Shown piece by piece: positions 1 through 33,777 of a DNA stretch of 33,777 bases (positions within the stretch are counted from its first letter, which is position 1; each line of letters begins with the position of its first letter). Made by a program: the position numbers and the translations under genes. The notes below the pieces were generated by a model that saw only the letters and a program-made list of their open reading frames with translations, was not told where the DNA came from and searched no databases. Source of the stretch: a virus. Location: the IMG/VR virus record IMGVR_UViG_3300033571_008295, positions 1-33,777 of that record; one strand, written 5' to 3'.

Positions 1-87
1 AAATGCTTTGCGCCCTTGCTGGCAGGGATGATGTCGGCGGTTGCTGGCGGCATCTCGCCACAGTCCCAGCCGAAGCCATCAGCGGCC
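1..87. repeat. Terminal direct repeat, left copy
   Basis: The first 87 bases are identical to the last 87 bases of the window (33691-33777). A coding frame runs unbroken through the join if the ends are overlapped, so this is best read as the overlap of a circular assembly. An 87-base overlap equals a common assembler k-mer size, so it need not be a physical terminal repeat of the virion DNA. Confidence 0.95.
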
Positions 88-185
88 ACGATGACTGCGT
101 TGCCATCCTCATCCAGATAAGCGTCCTTGACTGCTGCGTTGCCAGCAATGCGGCCTTGGATATATTCGTTAGTCAGCTTTGCCAT
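1..185 (-). CDS. Hypothetical protein, N-terminal part of a gene crossing the contig join
   Basis: Starts at the ATG at 183-185, preceded by a GAAGAGGA ribosome site, and runs leftward off the window. Through the 87-base terminal repeat it continues in the same frame at 33690 and ends at 33543, giving a 110-residue protein. The N-terminal half begins MAKLTNEYIQGRIAGNAA and has a DEDGNAV turn. The C-terminal half is very acidic. I do not recognise the family. It lies inside the long leftward operon, between small hypothetical genes and a cluster of tiny membrane proteins. Confidence 0.75.
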   Translation of the reverse strand, partial: MAKLTNEYIQGRIAGNAAVKDAYLDEDGNAVIVAADGFGWDCGEMPPATADIIPASKGAKH

Positions 186-202
186 GATAAGTCCTCTTCA
201 AT

Positions 203-225
203 GGTGGGGGCGTTATGCCCCCGCC
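203..225 (-). terminator. GC-rich stem-loop between two leftward genes
   Basis: Perfect 6-bp stem GGGGGC (206-211) / GCCCCC (217-222) with a 5-base loop, lying 8 bases after the stop codon at 230 and upstream of the start at 185. It has no clear T-tract on the leftward strand, so it may be an RNA-stabilising or pausing hairpin rather than a full intrinsic terminator. Confidence 0.45.
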
Positions 226-229
226 AAGT

Positions 230-478
230 TTAGCAAATTTCTTCGATGCTTGCGACACGCTGTTGCCAATAGGCAATTGTGTCGTGCGGCGCGTTGTCGC
301 AGTTGTCACTTGAGATGATGAAGCCTTCGACTGTGCGATTGCCATCATTGGCATCCCATGTGTGACCATCAGCAAGCCAGACGATTGCCTTGCCCGGTTC
401 GTCAAACTCAACATCTGTGTCAAAGCGCGGGTCTTTAGCAATGGCTGCTATGATATATTTTGCCGTTAGATATTTCAT
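230..478 (-). CDS. Hypothetical protein, 82 aa
   Basis: Leftward gene in the small-gene part of the operon. I chose the ATG at 476-478 because an AAAGGA ribosome site lies about 8 bases upstream; an in-frame ATG three codons earlier overlaps that site. The product begins MKYLTAKYIIAAIAKD and contains a short strand-turn-strand stretch (KAIVWLADGHTWDAN) and two cysteines near the end. No signal peptide or membrane segment is visible. I do not recognise the family. Neighbours on both sides are also small hypothetical genes separated by GC-rich hairpins. Confidence 0.65.
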   Translation of the reverse strand: MKYLTAKYIIAAIAKDPRFDTDVEFDEPGKAIVWLADGHTWDANDGNRTVEGFIISSDNCDNAPHDTIAYWQQRVASIEEIC

Positions 479-517
479 GTCACTCATCCTTTGATGCGGG
501 CTGATGCCCTTGGTGGG

Positions 518-535
518 GTGGGGGCCTAAGCCCAC
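518..535 (-). terminator. GC-rich stem-loop after the stop at 542
   Basis: GGGC (522-525), loop CTAA, GCCC (530-533), extendable by GTG/CAC with a small bulge. It begins about 7 bases downstream of the leftward stop codon. Same placement as the stem-loops at 203-225 and 23929-23954, and like them without a T-run. Confidence 0.35.
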
Positions 536-541
536 GGCTGA

Positions 542-967
542 TTAAAACTCTGGGTTGAGGCGGTTGTGATGACCAGAAACGAGTGACCACATCCCATTGT
601 TGACCCATGAGCCAGTTTCACGGCGGCGATAGAATTTGCGGCCTGTGCTGGTTGTGACCAACTTGAGGCTCTTGCTGATGGCTGTGATGGTGCCGCATGG
701 GTAGTAATCGCCATTGAACGAATAAGAAACCTCATCACCAACAACCGGGGCTGCAACAATGTCATAGCGAGGTGACACCCACTCACCAGCGTCCGTTGCG
801 ATATAGAGGGTGCCTGTCAGCTTGGTTGCGCTGTCAGCAATGCGCTGTGCATCTTCAAAGCTGTCAAAATCCCAGCGGCTAGTCCAGCGTGTGCGGTCTG
901 CGCCTTTGGGAAACGCTTTTGTGATACCAACAACTTCGGCGGCGGCGTTAAGTTCAAAATGCAACAT
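542..967 (-). CDS. Conserved hypothetical phage protein, 141 aa
   Basis: Start set at the ATG at 965-967, preceded by a strong AAGGAG site six bases upstream; 18 codons of open frame above it lack a ribosome site. The N-terminal part (MLHFELNAAAEVVGITKAF) includes a DSFEDAQRIADSATKL helix. The C-terminal half (about residues 80-141) has a compact pattern of small, aromatic and Arg residues: GDEVSYSFNGDYYPCGTI, then a basic FYRRRETGSW and GHHNRLNPEF. This suggests a small beta-rich (SH3-like) fold, but that is inference. Function unknown. It precedes an AT-rich gap of about 95 bases upstream. Confidence 0.7.
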   Translation of the reverse strand: MLHFELNAAAEVVGITKAFPKGADRTRWTSRWDFDSFEDAQRIADSATKLTGTLYIATDAGEWVSPRYDIVAAPVVGDEVSYSFNGDYYPCGTITAISKSLKLVTTSTGRKFYRRRETGSWVNNGMWSLVSGHHNRLNPEF

Positions 968-1063
968 CTCAGTCTCCTTAGCGGCGGGCTTAATTGCCCT
1001 CTGACCATTCGCTTGAACCATATTTCAGAAACCCGGTCAACAATAAAATGCAATTTAATTAGA
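968..1063 (-). promoter_or_regulatory. AT-rich gap, possible internal leftward promoter
   Basis: One of the few gaps near 100 bases in the leftward unit. On the leftward strand it holds an AT-rich run with TTGCAT, TTGTTG and TTGACC hexamers and a near-palindrome (TTAATTAGATTAA, 1055-1067) overlapping the end of the upstream gene. I could not pair a convincing -35 with a -10 at normal spacing, so a promoter is only a possibility. Confidence 0.2.
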
Positions 1064-1231
1064 TTAAGTGGTCTTTTTCACCTGATATTCGGCAATATCC
1101 CAATCGCTTGGGCCATCCGGCCAAGGTTTCCAGCGCCATTTGCGGGGGTCGGTGTCCCTGACGATGTGACCATTGCGCATTTTTAGGTCAACAGTCTCAG
1201 CGTCAGGGCATCGGCCATTGTTCTTAGGCAT
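1064..1231 (-). CDS. Small hypothetical protein, 55 aa
   Basis: Begins with ATGCCTAA, so its start overlaps the stop of the preceding replication gene by 8 bases, a sign of translational coupling. The product starts MPKNNGRCPDAETVDLK and has a Trp-rich segment (DPRKWRWKPWPDGPSDWD, about residues 27-44) followed by IAEYQVKK. The Trp/Pro/Gly-rich core looks like a small globular or binding motif. No membrane segment. I do not know the function; position suggests an accessory to the replication genes. A longer frame upstream (to 1294) is inside the neighbouring gene and lacks its own start site. Confidence 0.6.
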   Translation of the reverse strand: MPKNNGRCPDAETVDLKMRNGHIVRDTDPRKWRWKPWPDGPSDWDIAEYQVKKTT

Positions 1232-1814
1232 CGGTTGCGACGACAGTGCCATCTTCGAGGCGCACCAGCGCACCGCATTTGATGCCAATTTCAATCATGT
1301 TTGGCGACATCTCTTCAATTTGCTCTGGCGTAATTTCTGGCAATGGTTGGCGTTTTGCCATGCTTTCAATTTCTTGGCGGCGCTTGCGCTCTCGGCTGGC
1401 AATCTGCTGCGCTTTCTGGCGTTGACGCACATCGGCATCATCCCTGCGCCATTCATCAATGATGTCGATGCACTCTGCAATGGTGGGAAACCAGCGGCAT
1501 CGGCGCATTGATTGTTCAGCAAGATAGGCAATCGCATCCTTTGGATAGCCCTGCAAAACCCTCTGATAGCCCATCACAAACAGCTTTCCAGAAACCATGT
1601 CCTTAGATTGCTTTGGCAAAACAGCGTCCATTACCCTGATGCACTTTAGGAAATGCTGCTCATCGCAAGGGGCTGGGGGCGGCAATGGCGATGCAGCCAT
1701 CTCCATCACTTGAGCCAATTGCTTGTCTGTCAGAATGTCCGGCAGGCTTTCCAAGTCCAAGCATTCTGTCAATTTCGGCAGAGACACCATCTTTTCGTTC
1801 GGCAAAGTTTCCAT
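1224..1814 (-). CDS. Putative helicase-loader-like replication protein, 196 aa
   Basis: Start at the ATG at 1812-1814, preceded by AAGGA at 8 bases. Residues about 60-135 form a helical domain with the pattern of phage helicase-loader/replication partner proteins: a YQRVLQGYPKDAIAYLAEQS helix pair followed by RRCRWFPTIAECIDIIDEW. A basic, coiled stretch (RQRQKAQQIASRERKRRQE) follows. The gene lies directly downstream of the DUF1376 replication gene, as in many phages where an initiator and a loader are paired, so a role in recruiting the host replicative helicase is likely but inferred. Its first about 155 bases overlap the end of the DUF1376 gene in another frame. Confidence 0.65.
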   Translation of the reverse strand: METLPNEKMVSLPKLTECLDLESLPDILTDKQLAQVMEMAASPLPPPAPCDEQHFLKCIRVMDAVLPKQSKDMVSGKLFVMGYQRVLQGYPKDAIAYLAEQSMRRCRWFPTIAECIDIIDEWRRDDADVRQRQKAQQIASRERKRRQEIESMAKRQPLPEITPEQIEEMSPNMIEIGIKCGALVRLEDGTVVATDA

Positions 1815-2445
1815 TTTTGTGTTCCTTAATTTCATAAAGGTCAGTCCAGCCGTTCATGGTGCTGCGGTCAAGCACTTCGGCAATATCCTGCCCGGCATGG
1901 CGCATCGCGTCCAACTTGTTGATTGCCCGAGATGCCGCCCTGTCTGTCAGTGGTTTCTTGCGCTGCTTGCGCATTTGCAACCATCCATTCCAAGCCTCTG
2001 ATGGCATCCAATCTGGAATTGCAATCTCTTGCCCCTTGGGGGGCTTATGGGGGGTTATATCTGGTTGTTGGTTATTGGTTATTGGTTGTTGGTTATTGGT
2101 TGGTTGAACGTCCGTTGAGCGTTCGTTTAACCGGCGTTGCGCAGATGCCTTGCCAGCGTTGGATGCTTTCTCTGATTTTTGTCGGAAATGCGCAATTTCT
2201 GCATCGCACCGCTCTTGCCGCCAATTCGCGCCATCGCTGATAAAAAAGTCTGACAGCACTTGTGCCACCTCTGGCACATGGTCGCGCATTCCAATCTGTC
2301 TGGCGATGTCTGCAACGTCACCAACAAGGCAACCCTCGCGCATATAATACAAATCAAGCAAGCGCCGATAAGCCAAATCTTCCATCAACGTAAGGTGACG
2401 GGTGTGGCTGGCATAGTCGCCAATGTTGAATTGAAAATAGTGCAT
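1660..2445 (-). CDS. DUF1376 (YdaU-like) replication protein, 261 aa
   Basis: The N-terminal domain (residues 1-about 105) matches the DUF1376 family: MHYFQFNIGDYASHTRHL, MEDLAYRRLLDLYYMREG, and a winged-helix-like region ending in CDAEIAHFRQKSEKASNAGK. These proteins replace lambda O-type initiators in many phages. A low-complexity linker (Asn/Gln/Pro/Thr, about residues 115-135) is encoded by 7-bp tandem repeats. A C-terminal helical domain (PSEAWNGWLQMRKQRKK ... MNGWTDLYEIK) resembles the C-terminal part of such proteins. AAAGGAG lies 9 bases before the ATG. The last about 50 codons share DNA with the next gene in another frame and look less constrained. Confidence 0.8.
   Translation of the reverse strand: MHYFQFNIGDYASHTRHLTLMEDLAYRRLLDLYYMREGCLVGDVADIARQIGMRDHVPEVAQVLSDFFISDGANWRQERCDAEIAHFRQKSEKASNAGKASAQRRLNERSTDVQPTNNQQPITNNQQPDITPHKPPKGQEIAIPDWMPSEAWNGWLQMRKQRKKPLTDRAASRAINKLDAMRHAGQDIAEVLDRSTMNGWTDLYEIKEHKNGNFAERKDGVSAEIDRMLGLGKPAGHSDRQAIGSSDGDGCIAIAAPSPLR
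2063..2104. repeat. 7-bp tandem repeats inside the replication gene (candidate origin iterons)
   Basis: Five head-to-tail copies of GGTTRTT (2063-2097; R is A or G) followed by a partial sixth copy. They encode the Asn/Gln/Pro linker of the DUF1376 protein on the other strand. Iterons in the linker-coding part of an initiator gene are the arrangement known for the lambda O gene origin, so this is a candidate replication origin or unwinding site. The repeat unit is not a multiple of three, and it repeats in protein sequence every seven residues. Confidence 0.5.
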
Positions 2446-2446
2446 C

Positions 2447-2521
2447 TCAACAGGCTCCTTTCATGCGCGACGAAAGGCCCAAAGAGGGTTGCAAGGGGGA
2501 TTTTTGGCGTGTATTTAGCAT
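2447..2521 (-). CDS. Short ORF/leader peptide, 24 aa, before the DUF1376 gene
   Basis: A 24-codon frame (MLNTRQKSPLQPSLGLSSRM...) with a strong AGGAGG site six bases before its ATG. Its TGA lies one base before the ATG of the DUF1376 gene (TGA-G-ATG), and it contains that gene's AAAGGAG site within its last codons. This layout fits a translationally coupled leader that controls initiator synthesis, or a real micro-protein. The product has no recognisable motif. Evidence is positional only. Confidence 0.4.
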   Translation of the reverse strand: MLNTRQKSPLQPSLGLSSRMKGAC

Positions 2522-2585
2522 TTATGCCTCCTGCATAGGCTAATTTGGGCGAGGGTGTTAGAAGCACCTTCGCCCTTTCCATATC

Positions 2586-2996
2586 TCAAGCATCTGTTCT
2601 CTTCAAGGCATCAGCAACCTTTTTGACCGCATAGCTGACCGACGAATGGTCTTTGTGGAATATCTTGCCAATCATGTTGAATGACAGCCCATCCCTTGTG
2701 TGCAGTTCGTAAAACAGCATTTGACGGATGTTAGAGATATGCGGGGTGCGGATTTGGCTGCGTATATCGTCAATCGTGAAGCCGTGCATATCTGCAAAAT
2801 CAGCAGCTTTGCGCAGGGCGTTTTCGACAATCTCCTGATTGATTTGCGCGGCCTTGTCTTGCTTTGCAAATGCCTCAAAGGCTTCTGGGCTTAAGCTGCA
2901 ACAGCCAGAGCAATGCAGCCAACCAAATGCGTCAATCACAAGCCCATGATTGTCACAGGCTGGGCAATTCAAGTCGATTGAATGCGATGTTTCCAT
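2586..2996 (-). CDS. Zinc-ribbon protein with DnaA domain-IV-like C-terminus, 136 aa
   Basis: Start at the ATG at 2994-2996, six bases after AAAGGG. Residues 11-32 hold a four-cysteine zinc ribbon (C11, C14, C29, C32; NCPACDNHG and HCSGC). The C-terminal part (about residues 80-132) matches the DNA-binding domain IV of the replication initiator DnaA: ISNIRQMLFYELHTRDGLSF, then IGKIF and the signature KDHSSVSYAVKKV, in which D116 H117 S118 S119 V120 correspond to the DnaA DHxTV motif. There is no ATPase domain. The gene sits between RusA and the DUF1376 initiator, so binding of DnaA-box-like sites at the phage origin is a reasonable inference; transcriptional control is an alternative. Confidence 0.75.
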   Translation of the reverse strand: METSHSIDLNCPACDNHGLVIDAFGWLHCSGCCSLSPEAFEAFAKQDKAAQINQEIVENALRKAADFADMHGFTIDDIRSQIRTPHISNIRQMLFYELHTRDGLSFNMIGKIFHKDHSSVSYAVKKVADALKRTDA

Positions 2997-3016
2997 TTTC
3001 GTCCCTTTCATGATAT

Positions 3017-3424
3017 TTATTGCTTGCCGCTCCCCTTTCGCGGCGGGGCTGGGTTGCCACTGCCCAGCCCCATCAAGGGAGCAATAACCACTTCTAAGCC
3101 AGCGACATTGGGTGAACGATAAATCGTGAATTCGTCGCACCACCTGTCATCTGGGATAATCTCAAGGCCAACTAGTAAATCAGTCAGCAGCTTTTCGCGG
3201 TTCATGATGTCGCCGCGCCTGTTGATATTCACCTTGATGAGCATTTTATAGGGCTGACCATCTGGCAGCTTTGGGCTGCCCTGCTGGCGGTGTTGCAGCT
3301 TGGCGATAATGCCAGCTTCGCGCTTCCAATCCTTGTGGTCTTTGCTCTTCACCCTGCCAATGCCGGGGACATTCCTATAAGCCATGTTGGACGATGGCGG
3401 AACAGGCAGGATAAAGTGCATCAT
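3017..3424 (-). CDS. rusA: RusA-like Holliday junction resolvase, 135 aa
   Basis: Matches the RusA endodeoxyribonuclease family, which cuts Holliday junctions as a dimer. The N-terminus (FILPVPPSSNMAYRN) is the family signature. The acidic metal-binding site is present: GDIMNREK with D72 and N75, K78, D82, and the DD pair at 92-93 (IIPDDRWCDEF). Length fits the family. The start overlaps the stop of the upstream HTH gene by four bases (ATGA). Its job is probably to resolve recombination intermediates made by the ERF/exonuclease system of the opposite operon. The C-terminal tail (about residues 117-135) is Gly/Pro/Lys-rich. Confidence 0.9.
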   Translation of the reverse strand: MMHFILPVPPSSNMAYRNVPGIGRVKSKDHKDWKREAGIIAKLQHRQQGSPKLPDGQPYKMLIKVNINRRGDIMNREKLLTDLLVGLEIIPDDRWCDEFTIYRSPNVAGLEVVIAPLMGLGSGNPAPPRKGSGKQ

Positions 3425-3633
3425 TTTGTCGCGGCCTTTTCTGCAATGAGGTCATCAACGGCCTTCCTTGCCCGCAAATAACCCTCAAGGCTGGGCTTGG
3501 TTCTGCCATTGCGCCAATAGCTGATGCCGTTGGCACTGACACCAGCCCGCTCGGCCACCTCATAGGCATGAATGCCATATCTGGCAGCATCGTCAAAGAT
3601 TTGACGCACTAAGGTTTCGACTTCCTGTTTCAT
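3421..3633 (-). CDS. Cro/CI-like HTH transcriptional regulator, 70 aa
   Basis: First gene of the leftward unit, next to the divergent control region. The ATG at 3631-3633 follows a GAGAGGGGGG ribosome site. Residues about 18-45 form a helix-turn-helix: YEVAERAGVSANGISYWRNG, with the recognition helix followed by RTKPSLEGYLRARKAVDDL. The size fits a single-domain Cro or compact repressor. It probably binds operators in 3634-3765 to balance leftward and rightward transcription. There is no C-terminal cleavage or multimerisation domain and no integrase in the genome, so a lysogeny repressor role is not established. Confidence 0.8.
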   Translation of the reverse strand: MKQEVETLVRQIFDDAARYGIHAYEVAERAGVSANGISYWRNGRTKPSLEGYLRARKAVDDLIAEKAATK

Positions 3634-3765
3634 GCCCCCCTCTCTAAGTCGATTTAGATAAATCATCAAGCCTTGTTGGGTAAAATATAATCGTTTTGCA
3701 TTTTGGGGCTTGATTATGCTGACGCAGGGCGTATTCTGCACAGGCAAGAAACGAAAGGGTGCTTT
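3634..3765. promoter_or_regulatory. Divergent promoter/operator region
   Basis: The only divergent gap in the genome, between the leftward HTH gene and the rightward zinc-finger gene. It holds a perfect TATAAT (3686-3691) readable as a rightward -10 with a weak -35. It also holds a 16-bp near-palindrome TCTAAGTCGATTTAGA (3643-3658, 14 of 16 symmetric) and a widely spaced inverted repeat ATCATCAAGCC (3662-3672) / GGCTTGATTAT (3707-3717, one mismatch) that flanks the TATAAT. These are good operator candidates for the adjacent HTH protein. Confidence 0.55.
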
Positions 3766-4131
3766 ATGAAACGTCCAATTCCAATGAACCCGTGTGACGA
3801 TTGCGGCGGCAGCGGCGTTGTTGAGTATTATAGCCAGCACGGCATCAATCAGGATGCCTGCGAGGCTTGCGATGGCCTTGGCGAAGATGATGTTGATACT
3901 TGCCGCGAATGTGGTTGCCGGGTCGAGGTTCTAACAGCCGATGATTGCTGCCTTGCTTGCGACTTGTCGATGCAACTGACCGAAGCGTCAGACTTTCACC
4001 ACAGCAGCCGCCAGCGTGAATTAGCGATGCGGATTGCTGACGTAATCAATGGCGAATGGGCGAAGCCAAACATGGCGAACAGCGAAGCCCGCTCACAGGC
4101 CATTTTGGCCGCACTTAATTTGGGAGCCTAA
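3766..4131 (+). CDS. Cysteine-rich zinc-finger protein, 121 aa
   Basis: First gene of the rightward operon; ATG six bases after AAAGGG. The N-terminal third has paired CxxCxGxG units like the DnaJ zinc domain (C10-x2-C13GGSG and C32-x2-C35DGLG). A second cluster follows (C46, C49, C51, C61, C62, C65). The rest is helical (RQRELAMRIADVINGEW) without known motif. Zinc binding is well supported by spacing; the role is unknown. Standing directly before the ERF gene, it may assist recombination or act as a regulator. A TTG start at 3703 would extend it into the operator region and is unlikely. Confidence 0.75.
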   Translation: MKRPIPMNPCDDCGGSGVVEYYSQHGINQDACEACDGLGEDDVDTCRECGCRVEVLTADDCCLACDLSMQLTEASDFHHSSRQRELAMRIADVINGEWAKPNMANSEARSQAILAALNLGA

Positions 4132-4134
4132 ATC

Positions 4135-4704
4135 ATGATGCAAGAATTGTTTGAAGCGATGTCCAAAGCCTTCCCTGAGATTGAAGGCGCAATCAAGGAC
4201 AGCAGCAACCCGCATTTTAAGAGCAAATATGCTGACTTAACGTCTGTTGTGATGGCTATTAAGCCCGCCCTCGCAAAGCATGGCCTCTTTTTCCGGCAGG
4301 CCACCCGCCCGATGGATGGCGGGGTTTGTGTCGAAACCTTCATCTGCCACAAGTCAGGCCAAGAGGTTTCATGCGGCCTGTTCTATGCGCCAGCCCTCAA
4401 GCAAGATGCGCAAGGTTATGGCTCGGCATTGACTTATGCCCGCCGTTATTCGCTTTCCACGGCCTTCGGTGTCTGCCCAGAAGATGACGATGGCAACGCT
4501 GCCACGCAATCAATGCAGCAGCAGCCCAAGATTACGCAGCAGCAGTTCCTTGAATTGCAGGCGCTGGTGGATGCGACAGGCGCGGACATCAAGGTCATGT
4601 GCGACTTTTACGGCATCAAGGGCTTGGTTGATTTACCAGCCTCAAAATTCGCCCACGCCAAGGGCAATCTTGAAAAGAAGGTTTTAGACAATGCTGCAAG
4701 TTGA
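4135..4704 (+). CDS. erf: ERF-family single-strand annealing recombinase, 189 aa
   Basis: Matches the ERF superfamily of phage annealing proteins. Hallmarks: NPHFKSKYADLTSV (residues 25-38) and the GYGSALTYARRYSLSTAFGV stretch (about 94-113) followed by an acidic EDDDGNA. A Gln-rich linker (about 125-140) leads to a short C-terminal helical region. The protein would anneal complementary single strands during replication and recombination, working with the exonuclease encoded next. The two start-proximal ATGs are tandem; GGGAG lies 8 bases before the first. The end overlaps the exonuclease start by 14 bases, indicating co-translation. Confidence 0.9.
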   Translation: MMQELFEAMSKAFPEIEGAIKDSSNPHFKSKYADLTSVVMAIKPALAKHGLFFRQATRPMDGGVCVETFICHKSGQEVSCGLFYAPALKQDAQGYGSALTYARRYSLSTAFGVCPEDDDGNAATQSMQQQPKITQQQFLELQALVDATGADIKVMCDFYGIKGLVDLPASKFAHAKGNLEKKVLDNAAS

Positions 4705-5323
4705 GCAAAACACCCCCGAATGGCATCAGGCTCGTTGCGGGTCGCTGGGGGCCAGTGGTCTAAATGAGGCGCTGGCAACCACCAAGTCAGGCTGGGGCGC
4801 ATCGCGGGACAATATCAAGGCCCGCATCATCGCAGAGCGCCTGACAGGGGTTCCACAGGAAGGCTTCACCAATGCAGCTATGCAGTGGGGCCATGACCAT
4901 GAGGATGCCGCTGCAATCGCCTATCAGTTCGTCACAGGGGCCAAAACAGACTTGGCAGGGCTTTTCTACCACCCAACCATCAAAGGCACTCACGCAAGCC
5001 CTGATAGGCTTGTGGGGGATGATGGGCTGGTTGAGATTAAATGCCCCAACACAGCCACGCACATTGACACCCTGACCAGCCAGAAGGTTCCGTCAAAATA
5101 TTTGACGCAGATGCAATGGCAAATGGCCTGCACTGGCCGCAAATGGTGTGACTTTGTGTCCTTTGACCCGCGCCTTCCAGAAGATTTGCGAACCTTCATT
5201 CAGCGGGTCGAGCGTGACCAGAAAGAAATTGACCGCCTTGAAGCCGCCGTTGCGGTGTTTCTGCAAGAGGTCGAGGATAAGATTGCAGCCCTTAATGAAA
5301 TCAGGAGCAACGCAAATGGGTAA
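4691..5323 (+). CDS. YqaJ/lambda-exo type recombination exonuclease, 210 aa
   Basis: Matches the YqaJ viral recombinase family of 5'-3' exonucleases. Visible motifs: TPEWHQARCGSLGAS (residues 8-22), WGHDHEDAAAIAY with E71, SPDRLVG with D105, and EIKCP with E115 and K117, together the PD-(D/E)xK metal site. The C-terminus is helical (VERDQKEIDRLEAAVAVF). It would resect double-stranded ends to give the single strands that ERF anneals. Ribosome site AGAAGG 9 bases before the ATG, inside the end of erf. Length is normal for the family. Confidence 0.9.
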   Translation: MLQVEQNTPEWHQARCGSLGASGLNEALATTKSGWGASRDNIKARIIAERLTGVPQEGFTNAAMQWGHDHEDAAAIAYQFVTGAKTDLAGLFYHPTIKGTHASPDRLVGDDGLVEIKCPNTATHIDTLTSQKVPSKYLTQMQWQMACTGRKWCDFVSFDPRLPEDLRTFIQRVERDQKEIDRLEAAVAVFLQEVEDKIAALNEIRSNANG

Positions 5324-5558
5324 TCAGGAATTACGCCTGTTGGCGCATCTCAAACAGCACAAGACAATTCAGCCAATGGAAGCGTGGCAACAGCTTGGCA
5401 TCTATCGCTTGGCCGCTGTTATCCATTTGCTGCGCACTGACGGGCATGAGATTGAGACAGACCGCATAAGCGTGACCAATCGCTTTGGTGAGGAATGCAA
5501 GGTCGCCCGCTATATCTACCGGGGCAAGCAGGCCGAAAGCCTGTTTGATTTGATGTGA
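5316..5558 (+). CDS. Small winged-helix/HTH protein (HTH_39-like), 80 aa
   Basis: Starts ATGGGTAA, overlapping the exonuclease stop by 8 bases, with AGGAG 8 bases upstream. The first 50 residues follow the pattern of a common phage helix-turn-helix family: LLAHLKQHKTIQPMEAWQQL, then YRLAAVIHLLRTDGHEIETD. A beta wing (VARYIYRG) follows. Such proteins sit beside recombination genes in many phages; their DNA target is generally unknown. It could regulate the rightward operon. Confidence 0.75.
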   Translation: MGNQELRLLAHLKQHKTIQPMEAWQQLGIYRLAAVIHLLRTDGHEIETDRISVTNRFGEECKVARYIYRGKQAESLFDLM

Positions 5559-5887
5559 AGGTCACGCACAAGCGCATCAAGCCCAAGGCTGGCGCTGCCC
5601 CTACGGCAGAAGAGCGCCGCTTTATGGCTTGGGTTGCTGAATGTGCCTGCCTTGCTTGTGGTCGCAGGCCAGTGACCCTGCACCATGTCACAAGCGATGG
5701 CTTCAAGCGCATATCACGCAGCCACAAGCGCCTTGTGCCATTGTGCGCCATGCACCACCTCATTCAGCATGGCCCGACAGTCTCAGTCGAGGCGCTTGGT
5801 CACTATGGGTTCAAGGCCAGATGGGGTGTCGATTTGCTCGTTGAAGCGGAAAGGCTTTGGGAAACCTATGCAAACAGTCACGCTTAG
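5555..5887 (+). CDS. Ref-like HNH nuclease, 110 aa
   Basis: Starts at GTG (5555-5557) overlapping the previous stop by four bases (GTGA). Conserved metal and catalytic positions of the Ref/DUF968 HNH group are visible: C32-x2-C35, LHHV with H43 H44, H57, then VPLCAMHH with C64, H67 and H68. The tail GFKARWGVDLLVEAERLW is also typical of that group. P1 Ref is a RecA-dependent nuclease that makes targeted double-strand breaks; the location inside an annealase/exonuclease operon fits a recombination role. A generic HNH nuclease remains possible. No clear ribosome site, so translation likely depends on coupling. Confidence 0.75.
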   Translation: MKVTHKRIKPKAGAAPTAEERRFMAWVAECACLACGRRPVTLHHVTSDGFKRISRSHKRLVPLCAMHHLIQHGPTVSVEALGHYGFKARWGVDLLVEAERLWETYANSHA

Positions 5888-6257
5888 AGGGTTCGAGCAA
5901 CGCCAGCTTGCAAAGAACCTGATTGATTTAGCACCTGACGATAGCGTGGTCAAAATCAGCCCGCGCAATCGGTCATCGCAACAGAATGCTAAACTGCACG
6001 CCATGCTGGCCGATTTGGCAAAGCAGAAACCACAGGGGCGCGAATTGGATGTTGAGACTTGGAAGGGTCTATTTCTCGCTGAGATTGGCCGCCGGGTTAA
6101 GTTCGAGCCAAGCCTTGATGGCACTGGTGTGGTTGCGATGGCACCAAGAACATCAAAGCTGAATGTTAAGGAATTCAGCGATTTGATAGAATGTATTTAT
6201 GCCTATGGCGCAGAGCATGGCATAAAATGGTCGGAAAGGGACAATTACGATGTTTAA
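5868..6257 (+). CDS. ninB: NinB-like recombination mediator, 129 aa
   Basis: Matches the NinB (lambda Orf) family that loads recombinases on SSB-coated single strands. Signature segments: MQTVTLRGFEQRQLAKNLID at the start, PRNRSSQQNAKLHAMLADLA (about residues 37-56), then WKGLFLAEIGRR and a C-terminal FSDLIECIYAYGAEHGIKW. The start overlaps the end of the nuclease gene by 20 bases, and the end overlaps the SSB start by 8, keeping the operon tightly coupled. Confidence 0.88.
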   Translation: MQTVTLRGFEQRQLAKNLIDLAPDDSVVKISPRNRSSQQNAKLHAMLADLAKQKPQGRELDVETWKGLFLAEIGRRVKFEPSLDGTGVVAMAPRTSKLNVKEFSDLIECIYAYGAEHGIKWSERDNYDV

Positions 6258-6672
6258 TCAATGTCAGTTTATCGGAAACTTGGGCGCGGAGCCTGAGATT
6301 AAAGCATTCCAATCAGGCGGGCGCATTGCAAACTTGCGGCTGGCTGTTTCGGAAAGCTGGAAAGACAAAGACACCGGGGAGCGCAAAGAGCGCACCGAAT
6401 GGGTCAGTGTCGTGCTTTCATCTGATGGCCTTGTGAACCTTGCTGACCGCTATTTGCGCAAAGGCACCAAGGTGTTTGTCTCTGGCAAGATGCGCACCCG
6501 CAAATGGCAGGATAGCAATGGCAATGACCGCTATTCGACTGAAATTGTGGTTGGTGGCTTTGATGGCAAGCTGGTCATGCTCAGTGGCAAGCCAGAGGGT
6601 GAAAACCAATTCCCTAAGCAGGATGAGCCAGCTTATCCGTTTGATGACCTAAGTGATGATGTGCCTTTTTAA
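6250..6672 (+). CDS. ssb: Single-stranded DNA-binding protein, 140 aa
   Basis: OB-fold SSB: N-terminal MFNQCQFIGNLGAEPEIK, the RLAVSESWKDKDTGERKERT region, then WVSVVLSSDGLVNLADRYLR and KGTKVFVSGKMRTRKWQD. The C-terminus is the acidic tip FDDLSDDVPF (131-140), the element through which SSBs recruit partner proteins. AAAGGGA precedes the ATG by 8 bases. It would coat single strands made by the exonuclease and during replication, and is the likely partner of the NinB-like protein encoded before it. Confidence 0.95.
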   Translation: MFNQCQFIGNLGAEPEIKAFQSGGRIANLRLAVSESWKDKDTGERKERTEWVSVVLSSDGLVNLADRYLRKGTKVFVSGKMRTRKWQDSNGNDRYSTEIVVGGFDGKLVMLSGKPEGENQFPKQDEPAYPFDDLSDDVPF

Positions 6673-6675
6673 GCC

Positions 6676-6846
6676 ATGAGCGACAAAATCTTAGATGAGG
6701 CCCGCGAACGTGTGGCCGCGAAATATCGAGAAGGGTCTATTTGCTGGCGAGGCGTGATGTCCGGCCAGTGGGATAGAGGCGACTTAATGAGCGCCGCGAT
6801 TAAAGAGGTGGAAAATGAGAAACGCACCAATCGGCAAAACGATTAA
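6676..6846 (+). CDS. Small hypothetical protein, 56 aa
   Basis: A 56-codon frame beginning three bases after the SSB stop and overlapping the next gene by 32 bases, filling what would otherwise be a 140-base gap in a gap-free operon. Product begins MSDKILDEARERVAAKYREG, is charged and helical, and has WRGVMSGQWDRGDLM in the middle. No strong ribosome site, so coupling to SSB translation is likely. Function unknown. Confidence 0.55.
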   Translation: MSDKILDEARERVAAKYREGSICWRGVMSGQWDRGDLMSAAIKEVENEKRTNRQND

Positions 6847-7183
6847 CGCCATTGAATTGGTCGAATTGCTGGCCGCAGGACAATCGGACAAGGAAATAGC
6901 CGAATATTTCGATTGTCACCCAACTGTTGTGGCTCGGCTGCGCAAAACCATGATGGCGGTTAAGCCAACCATCAAGACGAGCATTGCAGCAAAACGTGAC
7001 GATATCCCACCAACGAAAGATTATGTGAATTTGCGGGCCAATGTTAACCTGATGGATGGGTCTGACAGGTTGCTTAAGCGTCAGCTAGAGGTTGGCCTTC
7101 ATTGGCTGGACAAAGCCCGCTTCATTGCCGTGTGCAAAGAAAAGGGCTGGCAGGACAGATTGCCGAAAGGATTGTTAGCATGA
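6815..7183 (+). CDS. HTH domain protein, 122 aa
   Basis: GAGGTGG precedes the ATG. Residues about 12-45 form a Hin/GcrA-like helix-turn-helix: ELVELLAAGQSDKEIAEYF, then CHPTVVARLRKTM. The C-terminal half (about 65-122) is a separate helical region (LLKRQLEVGLHWLDKARF, VCKEKGWQDRLPKG). Probably a DNA-binding regulator; it could control the switch from early to late genes, but nothing in the sequence proves this. Followed without gap by a small coiled-coil gene (ATGA overlap). Confidence 0.7.
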   Translation: MRNAPIGKTINAIELVELLAAGQSDKEIAEYFDCHPTVVARLRKTMMAVKPTIKTSIAAKRDDIPPTKDYVNLRANVNLMDGSDRLLKRQLEVGLHWLDKARFIAVCKEKGWQDRLPKGLLA

Positions 7184-7377
7184 CGGAACAAGAGGTCATC
7201 AAGCGGGCAAAAGCTGCCCTTGCAAAGCAAGAAAAGCTGAAAGCCCAGTTGCGTCAGGTGGATGCGGACATTCGCCAGATTTGCAACGACTATCGGACAG
7301 TCACGAAAACGTGGATTGTCCGGCCAGAAAGCCTAAAGTTTGCGGTTGAGGCCCGCGAAGGCAAGCGGGCAGCATAG
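7180..7377 (+). CDS. Small coiled-coil protein, 65 aa
   Basis: Last gene of the rightward operon. Its ATG overlaps the previous stop (ATGA) and follows AAAGGA by 8 bases. Residues about 5-40 are a continuous charged helix with heptad-like spacing (KRAKAALAKQEKLKAQLRQ, DADIRQICNDYR). The tail is basic. Unknown function; coupling to the HTH gene before it suggests a partner or modulator. It ends right at the edge of the interlocked inverted repeats of the convergent gap. Confidence 0.65.
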   Translation: MTEQEVIKRAKAALAKQEKLKAQLRQVDADIRQICNDYRTVTKTWIVRPESLKFAVEAREGKRAA

Positions 7378-7463
7378 CCCGGTTGCAGGCGGTGATGGGA
7401 ATTGCCACGGGCTGTCCTCGCAGCACCCCCTTTCTTGCAACCGGGGCAGGTTGCATCACCGCC
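7378..7463. terminator. Convergent gap with two interlocked inverted repeats
   Basis: This 86-base gap between the ends of the rightward and leftward units holds CCCGGTTGCA (7378-7387) matching TGCAACCGGG (7436-7445), and GGCGGTGATG (7388-7397) matching CATCACCGCC (7454-7463). Both are perfect 10-bp pairs in A-B-A'-B' order, so they cross and would be alternative stems or a pseudoknot. A smaller GGGCTG/CAG hairpin lies in the middle. The position suggests a bidirectional transcription stop, but neither strand shows a clear T-run. Confidence 0.5.
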
Positions 7464-7613
7464 TTATTTCTTGCGCTTACCAGCCTTTTTCTTGGCTTCA
7501 CGCGCAACGCTTAGAGCGATGGCGATAGCTTGATTTTGAGGCTTGCCGCGCTTCATCTCTTCCTTGATGTTCGCGCTCACGCTCTTCTGCGAATAGCCCA
7601 TTTTAAGCGGCAT
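7464..7613 (-). CDS. Small basic conserved phage protein, 49 aa
   Basis: Last gene of the leftward unit. The product starts [20 protein letters not shown] and continues [20 protein letters not shown] before a Lys/Arg-rich end. This compact pattern (a Lys-rich start, SAN-I, GKPQ-QA-AIALS-AR) is a widespread small phage protein, often annotated DUF6496-like. Basic ends suggest nucleic acid or membrane-surface binding; function unknown. It starts three bases after the previous stop; the ribosome site (GGTGA) is weak and close. Confidence 0.7.
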
Positions 7614-7616
7614 AAA

Positions 7617-7898
7617 TCACCATTTCACTTTGTCGGCCCAATAGGCAGCCGATAGTTTGCCTTTGGCGATGTTCTTTGCGTGGCGGGCCTTGAATGCCGC
7701 CCTGCGTTCCTTATCCGCCTTGCTTTCGCCTTCGCGTGGCGGTGAACCTTTGACACCCTGCTGACCAAAGCGGATGGTCTTGATGGTGTTGCCTTCTTTT
7801 GCCACGACAACATGGCTCTTGGTGGGATGGTTTGGGGTTTTCTTGGGCTGATTATAACCCTCAAGACGCAGCTTGGTCAGGCGCGGGTCTTTAGCCAT
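7617..7898 (-). CDS. Conserved basic phage protein, 93 aa
   Basis: GGGAG lies 8 bases before the ATG, which directly follows the stop of the o-spanin gene (TAAATG). The protein is strongly basic. The C-terminal third (RAAFKARHAKNIAKGKLSAA, then YWADKVKW) is a motif I recognise from many environmental phage genomes, usually annotated as hypothetical and often near lysis or virion genes. The middle has a short strand region (TIKTIRFGQQGVKG). No signal or membrane segment. A DNA-associated virion protein is possible but unproven. Confidence 0.75.
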   Translation of the reverse strand: MAKDPRLTKLRLEGYNQPKKTPNHPTKSHVVVAKEGNTIKTIRFGQQGVKGSPPREGESKADKERRAAFKARHAKNIAKGKLSAAYWADKVKW

Positions 7899-8258
7899 TT
7901 ACTTTGCTCCCACCTTTAGGGCTTCCTGCCATGCCTCAACAAGCAGCCGATGCTTGGTTTTGCAGTCGCCATATGTCTCAATAAGCGCCTTTTCCCACAA
8001 TATGCGTTCTGGGTCTACCAGAGGCACGGGCGGGTCAGTTAGGTTCTTGCACGGGTGCGCGAGGTTCGCGGGCGGTGCCGGGAGCGTCTGTATCACGGAT
8101 GCTTTCGATGAGCAGCCCGACAGCCCTATCAGGAGGCACAGGGCAATCAGCAGGAGGGGCAGGGATAGTTTTGTAAATTTCCCTAATCGTGTCTGTTCGT
8201 TCGATGGAGCGTCCATCGGCAATATCGCGGGCTTTTTCGTATTCTTGCGCCTTAGCAT
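7899..8258 (-). CDS. Rz1-like outer-membrane spanin lipoprotein, 119 aa
   Basis: Hydrophobic stretch (LSLPLLLIALCLLIGLSGC) ends in a lipobox, LSGC, with C49 as the lipidation site; this marks a lipoprotein anchored in the outer membrane. After it comes a Pro-rich part (LPAPPANLAHP, LTDPPVPL) as in Rz1 proteins, then a C-terminal helix. Its first 224 bases overlap the i-spanin gene in another frame, the classic nested Rz/Rz1 layout. Start chosen at 8258 because a GGGGGTG site precedes it; the ATG at 8216 would give a more usual signal length and is a real alternative. It completes lysis by fusing inner and outer membranes with its partner. Confidence 0.85.
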   Translation of the reverse strand: MLRRKNTKKPAILPMDAPSNEQTRLGKFTKLSLPLLLIALCLLIGLSGCSSKASVIQTLPAPPANLAHPCKNLTDPPVPLVDPERILWEKALIETYGDCKTKHRLLVEAWQEALKVGAK

Positions 8259-8412
8259 CTATCACCCCCTGCATCTGTTCCTTTTGCTTTGCAGCCTTTT
8301 CCAATGCCTTGGAATAAGCTGCATCACATTGCCAATCCCGCACCTTATAGCCACCAAGGAAGCCCACAATCAGCAGGCCGCCCATGATATAAGGTTTGGG
8401 AATGCCAAACAT
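8035..8412 (-). CDS. Rz-like inner-membrane spanin, 125 aa
   Basis: N-terminal membrane anchor (PYIMGGLLIVGFLGGYKV, about residues 7-24) followed by a charged periplasmic coiled coil (YSKALEKAAKQKEQMQG, DAKAQEYEKARDIADG), the standard i-spanin plan. Its start shares one base with the endolysin stop (TGATG), and it overlaps the o-spanin gene. The pair would span the periplasm and fuse the two membranes after cell-wall digestion. Sequence identity to known spanins is usually low, so the call rests on topology, order and the lipoprotein partner. Confidence 0.85.
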   Translation of the reverse strand: MFGIPKPYIMGGLLIVGFLGGYKVRDWQCDAAYSKALEKAAKQKEQMQGVIDAKAQEYEKARDIADGRSIERTDTIREIYKTIPAPPADCPVPPDRAVGLLIESIRDTDAPGTAREPRAPVQEPN

Positions 8413-9023
8413 CAGAGCCAGCTTGCGTATTTCTTGGTTTTGGCGGCGCGGTCAGCGAGGCCATGGGTTCCGCCATTGACCCGCTTTGTCAGGCGCAAGA
8501 TGGCATCGTCATTGATGCCAAGGTCGCAAATCTGCCACAGCTTGTTTTTGTCAAAGAACCAAAGGGCGCTTTCAAAGCACAACTCACCAGCCACCAAATC
8601 AGGGTTGGTCATAACGTCTGGGCGGTTCACATAATTGGCAAATTCTTGATAGTTAGAACGCCCGGTCAATTGGAGCGCCCCCCTGCCCCGAAATGCGAAC
8701 CCCGCGCCTGATGCCTCATCGCCATTGCCCATGCGGTTCGCATAGACCCGGTTGGCAATCTTGGCAGGCTGACGCGCATAAGCATTGGCAAGTGCATCCG
8801 TTGGGAAATACTTGCCGAAAATCTTGCGCAGCCCTTGGGCCGAATAGTTAAGGTTCTCGCTGAAAGCAGTGAAATTGCCGCTTTCATGGGCGGTCTGAGC
8901 AAAGAAATGCGCAGCCCGGTTGCGGTTCAAGTTATAGAATTTGGCGGCGGCCTTCAAAGTGCCGGGGCCAAAAGCCCCGTCAGGCGTAACGCCAATCTTC
9001 GTTTGCAGATTTTTAAGGCTCAT
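8412..9023 (-). CDS. GH19 chitinase-like endolysin, 203 aa
   Basis: Start at the ATG overlapping the upstream stop (ATGA), with GGGGGTGG just before it. Residues 1-30 are a short peptidoglycan-binding-like segment (LKNLQTKIGVTPDGAFGPGT). The rest is a GH19 domain: FFAQTAHESGNF with catalytic E47, FSENLNYS with E56, then RMGNGDEASGAGFAFRGRGA and LQLTGRSNYQEF. Such enzymes cut the glycan strands of the cell wall. No signal peptide is seen, so it needs a holin, most likely encoded just upstream. Confidence 0.92.
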   Translation of the reverse strand: MSLKNLQTKIGVTPDGAFGPGTLKAAAKFYNLNRNRAAHFFAQTAHESGNFTAFSENLNYSAQGLRKIFGKYFPTDALANAYARQPAKIANRVYANRMGNGDEASGAGFAFRGRGALQLTGRSNYQEFANYVNRPDVMTNPDLVAGELCFESALWFFDKNKLWQICDLGINDDAILRLTKRVNGGTHGLADRAAKTKKYASWL

Positions 9024-9595
9024 TGTCCACCCCCAATGTTTGCGCGCCAATTTGGAAAGTCATTTTCGTCCACAACGCCATCGCCGTTTGCATCATAACG
9101 CAAATCATGGCGGTGGATTTCCCAAGGCTGCAATTCGCCATCGCCGTTTTCGTCAAACGGGACATATTCGGCAGCGGGTTCCTCTACGGCTTCAACCGCG
9201 ACAGCAACTTCCGCAGCCGCTGGGGCAGGGGCAATCGGTTCGCTAAGGTCAAGAATTGGCGAAGGTTCTGGGCTGTCAGGTGCGGGCGCAGAAGGGTCAT
9301 CAATTGGCGCAGGCGGGTCATTTGGCGTTTCCTTGCTATCGCGGGCATTCGCGTTAAGGCTCAAGCCACCAAGCAGGCCAACAAAGGCCCCGACGATGGT
9401 TTGAAATGCAGGGTTAATCATCTCAAGCACGGCAGTGCTGTCCACCAACTCATTCGGCATGAACAGTCCAACAACCAAGGCCAGCACGACAACCACAATC
9501 ACCAGTGACAGCGTTGTAATCGCCATGCGGATGGTGAATTCAATTGTGTCGTTGATGCCTTCTTCTTTGCTCTCAAACTTATCAAAAAAACTCAT
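9020..9595 (-). CDS. Two-TM membrane protein with C-terminal EF-hand loops, holin candidate, 191 aa
   Basis: Two membrane segments lie near the N-terminus: about residues 24-46 (LSLVIVVVVLALVVGLF) and 62-80 (AFQTIVGAFVGLLGGLSL). A Pro/Ala/Glu-rich linker (about 90-145) follows. The C-terminus holds two EF-hand-type calcium loops, DENGDGELQPWE (148-159) and DANGDGVVDEND (168-179), spaced as an EF-hand or dockerin pair. It directly precedes the endolysin (ATGA overlap), the usual holin position. AAAGGA precedes the start by 8 bases. Holin function is inferred from topology and place; the calcium-binding tail is unusual for a holin. Confidence 0.7.
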   Translation of the reverse strand: MSFFDKFESKEEGINDTIEFTIRMAITTLSLVIVVVVLALVVGLFMPNELVDSTAVLEMINPAFQTIVGAFVGLLGGLSLNANARDSKETPNDPPAPIDDPSAPAPDSPEPSPILDLSEPIAPAPAAAEVAVAVEAVEEPAAEYVPFDENGDGELQPWEIHRHDLRYDANGDGVVDENDFPNWRANIGGGQ

Positions 9596-9599
9596 CGCT

Positions 9600-10121
9600 T
9601 TAGTCCTTTCCGGCCAAGGGATTTGCGAGGGTCTTAGCTATACGCTCATCAACTTGCTTTTCCAAATCTTTGATGCGCCGCTGTTGGTCTAAGTCCTGCG
9701 CCCTCAATGCGTCAATGATAGCACGTTGAGATTGCAGTGTCTCGCGCTCTGAAACTTGGGTGCGGGCCGACACAGCGTCCACAGTCTGTCTTGCGCTCAT
9801 TACACTGCTGCCCACGCTGCTAGATAGCGATGCAAGGCTGTCTGACAGGTATTTGGTTGTCTCTAGGTTCATCCTAATCATGCGCTCGTTGCTGTCTTGG
9901 CGTTCCTTCATTTTGTTGAATTCATCGCCCATTGACGCATAAGTTGCGGTCACTTCCTGCATGGTCAAGAATTGCTGATAGACTTGGAAGCCAGCCCACA
10001 AACTGCCGACGACAGTTGAGATTGCCGCAAAGATGATGGCAATTTTGCCGCTGCTTAGGCCGCCGACATTGAAGCTAAACCCGTTCTCATCAAACGAGAC
10101 TTTATCTTGTTCATCACTCAT
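9600..10121 (-). CDS. Single-TM coiled-coil protein, 173 aa
   Basis: One membrane segment (GKIAIIFAAISTVVGSLWAG, about residues 26-45) followed by a long helical, coiled-coil region (about 60-170) ending KDLEKQVDERIAKTLANP. The start ATG overlaps the stop of the nidogen-domain gene by 8 bases; a GTG three codons upstream (10128-10130) is an alternative. The topology resembles phage membrane proteins encoded with lysis genes (antiholin or second holin), but similar tail-associated proteins exist. It lies 4 bases before the EF-hand membrane protein, so both probably act in the lysis cassette. Confidence 0.65.
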   Translation of the reverse strand: MSDEQDKVSFDENGFSFNVGGLSSGKIAIIFAAISTVVGSLWAGFQVYQQFLTMQEVTATYASMGDEFNKMKERQDSNERMIRMNLETTKYLSDSLASLSSSVGSSVMSARQTVDAVSARTQVSERETLQSQRAIIDALRAQDLDQQRRIKDLEKQVDERIAKTLANPLAGKD

Positions 10122-11727
10122 ATTGCTCACCCACCATTTCTGCCCATTTTGCGTCTTGCCCGCTCATCATGCGGTAAAGTGCCATATTTGCGTCAGGAAT
10201 GCGCCTGCCCCGATAAATCTCGCGGGGCTCATAAAATGGCGCATCCGGCAATCTAAGCTGCGTATATCCCGAATATCCAACAGGCACCGCCGCAAGCTGC
10301 GTCATTATTTCTTTGTCGCCGCTGTTGATGTCGCCAATATCTGATGGCTCACCGGATGCCATTTCTGTCTGCATTCCGTTCATGCCAAGCAATTCCATCT
10401 GCTGCGCCTGTCCGGCTGGGCTGGACACATCGCCCATGCCCGTTGTCGGGGTCGGCATGAATGTCGGGCCATCCACGATAACAATGTCATAAGTTCCGGC
10501 TGGCGTTTCGGTTGTGGTCTGTTCGCCAATGGATTTGGCAAGTTCGGCATTTGCCGCAGCGACAATCCCTGCATCTTGGACACTAACAGGGATGACCCTT
10601 TCACGCTGGAAGGTGTCGGCATCCTCAATTGCCTCAAGCTGAAAAAATTGCACGTTGCCATCAGAGCGCCTCTCAGGCCCGCTGGACGCAATTTGCGTGT
10701 CTGATAGCCCTGACTGCCCTTGGCCCGATTGTTGCCCTTGTGCGCCGCCCGTCTGGGCCTTTTCTGAGCTATCTGCGCCACTTGAGCCATCGCTTGCCGC
10801 TTGCTCTGCCTCGGCAGGCCCTGCATCGCCACCAGCGGCCAGTGCGGCCACCTCATCTGGGCTTAGGCGCTCTGCATCATCTTCTGCACTGGCAGCTTCT
10901 ACAACCTCAACAGCGGTTTCGTCGGCAGTCTCTTCTGGCTCGGCCACGACTATTTCGACAACAGCGGTTTCTGCAACCTCTTGCTCTGCGATTGCCTCTT
11001 GCACGGCCTGTTCGGCCTGCTGTTGGTCAATTTGCTCTTCAATTGGGTCTTGCTGCGCGATTGGGCTGGCAATCACGGATGGTGCCGCATCAACTGGCGT
11101 GAAGGGCGGTTCTGGCTCTGGTTGTGGCGCGATAGGTGCGCCAAGGGCGACATAGGATGTGTTGTCGAGCAAGTTGACGTTTTGCCCATAAAACAAGGCG
11201 AAGCTATCAGCCATCGTCGGCCCGGTCAGACCAGCCGTGACGTTGTGCCATTGGTTGTTAACATCGCCATAGTTCCATTGCACCTTACCATCAGGGAAAA
11301 GCGCAATTTCAAGCGTGTTGGGCAAGCCAGAGCCATATTCCTGCGTATTATACCATCCAAAGACAGCTTCACTGGCATTGGTGCGATAATATGGGTTGCC
11401 GCCACTAATCAGGTCTGTCCAAAGCCCATAAATGGCATTGCGCGGGGCTTGCTCTATTGGTGAGCCATTGCAGCACAAGTTCCCTATGTCCGCAAATGAC
11501 ACAAAGCCATTTGACGACACCCATGCCTGCGTGAATGTCTGCCCGAAATACTGAAACGGAAAGCCAAGCTGCACAAGGCGCGTGCTGTCATCCCCACCAT
11601 TTAGCGGGGTCATCGTCTCTGGCGCACCGATTATCTGGCCGGGAATTGGCACAGGCGTGTAATCCTGCGCCAAGGCGGGCCAAGCTATCAGCGCCGCGAG
11701 GATTGCGCTGGCTTGTTTTCTTCCCAT
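10114..11727 (-). CDS. Secreted nidogen-like (NIDO) domain protein, 537 aa
   Basis: Signal peptide at residues 1-20 (ASAILAALIAWPALAQ). Residues about 40-200 resemble a NIDO-type beta domain: FPFQYFGQTFTQAWVSSNGF, NAIYGLWTDLISGG, then TLEIALFPDGKVQWNYGDV. The middle (about 210-360) is low-complexity, rich in Glu, Ala, Gln and Ser. The C-terminal part (about 365-537) is compact and ends in a helical region (PDANMALYRMMSGQDAKW). AGAGG lies before the ATG. NIDO domains occur in adhesive extracellular proteins. In a phage it could be a late exported or tail-associated protein; which is not clear from sequence. Confidence 0.65.
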   Translation of the reverse strand: MGRKQASAILAALIAWPALAQDYTPVPIPGQIIGAPETMTPLNGGDDSTRLVQLGFPFQYFGQTFTQAWVSSNGFVSFADIGNLCCNGSPIEQAPRNAIYGLWTDLISGGNPYYRTNASEAVFGWYNTQEYGSGLPNTLEIALFPDGKVQWNYGDVNNQWHNVTAGLTGPTMADSFALFYGQNVNLLDNTSYVALGAPIAPQPEPEPPFTPVDAAPSVIASPIAQQDPIEEQIDQQQAEQAVQEAIAEQEVAETAVVEIVVAEPEETADETAVEVVEAASAEDDAERLSPDEVAALAAGGDAGPAEAEQAASDGSSGADSSEKAQTGGAQGQQSGQGQSGLSDTQIASSGPERRSDGNVQFFQLEAIEDADTFQRERVIPVSVQDAGIVAAANAELAKSIGEQTTTETPAGTYDIVIVDGPTFMPTPTTGMGDVSSPAGQAQQMELLGMNGMQTEMASGEPSDIGDINSGDKEIMTQLAAVPVGYSGYTQLRLPDAPFYEPREIYRGRRIPDANMALYRMMSGQDAKWAEMVGEQYE

Positions 11728-12680
11728 GCTGCTGCCGCCTCTTTGCCAATCTTGCCATTATAAGGGCAAGGGGTGCCTGCCATCTTCATTGCATCAAATA
11801 CCCGCGTGTCCTGACAAAGCAGCGAAACAGCGGCAACGCGCATTCCCATGTCATAGAGCGTCTTGGATAGCTTCAAGGCTTCGCAGTTTTTGTCGCGGAT
11901 GGTCTTGCCGCCAGAGATGCCAAAGATTTGCGTCTGCACAGCCCCTGACACCCCTGTTGTGCAAAGGTCTTGGCTGTAAGACATCATGCTTGGCGCAATG
12001 GCGCTGGGCGGCGGTGACTTGACGTTCTGGTCAATCACCTGCCGATTTACGCTTTCGCTATAGCTTTTGCTGTCAGAGACATTGACGTTTTTGTTTTCAT
12101 TGACGTTGGTGGCCTCAGAGACAGACCGATTTTCGTTGATGTTCGTGTTAACGTTGGTGCTGGTCGAGCGACTATCCGAGACGTTGGTATTGATATTTGT
12201 GTTGAGGTTCTCAGATGTGCTGGTCGAGACATTCGTATTGAGGTTGCTCGATGATGAATTGCTCTCGTTAAAATTGCGGTTGGTGTTGAGGTTGGTTGAT
12301 GACGATGTGCTTTCGTTGACGTTTCGGTTGGTGTTGTTGCTGGTGCTGTTAATCGTGCTGTTGCTGTTGACAGTCTGATTAATCGTGCTGGTCGAAACAT
12401 CGGTATTGAAATTATTATTGGTCGCCGTGCTGGTTGAGGTATTCGTGTTAATGTTGCGCAACGTGCCAGATTGAATGTTATAATTTGTGTTCGTGCTGGT
12501 CGATGTGCTTGTTGATACGTTGTTATTGGTATTCGTGTTTGCGTTGGTTGAGGTTGAGGTGTTGACGTTGGTATTTGTCGCAGTTGAATTTGTCGTCGTG
12601 TCATAGACATAGTTTGTCGATTGCGCGGCAACCAAGCTGGACACAGAAACAAGGGAAAGAAAGGCAAGTCGGAGTTTCAT
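11688..12680 (-). CDS. Secreted Asn/Thr/Ser-repeat protein, 330 aa
   Basis: Signal peptide (LRLAFLSLVSVSSLVAAQ). Residues about 22-212 are almost entirely Asn, Thr and Ser with scattered Val, Ile and Leu (for example NTNVSTSTSENLNTNINTN), suggestive of stacked short beta strands. The C-terminal domain (about 215-320) is different: SPPPSAIAPSMMSYSQDLC, AVQTQIFGISGGKTIRDKNC, YDMGMRVAAVSLLCQD, with five cysteines that may pair outside the cytoplasm. I have an impression of similar C-terminal domains in other aquatic phages, with unknown function. The end overlaps the nidogen-domain gene by 40 bases. No clear ribosome site. Confidence 0.65.
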   Translation of the reverse strand: MKLRLAFLSLVSVSSLVAAQSTNYVYDTTTNSTATNTNVNTSTSTNANTNTNNNVSTSTSTSTNTNYNIQSGTLRNINTNTSTSTATNNNFNTDVSTSTINQTVNSNSTINSTSNNTNRNVNESTSSSTNLNTNRNFNESNSSSSNLNTNVSTSTSENLNTNINTNVSDSRSTSTNVNTNINENRSVSEATNVNENKNVNVSDSKSYSESVNRQVIDQNVKSPPPSAIAPSMMSYSQDLCTTGVSGAVQTQIFGISGGKTIRDKNCEALKLSKTLYDMGMRVAAVSLLCQDTRVFDAMKMAGTPCPYNGKIGKEAAAAWEENKPAQSSRR

Positions 12681-12719
12681 GCGGCACCATTTTGCTGCTA
12701 TCCGGCAAGCCCTGCGCTT

Positions 12720-12977
12720 TTACTCTTTATCCTCTTTTTTGTCCAACTTCTTAAAGATGACACCAAGGGTTGAATTGACCCCAGCAAGGCCCTCGCGCAA
12801 CTCTGATTTGATGTCGCGCACATCTTCACGATAATCGTCTTTGCCGACATATTTTTCGGGCAGCCCGCGCACATCGCTGTCAAGCCTATCAATGGCCTGA
12901 TAGATGCGATTAAGCGTCCACCCACCAAAGAAGGCTGCGACAGTGACAGCCAGATTGAACATTTCCTGATAGTCCAT
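12720..12977 (-). CDS. Small membrane protein with coiled tail, 85 aa
   Basis: AGAGG six bases before the ATG, which follows the chaperone-like gene by one base. N-terminal hydrophobic helix (MFNLAVTVAAFFGGWTLNRI, residues 6-25), then a charged helix with LPEKYVGKDDYREDVRDIKS and a Lys-rich end (KKLDKKEDKE). This plan, including a LPekYV-kdDY motif, is common in phages near tail-fibre and lysis genes, sometimes labelled hemolysin XhlA-like or holin-like. The function is not established. Confidence 0.65.
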   Translation of the reverse strand: MDYQEMFNLAVTVAAFFGGWTLNRIYQAIDRLDSDVRGLPEKYVGKDDYREDVRDIKSELREGLAGVNSTLGVIFKKLDKKEDKE

Positions 12978-12978
12978 G

Positions 12979-13314
12979 CTATGCCTCTGGGGGTGTCGGC
13001 CAGACAATTTCAAACGGGTCTGATTGATTTGTCACATCACGCAAACCCTGTCGGAAAACAGCCCATGCTTCAGCATCAACAGGCGCATCAGGCAATTGTG
13101 TCCAATCAGATGAAAGCAGCAAAGAATTGCGTTGAGCGCGGATTAGCAGCCATTGAGCATCATAATCAGGCACGGGCTTGCTGAATTGATGACCATCCCA
13201 CAAATCACCAATGGCAACACCATCATCGGCAGTAAGCCAATTATCAGCTAAGGCTTCATCGGCAATCGCCAGATTTTGAACGACACCATTTTCAACAATT
13301 GCAAATTTGGTCAT
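12979..13314 (-). CDS. Tail fibre assembly/chaperone-like protein, 111 aa
   Basis: The C-terminal half matches the phage tail assembly chaperone group found next to tail-tip adhesins: YDAQWLLIRAQRNSLLLSSD, WTQLPDAPVDAEAWAVFRQG, LRDVTNQSDPFEIVWPTPP. The N-terminus (FAIVENGVVQNLAIADE) is the small beta domain usual in such proteins. GAGGTG precedes the ATG. It sits directly after the glycine-rich adhesin gene, so it probably helps that adhesin fold or becomes part of it. Confidence 0.8.
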   Translation of the reverse strand: MTKFAIVENGVVQNLAIADEALADNWLTADDGVAIGDLWDGHQFSKPVPDYDAQWLLIRAQRNSLLLSSDWTQLPDAPVDAEAWAVFRQGLRDVTNQSDPFEIVWPTPPEA

Positions 13315-13322
13315 TTCACACC

Positions 13323-14663
13323 TCAGATAAAAGTGATGACGCGAGCATAACCATTGCCGCCAGCGCCGCCAACACCAGAGCTTGTGCTTTCACCGCCGCC
13401 GCCACCGCCGCCACCAGAACCACGAGCGCCAGCACCACCAGCAGCACCAGAGCCAGAGTTAGCAGCGCCACCACCGCCGCCGCCAGAGCCTGCAAACAGG
13501 CCAGCCGTCAATGAACCCGCAGTGCCTGCCGTTGGTGTTGTTTGAGATACGCCAGCATTCGCACCAGTTCCTTTTAAGGTAGTGCCATGCGCCCCACCCT
13601 TTTGCGGCTGATGCGCAGTAGTGCTTGCATAATAAGACCCGCCAGCACCACCACCAGCGCCAGCAAATAAGGAACCTCCGCCCTTGCCTGTGTAATAAGT
13701 CGAGCTGCTTTGCTGGACAGAACCACCAGCGGCACCGCCATATTCGCTACTCCCGCCATCGGCATTTGAATTTGATTGGATAGGCTCTCGCATATAGGTA
13801 GCGCCAAGGCCGCCCATACCATTACCATAGGAATAAGAGCTGCTTTGCGAATACCAATAATAACCAGAATTATCAGAGCCATTACCAGCGCCATTTCCAC
13901 TATAGGCAGTGCCGCTAGATGAAAATGGGCCACCGCTCCCACCAGTTCCGCCATAAGCAGTTACCCACGAGCCAAATGTTGAATTTCCACCCGTGCTGCC
14001 AACATTACCATTTGTCCCGTTAACAGTTTTTGCGGTGCCGCCAGCACCACCAGAACCAATTGTGACTGTTTCTGTTGAACCAAGAGATGTGGCGCTAAAA
14101 TATCTTGTGACCCGCGAGCCGCCACCACCGCCAGCACCGCCGCCACGATAACTGCTATTGGTCAAGCTGCCGCTGCCGCCGCCGCCGCCAGCGCCTAACA
14201 TCTCAACAATGACATATTTCGCGCCAGTTGGCTTTGTCCAAGTGCCAGATGAGGTGAATTCTTGAATATCAACCGCGCTTGCGCTGCCGCCGATTAGCTT
14301 CCAATTAACCCCATCAACAGGCGTGACACCCGTGTTGACTGTGAGAGCAACAAACAAATTGCCGCCGTAGGTCACGCTATCGCCAATTTGATAGGTAGTG
14401 CCTGCGCTATATGCACCAGTATAATTCGCATACGCGCCAGCAATCGTTGCCGAATTTGCCGCAGCATCCGCAGATGCAGCAGCAGCAGTTGCGTCAGCGT
14501 CAACTGTAGCAGCTAAACCATCCAGATAATCAGCCTGACTATTTGCCTCGCTTTGAAAGGTCGGCAATGCGCCAAGAAACGCATCAGCGTCAGTGCTGAA
14601 TGTGGAAGGCGATTGTGACCGCGACGGCGGCGTTGGCAAATTGGAAATATGCGGTGCAGTCAT
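13323..14663 (-). CDS. Glycine-rich tail-tip adhesin, 446 aa
   Basis: Three parts are visible. Residues 1-75 form a helical Ala/Ser/Asp-rich stalk start. Residues about 78-122 (GAYSAGTTYQIGDSVTYGGN) resemble a chitin-binding type 5/12-like domain. From about 130 a FTSSGTWTKPTGAKYVIVEM segment leads into a very Gly/Ser-rich domain with repeated GGAGGGGG blocks and a final GGAGGNGYARVITF. Gly-rich tips of this kind in T-even-like and other phages recognise host surface receptors. The start shares a base with the previous stop (TAATG). Likely the host-range determinant, acting with the chaperone-like protein encoded next. Confidence 0.8.
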   Translation of the reverse strand: MTAPHISNLPTPPSRSQSPSTFSTDADAFLGALPTFQSEANSQADYLDGLAATVDADATAAAASADAAANSATIAGAYANYTGAYSAGTTYQIGDSVTYGGNLFVALTVNTGVTPVDGVNWKLIGGSASAVDIQEFTSSGTWTKPTGAKYVIVEMLGAGGGGGSGSLTNSSYRGGGAGGGGGSRVTRYFSATSLGSTETVTIGSGGAGGTAKTVNGTNGNVGSTGGNSTFGSWVTAYGGTGGSGGPFSSSGTAYSGNGAGNGSDNSGYYWYSQSSSYSYGNGMGGLGATYMREPIQSNSNADGGSSEYGGAAGGSVQQSSSTYYTGKGGGSLFAGAGGGAGGSYYASTTAHQPQKGGAHGTTLKGTGANAGVSQTTPTAGTAGSLTAGLFAGSGGGGGGAANSGSGAAGGAGARGSGGGGGGGGESTSSGVGGAGGNGYARVITFI

Positions 14664-16234
14664 TAAACCAATCCTTCAACCTCAATGGAGCAACTTGAAA
14701 TGCTGGGCGTGGATAGGACTATATTAAATTGCTTATAAAAGCCATAAACAACAGTTTCAGTCCTATCTTCATCACCAACAAAAACTGTTGGTGTGGTTCT
14801 GATGTCAGCCAAAACCTTTTGGACGGATGCAACCGATAGCGTTTCGACAGTCACATCATAATCTGCCCGCTTGCTATATGCCCGCTGCACAATGACAGTG
14901 TTGCCAAAATCATCCGTTGATTTGACTGAATAGTCGATGATTGAAACCGAGGTGTCAAAGTTGGTTACGCCAAGGGTGCGCTGGACACCCAGCACCATTT
15001 CACCGCATTTTGCTGTTGCTGCGCCAGCGTCAATATAAGCAGCAATTGATGCGCTGGAATAGCTTGGCAGCGACAAGAAAACGGCATCGCTCAAATAGCT
15101 GATTGGCTCAAAGAAATAACTCCACCAATCCAAAACAACTGATGTATCGAGCAATGACCGGGTTTCAGTGTAAACCAAGCCCTCCGCAGGGTCATTGACC
15201 GAAACTGTTATTTCCGTGCCTTCAAGGCCAAAAAATGCCACACTATTTGCAACTTGATTAGGCACAACCCCAACCCTGACCGAGCCGCTGTTTGTGGTTT
15301 GGGTGCTGATAATGTTGTCAAACATCTTATAGCGATTTGTCGCACCAAGATTTAACCAAGTCGGGCTTGTCTTGGCCGCGCCAACATCGGGCTGGTCAGT
15401 GGTTGATGAAACAATCACCTCATAGACATCATGGTCATAAATGACTTTTTGGCCCAGCGTGTAGGTTCCCGCAGTCCAATTTGTCGCATCATTCTCAAGG
15501 ACATTGCTATAAACCAAGCCAGCGGTGCCAATAACATCAGCAGCGCGGGTGACTGTTGCTGTTGTCGTTGCGATATAGCTGGTCGCACGAATGCCATTTT
15601 CCGCCTGCGCACCCCAAGCGTAGATGGTGCCAGTTCCAGAGTTGGCAGGATAAATGCGGATGGTGTTTGCAGCGGCAGTTGTGGCAATCGTTTTCAGCCT
15701 GACGCGATACCAGCCATTTAGATATGAAACCGCATCCACAAATGTCCCTATAGATGCCGTGACAGTCGGAACACCGCTTGCCCAAGCGATTGACGCATCA
15801 AGCCTATCAGCAGCAGTTGCATCATCGACAACTTTAATTCGGCTGGACGTGGCAGTCCCTGCCTTAATCCAGACAGAAATTGATTTAACAGCATTGCCAG
15901 TAAAGCTGACGCTTTGCGACACATAACCATTTGCAGAGGTTGCATTTAGGGTGTCACCAGCCAGCGTATTATCTGGCGATGTTTGCGAATTTGCAGTTAC
16001 AGTGACATTGGTTTTTGACCAACTTGCATTGGAAAAATCAGCAGATTGCAGCACCAGATTTGTGCTGGCATTCTCAATTAGCAAACCCTCTGGGTCGCCA
16101 GTTGTGGGATTAAATGAAAACCGCGCCTCATTTGTCGTGGCCGAGGCAACATATTTGCTGGAATTGATATAGGATGCGCTAGATGCCCGCGTGAGAGCGC
16201 CCGCGCCTGTTTCCTTGGGCGAAATTAACTTCAT
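14663..16234 (-). CDS. Tail/fibre protein with lectin-like domain, 523 aa
   Basis: Follows the tape measure gene directly (TAATG overlap). The N-terminal half has the pattern GLLIENASTNLVLQSADF (about residues 50-67), WSKTNVTV, then VKSISVWIKAG and GWYRVRLKTIA, typical of phage carbohydrate-binding, lectin-like domains in tail-tip proteins. A DVYEVIVSSTTDQPDVGA segment near the middle resembles small carbohydrate-binding modules. The C-terminal half is probably the tail-attaching part. Expected at the distal tail, but exact placement is inferred from gene order. Confidence 0.7.
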   Translation of the reverse strand: MKLISPKETGAGALTRASSASYINSSKYVASATTNEARFSFNPTTGDPEGLLIENASTNLVLQSADFSNASWSKTNVTVTANSQTSPDNTLAGDTLNATSANGYVSQSVSFTGNAVKSISVWIKAGTATSSRIKVVDDATAADRLDASIAWASGVPTVTASIGTFVDAVSYLNGWYRVRLKTIATTAAANTIRIYPANSGTGTIYAWGAQAENGIRATSYIATTTATVTRAADVIGTAGLVYSNVLENDATNWTAGTYTLGQKVIYDHDVYEVIVSSTTDQPDVGAAKTSPTWLNLGATNRYKMFDNIISTQTTNSGSVRVGVVPNQVANSVAFFGLEGTEITVSVNDPAEGLVYTETRSLLDTSVVLDWWSYFFEPISYLSDAVFLSLPSYSSASIAAYIDAGAATAKCGEMVLGVQRTLGVTNFDTSVSIIDYSVKSTDDFGNTVIVQRAYSKRADYDVTVETLSVASVQKVLADIRTTPTVFVGDEDRTETVVYGFYKQFNIVLSTPSISSCSIEVEGLV

Positions 16235-19200
16235 TACGCCACAATCCTTTCTGGCGGCAAACCATCACCATCCCAGCGGTTCAAGAGGTCATAACTCTTA
16301 CCAGTATTTTTGGCGATTTGATACATTGCGAGTTTGAGTTCATCGCGCAGCGACTTAACCTCTTCGGCAGTCGTGCGATTGTTCATCATGTCACTAAGTT
16401 GGTTTGCATTGTAAATTCGGCTTGGCCCAGTGGCTTCCAGTTCTGGCCCGTTTTCACCAACAATGCGCAGGCCGCCATTATGGATGCCGCCATTTGCAAA
16501 CTGATTAGCTGCGCCAATCATTCTTGCCATCATGGATGGGCCGCGCAGGCTTTGCGTAATTGAACCGCCCATCCCAAAATTGATGCTCTCAATTGCAGAA
16601 ATGTGGCCTGATGAGCCGCGAGGCACAATTGCCCCATTTGGCAACATGACATATTTATTCGGGTCTAAATATGGCGCAATGTCTCTTGCATCATTCGGGC
16701 TGATGATATGCTGGACACCAGAGCCGCTGAATATATCTGCAACCCGCTTTTCAAATGCACCAACAAGCTGGCGATATTCAGCGGGAATTTCAAACATATC
16801 TGGGCCAGTGAATTTTAGACCCTTTTCAGCAGCAGTCAGAGCCTGCAAGGCAATAATAGCATCGCGGACACTAAGGACGCTCTCATTTAACGTGACAAAT
16901 TTACCAACTTGCGCATTCAAAGCCTCAAGTTGCTGCTCTGCAATTGAAACGTGATTGTCGGCAATACTAGCAACGCTCTCAGTGTCAGCTTTAAGAATGA
17001 GCAATTGGCGCATCATTGAAATGCGGTCAGTGGCTCCACCAATAATGGCATCACGCAATTGCCCACCGACTTCTGGGATTTGGCCCATTGCCTCAACATT
17101 ACCCAACAGCGCCAAATTCAATGTGGAACGAAATTTCTCATTCAATTGGTCAATGGATGACTGACCAGTGCCGTTAAGAGGAACAATCGTTGATGCAAAT
17201 TCGCGCAGGGAATTGCCCAAATCCTTAAACTTGCTGATTGTGTTGTTGAAGGCTTCAGCTTCTCTATTATAGGCTTGGCGCAAAGCATTTTCAGCTTGAA
17301 CAACCTTTTCCGCTCTTTCTTGAGTGATGCGGGCCAGTTCTTCTTCTTTGCGAATTTCATCATCTAAGGCTTGTTTACGCCTTTCAGATGCCTCCACGCT
17401 GGCCTTTGCGGCATCTTTGGTCGCCCAAATTTGTTTTTGCAAAGCCTGCAAAGAACCATCCATTGCTTGCAATTCAAGTTCACGCCGAGCAGCAAGGGCT
17501 TCTGATGAATTGCCCAAAGCATCCATCAATTCAATTTCAAGCAAACGGCGTTGCATAGCCAGTTCATTGGCTTTAGCCTGCGCTTCAGCAGCATCTTGAG
17601 CCAACCAAATTTGTTGCTGTAAGCCATGCAGAGACGCATCCATTGCCGCCAGTTCCTCTTGGCGGCGAAGGGTAATCGCACCCAAGGTATCCCCTTGGGC
17701 TTCAAGCAATGCAATTTCTAATTCTCGCGCCTGACGGGCAATATCTGATGCCTGTTTTTCTTCTTCTGCAACCTTAGTGTTAGCCTCAACAGCCTTATTC
17801 CGTTCAATCTGATAAAGCTGTTCAAGCTGGGCATATTCATCAACAGTAGCGCCAGCCTCTTGGAACGTCTGCCGCAGGGCTGCAAAACGCTTGTCCAGTT
17901 CCTCAATGGCAAAGCCAAGCGGGTCTGTCTCTTTGCGCAGGGCGGTAAAGACACCCTCAAAGTCTACAGCCTTGGCAAGCCTATCCTCAACATCACCAAA
18001 GCCTTTAAGAAGGCGCTCAGTGCCAGCACGGATGCCAGAGAAAATGCCATCTCGGATAGCTTTATCAAGAGCAAAGCTGATTGCCTCGGCCTCAGTGCCA
18101 AATGCCATCGTGCCAGCGCCCTTGGTGCGGCCCATACCCTGCAAATCAACGACAAACTTGCCCTTGCGCTGACCAATCGACAGGTTGATTGCGTTGGTAA
18201 TCTCAGCGCCCAAGGCGTTCGCTGCGCTGTTCAAGCCATCAATGACAGCCCCGGCCAGCGTGTTTGCTGTCTGCTTGAATTGCGCATTGTTGCCGACGAT
18301 GCCAGCCACATCCAATTTGCCAGCCGCAGCGGAAATGGTGGCGGATGCCTGCTTGGTTTTAGCAAATAGTCCACCCACCACGCTGCCAAGGATACCGCCA
18401 GCAATAGCCCCAAGCGGGCCGCCAAACTTGCCAAGTGATTTGAATGTCTCACCCAAGGCAGAGCCAAACGCGCCGCCGATAGCCCCACCAGTTGCGCTGC
18501 CGCCCACAATGCCGCCAACTGCGCCACCAACAGCAAAACCACCAGCGACAGTCTTTAGGCTTGTGCCAAAGCCACCAAGGATGCGGTCAAAACCACCCTT
18601 GATGCTGTCAAAGGATGTGCCGAGTTTGCGGGCAAAATCAGGAAAGTCCTTCTTAAAGACATTCATCAGCTTGTTGACGCTATTGCCGATGCTGCCGCCG
18701 ATGGTCTTGGCAATCAGGTCGGCCCCGTCAGTGGCAATCTTCATTTCGCGCTCAAGGCTGGCTTCACGCAAAGCGGCTTCGCCTTCGCGCTTATTGCCAA
18801 TCTCTTGCATGATGTCAGCCATGTCTTTGGCTGGGTCGATACCAAGGGTTTTGTAGAAATCCTTACCTTGCAGCATATCAACTTTGCCAAGTGCATCGCT
18901 GATGTTCTTTGTCAGCGTCTCGGCAAACTTTTCGCCTGCATCCTTGCCAGCTTTTTCAGCAGCCTTTCTGGTTGTGCGCTCATCAATGAGTTCTTTTGCC
19001 TGACCAGATATGCGCTTCTTAGCCTGCCCAATGATGTTGTTACCGAGGGTCGAGCCAACCGCAGACATTGCGCCACGGGCATCCTTCACAGCGTTTGTGA
19101 TTTCGCCCATGAATGCGTTGCCAGCCTTCTTTGCAGCGCCAGCATAATTGTTTTGCAATTGCGGAATATCAACTTGGCTCAATAGACCAATGGTCGGCAG

Positions 19201-20301
19201 CTTCACAGCGGCAGCAACCTTATTCACCCGTTCAATCATGCCGTTGATGAGGTTGATTGATTTATTAACCAAGCCCTCAAGGGCGCGGATGCTGTAATTC
19301 ACCGCGCTGATGGTCAAATCAGCAAATGCGGCGGGCAACATATCCCAAGTTTTGACAATGCCTTTATATGTTCCGACAAACAGGCCATATAGGCCAGCCG
19401 CTAGGTCAGCAGCAGTCGATGCGACACCACGGAACAAATCTTTAAAGAAGCCCCCAATAGATGAGAAAACCTTATCCAGCCCAAGGCCCTCAGAGATTGT
19501 CTGCCAGACACCCTTAACGACATCCATTGCGGTGATGCCGACAGGGCCAAGTTTCTTCATCTCTTCGGCTGTCAGGCCGAGGCCAGCGGCATATTTGTCC
19601 AGTTCACCGCTATTTTTAACCTCTGCGTTAAAGTCTTGGAATGCCACATAGGCAACGCCAGCGGCAGCCGCGACAGCCAAGAATGCAGGGTTAAGCAGAA
19701 GCGCAGCAGCAGCAGCCGCGCCCATCTTAAGCACCTCTTTTGTAAAGCCTCCGACACCCATTCCAGCCTGTTGCATGATGCCGCCGATTTGGGTGCCTTG
19801 CTGCATGAAAACAGTCATTGGCTTCTGGCCGGATGCCAAGCCAACAAACATATCTTGCAATTGGAATGTCAGGTTTTGGACATGGTGAGTAGCAAGCCCA
19901 GACGATTTGCCGATTGCCGGGATGCCGTTAGGCCCACCACCGGAACGGGCGGCGGCGCGTTCGGTCTTAATCAGTTCTGCGCCAAGGTTCCTAATTTCTT
20001 GTGCCAGTTCCGCCGTAGGGGCGCGGGCAGCAGCCATGCGGATTTCGAGCGCCTTAAGCTGCAATGCAGACTTTCCTACGCTCTCAACCTCATATTGAAG
20101 CTGGTTTATATATTTGACCGCATCAATTGTGGGCTTGTGGCTGCTTGCGACAGCTTGGGCCAAGCGATTGTTCGCTGCACTAAGGCGGTCAACGGCGGCA
20201 GAGGTGCTGCCAGCCGTGTTGGACATAGAGGCAAGGTCGCCTTCGGCTTTCTTAACATCCCGGCTATCAACGGAAATGCGCAAACTAGCTAGGTCAACCA
20301 C
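16234..20301 (-). CDS. Tape measure protein, 1355 aa
   Basis: Longest gene. Starts at GTG with GAGGG six bases upstream. N-terminal coiled region, then HHVQNLTFQLQDMFVGLASG and MTVFMQQGTQIGGIMQQAGM (about residues 139-180), the signature of the prophage tail-length tape measure family. Hydrophobic stretches (about 190-220, and a Gly/Ala-rich 570-650) may insert in the host membrane. Two long near-copies of a coiled segment (ELEIALLEAQGD.. and RLLEIELMDALGNS..) lie at about 830-960. It sets tail length; by the usual 1.5 angstrom per residue the tail would be about 200 nm, which is an estimate. Confidence 0.9.
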   Translation of the reverse strand: MVDLASLRISVDSRDVKKAEGDLASMSNTAGSTSAAVDRLSAANNRLAQAVASSHKPTIDAVKYINQLQYEVESVGKSALQLKALEIRMAAARAPTAELAQEIRNLGAELIKTERAAARSGGGPNGIPAIGKSSGLATHHVQNLTFQLQDMFVGLASGQKPMTVFMQQGTQIGGIMQQAGMGVGGFTKEVLKMGAAAAAALLLNPAFLAVAAAAGVAYVAFQDFNAEVKNSGELDKYAAGLGLTAEEMKKLGPVGITAMDVVKGVWQTISEGLGLDKVFSSIGGFFKDLFRGVASTAADLAAGLYGLFVGTYKGIVKTWDMLPAAFADLTISAVNYSIRALEGLVNKSINLINGMIERVNKVAAAVKLPTIGLLSQVDIPQLQNNYAGAAKKAGNAFMGEITNAVKDARGAMSAVGSTLGNNIIGQAKKRISGQAKELIDERTTRKAAEKAGKDAGEKFAETLTKNISDALGKVDMLQGKDFYKTLGIDPAKDMADIMQEIGNKREGEAALREASLEREMKIATDGADLIAKTIGGSIGNSVNKLMNVFKKDFPDFARKLGTSFDSIKGGFDRILGGFGTSLKTVAGGFAVGGAVGGIVGGSATGGAIGGAFGSALGETFKSLGKFGGPLGAIAGGILGSVVGGLFAKTKQASATISAAAGKLDVAGIVGNNAQFKQTANTLAGAVIDGLNSAANALGAEITNAINLSIGQRKGKFVVDLQGMGRTKGAGTMAFGTEAEAISFALDKAIRDGIFSGIRAGTERLLKGFGDVEDRLAKAVDFEGVFTALRKETDPLGFAIEELDKRFAALRQTFQEAGATVDEYAQLEQLYQIERNKAVEANTKVAEEEKQASDIARQARELEIALLEAQGDTLGAITLRRQEELAAMDASLHGLQQQIWLAQDAAEAQAKANELAMQRRLLEIELMDALGNSSEALAARRELELQAMDGSLQALQKQIWATKDAAKASVEASERRKQALDDEIRKEEELARITQERAEKVVQAENALRQAYNREAEAFNNTISKFKDLGNSLREFASTIVPLNGTGQSSIDQLNEKFRSTLNLALLGNVEAMGQIPEVGGQLRDAIIGGATDRISMMRQLLILKADTESVASIADNHVSIAEQQLEALNAQVGKFVTLNESVLSVRDAIIALQALTAAEKGLKFTGPDMFEIPAEYRQLVGAFEKRVADIFSGSGVQHIISPNDARDIAPYLDPNKYVMLPNGAIVPRGSSGHISAIESINFGMGGSITQSLRGPSMMARMIGAANQFANGGIHNGGLRIVGENGPELEATGPSRIYNANQLSDMMNNRTTAEEVKSLRDELKLAMYQIAKNTGKSYDLLNRWDGDGLPPERIVA

Positions 20302-20340
20302 GGCGCGCCCTCAAATCTCTGATTGCGCCTTATGGTTGAT

Positions 20341-20800
20341 TTAGCTGTTTTTATCAACCGAAACCTTGCGGGATGCGTTCAACTTGTCCGCAAACCCGCT
20401 CATGGCCTCGGATATTTTGCGCCTGCGCTCATCATCAAGGGCATTTTCGGGGAAATAGGGCGGTGGGCAGCCATTATCCTGCGCCTCAATTAACTGTCCG
20501 GCATAGACCCGCGACAATTCCCTGATGGTTTCTGTTTCAAAGGATGTCAGACGCATTTGACGATTGAATTGCCATGCCATCAAGTCCGTCTCATCAATCG
20601 CAACAGGCGATGACATAGGCATGGGCTTAACAGGCCCAAGGTCAAACAGAATAGACAGCAAATGACCCCCGGCGCTAATTGGTGGCAATGGGCCGCCAAC
20701 TGTCTCGCGCCGAGGTTTCTTTGCCTTTTCAGGGATTGTATTAAGCCAAGCGGTCTGCCTGACGTATAGCTTAAGCTGCGCTATCGTCTCCGCGAAAAAA
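20341..20800 (-). CDS. Downstream tail-assembly chaperone part (gpT-like), reached by frameshift
   Basis: An open frame with no credible own start that overlaps the end of the upstream chaperone gene. Shifting +1 (or -2) at the T6 run (20795-20800) joins 129 residues of the upstream protein to 150 residues read in this frame (AETIAQLKLYVRQTAWLN...), giving a fusion of about 279 residues. This is the gpG/gpGT arrangement of siphophages, conserved between the major tail protein and tape measure genes. The part ends just before the tape measure start. Contains a helical FNRQMRLTSFETETIRELSR and a basic end. No independent ribosome site is visible. Confidence 0.7.
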
Positions 20801-21181
20801 GTTAGCACGATTGCTAACAAATTCCTGCGCTTGGTCTTTAATCCATGCCCATTCCGAATAGACATTCTTGATGTTTTCGGGGGTCGGCTTGAGTTCCTTG
20901 CCATCCAGCTTGAAGCCCGTCCAAGAGATTGTCAGCTTGGTCAGTTCATCAATGACATCTGAATTCAGCTTCTCTGCGTCCAGTTCCGCAGCCTTTTTGC
21001 CCTTAGCCATGCGGTTAAGGATGGCCTGCTGCTTATTAAGCTGCATCTTGCGGTAAACGGCGCTGTCATGCCCCAAAAGCATGATGGTCATGCCATCAAT
21101 GGGTTCTTCTGTTTCGGGGTGCAGAATTTGAAGGGTCGCGCCTTCATCAGCCTTGACAGGCTTAAGGTCATTCAAGTCCAT
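20771..21181 (-). CDS. Tail-assembly chaperone (gpG-like), 136 aa
   Basis: AGAAGGA precedes the ATG by about 8 bases. Placed between the major tail protein and the tape measure gene, where siphophages encode the short chaperone form. The N-terminus (MDLNDLKPVKADEGATLQIL, EEPIDGMTIMLLGHDSAVYR) is a beta domain, followed by helices (KMQLNKQQAILNRMAKGKKA). The C-terminal part (TISWTGFKLDGKELKPTPEN, SEWAWIKDQAQEFV) is typical of small tail chaperones with an ISWTGF-like core. Only seven codons separate the slip site from its stop. It would coat the tape measure protein during tail assembly. Confidence 0.85.
   Translation of the reverse strand: MDLNDLKPVKADEGATLQILHPETEEPIDGMTIMLLGHDSAVYRKMQLNKQQAILNRMAKGKKAAELDAEKLNSDVIDELTKLTISWTGFKLDGKELKPTPENIKNVYSEWAWIKDQAQEFVSNRANFFRGDDSAA
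20795..20818 (-). promoter_or_regulatory. Programmed frameshift site: hairpin plus T6 slip run
   Basis: On the coding strand a perfect 6-bp hairpin GTTAGC-AATCGT-GCTAAC (20818-20801) is followed at once by TTTTTT (20800-20795) and then CGC. In the gpG frame this reads AAC TTT TTT CGC. A +1 slip of the phenylalanine tRNA from TTT to TTC, or a -2 slip on TTT, enters the long downstream frame. The hairpin is upstream, not downstream, of the run, so transcriptional slippage on the T6 is another possible mechanism. Confidence 0.6.
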
Positions 21182-21199
21182 AGAAACTATCCTTCTATC

Positions 21200-21254
21200 C
21201 TATCCGGCAGTTGGTCTTGGGTGGACGGGCCGGATAGTGAACCGCCCACCCAAG
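21200..21254 (-). promoter_or_regulatory. Predicted H-type RNA pseudoknot upstream of the tail chaperone gene
   Basis: On the leftward RNA, a 13-bp stem (CTTGGGTGGGCGG, 21254-21242, with CCGTCCACCCAAG, 21228-21216) has one G-U wobble. Its loop contains CTATCCGGC (21237-21229), which pairs perfectly over 9 bp with GCCGGATAG (21208-21200) downstream. Connecting loops are 4, 0 and 7 bases. The wobble pair is allowed only on the transcribed strand. The element begins 10 bases after the major tail protein stop and ends 18 bases before the chaperone ATG, touching its ribosome site. Likely post-transcriptional control. Confidence 0.6.
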
Positions 21255-21264
21255 CTGGTTAGCC

Positions 21265-21723
21265 TTACGCGCCGACTTTAACAATCGAATTGTCAATTTC
21301 CAGCGTCACTTCGGCCATCGTGATAGCATCAGCGTTGCCGACATTGACTTTGTAAGACATGACTTGTGCGGTGAAATACTGCGTTTCGCCATTGACCAGA
21401 ACCACCTTCACCGAAACCTGTGCATCGGTGCCAGCGGCAGCTTCAGCGGCATCCTGCAAGACAGTCTGACCCGTGTCGTCATCAGACACAGCCATTGTCA
21501 GGGCAACCGAGCCATAGTTCAGCGAACCACGGCGCTTGGCAACAATGCCAGTTTTCAGCGGCGTGTGCGTGGCAAGGGCGGCTTCTGCACCAAAAGAGGG
21601 CAGTTCGGCCAATTCGCCGCAATCAGACCAAGTGAGGGCAGAAAAGCCAGAAGAGTTGTAGGTAGCGGGGGCGTTGGCCGAAACCGAAACAACTGTGCCA
21701 ACCGAGGAAACAACGTCAGACAT
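21265..21723 (-). CDS. Major tail (tube) protein, 152 aa
   Basis: Beta-rich protein without membrane segments: SSVGTVVSVSANAPATYNSS, FSALTWSDCGELAELPSFG, TGIVAKRRGSLNYGSVALTM, then AVSDDDTGQTVLQDAAEAAA and a C-terminal AITMAEVTLEIDNSIV. The pattern and size fit the tail tube proteins of siphophages, and gene order (neck genes before, chaperones and tape measure after) agrees. CAGGAG precedes the ATG and is embedded next to a 14-bp palindrome. It forms the hexameric rings of the tail tube and should be among the most abundant virion proteins. Confidence 0.85.
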   Translation of the reverse strand: MSDVVSSVGTVVSVSANAPATYNSSGFSALTWSDCGELAELPSFGAEAALATHTPLKTGIVAKRRGSLNYGSVALTMAVSDDDTGQTVLQDAAEAAAGTDAQVSVKVVLVNGETQYFTAQVMSYKVNVGNADAITMAEVTLEIDNSIVKVGA

Positions 21724-21794
21724 GATAATAACTCCTGTTCATGAACAGCCAAAAGGCTTGCCCCATTTATCACAAGGCAAAATCCCTGTCTAAT
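21724..21794 (-). promoter_or_regulatory. Possible promoter and 5' hairpins of the major tail protein gene
   Basis: The leftward strand carries TAGACA (21792-21787) and, 15 bases on, an extended -10-like TGTGATAAA ending at 21766. Downstream lie two overlapping stems: AGCC-TTTT-GGCT (21758-21747) and the perfect palindrome CTGTTCATGAACAG (21748-21735), whose end abuts the CAGGAG ribosome site. A strong promoter with a structured leader would fit an abundant protein, but the -35/-10 match is modest. Confidence 0.35.
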
Positions 21795-22169
21795 TTAGCG
21801 CAGTTGCCGCCTAACCTCTTCGATTGTCAGCCGCGCCATGCCCATTGGGGCCTGCTTAGACCATCCCTCATATTCGAGGCGATAGATATAAGGCAGATTG
21901 TTAGTTATCCAAAAGACGTTGCCATAGGCTTGGCCTGTTGCCTCAACGCCATCAGTGATGGTCTTGCCGCCGCCGGGGTCTGTTGTCTCAATGGTGTCTG
22001 TGCGAGGGTTGCCGATGCTGGCCTGCCAGTTACCCCTAGCCCTGCCAGTATCAACCGGGGTCTTAAGCACGATGCCAGAAAGCAAATCTAAGCAGATTTT
22101 CTGCACCTTCTGCTGCGCATTCGCGCCTGCCTTCTCGGCAAATCTGCGAATATCCAACTCAAGGCTCAT
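21795..22169 (-). CDS. HK97 gp10-like neck/tail-completion protein, 124 aa
   Basis: ATG overlaps the previous stop (ATGA). Helical N-terminus (LELDIRRFAEKAGANAQQKV) and the family core TPVDTGRARGNWQASIGNP (about residues 37-55), then VFWITNNLPYIYRLEYEGWS. This is the usual pattern of HK97 gp10-like proteins. They sit at the head-tail junction and are needed for joining heads to tails. Order with the DUF4128 gene before and major tail gene after supports the call. Confidence 0.85.
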   Translation of the reverse strand: MSLELDIRRFAEKAGANAQQKVQKICLDLLSGIVLKTPVDTGRARGNWQASIGNPRTDTIETTDPGGGKTITDGVEATGQAYGNVFWITNNLPYIYRLEYEGWSKQAPMGMARLTIEEVRRQLR

Positions 22170-22561
22170 GCAAATGCCCGATATGTCACAGAGACAGGAA
22201 TTGCCCACCTGTCACCGCTTTGGAAGGCAGGGCCTTGCGATGTGCGCAGGACAATGACTGTCATGCCATCATAGGTTAGCTGCGAAGCCTTGGGGAAGGC
22301 ATCTGCCACATCTTTAGCCACAGCGATGCCAGCGCCTTTCGTGCCGCCAAGGGGCGCATAGACTGTCACCTGATAGATGCCGCCAAATTCATCGCTGGAG
22401 GCCCCAGCGAGGCCCACAGACAGCGTAGGGCCGGGCAATAGGGCTTCTGCCACATAAACAACGCCAGCGGTGGGCGTGAAGGGCGCATTTTCCCATTGGG
22501 TCGGCAGGTCGAGCGTGTTTAGTTGGGTCGCAAGGGCGGCGGCAATGGCTTGGTTACTCAT
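22166..22561 (-). CDS. DUF4128 tail terminator-like protein, 131 aa
   Basis: Strong GGAGG 9 bases before the ATG; the start overlaps the previous stop by 8 bases. Sequence follows the DUF4128 family: a helix (NQAIAAALATQLNTLDLPTQ), a GVVYVAEALLPGPTLSVGL strand pair, EFGGIYQVTVYAPLGGTKGA, and WAIPVSVTYRAF at the end. These match tail terminator proteins (lambda gpU type) that cap the tail tube and bind the head. The location between closure and gp10-like genes fits. Confidence 0.8.
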   Translation of the reverse strand: MSNQAIAAALATQLNTLDLPTQWENAPFTPTAGVVYVAEALLPGPTLSVGLAGASSDEFGGIYQVTVYAPLGGTKGAGIAVAKDVADAFPKASQLTYDGMTVIVLRTSQGPAFQSGDRWAIPVSVTYRAFA

Positions 22562-22721
22562 CTTCAAAAACCTCCGCGACTTGCATATCAACGGCAACCT
22601 TTGTGCCATCGTCCTTCTTTATGACATAGGCGATGACTTTGCCCGAATTGCCGACAAGGACACTATCAAGGATGCCAACTTCCCAAACCGAGGGAAACCA
22701 CACCTTAGTGCCGACTTCCAT
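22554..22721 (-). CDS. Small hypothetical protein in the neck module, 55 aa
   Basis: AAGG 8 bases before an ATG that shares a base with the previous stop (TGATG). Product MEVGTKVWFPSVWEVGILDS ... AYVIKKDDGTKVAVDM is a small beta barrel-like (SH3-like) sequence rich in Val and Lys. Not recognised. Because it is tightly coupled to head-closure and terminator genes it may be a small neck or decoration protein. A longer frame reaching 22826 lies inside the upstream gene and lacks a start site. Confidence 0.6.
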   Translation of the reverse strand: MEVGTKVWFPSVWEVGILDSVLVGNSGKVIAYVIKKDDGTKVAVDMQVAEVFEDE

Positions 22722-23074
22722 CAGTTTGCCCTTAGCTGGCAGATATAGACCACATCTGCGCCGCTCTTGCGGATGCTCTGCACATCCATGATGCGATAAG
22801 TTGTGCTGTCTACCAATGCCGTGCAACCGCGCTCTGGGCGCTGCGCAATCAGTTCGAGAATAAGGCGGATGTCGTTCGCTTGGATTACTGACCCGTCAAT
22901 ATCCGCAGAAAAGTATTTCCCAGCATATCCCTTGGCTGTGTAGCTAGTGTTAGCAGTAGGGGTAGCAGGCTCACCAGTAATAGGGTCAAAAGCAGGATTG
23001 CCAGCGAAGGTAATCGTGACCGCTTCACCATATTTGTCCAGCAGCTTGGCTGCTTGCGCCGCTGTCTGACCCAT
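22721..23074 (-). CDS. Putative head closure (stopper) protein, 117 aa
   Basis: Starts with a TAATG overlap. Beta-rich: KYGEAVTITFAGNPAFDPIT, TSYTAKGYAGKYFSADIDGS, IQANDIRLILELIAQRPERG, YRIMDVQSIRKSGADVVYIC. This architecture (a small barrel with a variable loop and a C-terminal strand pair) is typical of gp16/FII-like head closure proteins, and the gene lies between the adaptor and terminator genes as expected. The assignment is by order and general pattern rather than a specific motif. Confidence 0.7.
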   Translation of the reverse strand: MGQTAAQAAKLLDKYGEAVTITFAGNPAFDPITGEPATPTANTSYTAKGYAGKYFSADIDGSVIQANDIRLILELIAQRPERGCTALVDSTTYRIMDVQSIRKSGADVVYICQLRAN

Positions 23075-23589
23075 TATGTCCGCACCACCCGCGCTTGCGT
23101 GAAGCCACCATCGCTGGTGCTAGACATGAGATATGGCAAGACAAGGCGATTGACCGCCGGATAGCGGGCAGCCTGACTGCCAAATTCGGCATAGGTGGTT
23201 TCAATGACATCCACCTTTTCACGGATAATTTGCTGACCAAGGTCGCTAATCAAATCCTCACCCGCAGAAGCGCGAAGGGCCATCTCAATGCAGGCGCGAA
23301 TAACAGCAGTCGGCACGATGTTCGCAGCAACAGGGAAGGTGTCCACCTCAACCTGTTCACGGGGCCATGAAAGGGCTTGTGTCGATGTGACCCGATAGCC
23401 CTTCCATGCCTCACGATATGTTTGCTCTAGGTAATCTGTGGCCTTGATAAGCGATTGCTCTTTGACTGTTGTGGTCAAAGCGGCCCAGCCAGTGACCCCC
23501 CGGTCTGCGACATAGCTATCAGCAGCCGCAACGGATGCGTAGCTGTTCGAGTTACTCAAGCCAGCGCCAGTTTCGACCACAAAAGCCAT
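23074..23589 (-). CDS. Head-tail adaptor (DnaT-like/gp6-like), 171 aa
   Basis: Strong GGAGGAATAAATC leader before the ATG. N-terminal VETGAGLSNSNSYASVAAAD and YVADRGVTGWAALTT, then LIKATDYLEQTYREAWKGYR and QALSWPREQV (about residues 72-81): the signature of the family labelled DnaT-like single-stranded DNA-binding protein in databases but found as the first connector ring below the portal in siphophages. Helix-rich, no membrane segment. Position just after the capsid genes supports adaptor rather than replication function. Confidence 0.82.
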   Translation of the reverse strand: MAFVVETGAGLSNSNSYASVAAADSYVADRGVTGWAALTTTVKEQSLIKATDYLEQTYREAWKGYRVTSTQALSWPREQVEVDTFPVAANIVPTAVIRACIEMALRASAGEDLISDLGQQIIREKVDVIETTYAEFGSQAARYPAVNRLVLPYLMSSTSDGGFTQARVVRT

Positions 23590-23592
23590 GAT

Positions 23593-23907
23593 TTATTCCT
23601 CCGAAGATGTCTCGGCCTTATCGCTGATTTCGCTTTCTGGCGCAACCTTGGCAGGCCGCCCGCGCTTCTTTGGCTCTTCATCTGCCGGAGCCTCTTCAAC
23701 CACAGGCTCTGCAATAGGTTCTGGGGCTGGCTCTGGCATAGGTTCTGGGGTCGGTTCGGGTTCGGGTTCTGGTGCGGGAGCGACAGGCTCAACCTTCTCA
23801 CCAGCCGGAGCAAACTTTGCATCAAGGATGCGATAGCCCTGCGCCTGCAATTCGGCCTTGCGTTCTGGGCTTACCGGGTGCGGTTCATAGATAGTCTTAC
23901 GGGCCAT
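23593..23907 (-). CDS. Pro/Glu-repeat protein with AT-hook-like motif, 104 aa
   Basis: Start at the ATG six bases after AAGGA; an ATG two codons earlier overlaps that site. N-terminal about 38 residues (ARKTIYEPHPVSPERKAELQ) are a small helical domain with HPVSPERKAELQAQGY. The middle is a Pro-Glu-Ala repeat (PEPEPEPTPEPMPEPAPEP). Near the end is KKRGRPAK, an AT-hook-like DNA-binding motif, followed by an acidic tail. Lying right after the capsid gene, it could be a minor head or DNA-associated protein. Function unknown. Confidence 0.65.
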   Translation of the reverse strand: MARKTIYEPHPVSPERKAELQAQGYRILDAKFAPAGEKVEPVAPAPEPEPEPTPEPMPEPAPEPIAEPVVEEAPADEEPKKRGRPAKVAPESEISDKAETSSEE

Positions 23908-23928
23908 TTTCATTCCTTCTCAAAGGTT

Positions 23929-23954
23929 TGGGGGCAGTCCAACAACTGCCCCCA
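23929..23954 (-). terminator. Strong stem-loop after the major capsid gene
   Basis: Perfect 10-bp inverted repeat TGGGGGCAGT (23929-23938) / ACTGCCCCCA (23945-23954) with a 6-base loop, about 11 bases downstream of the capsid stop codon. On the leftward RNA it is followed by AACCTTTG, only a weak U-run. It may partly terminate transcription or protect the abundant capsid mRNA from 3' decay. Confidence 0.6.
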
Positions 23955-23965
23955 GCCCCCATTGC

Positions 23966-24931
23966 TTAGGCTTCGCCCAAGACAACAACGCCAGCGGTGT
24001 CCTTGATGGACGTGACGCACTTGTCCCAGTTCGAGCCGGTCGCAAGTTCTGCATCCGTGGGCGACTTGCCGCCGTTGGTGGCATCCCACGAATAACCCTT
24101 GAGGCGCAGACCAAACGAATAGTCCACCTGCATCGTGGTTTCGATGCGCAGCTTGCCGTTGGTGGTTTCGATGTTCGACACAACGTCACCAGCGTCATAG
24201 ACGATGGCTGCGCTGTCCGTCAGGCCGAGAACCGCGTTGTAGTCAACGCTGCTTTCGGTGAAAGCCAGCGCCGGGGCATCGGTGACCACGATTGCGCGGC
24301 CAAGGATGTCCACAACAGTCACATCGCCAGCAACAAACAGGTTGTTTGCGTTGGTGATGTTCTGACCCAGCAAGTCGTGGAACATTGCGCCCGTCATGAC
24401 ATCAGCAACGATGCGCGACGATGCGTCACCAAACAGGGCGTGACCGCTGTTGATGCTGTTCTGCGTGATGCCGTTGCCAGCGCCAGCCGAATACCAAGCA
24501 CCAGCCGTGTTGCGGGTTGCAGCCACGATGGCAGCAATTGCCGTGTTAAGCTGGTCTTTCAGCATCGCTTCGGCAAAGTTGCGCGAGGCGACTTCGATAC
24601 CTTCGGCGGTCGGCTTGTTCAACCAAGTAAGCTGCGAAGGCTCGAAACGGATGGGGCCGAAACCGCCAGCCACCTTCACAGCGTTTGCGAGGTTCTGCGA
24701 CAGGTCAGTTGCCGTTGCCGAGGTGTTGGACGCATAGCGGTCAACGCGGCGCTGGGCAGCATGAACAGAGGCAAAGAAGCTCTCTTGGAAAAAGTCGCCA
24801 TCAAAGCCTTCCGTGGTGAGACGGAAAGCGCCGTTGGAAGCGGTGTTAAACTTATCAACCATCTGGGCCAGCGTCTCAATGGTCGCGGGCATGATATACT
24901 GGTTGAAGACTTGCATCTGCGAAAGGGACAT
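23966..24931 (-). CDS. Major capsid protein, 321 aa
   Basis: AAGGA 9 bases before the ATG. Begins MSLSQMQVFNQYIMPATIET. Contains FRLTTEGFDGDFFQESFFAS, IRFEPSQLTWLNKP, then HALFGDASSRIVADVMTGAM, VVDILGRAIVVTDAPAL and a C-terminal MQVDYSFGLRLKGYSWDATN. The length, order after the scaffold gene and the late strand pattern before the C-terminus fit an HK97-fold capsid protein. No N-terminal prodomain is obvious; a separate scaffold gene is present instead. It forms the icosahedral shell. Confidence 0.88.
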   Translation of the reverse strand: MSLSQMQVFNQYIMPATIETLAQMVDKFNTASNGAFRLTTEGFDGDFFQESFFASVHAAQRRVDRYASNTSATATDLSQNLANAVKVAGGFGPIRFEPSQLTWLNKPTAEGIEVASRNFAEAMLKDQLNTAIAAIVAATRNTAGAWYSAGAGNGITQNSINSGHALFGDASSRIVADVMTGAMFHDLLGQNITNANNLFVAGDVTVVDILGRAIVVTDAPALAFTESSVDYNAVLGLTDSAAIVYDAGDVVSNIETTNGKLRIETTMQVDYSFGLRLKGYSWDATNGGKSPTDAELATGSNWDKCVTSIKDTAGVVVLGEA

Positions 24932-24943
24932 GACTTTAAATCC

Positions 24944-25549
24944 TTATTGAGCGAGTTCGGGAAAGCGATTTTTAAGCGCATTGACCCGCTGTGACTTGTC
25001 CCCGCCAAGGTTGCCCTTGGGTGCCGGGGGCTGCCCATTTGCAGACTGTCCGCCGGGAGCGCCGCCCCCAACATTTGCCGGTGCTGCGACAAAATGCTTG
25101 CCCTCATCACCAGCCGCCCACTCTGAAACAGCATCAAACAGCGGTTTATCACCCATTAGTGCCGAATATTGCCCGTCTTGTGCTGCAAGCTGCGTCTGGG
25201 ATTTCAGCATAGCCTTAACGGCTGGCATCATCTCAGGGCGAACCCCAACTTTAAGCAGGGCATCATTAAGGCCGTTGTCGATTAGATAACTTTGCAAAGC
25301 GCCATCTTTTTCTGTCAGGCTCTTGGATAGGTTATCAATCGTCTTGGCGGCCTCTTTCTGCGATTTGTCCAAATTAGCCCGCAATGCCTCAACCTCTGAT
25401 TGAAGCGCCGCATATTCGCTGGGGTCTACCTCTGCGCCTTTGGCTTTCGCCTTGGTCACTCTGAGTTCACCTAGCAATTCGCGGTTTTTGGCGCTCAGCA
25501 CCTCAATTGCAGCTTTCAATTCTTCCAATTCGTTGTTTTCGTCACTCAT
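24944..25549 (-). CDS. Head scaffolding protein, 201 aa
   Basis: GAGGAC lies before the ATG. Highly helical and charged: residues 5-95 are a coiled coil (EELKAAIEVLSAKNRELLGE, LQSEVEALRANLDKSQKEAA). A helical PEMMPAVKAMLKSQTQ follows, then a Gly/Pro/Ala linker (GGGAPGGQSANGQPPAPKG) and a basic C-terminal capsid-binding-like helix (SQRVNALKNRFPEL). This design and the position directly before the capsid gene are typical of scaffolding proteins that template the procapsid. No protease motif is seen here. Confidence 0.82.
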   Translation of the reverse strand: MSDENNELEELKAAIEVLSAKNRELLGELRVTKAKAKGAEVDPSEYAALQSEVEALRANLDKSQKEAAKTIDNLSKSLTEKDGALQSYLIDNGLNDALLKVGVRPEMMPAVKAMLKSQTQLAAQDGQYSALMGDKPLFDAVSEWAAGDEGKHFVAAPANVGGGAPGGQSANGQPPAPKGNLGGDKSQRVNALKNRFPELAQ

Positions 25550-25651
25550 GTGTGTTGTCCTCTGGACGTTGTTAGCCTCTGGCTGGTGGATGCTTTGGCT
25601 CTGCCGCCGCATCAACGCCCATTTAACACCAAAAGTTAGGAAATCAAAGTA
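25550..25651 (-). other. Gap upstream of the scaffold gene
   Basis: About 100 bases without a gene. The leftward strand has an AT-rich portion with TTGATT followed 15 bases later by TTAAAT, too weak to call as a promoter. No strong hairpin is apparent. A promoter for the capsid genes remains possible. Confidence 0.2.
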
Positions 25652-25852
25652 TCATGCAATTGGGGGAATATCGCCCTTATAGTCTGGGTCATTTACGACA
25701 AGCGCAACGCCTTCCATGACCAAAAGCACATCATCCCATTCTTCTGGGTCAACCTCAGTGAAGATTTCTTCCATCGCATCCAAATCAGCCTGCATTAACT
25801 TGCTGCCTTTGGCTGATAGGATGGCTTGCGCCTTATCTATTGGCTTGAGCAT
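25652..25852 (-). CDS. Small acidic hypothetical protein, 66 aa
   Basis: GAGGAATTGCTAA leads into the ATG, which overlaps the end of the MuF-like gene by 20 bases. The protein is acidic and helical: KPIDKAQAILSAKGSKLMQA, DLDAMEEIFTEVDPEEWDDV, then LLVMEGVALVVNDPDY. No known motif. Coupling to the MuF-like protein with its protease-like domain raises the idea of a partner or inhibitor, but only position supports this. Confidence 0.6.
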   Translation of the reverse strand: MLKPIDKAQAILSAKGSKLMQADLDAMEEIFTEVDPEEWDDVLLVMEGVALVVNDPDYKGDIPPIA

Positions 25853-27917
25853 TTAGCAATTCCTCAATCAATTTGATGATGTCAGCATCAACGAGGTCGC
25901 GCTTGTTCATCATATAAAGGGCGAAATTCTCCGCAAACCATTCGCGTTCATTGGTCATGCTGTATTTGGTGGCTTGCTCATTGCGGGCATCGCGGGTCTT
26001 TGATGCCCAAAGCTGGGCCAAGCGCCGTTCGATTGGTGGCTTTTGCGCCAACCGGGAAACCTCTTTGCCATACATCTGATGAACATGGTGGGCGAATTCG
26101 TGGTAAAGGATAGACCGCGCCCTATCAAAGCCCGTGTCCATATAGTGTTCAGCGCCATGAGGCCGCTTGTCCGGGTCATCGCCACGCTTCCAAGTGCTTG
26201 CAGGCTCTTCATTGCGCTTGCCAAGCTGAATGACTTTGGCGTTTTTGTTGATGTCGTTGGCAAGTTTATTGTAATCCTTGATGACAGCCGACTTTTCAGC
26301 CCAAAGCTGCGAAAATTCATCAGAATTGCGCGGAGTTGCACTTAATTTGTCGTTTATATCGCTTAGGCGCTGCCGCAGGGTGCCAATTTGCTGACGCAAA
26401 ACGGATGTTTCCGCTTCCAACTCAGCCAGCTTAGATGCGCCAACTCTTTGACCAACATTGGTGGCATATCCCGAAAAATACTCAGGATGCAGGGTCATGA
26501 TACCATCACCCATAGACCCAACAGATGCTGTGCTTGTCTTAAACCCGCGCAATTGTGGCACATTGAAGCGAGTTGCCAAATCGTCGAGTTCTGGCTTGAG
26601 GGCTGAAATCATAGACATGGCCTCATCGCTAAAGCCAGTGCTTAGATTTGATTTGCCAATATCGGCTGCCTTGATGCCACGAAAGACAATTCTATCCTCT
26701 GTGCCGTAGCGGAAATCAGTTGCAGCGGCTGCGAATTGCTCAGTCAGGGCCTTTTGAGCTTCCTTGCGCGAAACCACCTTAATGGTGTCAGCCCTTACAT
26801 CTGGATTAATGGCAGGCGCATTCACATCACGCGCAGGGATTGGCTTAGGTTCTGGCGTGTTGTCTGGCTTAACCTTGGTCACGCCACCATATTTCGACTT
26901 AAGCTGCTCAAGGGTCAGCGGTGTGCCTTTGGCACTGAGAAGGTCAGACAGCGTGATTTTGCCATCGCGCCACAGTTGGGCGCGGCCTTTGCCCAACATC
27001 TCATCAGCGAAGCTGTCGGGCTTGCTGCGCAGGAATTGGTCAAAGCTAAGGTTGGCTGCAACCTGTCCATCCATGCTGGCGCGGGTGCTTTGCGTGATGT
27101 CGGGTTCTGCGCTTTCCAGCCCATCAATCTCAGCAAATGTCTTGGTGATGGGAATTGTGGTTGAGCGGCAAGCCCAATGGGCAGGCGGGCCGCCGTTCCA
27201 AGGGATGTCATGCTTGATTGGCTTATAGCCGGGGAATGACCAAGTTTTGCCGGAACGGGCAATGCAAATATCGCTGGTGCGGCCATCTAGGGTCGAAACC
27301 CATTGAATAGCTTTAATGACGTTGGAATTTTCCTCATAGGTCGCAAGACGCGCCTCATTTGCGATAGTCTGCACACCAGTGCGTGTGACTGCCACGGCAT
27401 CACGGCGGGCTTTTGACAGCGCCTCTGGGCCTTTGTCAGTGCCATTGCCAATAATCGAATTTGCGATTTCCCTATTTGTCTGCCCAAGCAAAACCCCATT
27501 TTTGATTGTGCGTTCAAGGTCAAATTGGGTTGTGTCGTTTAGCTTCTGCCACCACTGCCCGATGGTTGCGCCCTGCACCAGCGATGACTTAGCCACATTG
27601 TCGATAACAGCTTCTGGCGGCAGAACCGCTTGGATGCCAACTTGGATGAGGCTTTCAACAGTATATTTGGCCTCAGTCTGTGCGAGTTCGCCAATCTTGG
27701 GCGCTTTAATAATGACCCGCGCCTTCAATTCCTTAATGGCTTTGTCGAGCCTGCGCCCCTTAAAGCCCGTCAGTTCTTCGCCGCGCAGTTGCTTTTCGAT
27801 GTCCTTGGCAATCGCGTCATATTCTTTGTTGATGCGGATATTCTCACCAGAGATGATGCGCTGCATCAGCAACTGACGGATGGTCAACAGGTCAAGCAGG
27901 CGGTCTGAGGTGTTCAC
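25833..27917 (-). CDS. MuF-like minor head protein fused to a zincin metallopeptidase domain, 694 aa
   Basis: Starts at GTG overlapping the previous stop (GTGA), with AAGGTGG just before. Residues about 150-260 are the Mu gpF-like minor head domain: RTGVQTIANEARLATYEEN, QWVSTLDGRTSDICIARSGK, then DIPWNGGPPAHWACRSTTI. A long linker and coiled coil (about 480-560) follow. The C-terminus carries a zinc-protease signature: LYHEFAHHVHQMYG with H606, E607 and H610, plus EREWFAENFALYMM with E663 as the likely third ligand. Minor head proteins of this kind are packaged and can be injected, so the domain may act on capsid maturation or in the host cell. Function inferred. Confidence 0.82.
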   Translation of the reverse strand: MNTSDRLLDLLTIRQLLMQRIISGENIRINKEYDAIAKDIEKQLRGEELTGFKGRRLDKAIKELKARVIIKAPKIGELAQTEAKYTVESLIQVGIQAVLPPEAVIDNVAKSSLVQGATIGQWWQKLNDTTQFDLERTIKNGVLLGQTNREIANSIIGNGTDKGPEALSKARRDAVAVTRTGVQTIANEARLATYEENSNVIKAIQWVSTLDGRTSDICIARSGKTWSFPGYKPIKHDIPWNGGPPAHWACRSTTIPITKTFAEIDGLESAEPDITQSTRASMDGQVAANLSFDQFLRSKPDSFADEMLGKGRAQLWRDGKITLSDLLSAKGTPLTLEQLKSKYGGVTKVKPDNTPEPKPIPARDVNAPAINPDVRADTIKVVSRKEAQKALTEQFAAAATDFRYGTEDRIVFRGIKAADIGKSNLSTGFSDEAMSMISALKPELDDLATRFNVPQLRGFKTSTASVGSMGDGIMTLHPEYFSGYATNVGQRVGASKLAELEAETSVLRQQIGTLRQRLSDINDKLSATPRNSDEFSQLWAEKSAVIKDYNKLANDINKNAKVIQLGKRNEEPASTWKRGDDPDKRPHGAEHYMDTGFDRARSILYHEFAHHVHQMYGKEVSRLAQKPPIERRLAQLWASKTRDARNEQATKYSMTNEREWFAENFALYMMNKRDLVDADIIKLIEELLNAQANR

Positions 27918-28942
27918 GGGGCCACCTTATTAACTGTCAAGATGATTGCGGGCGTTGCAGGGCGCGTTGGCGTTGTCCGTGCTGGAATGTTGGCGATATA
28001 AACCGCGGCACTGGGGCATGACCAAAGAATGCGGCAATATTCGCCCTTCTTGGCACGATAGAAGAAATTCCAAGCAGCCACTGTTGCGCCATTAAAAGCG
28101 CCATGCTTGCTTGGCACTGTTAGGTCGGTGCAACTATCAGGCTCGTTTGTGCCATCGCGGGCAATCCAAATGCTGACATCGTGTTCTTGGCTATCCGTGT
28201 TGTAAAGCTGGGCGCTGAATTGGATGTTAAAAAGCCCACTGACACCAAAAGCGATTTTAACGCCATCTTCAACGCTGATGCCAAAATTCTCGACAACAGT
28301 GTCAAATTCCATCGGGGTCGCAGTGTTGGCTGCATGGGTCTGCGTCTGGCTATCAATCGCAGAAAGGTAAACAGGCTGGGCTGCGCCGCTGGCGATAACC
28401 CCGCCGCCCTTGCGCTTAGGCTTGGGCAATTCGATTTCAAATTCGCGCCCGTCAGTCAGGGTTATCCAAAAAGACGTTTCGTCGCGTTGCTCAACAAGTG
28501 CGATGCCCACTCCATCAGTGCCATCGCGCCCATCGCGGCCATCAATACCATTCCGGCCATCAATACCATCGCGGCCATCGGAACCAGCAAGACCATCCCT
28601 GCCAGTAGGGCCAACAAGTTCCTCGCGGTTGATTTCAAACCATATGTCAACGGCAAGGCGGATTTCATCGCTGGTTGGGGGTCTGCCAGCATCGCCTTTG
28701 TCTCCCTTTGGGCCGGGTTCGCCATCATTGGGCTGTGCGATATTGGCTTCAAGCCACTGCACAGCAGCAGATTTGATTTGTTCGTCAGTAACAGCAGGCG
28801 CATCTTTGCCATCCTCACCGGGTGGGCCACGTTCACCGGGCGGGCCGGGAATTGATTTTTGGACAGCTAAATCATTCACCCGCTGGTTGAGGTTTGCCAT
28901 TCCCTCAACCAAGGCGGTGACGATTTCATTTTGCACGGCCAT
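27914..28942 (-). CDS. Collagen-like head fibre/decoration protein, 342 aa
   Basis: N-terminal helix (NEIVTALVEGMANLNQRVND) for trimerisation, then three blocks of collagen-type Gly-X-Y triplets: PGPPGERGPPGEDGKD (residues 32-47), GEPGPKGDKGDAG, and GPTGRDGLAGSDGRDGIDGR onward to about 147. The C-terminal part (about 185-340) looks like a C1q/TNF-like beta sandwich: TPMEFDTVVENFGISV, IAFGVSGLFNIQFSAQLYN, then SIWIARDGTNEP. Such trimeric proteins decorate phage heads or form fibres. It lies between portal and MuF-like genes. The TNF-like assignment is inference. Confidence 0.72.
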   Translation of the reverse strand: MAVQNEIVTALVEGMANLNQRVNDLAVQKSIPGPPGERGPPGEDGKDAPAVTDEQIKSAAVQWLEANIAQPNDGEPGPKGDKGDAGRPPTSDEIRLAVDIWFEINREELVGPTGRDGLAGSDGRDGIDGRNGIDGRDGRDGTDGVGIALVEQRDETSFWITLTDGREFEIELPKPKRKGGGVIASGAAQPVYLSAIDSQTQTHAANTATPMEFDTVVENFGISVEDGVKIAFGVSGLFNIQFSAQLYNTDSQEHDVSIWIARDGTNEPDSCTDLTVPSKHGAFNGATVAAWNFFYRAKKGEYCRILWSCPSAAVYIANIPARTTPTRPATPAIILTVNKVAP

Positions 28943-30469
28943 TTACAGCCCCAATCGTTCACGAATTCCTGCCAAAAGGTCAGCTTCTCGCTGATTGTCT
29001 AGGTCATCGTCATTGTTATCGTCAACGACAAGCACGTTGCCATCAGGCATTGCAAGGCTTGGGCCTTGGTCATCAAGCTGGGCTTCATACTCTTCAAACG
29101 TCATATCAGGCCGCACAAGTTCGCCGCGCTGCATATTGTCGAACAGGACGGATAGCGGCATCACATCGCTTTGATATGCGCCGACAAGGGCTGTCAGCAT
29201 CTGGGGTTGCATCCGCGTTGCGCCATAGTCCGTATTCAAGGAAAATTCGACAGTCTCAGGCGCTCCCACCCAAGCTGCCATCCAATTAAGGCTTCGCTTA
29301 ATGGCATCAGAGGCTGCACGGCTGATAGAGGCCAGCACCGAGCGTTCGCCTGCTGTGCGCAATTCAACAGTGCCATAGGCTTCTGCGCTACGCTTCTCAT
29401 CAATGAGCATCCGAGCGCCAAGGACAGCCATGCGGCCTTCCTTGTCCTTGATGGCGTTGCGCAGGGTTTCGAGGCCATCGCCCTTGAATTCGAGGAATTC
29501 AGCCTTTGCGCTGGGGTCTGGAAATACCCATGCGGATTGAGAGCCAATCGACAGCACCTGTCCGGCATCAAGCTGGACACCAGCCACATAGGGGGTCGGC
29601 AGGCCAGTGAAATGCAAGCCATGCTCATAATCTGCGCTGTTGCGATAATGGGCAAGGTTCATGTCTACCAAGTCAAGCAGCGGTGGTTTCTGCACATCGC
29701 TGTCAGCACTATTCGCGCCCAAGATGGTGAACGGAATAAAGCGCATCGGCGCACCGCGCATCAGCGGGTAAACCTCAGACTTTAACGCGCCCTCTTCATC
29801 CATGACGCGCACCCGATAGCCCTGCTCTGTCAGGTCAAGCACCCGATACTGGACACCCGTGTTGGCTGTGAATTCATCCTCAAATTGCTCAACATCCTCA
29901 CGCAGAACAACAAGGGTCAGCACCCGCGCACCATTAATGATGGTTGTGCGCCAGTTAATCATGGCCTCTGCACTATACCAGCGCAAGAAAGGCCGAGCGT
30001 TCAAGGCTTCGGCAGCAGCCACAGTCAGGTCAGCAGGCAATCCTTGCGGATAGTCTACCATGATGCCCACTCGGCCCACGGCAATCTGCTGCTCGACAAC
30101 CTGTTCGCTAAACTCACGCAAGTTGATGTCAGAAAGGGTCACATCGTTTGCATAAGGCGCAATGGCAGTCGGCAGGACGTATTGCGGGTCTTTGGCGAAG
30201 ATAAGGCCCGTCAGAGCGTCTAGGGTGCGCCCAGTGGCGTTAAAGAAGCCTGCCCGCTCCTGATATGCCAGATATTCGGCATCAGACTGCCCAACCAGCC
30301 GAGGCAAGTAGATGTCGGTGTTATAAACCGGGTTAAACAGGGTGCCAATATAGCGTTCACCTGTCTTGCCGTTCTGGATGATGGCATCCTTACCAGCTAC
30401 AACATCGCGGCAGCGCCGCCATTTCCACTTATACGCATCATATTGTTTGTGCGTGTTAGTGACCGACAT
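28943..30469 (-). CDS. Portal protein (DUF4055-type), 508 aa
   Basis: AGGGG seven bases before the ATG. Matches the DUF4055 portal group: KWKWRRCRDVVAGKDAII near the start, RYIGTLFNPVYNTDIYLPRL, FNATGRTLDALTGLIFAKDP, then a conserved helical core with DLVDMNLAHYRNSADYEHGL and VLGARMLIDEKRSAEAYGTV. The C-terminus has an acidic run (VVDDNNDDDLDNQREADLL). It forms the dodecameric ring through which the terminase pumps DNA. Position immediately after the large terminase supports the call. Confidence 0.9.
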   Translation of the reverse strand: MSVTNTHKQYDAYKWKWRRCRDVVAGKDAIIQNGKTGERYIGTLFNPVYNTDIYLPRLVGQSDAEYLAYQERAGFFNATGRTLDALTGLIFAKDPQYVLPTAIAPYANDVTLSDINLREFSEQVVEQQIAVGRVGIMVDYPQGLPADLTVAAAEALNARPFLRWYSAEAMINWRTTIINGARVLTLVVLREDVEQFEDEFTANTGVQYRVLDLTEQGYRVRVMDEEGALKSEVYPLMRGAPMRFIPFTILGANSADSDVQKPPLLDLVDMNLAHYRNSADYEHGLHFTGLPTPYVAGVQLDAGQVLSIGSQSAWVFPDPSAKAEFLEFKGDGLETLRNAIKDKEGRMAVLGARMLIDEKRSAEAYGTVELRTAGERSVLASISRAASDAIKRSLNWMAAWVGAPETVEFSLNTDYGATRMQPQMLTALVGAYQSDVMPLSVLFDNMQRGELVRPDMTFEEYEAQLDDQGPSLAMPDGNVLVVDDNNDDDLDNQREADLLAGIRERLGL

Positions 30470-30471
30470 GG

Positions 30472-31722
30472 CTAGACCCCTGATAGCTTGGCAAACGAGA
30501 CTGTGCCGCGATTGATGCCAAACTTATAGCACACAAAATATCCAAGTGCATCATTAAGGTGGTCATGCCCGCTAGACTTATCAGGTTCGCCGTTTTTGTC
30601 ATAAGATTGCTGCTCCAAGCCTTCCACCAAAGTCGGGCATTTGTCAAAATTCACAAGCAGGCGGCGCACCCCGTTGGAATGAATAAGCTGGTTAACTGAC
30701 ATCACCCTATCTTTGACCGCAGGGTTGGCGGGATTGGCAAGCACTGTGAAATTGGCGCTGCGCAAAAGGCTGATGTCCGAAACGCTGGCATTAACCGATT
30801 TAGTCGATTTGCCGGATGCGTCAGGGTAAATCGTGATGCTGTGTCCGGGATAGCGTGACCGCAGCACATCAATCATCGTTGGCGTATCCCTGACTTTGGT
30901 TATTTCTTCCATCGCTATCGGGTCGCCACCCCTGATGACGCAGACAATGGCGCTCATGTTGTTGACGTTAAAGTCCATGCCAACGTGCAATGGCTCATTA
31001 CCTTGGATGTCGAGGTTGCAGCCATTAAGCTGGCGGTCAAATTCGTGATAAACGCTGCCAGCGGTCAGGTTGACGAATTCACCATCAAGATAGGCGGCAA
31101 GCAAGCTGGACGGATAGATTGCCTTTAGCTGGTCGATATAGCCATCAGGAAGGAAGGGGTTAGATGAGGTCGGGGCCTTGATGAGTTCATAACCCGGCTT
31201 CGCTTCTCTGCCCCATGTGTTGTAGACGAATTTGAACCCTTCTGGTGTCGAGACAGCGGCAAGCGTGTTCTTAGCCCCGTCAGGCTTCACTTGTCGGCAG
31301 CGGCCAAGCATCTTAATCCAAACTTGCGCCGCATGGCCGTGTTTCAGCGTGTCAATTTCGTCAATCACGCCATCGGCAATTTCAAAGCCAACCAGCCGCT
31401 CTGGCGTGTCAGCAGACCGAAAGATAATCTGCGCATCGTTCTCTAGCTTGATGATGCCATCGGTCTTGTTCGCCTCATAGCCAATGCCAAAGTCGTCAAA
31501 GAATTGGCAGAAGCGAGGCCATGCAATCAGGCGGATGAGGTCGAATGTCGGTTCGACAAAGCCAAAGTTAAGGCCGGGATAGGCCAGAGCCTTGAGCGCC
31601 AGCCTGATGACAGCAGCTTGCGACTTTCCTGCACCAAAGCCTGCAATCATGGCAGGGTGTGGCGCATCCGTAAAAACGAATTGCTCTTGAGGCTCAGTTA
31701 AGCGCAGCCGAATTTCTGGCAT
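30472..31722 (-). CDS. Terminase large subunit, 416 aa
   Basis: ATPase and nuclease domains are both readable. ATPase: MIAGFGAGKSQAA with G28-S34 as Walker A; ADGVIDEID with D121 E122 as Walker B; LAAVSTPEGFKFVYN as the coupling motif III. Nuclease: HVGMDFNVNNMSAIVC, IYPDASGKSTK, and SGHDHLNDALGY (about 384-395) provide the acidic metal site. Length is normal. The start overlaps the small-subunit gene by 29 bases. It cuts concatemeric DNA and drives packaging into the procapsid. Confidence 0.93.
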   Translation of the reverse strand: MPEIRLRLTEPQEQFVFTDAPHPAMIAGFGAGKSQAAVIRLALKALAYPGLNFGFVEPTFDLIRLIAWPRFCQFFDDFGIGYEANKTDGIIKLENDAQIIFRSADTPERLVGFEIADGVIDEIDTLKHGHAAQVWIKMLGRCRQVKPDGAKNTLAAVSTPEGFKFVYNTWGREAKPGYELIKAPTSSNPFLPDGYIDQLKAIYPSSLLAAYLDGEFVNLTAGSVYHEFDRQLNGCNLDIQGNEPLHVGMDFNVNNMSAIVCVIRGGDPIAMEEITKVRDTPTMIDVLRSRYPGHSITIYPDASGKSTKSVNASVSDISLLRSANFTVLANPANPAVKDRVMSVNQLIHSNGVRRLLVNFDKCPTLVEGLEQQSYDKNGEPDKSSGHDHLNDALGYFVCYKFGINRGTVSFAKLSGV

Positions 31723-32023
31723 CGTCTGCGTCTATTGTGATTGGCAATTTCTGGTCGGCGCGTTCCACGATAATCTTAATGGGTTCGCCCTTGCTCTTGA
31801 GGTCGATTTGTGTGGGCAAGATTTTGGCGAGCAGGCCCATGAATGCCACAGGATTGTCCTTTGCTTGCTGCACAAGCCATTCATGCCCGCCAACCTCATC
31901 AAAGGCCGCAAGGATGGCTTCTTTGACTGTGCGGGTGAATTTGTTGAGTTCGCCCTTTTGGCGGCCACGGCCCGCTGATGGGGGAAGCCTTTTTGCAACA
32001 GGTTGCAATTCTTTGTTGGACAT
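31694..32023 (-). CDS. Terminase small subunit-like protein, 109 aa
   Basis: GAGGG just before the ATG. N-terminus is basic (SAGRGRQKGELNKFTRTVKE), followed by a helical EAILAAFDEVGGHEWLVQQA and NPVAFMGLLAKILPTQIDLK. This pattern is common for small proteins directly before the large terminase in siphophages of this portal type. It should recognise the packaging site and position the large subunit. No canonical HTH is obvious, so the call relies partly on position. Confidence 0.72.
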   Translation of the reverse strand: MSNKELQPVAKRLPPSAGRGRQKGELNKFTRTVKEAILAAFDEVGGHEWLVQQAKDNPVAFMGLLAKILPTQIDLKSKGEPIKIIVERADQKLPITIDADDARNSAALN

Positions 32024-32064
32024 TATGCCCTCGCATCTAACAACTTTGCACCCTTATCGCTCAA

Positions 32065-32193
32065 TTAGGCTTTGCGGTCTAGCGTCTCTCTTGCAAGCTG
32101 CATTGGCTTGGGCCATCCTGATGCAATTCGCTTTAGGGCATCGCGCAGGCGGTCTATTTCGTTTTGAAGCGCCTTGCGCTCTGCCTCAGTCAT
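32065..32193 (-). CDS. Tiny hypothetical protein, 42 aa
   Basis: Overlaps the previous stop by 8 bases (ATGACTGA), with GAGGTGGG about 4 bases before the start. The product (MTEAERKALQNEIDRLRDAL then KRIASGWPKPMQLARETL) is one charged coiled-coil-like helix followed by a short tail. Not recognised. It fills the space before the small terminase gene; a role in packaging is only positional. Confidence 0.5.
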   Translation of the reverse strand: MTEAERKALQNEIDRLRDALKRIASGWPKPMQLARETLDRKA

Positions 32194-32359
32194 CGTTGCC
32201 CACCTCAAACATCTCTTTATTAGTTAGCAGAAAGTGCATTTTCCTGCGCTTGGCTTCACGGACAAGGCCGACATATTTGCGGCGGGCGCGGTCAAGTTGC
32301 AGCGGCAGGATTTTGATGCGGTATTCCTCATATCTTTGATTTGCGTCTTGGTTGCTCAC
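32186..32359 (-). CDS. Small basic hypothetical protein, 57 aa
   Basis: I chose the GTG at 32357-32359 because AGAGGG lies 8 bases upstream; a longer frame reaching 32455 would cover the neighbour in another frame without a ribosome site. Highly basic helix: SNQDANQRYEEYRIKILPLQ, DRARRKYVGLVREAKRRKMH. Overlaps the previous gene by 32 bases and the next by 8. Function unknown. Confidence 0.5.
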   Translation of the reverse strand: MSNQDANQRYEEYRIKILPLQLDRARRKYVGLVREAKRRKMHFLLTNKEMFEVGNDD

Positions 32360-32570
32360 GATGGTGACCCTCTGCAATGCAAGCTGCTGCCAGTTCGATA
32401 ATCTCTGCTGCCGCTTCGCATTCTCGCTCTTTGTATTTGCCGGACAATGCCCCACCCATAATTTCGGCTGCGCTTTCGTTTAGCCAGAAGACAATGGCTT
32501 CCCGTTCAAGGCGCTTGCCTGTTTCCAAGTCCTTGCGGCGAAGGTTAGAGATTATCTTTAGCCCCACCAT
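32328..32570 (-). CDS. Small helical hypothetical protein, 80 aa
   Basis: ATG at 32568-32570 overlaps the end of the tiny membrane protein gene by 13 bases; the site upstream is GGAAG, moderate. Product is helical and charged (ISNLRRKDLETGKRLEREAI, ECEAAAEIIELAAACIAEGH) with a basic end. No recognised motif. The open frame reaches 32717, but the extra part lies over the tiny membrane gene, which has better start signals. Confidence 0.5.
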   Translation of the reverse strand: MVGLKIISNLRRKDLETGKRLEREAIVFWLNESAAEIMGGALSGKYKERECEAAAEIIELAAACIAEGHHREQPRRKSKI

Positions 32571-32686
32571 TCTTCTTCCATCTCTTCGCGCTCTTGAGGG
32601 GATGGGGTCGGGCTGGTGGCTATCAAATAGATAGTCAGCCCAAGAATGCCGACAATCGTGGCAAAAAGTATGGTCTGGTTGTTCAT
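32558..32686 (-). CDS. Tiny membrane protein, 42 aa
   Basis: AGAGG precedes an ATG that shares a base with the MazG-like stop (TGATG). One membrane helix (ILFATIVGILGLTIYLIA, about residues 6-23) followed by a Pro/Ser turn and an acidic tail (REEMEEEWWG). Unknown role; one of three tiny single-span proteins in this stretch (also at 33057-33212 and 33431-33538). Confidence 0.6.
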   Translation of the reverse strand: MNNQTILFATIVGILGLTIYLIATSPTPSPQEREEMEEEWWG

Positions 32687-32982
32687 CAGTCGGCCTCTCG
32701 AACAAAGATGCCATCAACCATGCGGCCCTTGCGGTCTTTTATCTCATCCCAAGCCTGTTCTATGCAGCTTTCAATGAGAAAGCCCTTTTGCTCTGCCAAG
32801 ATAGTCAGCACGACGATGACATCACCGATGCTGTCCTTGAATTGGTGTTCTTTGCCCTTGGCGATGGCTTCGGCCAGTTCGCCCACCTCTTCAATCAGCT
32901 TGACGAATTGGGCCTGCGTTGTGCTGCCTTCAATCAGGTTGCGGTCACGCGCCCAGCTTCTAATCAGTGCAAAATGTTCCAT
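32686..32982 (-). CDS. MazG-like nucleotide pyrophosphohydrolase, 98 aa
   Basis: Start at the ATG at 32980-32982 after a strong AAGGGGG site. Contains the all-alpha NTP pyrophosphohydrolase motif: QFVKLIEEVGELAEAIAKG (the ExxE metal pair) and KDSIGDVIVVLTILAEQKG (the DxxxD part). Phage MazG proteins hydrolyse non-canonical or regulatory nucleotides and may lower the starvation signal in host cells. An in-frame GTG at 33060, overlapping the previous stop (GTGA), would add 26 residues with a HHPNC...CDC pattern; either or both starts may be used. Confidence 0.82.
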   Translation of the reverse strand: MEHFALIRSWARDRNLIEGSTTQAQFVKLIEEVGELAEAIAKGKEHQFKDSIGDVIVVLTILAEQKGFLIESCIEQAWDEIKDRKGRMVDGIFVREAD

Positions 32983-33056
32983 TGTTCCCCCTTCGCAATC
33001 GCACCAAGCCCGGTTGTTGCCCAGGCGCACTATGGCACAATTTGGATGATGCTGCC

Positions 33057-33212
33057 TCACTTTTTCTTAGCAAATCTGCCGTTTTTGTCACGCGCCTGCT
33101 TTTTCGGCGGGTCAATTTTTACGATAGTTTTTGCCTCTGTCTTGGTGCCACCCAAGATGAAAGCCACCAGAATGACGAAAGCCAGAACGGCCAAAATTCC
33201 CAGAACGTCCAT
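33057..33212 (-). CDS. Tiny membrane protein with basic tail, 51 aa
   Basis: AGGAG 9 bases before the ATG. Residues 2-20 form a membrane helix (DVLGILAVLAFVILVAFILG), followed by a basic tail rich in Lys and Arg (PPKKQARDKNGRFAKKK). N-out, C-in or the reverse cannot be told. Function unknown; size and plan resemble phage-encoded small inner-membrane proteins that modify host physiology or exclude other phages, but no evidence links it to these. Confidence 0.6.
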   Translation of the reverse strand: MDVLGILAVLAFVILVAFILGGTKTEAKTIVKIDPPKKQARDKNGRFAKKK

Positions 33213-33224
33213 CTTACCCATCTC

Positions 33225-33434
33225 CTAAAATGTGTCTGTAATCTCAGGAACAAAACCCGCCTGCATCGCTTCGACTGCAACGCAGACAGCACCGGGGATG
33301 GGGACTTCATCTTTTTCCCAGCGGCGCAGATTGCGTTCGCCGTGCATTCCCATCCTTAGAGCATCAGCAAGGTCGGCTAGGGACATCCCCATTGCCTTCC
33401 TTGCCTTTGCCAACTGCTTGCCTGTTTCAATCAC
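33225..33434 (-). CDS. HTH DNA-binding protein, 69 aa
   Basis: Starts at GTG overlapping the tiny membrane gene stop (GTGA). XRE-type helix-turn-helix at residues about 6-40: LAKARKAMGMSLADLADALR, then MHGERNLRRWEKDEVPIPG. The RRWE-x-PIPG pattern after the recognition helix is typical of small phage HTH proteins of this type. It is far downstream in the leftward unit and could regulate late transcription or a host gene. A TTG at 33527 would extend it over the membrane gene and is unlikely. Confidence 0.72.
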   Translation of the reverse strand: MIETGKQLAKARKAMGMSLADLADALRMGMHGERNLRRWEKDEVPIPGAVCVAVEAMQAGFVPEITDTF

Positions 33435-33538
33435 GGCAGAGCCACCCACAGCGCCAAGAATAGCACTGGTGCGGTCAGCACTGTGATGATGCCGCCAACC
33501 TTCTCGCTGCGCGGCTGTGACTGCCAAATAGCGGCCAT
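33431..33538 (-). CDS. Tiny membrane protein, 35 aa
   Basis: Starts four bases after the stop of the acidic join-crossing gene; ribosome site is weak. Short polar start (MAAIWQSQPRSEKVGG) then a membrane helix (IITVLTAPVLFLALWVALP, 17-35) that runs to the C-terminus. Its TGA overlaps the GTG of the HTH gene. Unknown function. Too short for certainty; the exact coupling on both sides supports it. Confidence 0.45.
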   Translation of the reverse strand: MAAIWQSQPRSEKVGGIITVLTAPVLFLALWVALP

Positions 33539-33542
33539 GCGA

Positions 33543-33777
33543 TTAAGCGTTGTCATCTTCTGCGTCCTCTTCGGTTTCTTCTGCCCCTTCGGTGGCCTCA
33601 AAAGGCCAATCGGCAGGCTCTTCGATGGTTTCTGTCACTGGCGCAGCGTCAATGGCTGCAACTTGCTTGATGCGCTCTAGCGACAGGTTGAAATGCTTTG
33701 CGCCCTTGCTGGCAGGGATGATGTCGGCGGTTGCTGGCGGCATCTCGCCACAGTCCCAGCCGAAGCCATCAGCGGCC
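33543..33777 (-). CDS. Hypothetical acidic protein, C-terminal part of the join-crossing gene
   Basis: Continuation of the gene that starts at base 185. Through the terminal repeat, the open frame enters from the right edge of the window and ends at 33543. The C-terminal segment contains a short helix (FNLSLERIKQVAAIDAAP), then an acidic tail (EATEGAEETEEDAEDDNA). The full protein has 110 residues. An ATG at 33741-33743 would give 66 residues, but the circular reading with the well-spaced ribosome site at about 190 is preferred. Confidence 0.75.
   Translation of the reverse strand, partial: AADGFGWDCGEMPPATADIIPASKGAKHFNLSLERIKQVAAIDAAPVTETIEEPADWPFEATEGAEETEEDAEDDNA
33691..33777. repeat. 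Terminal direct repeat, right copy
   Basis: Exact copy of bases 1-87. Collapsing the two copies gives a circle of about 33,690 bp. Whether the packaged genome has fixed ends, is headful-permuted or is circularised in the cell cannot be told from this sequence. Confidence 0.95.

Follow-up and report, generated by a model that had tools for sequence, protein, structure and literature searches.

A hairpin loop with at least two downstream complements, the last at the ribosome-binding site, ahead of a phage tail assembly chaperone gene

What does the RNA between the major tail protein and tail assembly chaperone genes of a phage do? The window analysed here is a viral DNA of 33,777 nucleotides (IMG/VR record IMGVR_UViG_3300033571_008295); its features are given below in window coordinates, and all lie on the minus strand. 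The gap is bounded upstream by a major tail protein gene (21265-21723, 152 aa; phrog_158, E 2.5e-14) and downstream by a tail assembly chaperone gene (20771-21181, 136 aa; phrog_313, E 5.1e-13), which is the gene proposed to be controlled; its ATG is at 21181-21179 and its Shine-Dalgarno site, AGAAGGA, at 21190-21196. To our knowledge, the products of tail-chaperone genes are usually treated only as cases of frameshifting. Comparison of sequences makes it likely, in our judgement, that the gap is a cis-acting RNA tuning translation of the chaperone, through a loop that can either mask the ribosome site or pair with decoys.

The initial annotation had placed at 21200-21254 a pseudoknot with a 13-bp stem containing one G-U pair, a 9-bp second stem and connecting loops of 4, 0 and 7 bases, and re-reading of the minus strand reproduced it exactly. 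Stem 1 joins the 5′ arm CUUGGGUGGGCGG (21254-21242) to the 3′ arm CCGUCCACCCAAG (21228-21216) in 13 pairs, the sole G-U being 21245 with 21225. The hairpin loop is UUCACUAUCCGGC (21229-21241), of which the part CUAUCCGGC (21237-21229) forms the 9 pairs of stem 2 with a proximal target, the proposed decoy GCCGGAUAG (21208-21200; stacking energy -19.3 kcal/mol). The connecting loops are 21241-21238, none, and ACCAACU (21215-21209). The element starts 10 bases past the tail-protein stop codon (21267-21265) and AGAAGGA begins three bases after its 3′ arm, also as first described. The arrangement, a hairpin loop paired to single-stranded RNA farther 3′ across connecting loops that are sterically possible, is that of an H-type pseudoknot, and it was found again in relatives whose gaps do not align.

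Scored by summed stacking energies, with loop costs ignored, the pseudoknot reaches -48.3 kcal/mol and ranks first among 4494 segments from both strands of the window, the second-best site elsewhere in it scoring -40.0 kcal/mol; when the gap was shuffled 100 times with dinucleotides preserved, no shuffle matched this strength. The plain fold of the gap includes stem 1 (z about -2.4). As an intrinsic terminator the stem was rejected: it is followed by ACCAACTG, without a T run, and no terminator was called there.

Relatives of the tail protein were found in 80 viral contigs (77-95% identity), here called freshwater. Their gaps fall into several groups with letters that cannot be aligned between groups, and every gap type examined holds a hairpin whose loop is complementary to a downstream segment. 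The branched gap type of loci L008 and L027 was borderline against shuffles in the automatic pseudoknot search, and in gaps of the L085, L157 and L177 type the finder chose other pairings; for these branched forms the loops were assigned manually. Among 12 distinct single-stem freshwater hairpins, stem 1 pairing is kept in 165 of 165 cells despite rewritten letters, and 11 of the 14 stem pairs are compensatory, with both sides changed; 0 of 2000 shuffles pair as well. The paired cells of these stems include 18 G-U and no A-C.

The loop has a second partner. Its part ACUAUCC (21238-21232) is complementary in 7 pairs to GGAUAGU (21192-21186; -12.4 kcal/mol) at the chaperone ribosome-binding site, a distal target that covers the Shine-Dalgarno core and the spacer. 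The pseudoknot as first read therefore stands as to its fold, to which covariation has been added, but not as to its single loop partner, and since the loop also matches the ribosome site, at least two states probably compete, a fixed H-type pseudoknot being just one of them. Equivalent loop/site pairs are AGCAUCC/GGAUGCU (L184 and L186), CAUCCGA/UCGGAUG (L002), UCCAUCC/GGAUGGA (L032) and UGACCC/GGGUUA (L050). Nearly all phage relatives have at least two targets, the final one on the ribosome-binding site. At loci L085 and L369 the loop makes just 3 pairs with the ribosome site.

Loops and regions, assigned manually once the sequences had been inspected, were compared with loops swapped among 13 non-redundant freshwater leaders, by permutation tests that ignore kinship, so that related sequences inflate the significance. 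A leader's own loop scored -12.1 against the ribosome site where swapped loops scored -8.6, and -13.5 against the proximal site where swapped loops scored -9.4 (p about 5e-5 in each case). At least two sites were present in 96% of freshwater leaders (5% of shuffles) and in 100% of the marine leaders described below (50% of shuffles). Swaps and shuffles alike thus indicate a complementarity of the structured element that is specific to its gene's own ribosome site. The 50 bases upstream of the hairpin matched loops no better than shuffles did in any of the three sets (freshwater, marine and the int-alpA set below), and the coding starts of the freshwater and int-alpA sets showed no enrichment of loop matches.

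The distal target may itself be the loop of a candidate small hairpin, AUAGAA-GGAUAGU-UUCUAU (21180-21198), which appears in the plain fold with an energy of -8.4 (p 0.04 against shuffled flanks). Its arms co-change in near relatives (UUAGAA/UUCUAA, UUGAAA/UUUCAA). We rejected this hairpin as a universal part of the design, none being seen in the marine family or in the L002 group.

The marine family comprises Roseobacter phage CRP-6 and its relatives. The CRP-6 chaperone is 34% identical to that of the window and belongs to the same chaperone family; the gene upstream of it, annotated as a tail structural protein, has 900 bases, compared with 459 in the window, and the gap between them carries a hairpin of the same kind. 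From 80 relatives fetched, 15 distinct stems were analysed: 97.8% of their cells are paired, compensatory changes affect 9 of 13 pairs (2.6 in shuffles), and the cells include 43 G-U and no A-C. With 61 G-U and no A-C over the freshwater and marine stems together, the transcribed strand is the selected strand; selection at the RNA level, which the initial annotation had proposed from a single wobble pair, is thereby borne out in both families along with the covariation of stem 1.

The marine loop, UGUCGGGU, is nearly invariant, and its complement recurs two to four times between hairpin and gene, for example as ACCCGAUA or CCUGACA. The last of these targets, ACUCGACAUG in most members, extends into the start codon, 3′ of the Shine-Dalgarno site. 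Loops of other marine members fitted equally well in the swap test because the loop barely varies, and for the same reason covariation is visible in the marine stem only. When the loop motif was searched in viral contigs, 120 occurrences were fetched, of which 47 were in stems of at least 8 pairs; 46 of the 47 lay directly 5′ of the chaperone gene, and the remaining one was at a contig end. The marine loop is G-rich whereas the freshwater loop is C-rich, with targets likewise opposite in base bias, so that what is conserved is the complementarity and its position. Mimicry of the anti-Shine-Dalgarno sequence was rejected as a general principle, since the marine loop is G-rich.

Two further features were noticed in the marine leaders. 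A short perfect palindrome stands just 5′ of the stem, for example CCTCTAGCTAGAGG, CCCTCGCGAGGG and CCCTACGTAGGG in L286, L282 and L309, its letters differing among members and its palindromy being kept even over the central four bases. The first 50 bases of the chaperone gene match the loop at -13.5 (-10.6 in shuffles), and may hold another target.

Paired substitutions across related gaps, which the pseudoknot would predict, are therefore present in stem 1, and also between the freshwater loop and its downstream targets. The opposite case, a relative with the same gene order and no such pairing, was encountered in a single distant prophage, Sandarakinorhabdus L163, the sole one read: it has both genes (tail protein 43% identical) with a 27-base gap between them in which no comparable fold was found. 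In the gaps of phages Effie and 438212 there was no convincing matching pseudoknot; for CGphi29 the part read was only the 13-base gap following the tail-protein match. A nucleotide search with the region against named phages gave no match. The gap of Bacteriophage sp. 438212 (L182, 1436-1500) has its Shine-Dalgarno sequence AAAGGA inside an arm of a local hairpin, GTCCTTT TCA AAGGAC, a different way of hiding the chaperone's ribosome site.

Comparison of sequences thus shows a hairpin, a transcribed strand under selection, and a loop with specific complementarity to at least two sites, the last of them over the initiation region; covariation between loop and targets and complementarity to the ribosome site point to a role in chaperone translation, as the initial annotation had suggested. 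For the other roles put forward there, a stalling of RNase or polymerase and the binding of a phage protein, the sequence offers no favouring evidence. From these we infer repression by pairing at the ribosome site, relief by decoys, and chaperone dosage as the purpose. The stable hairpin would present a loop able to pair with the chaperone ribosome-binding site, blocking initiation; with the loop paired instead to decoy copies between hairpin and ribosome site, initiation would be open. Because the last target lies across the initiation region, a loop paired to it should keep the 30S subunit out, and proximal pairing should free the site. The competing pairings would set the amount of chaperone, or let a factor switch it, on an mRNA probably common to chaperone and tail tube protein. 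In the window, proximal pairing at -19.3 outweighs ribosome-site pairing at -12.4, so that masking may be minor.

The proximal pairing is the stronger in most freshwater leaders as well as in the window, and this favours an alternative that we nevertheless think unlikely: that it alone is functional, as a static structure by the ribosome site that damps or helps initiation. A pseudoknot aids initiation in repZ of IncI-type plasmids. The ribosome-site match would then follow from the likeness of the proximal target to a Shine-Dalgarno site; but that match co-varies with the loop outside the GGA core, and marine targets are unlike a Shine-Dalgarno site, the last one lying 3′ of it and mostly running into the start codon.

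Competition between masking and decoy pairing gains a wider setting from the orphan Rfam family int-alpA (RF02996). The Rfam search of the window found no family; RF02996 gave no match at its gathering cut-off (35.8 bits) and, in 20900-21500, none up to E 5. By Rfam's model the window's element is not a member of int-alpA. In this same gap, however, relatives L008 and L027 score 50.6 and 50.1 bits against RF02996, and L085, at 34.2 bits, falls just below the cut-off. An int-alpA element has an outer stem enclosing two hairpins, a branched form that the model alignment places in L008 and L085, whereas the stem in the window is single and uninterrupted, with one loop. The family presumably sits, judging by its name, between integrase and alpA genes, unlike the window's element between tail genes, and Rfam classes it as an sRNA gene rather than as cis-acting control. 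It resembles the window in that its loop has complements at a proximal site and, mostly, at the next gene's ribosome site.

This likeness was followed in bacterial genomes from the same phylum as G003, the Sphingobium genome that carries locus L173; of 398 sampled, 51 hold an int-alpA match. We read 29 elements, one in G003 and the rest from the 398-genome sample, with loops curated by eye before the tests and the frames 3′ of them taken as open frames only. In the second hairpin the loop, often ACCUUCA, is complementary to the proximal site at the end of the Rfam model and, in most of the 29, to the ribosome site (UGAAGG) of the next open frame. Over 25 distinct loops, the own loop scored -11.0 against the ribosome site and swapped loops -8.6 (p about 5e-5); at least two sites were present in 66% of elements and 4% of shuffles. 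The ribosome site is usually within the loop of a small hairpin of its own, whose arms vary widely (UCGCC/GGCGA, CACGC/GCGUG, UUGCAU/AUGCAA) and whose energy is -8.1, against -4.6 with shuffled flanks. The ribosome-site hairpin of the window's group likewise makes loop-to-loop contact possible.

We suggest tentatively, with slightly more doubt than confidence, that the freshwater and marine tail-chaperone leaders and int-alpA follow one design, a masking loop set against one to three decoys whose number and strength set translation, with loop-to-loop contact probable in int-alpA and the window's group; this would be a way of setting dosage that was either retained or invented anew while the letters became unrelated. 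Locus L369 (genome G022, contig 33) has three int-alpA matches on a single strand in a stretch of about 2.5 kb, with about 700 bases separating two of them, and several other int-alpA loci are near a tRNA gene, as with integrated elements.

Phage and host proteins offer other ways to act on such a structure. Published accounts describe gp32 of T4-type phages binding the gene 32 operator pseudoknot, about 67 bases upstream, and spreading over the ribosome site (PMC3014915), pseudoknots involving the ribosome site that control initiation in Escherichia coli rpsO (S15) and the alpha operon (S4), and a long-range mRNA pseudoknot in E. coli rpmI-rplT that controls translation by competing with the ribosome (PMC10931766). 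The gene 32 operator is, like the window's element, a phage mRNA pseudoknot upstream of the controlled gene, but the window's loop is itself complementary to the ribosome site, and decoy copies accompany it. The rpsO and alpha-operon operators depend on a ribosomal protein that acts as repressor and traps the 30S subunit, and the rpmI-rplT pseudoknot is bound by L20, mimics 23S rRNA and lacks a series of decoys. We know of no repeated decoy targets in the rpsO and alpha-operon operators, and of no system in which a loop masking the ribosome site occurs together with decoy copies.

On these precedents of pseudoknot operators near ribosome sites, and given that branched int-alpA has junction letters, CUAG and CGAAAAG, that look invariant and might be contacted, the structure may be one that a phage or host protein binds to repress chaperone translation. 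We regard such an operator as a little less probable again than the static structure. Hardly any letters are common to the single-stem members, or to these and the marine family or the branched forms, which is unusual for a site recognised by one protein, though the pairing switch might yet respond to a protein.

The very stable GC-rich stem right past the tail-protein stop codon would also suit a role in mRNA processing or stability, protecting the 3′ end of an abundant tail-protein message or marking a cleavage site. We consider this improbable: it does not require loop complementarity to a second site at the initiation region, the stem lacks a T run and a terminator call, and int-alpA loci show a similar design ahead of other genes. 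Least probable of all is that the hairpin is excised as a trans-acting antisense RNA, as Rfam's filing of int-alpA as an sRNA gene might suggest and as in satellite phage P4, where the CI RNA pairs with two sites, seqA and seqC, on the transcript that it comes from (PMC4825925), for here the targets are in cis beside the hairpin and co-vary with it, there is no upstream target as in P4, and the phage elements lie within the tail gene block. The CI RNA is a processed antisense RNA acting by transcription termination, with targets on either side of its gene, whereas both targets of the window's element are downstream.

In the titles, abstracts and excerpts covered, the founding description of int-alpA aside, of the literature on int-alpA and on pseudoknots with tail chaperone, major tail protein or Roseobacter phage, no description of the element was found. 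If competition between a masking loop and decoys is indeed at work, int-alpA, filed as an sRNA family, would gain a function and a testable mechanism, and cis RNA control would operate inside phage tail operons; the decoy principle, if real, would be a simple tuning of translation by the copy number of a short target.

A frameshift-stimulating pseudoknot was also considered and rejected because the element sits ahead of the chaperone start, with the candidate slippery run about 400 bases downstream of it. That run is TTTTTTC (20800-20794), near the end of the chaperone frame, and a second open frame of 187 aa (20904-20341) overlaps the chaperone gene in the +1 (or -2) frame; the overlap resembles the usual tail-chaperone frameshift arrangement, yet the frame is not -1. 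Ahead of the major tail protein gene, a terminator-like hairpin (21781-21757) is followed by a promoter-like pair (21752-21725), both consensus matches only.
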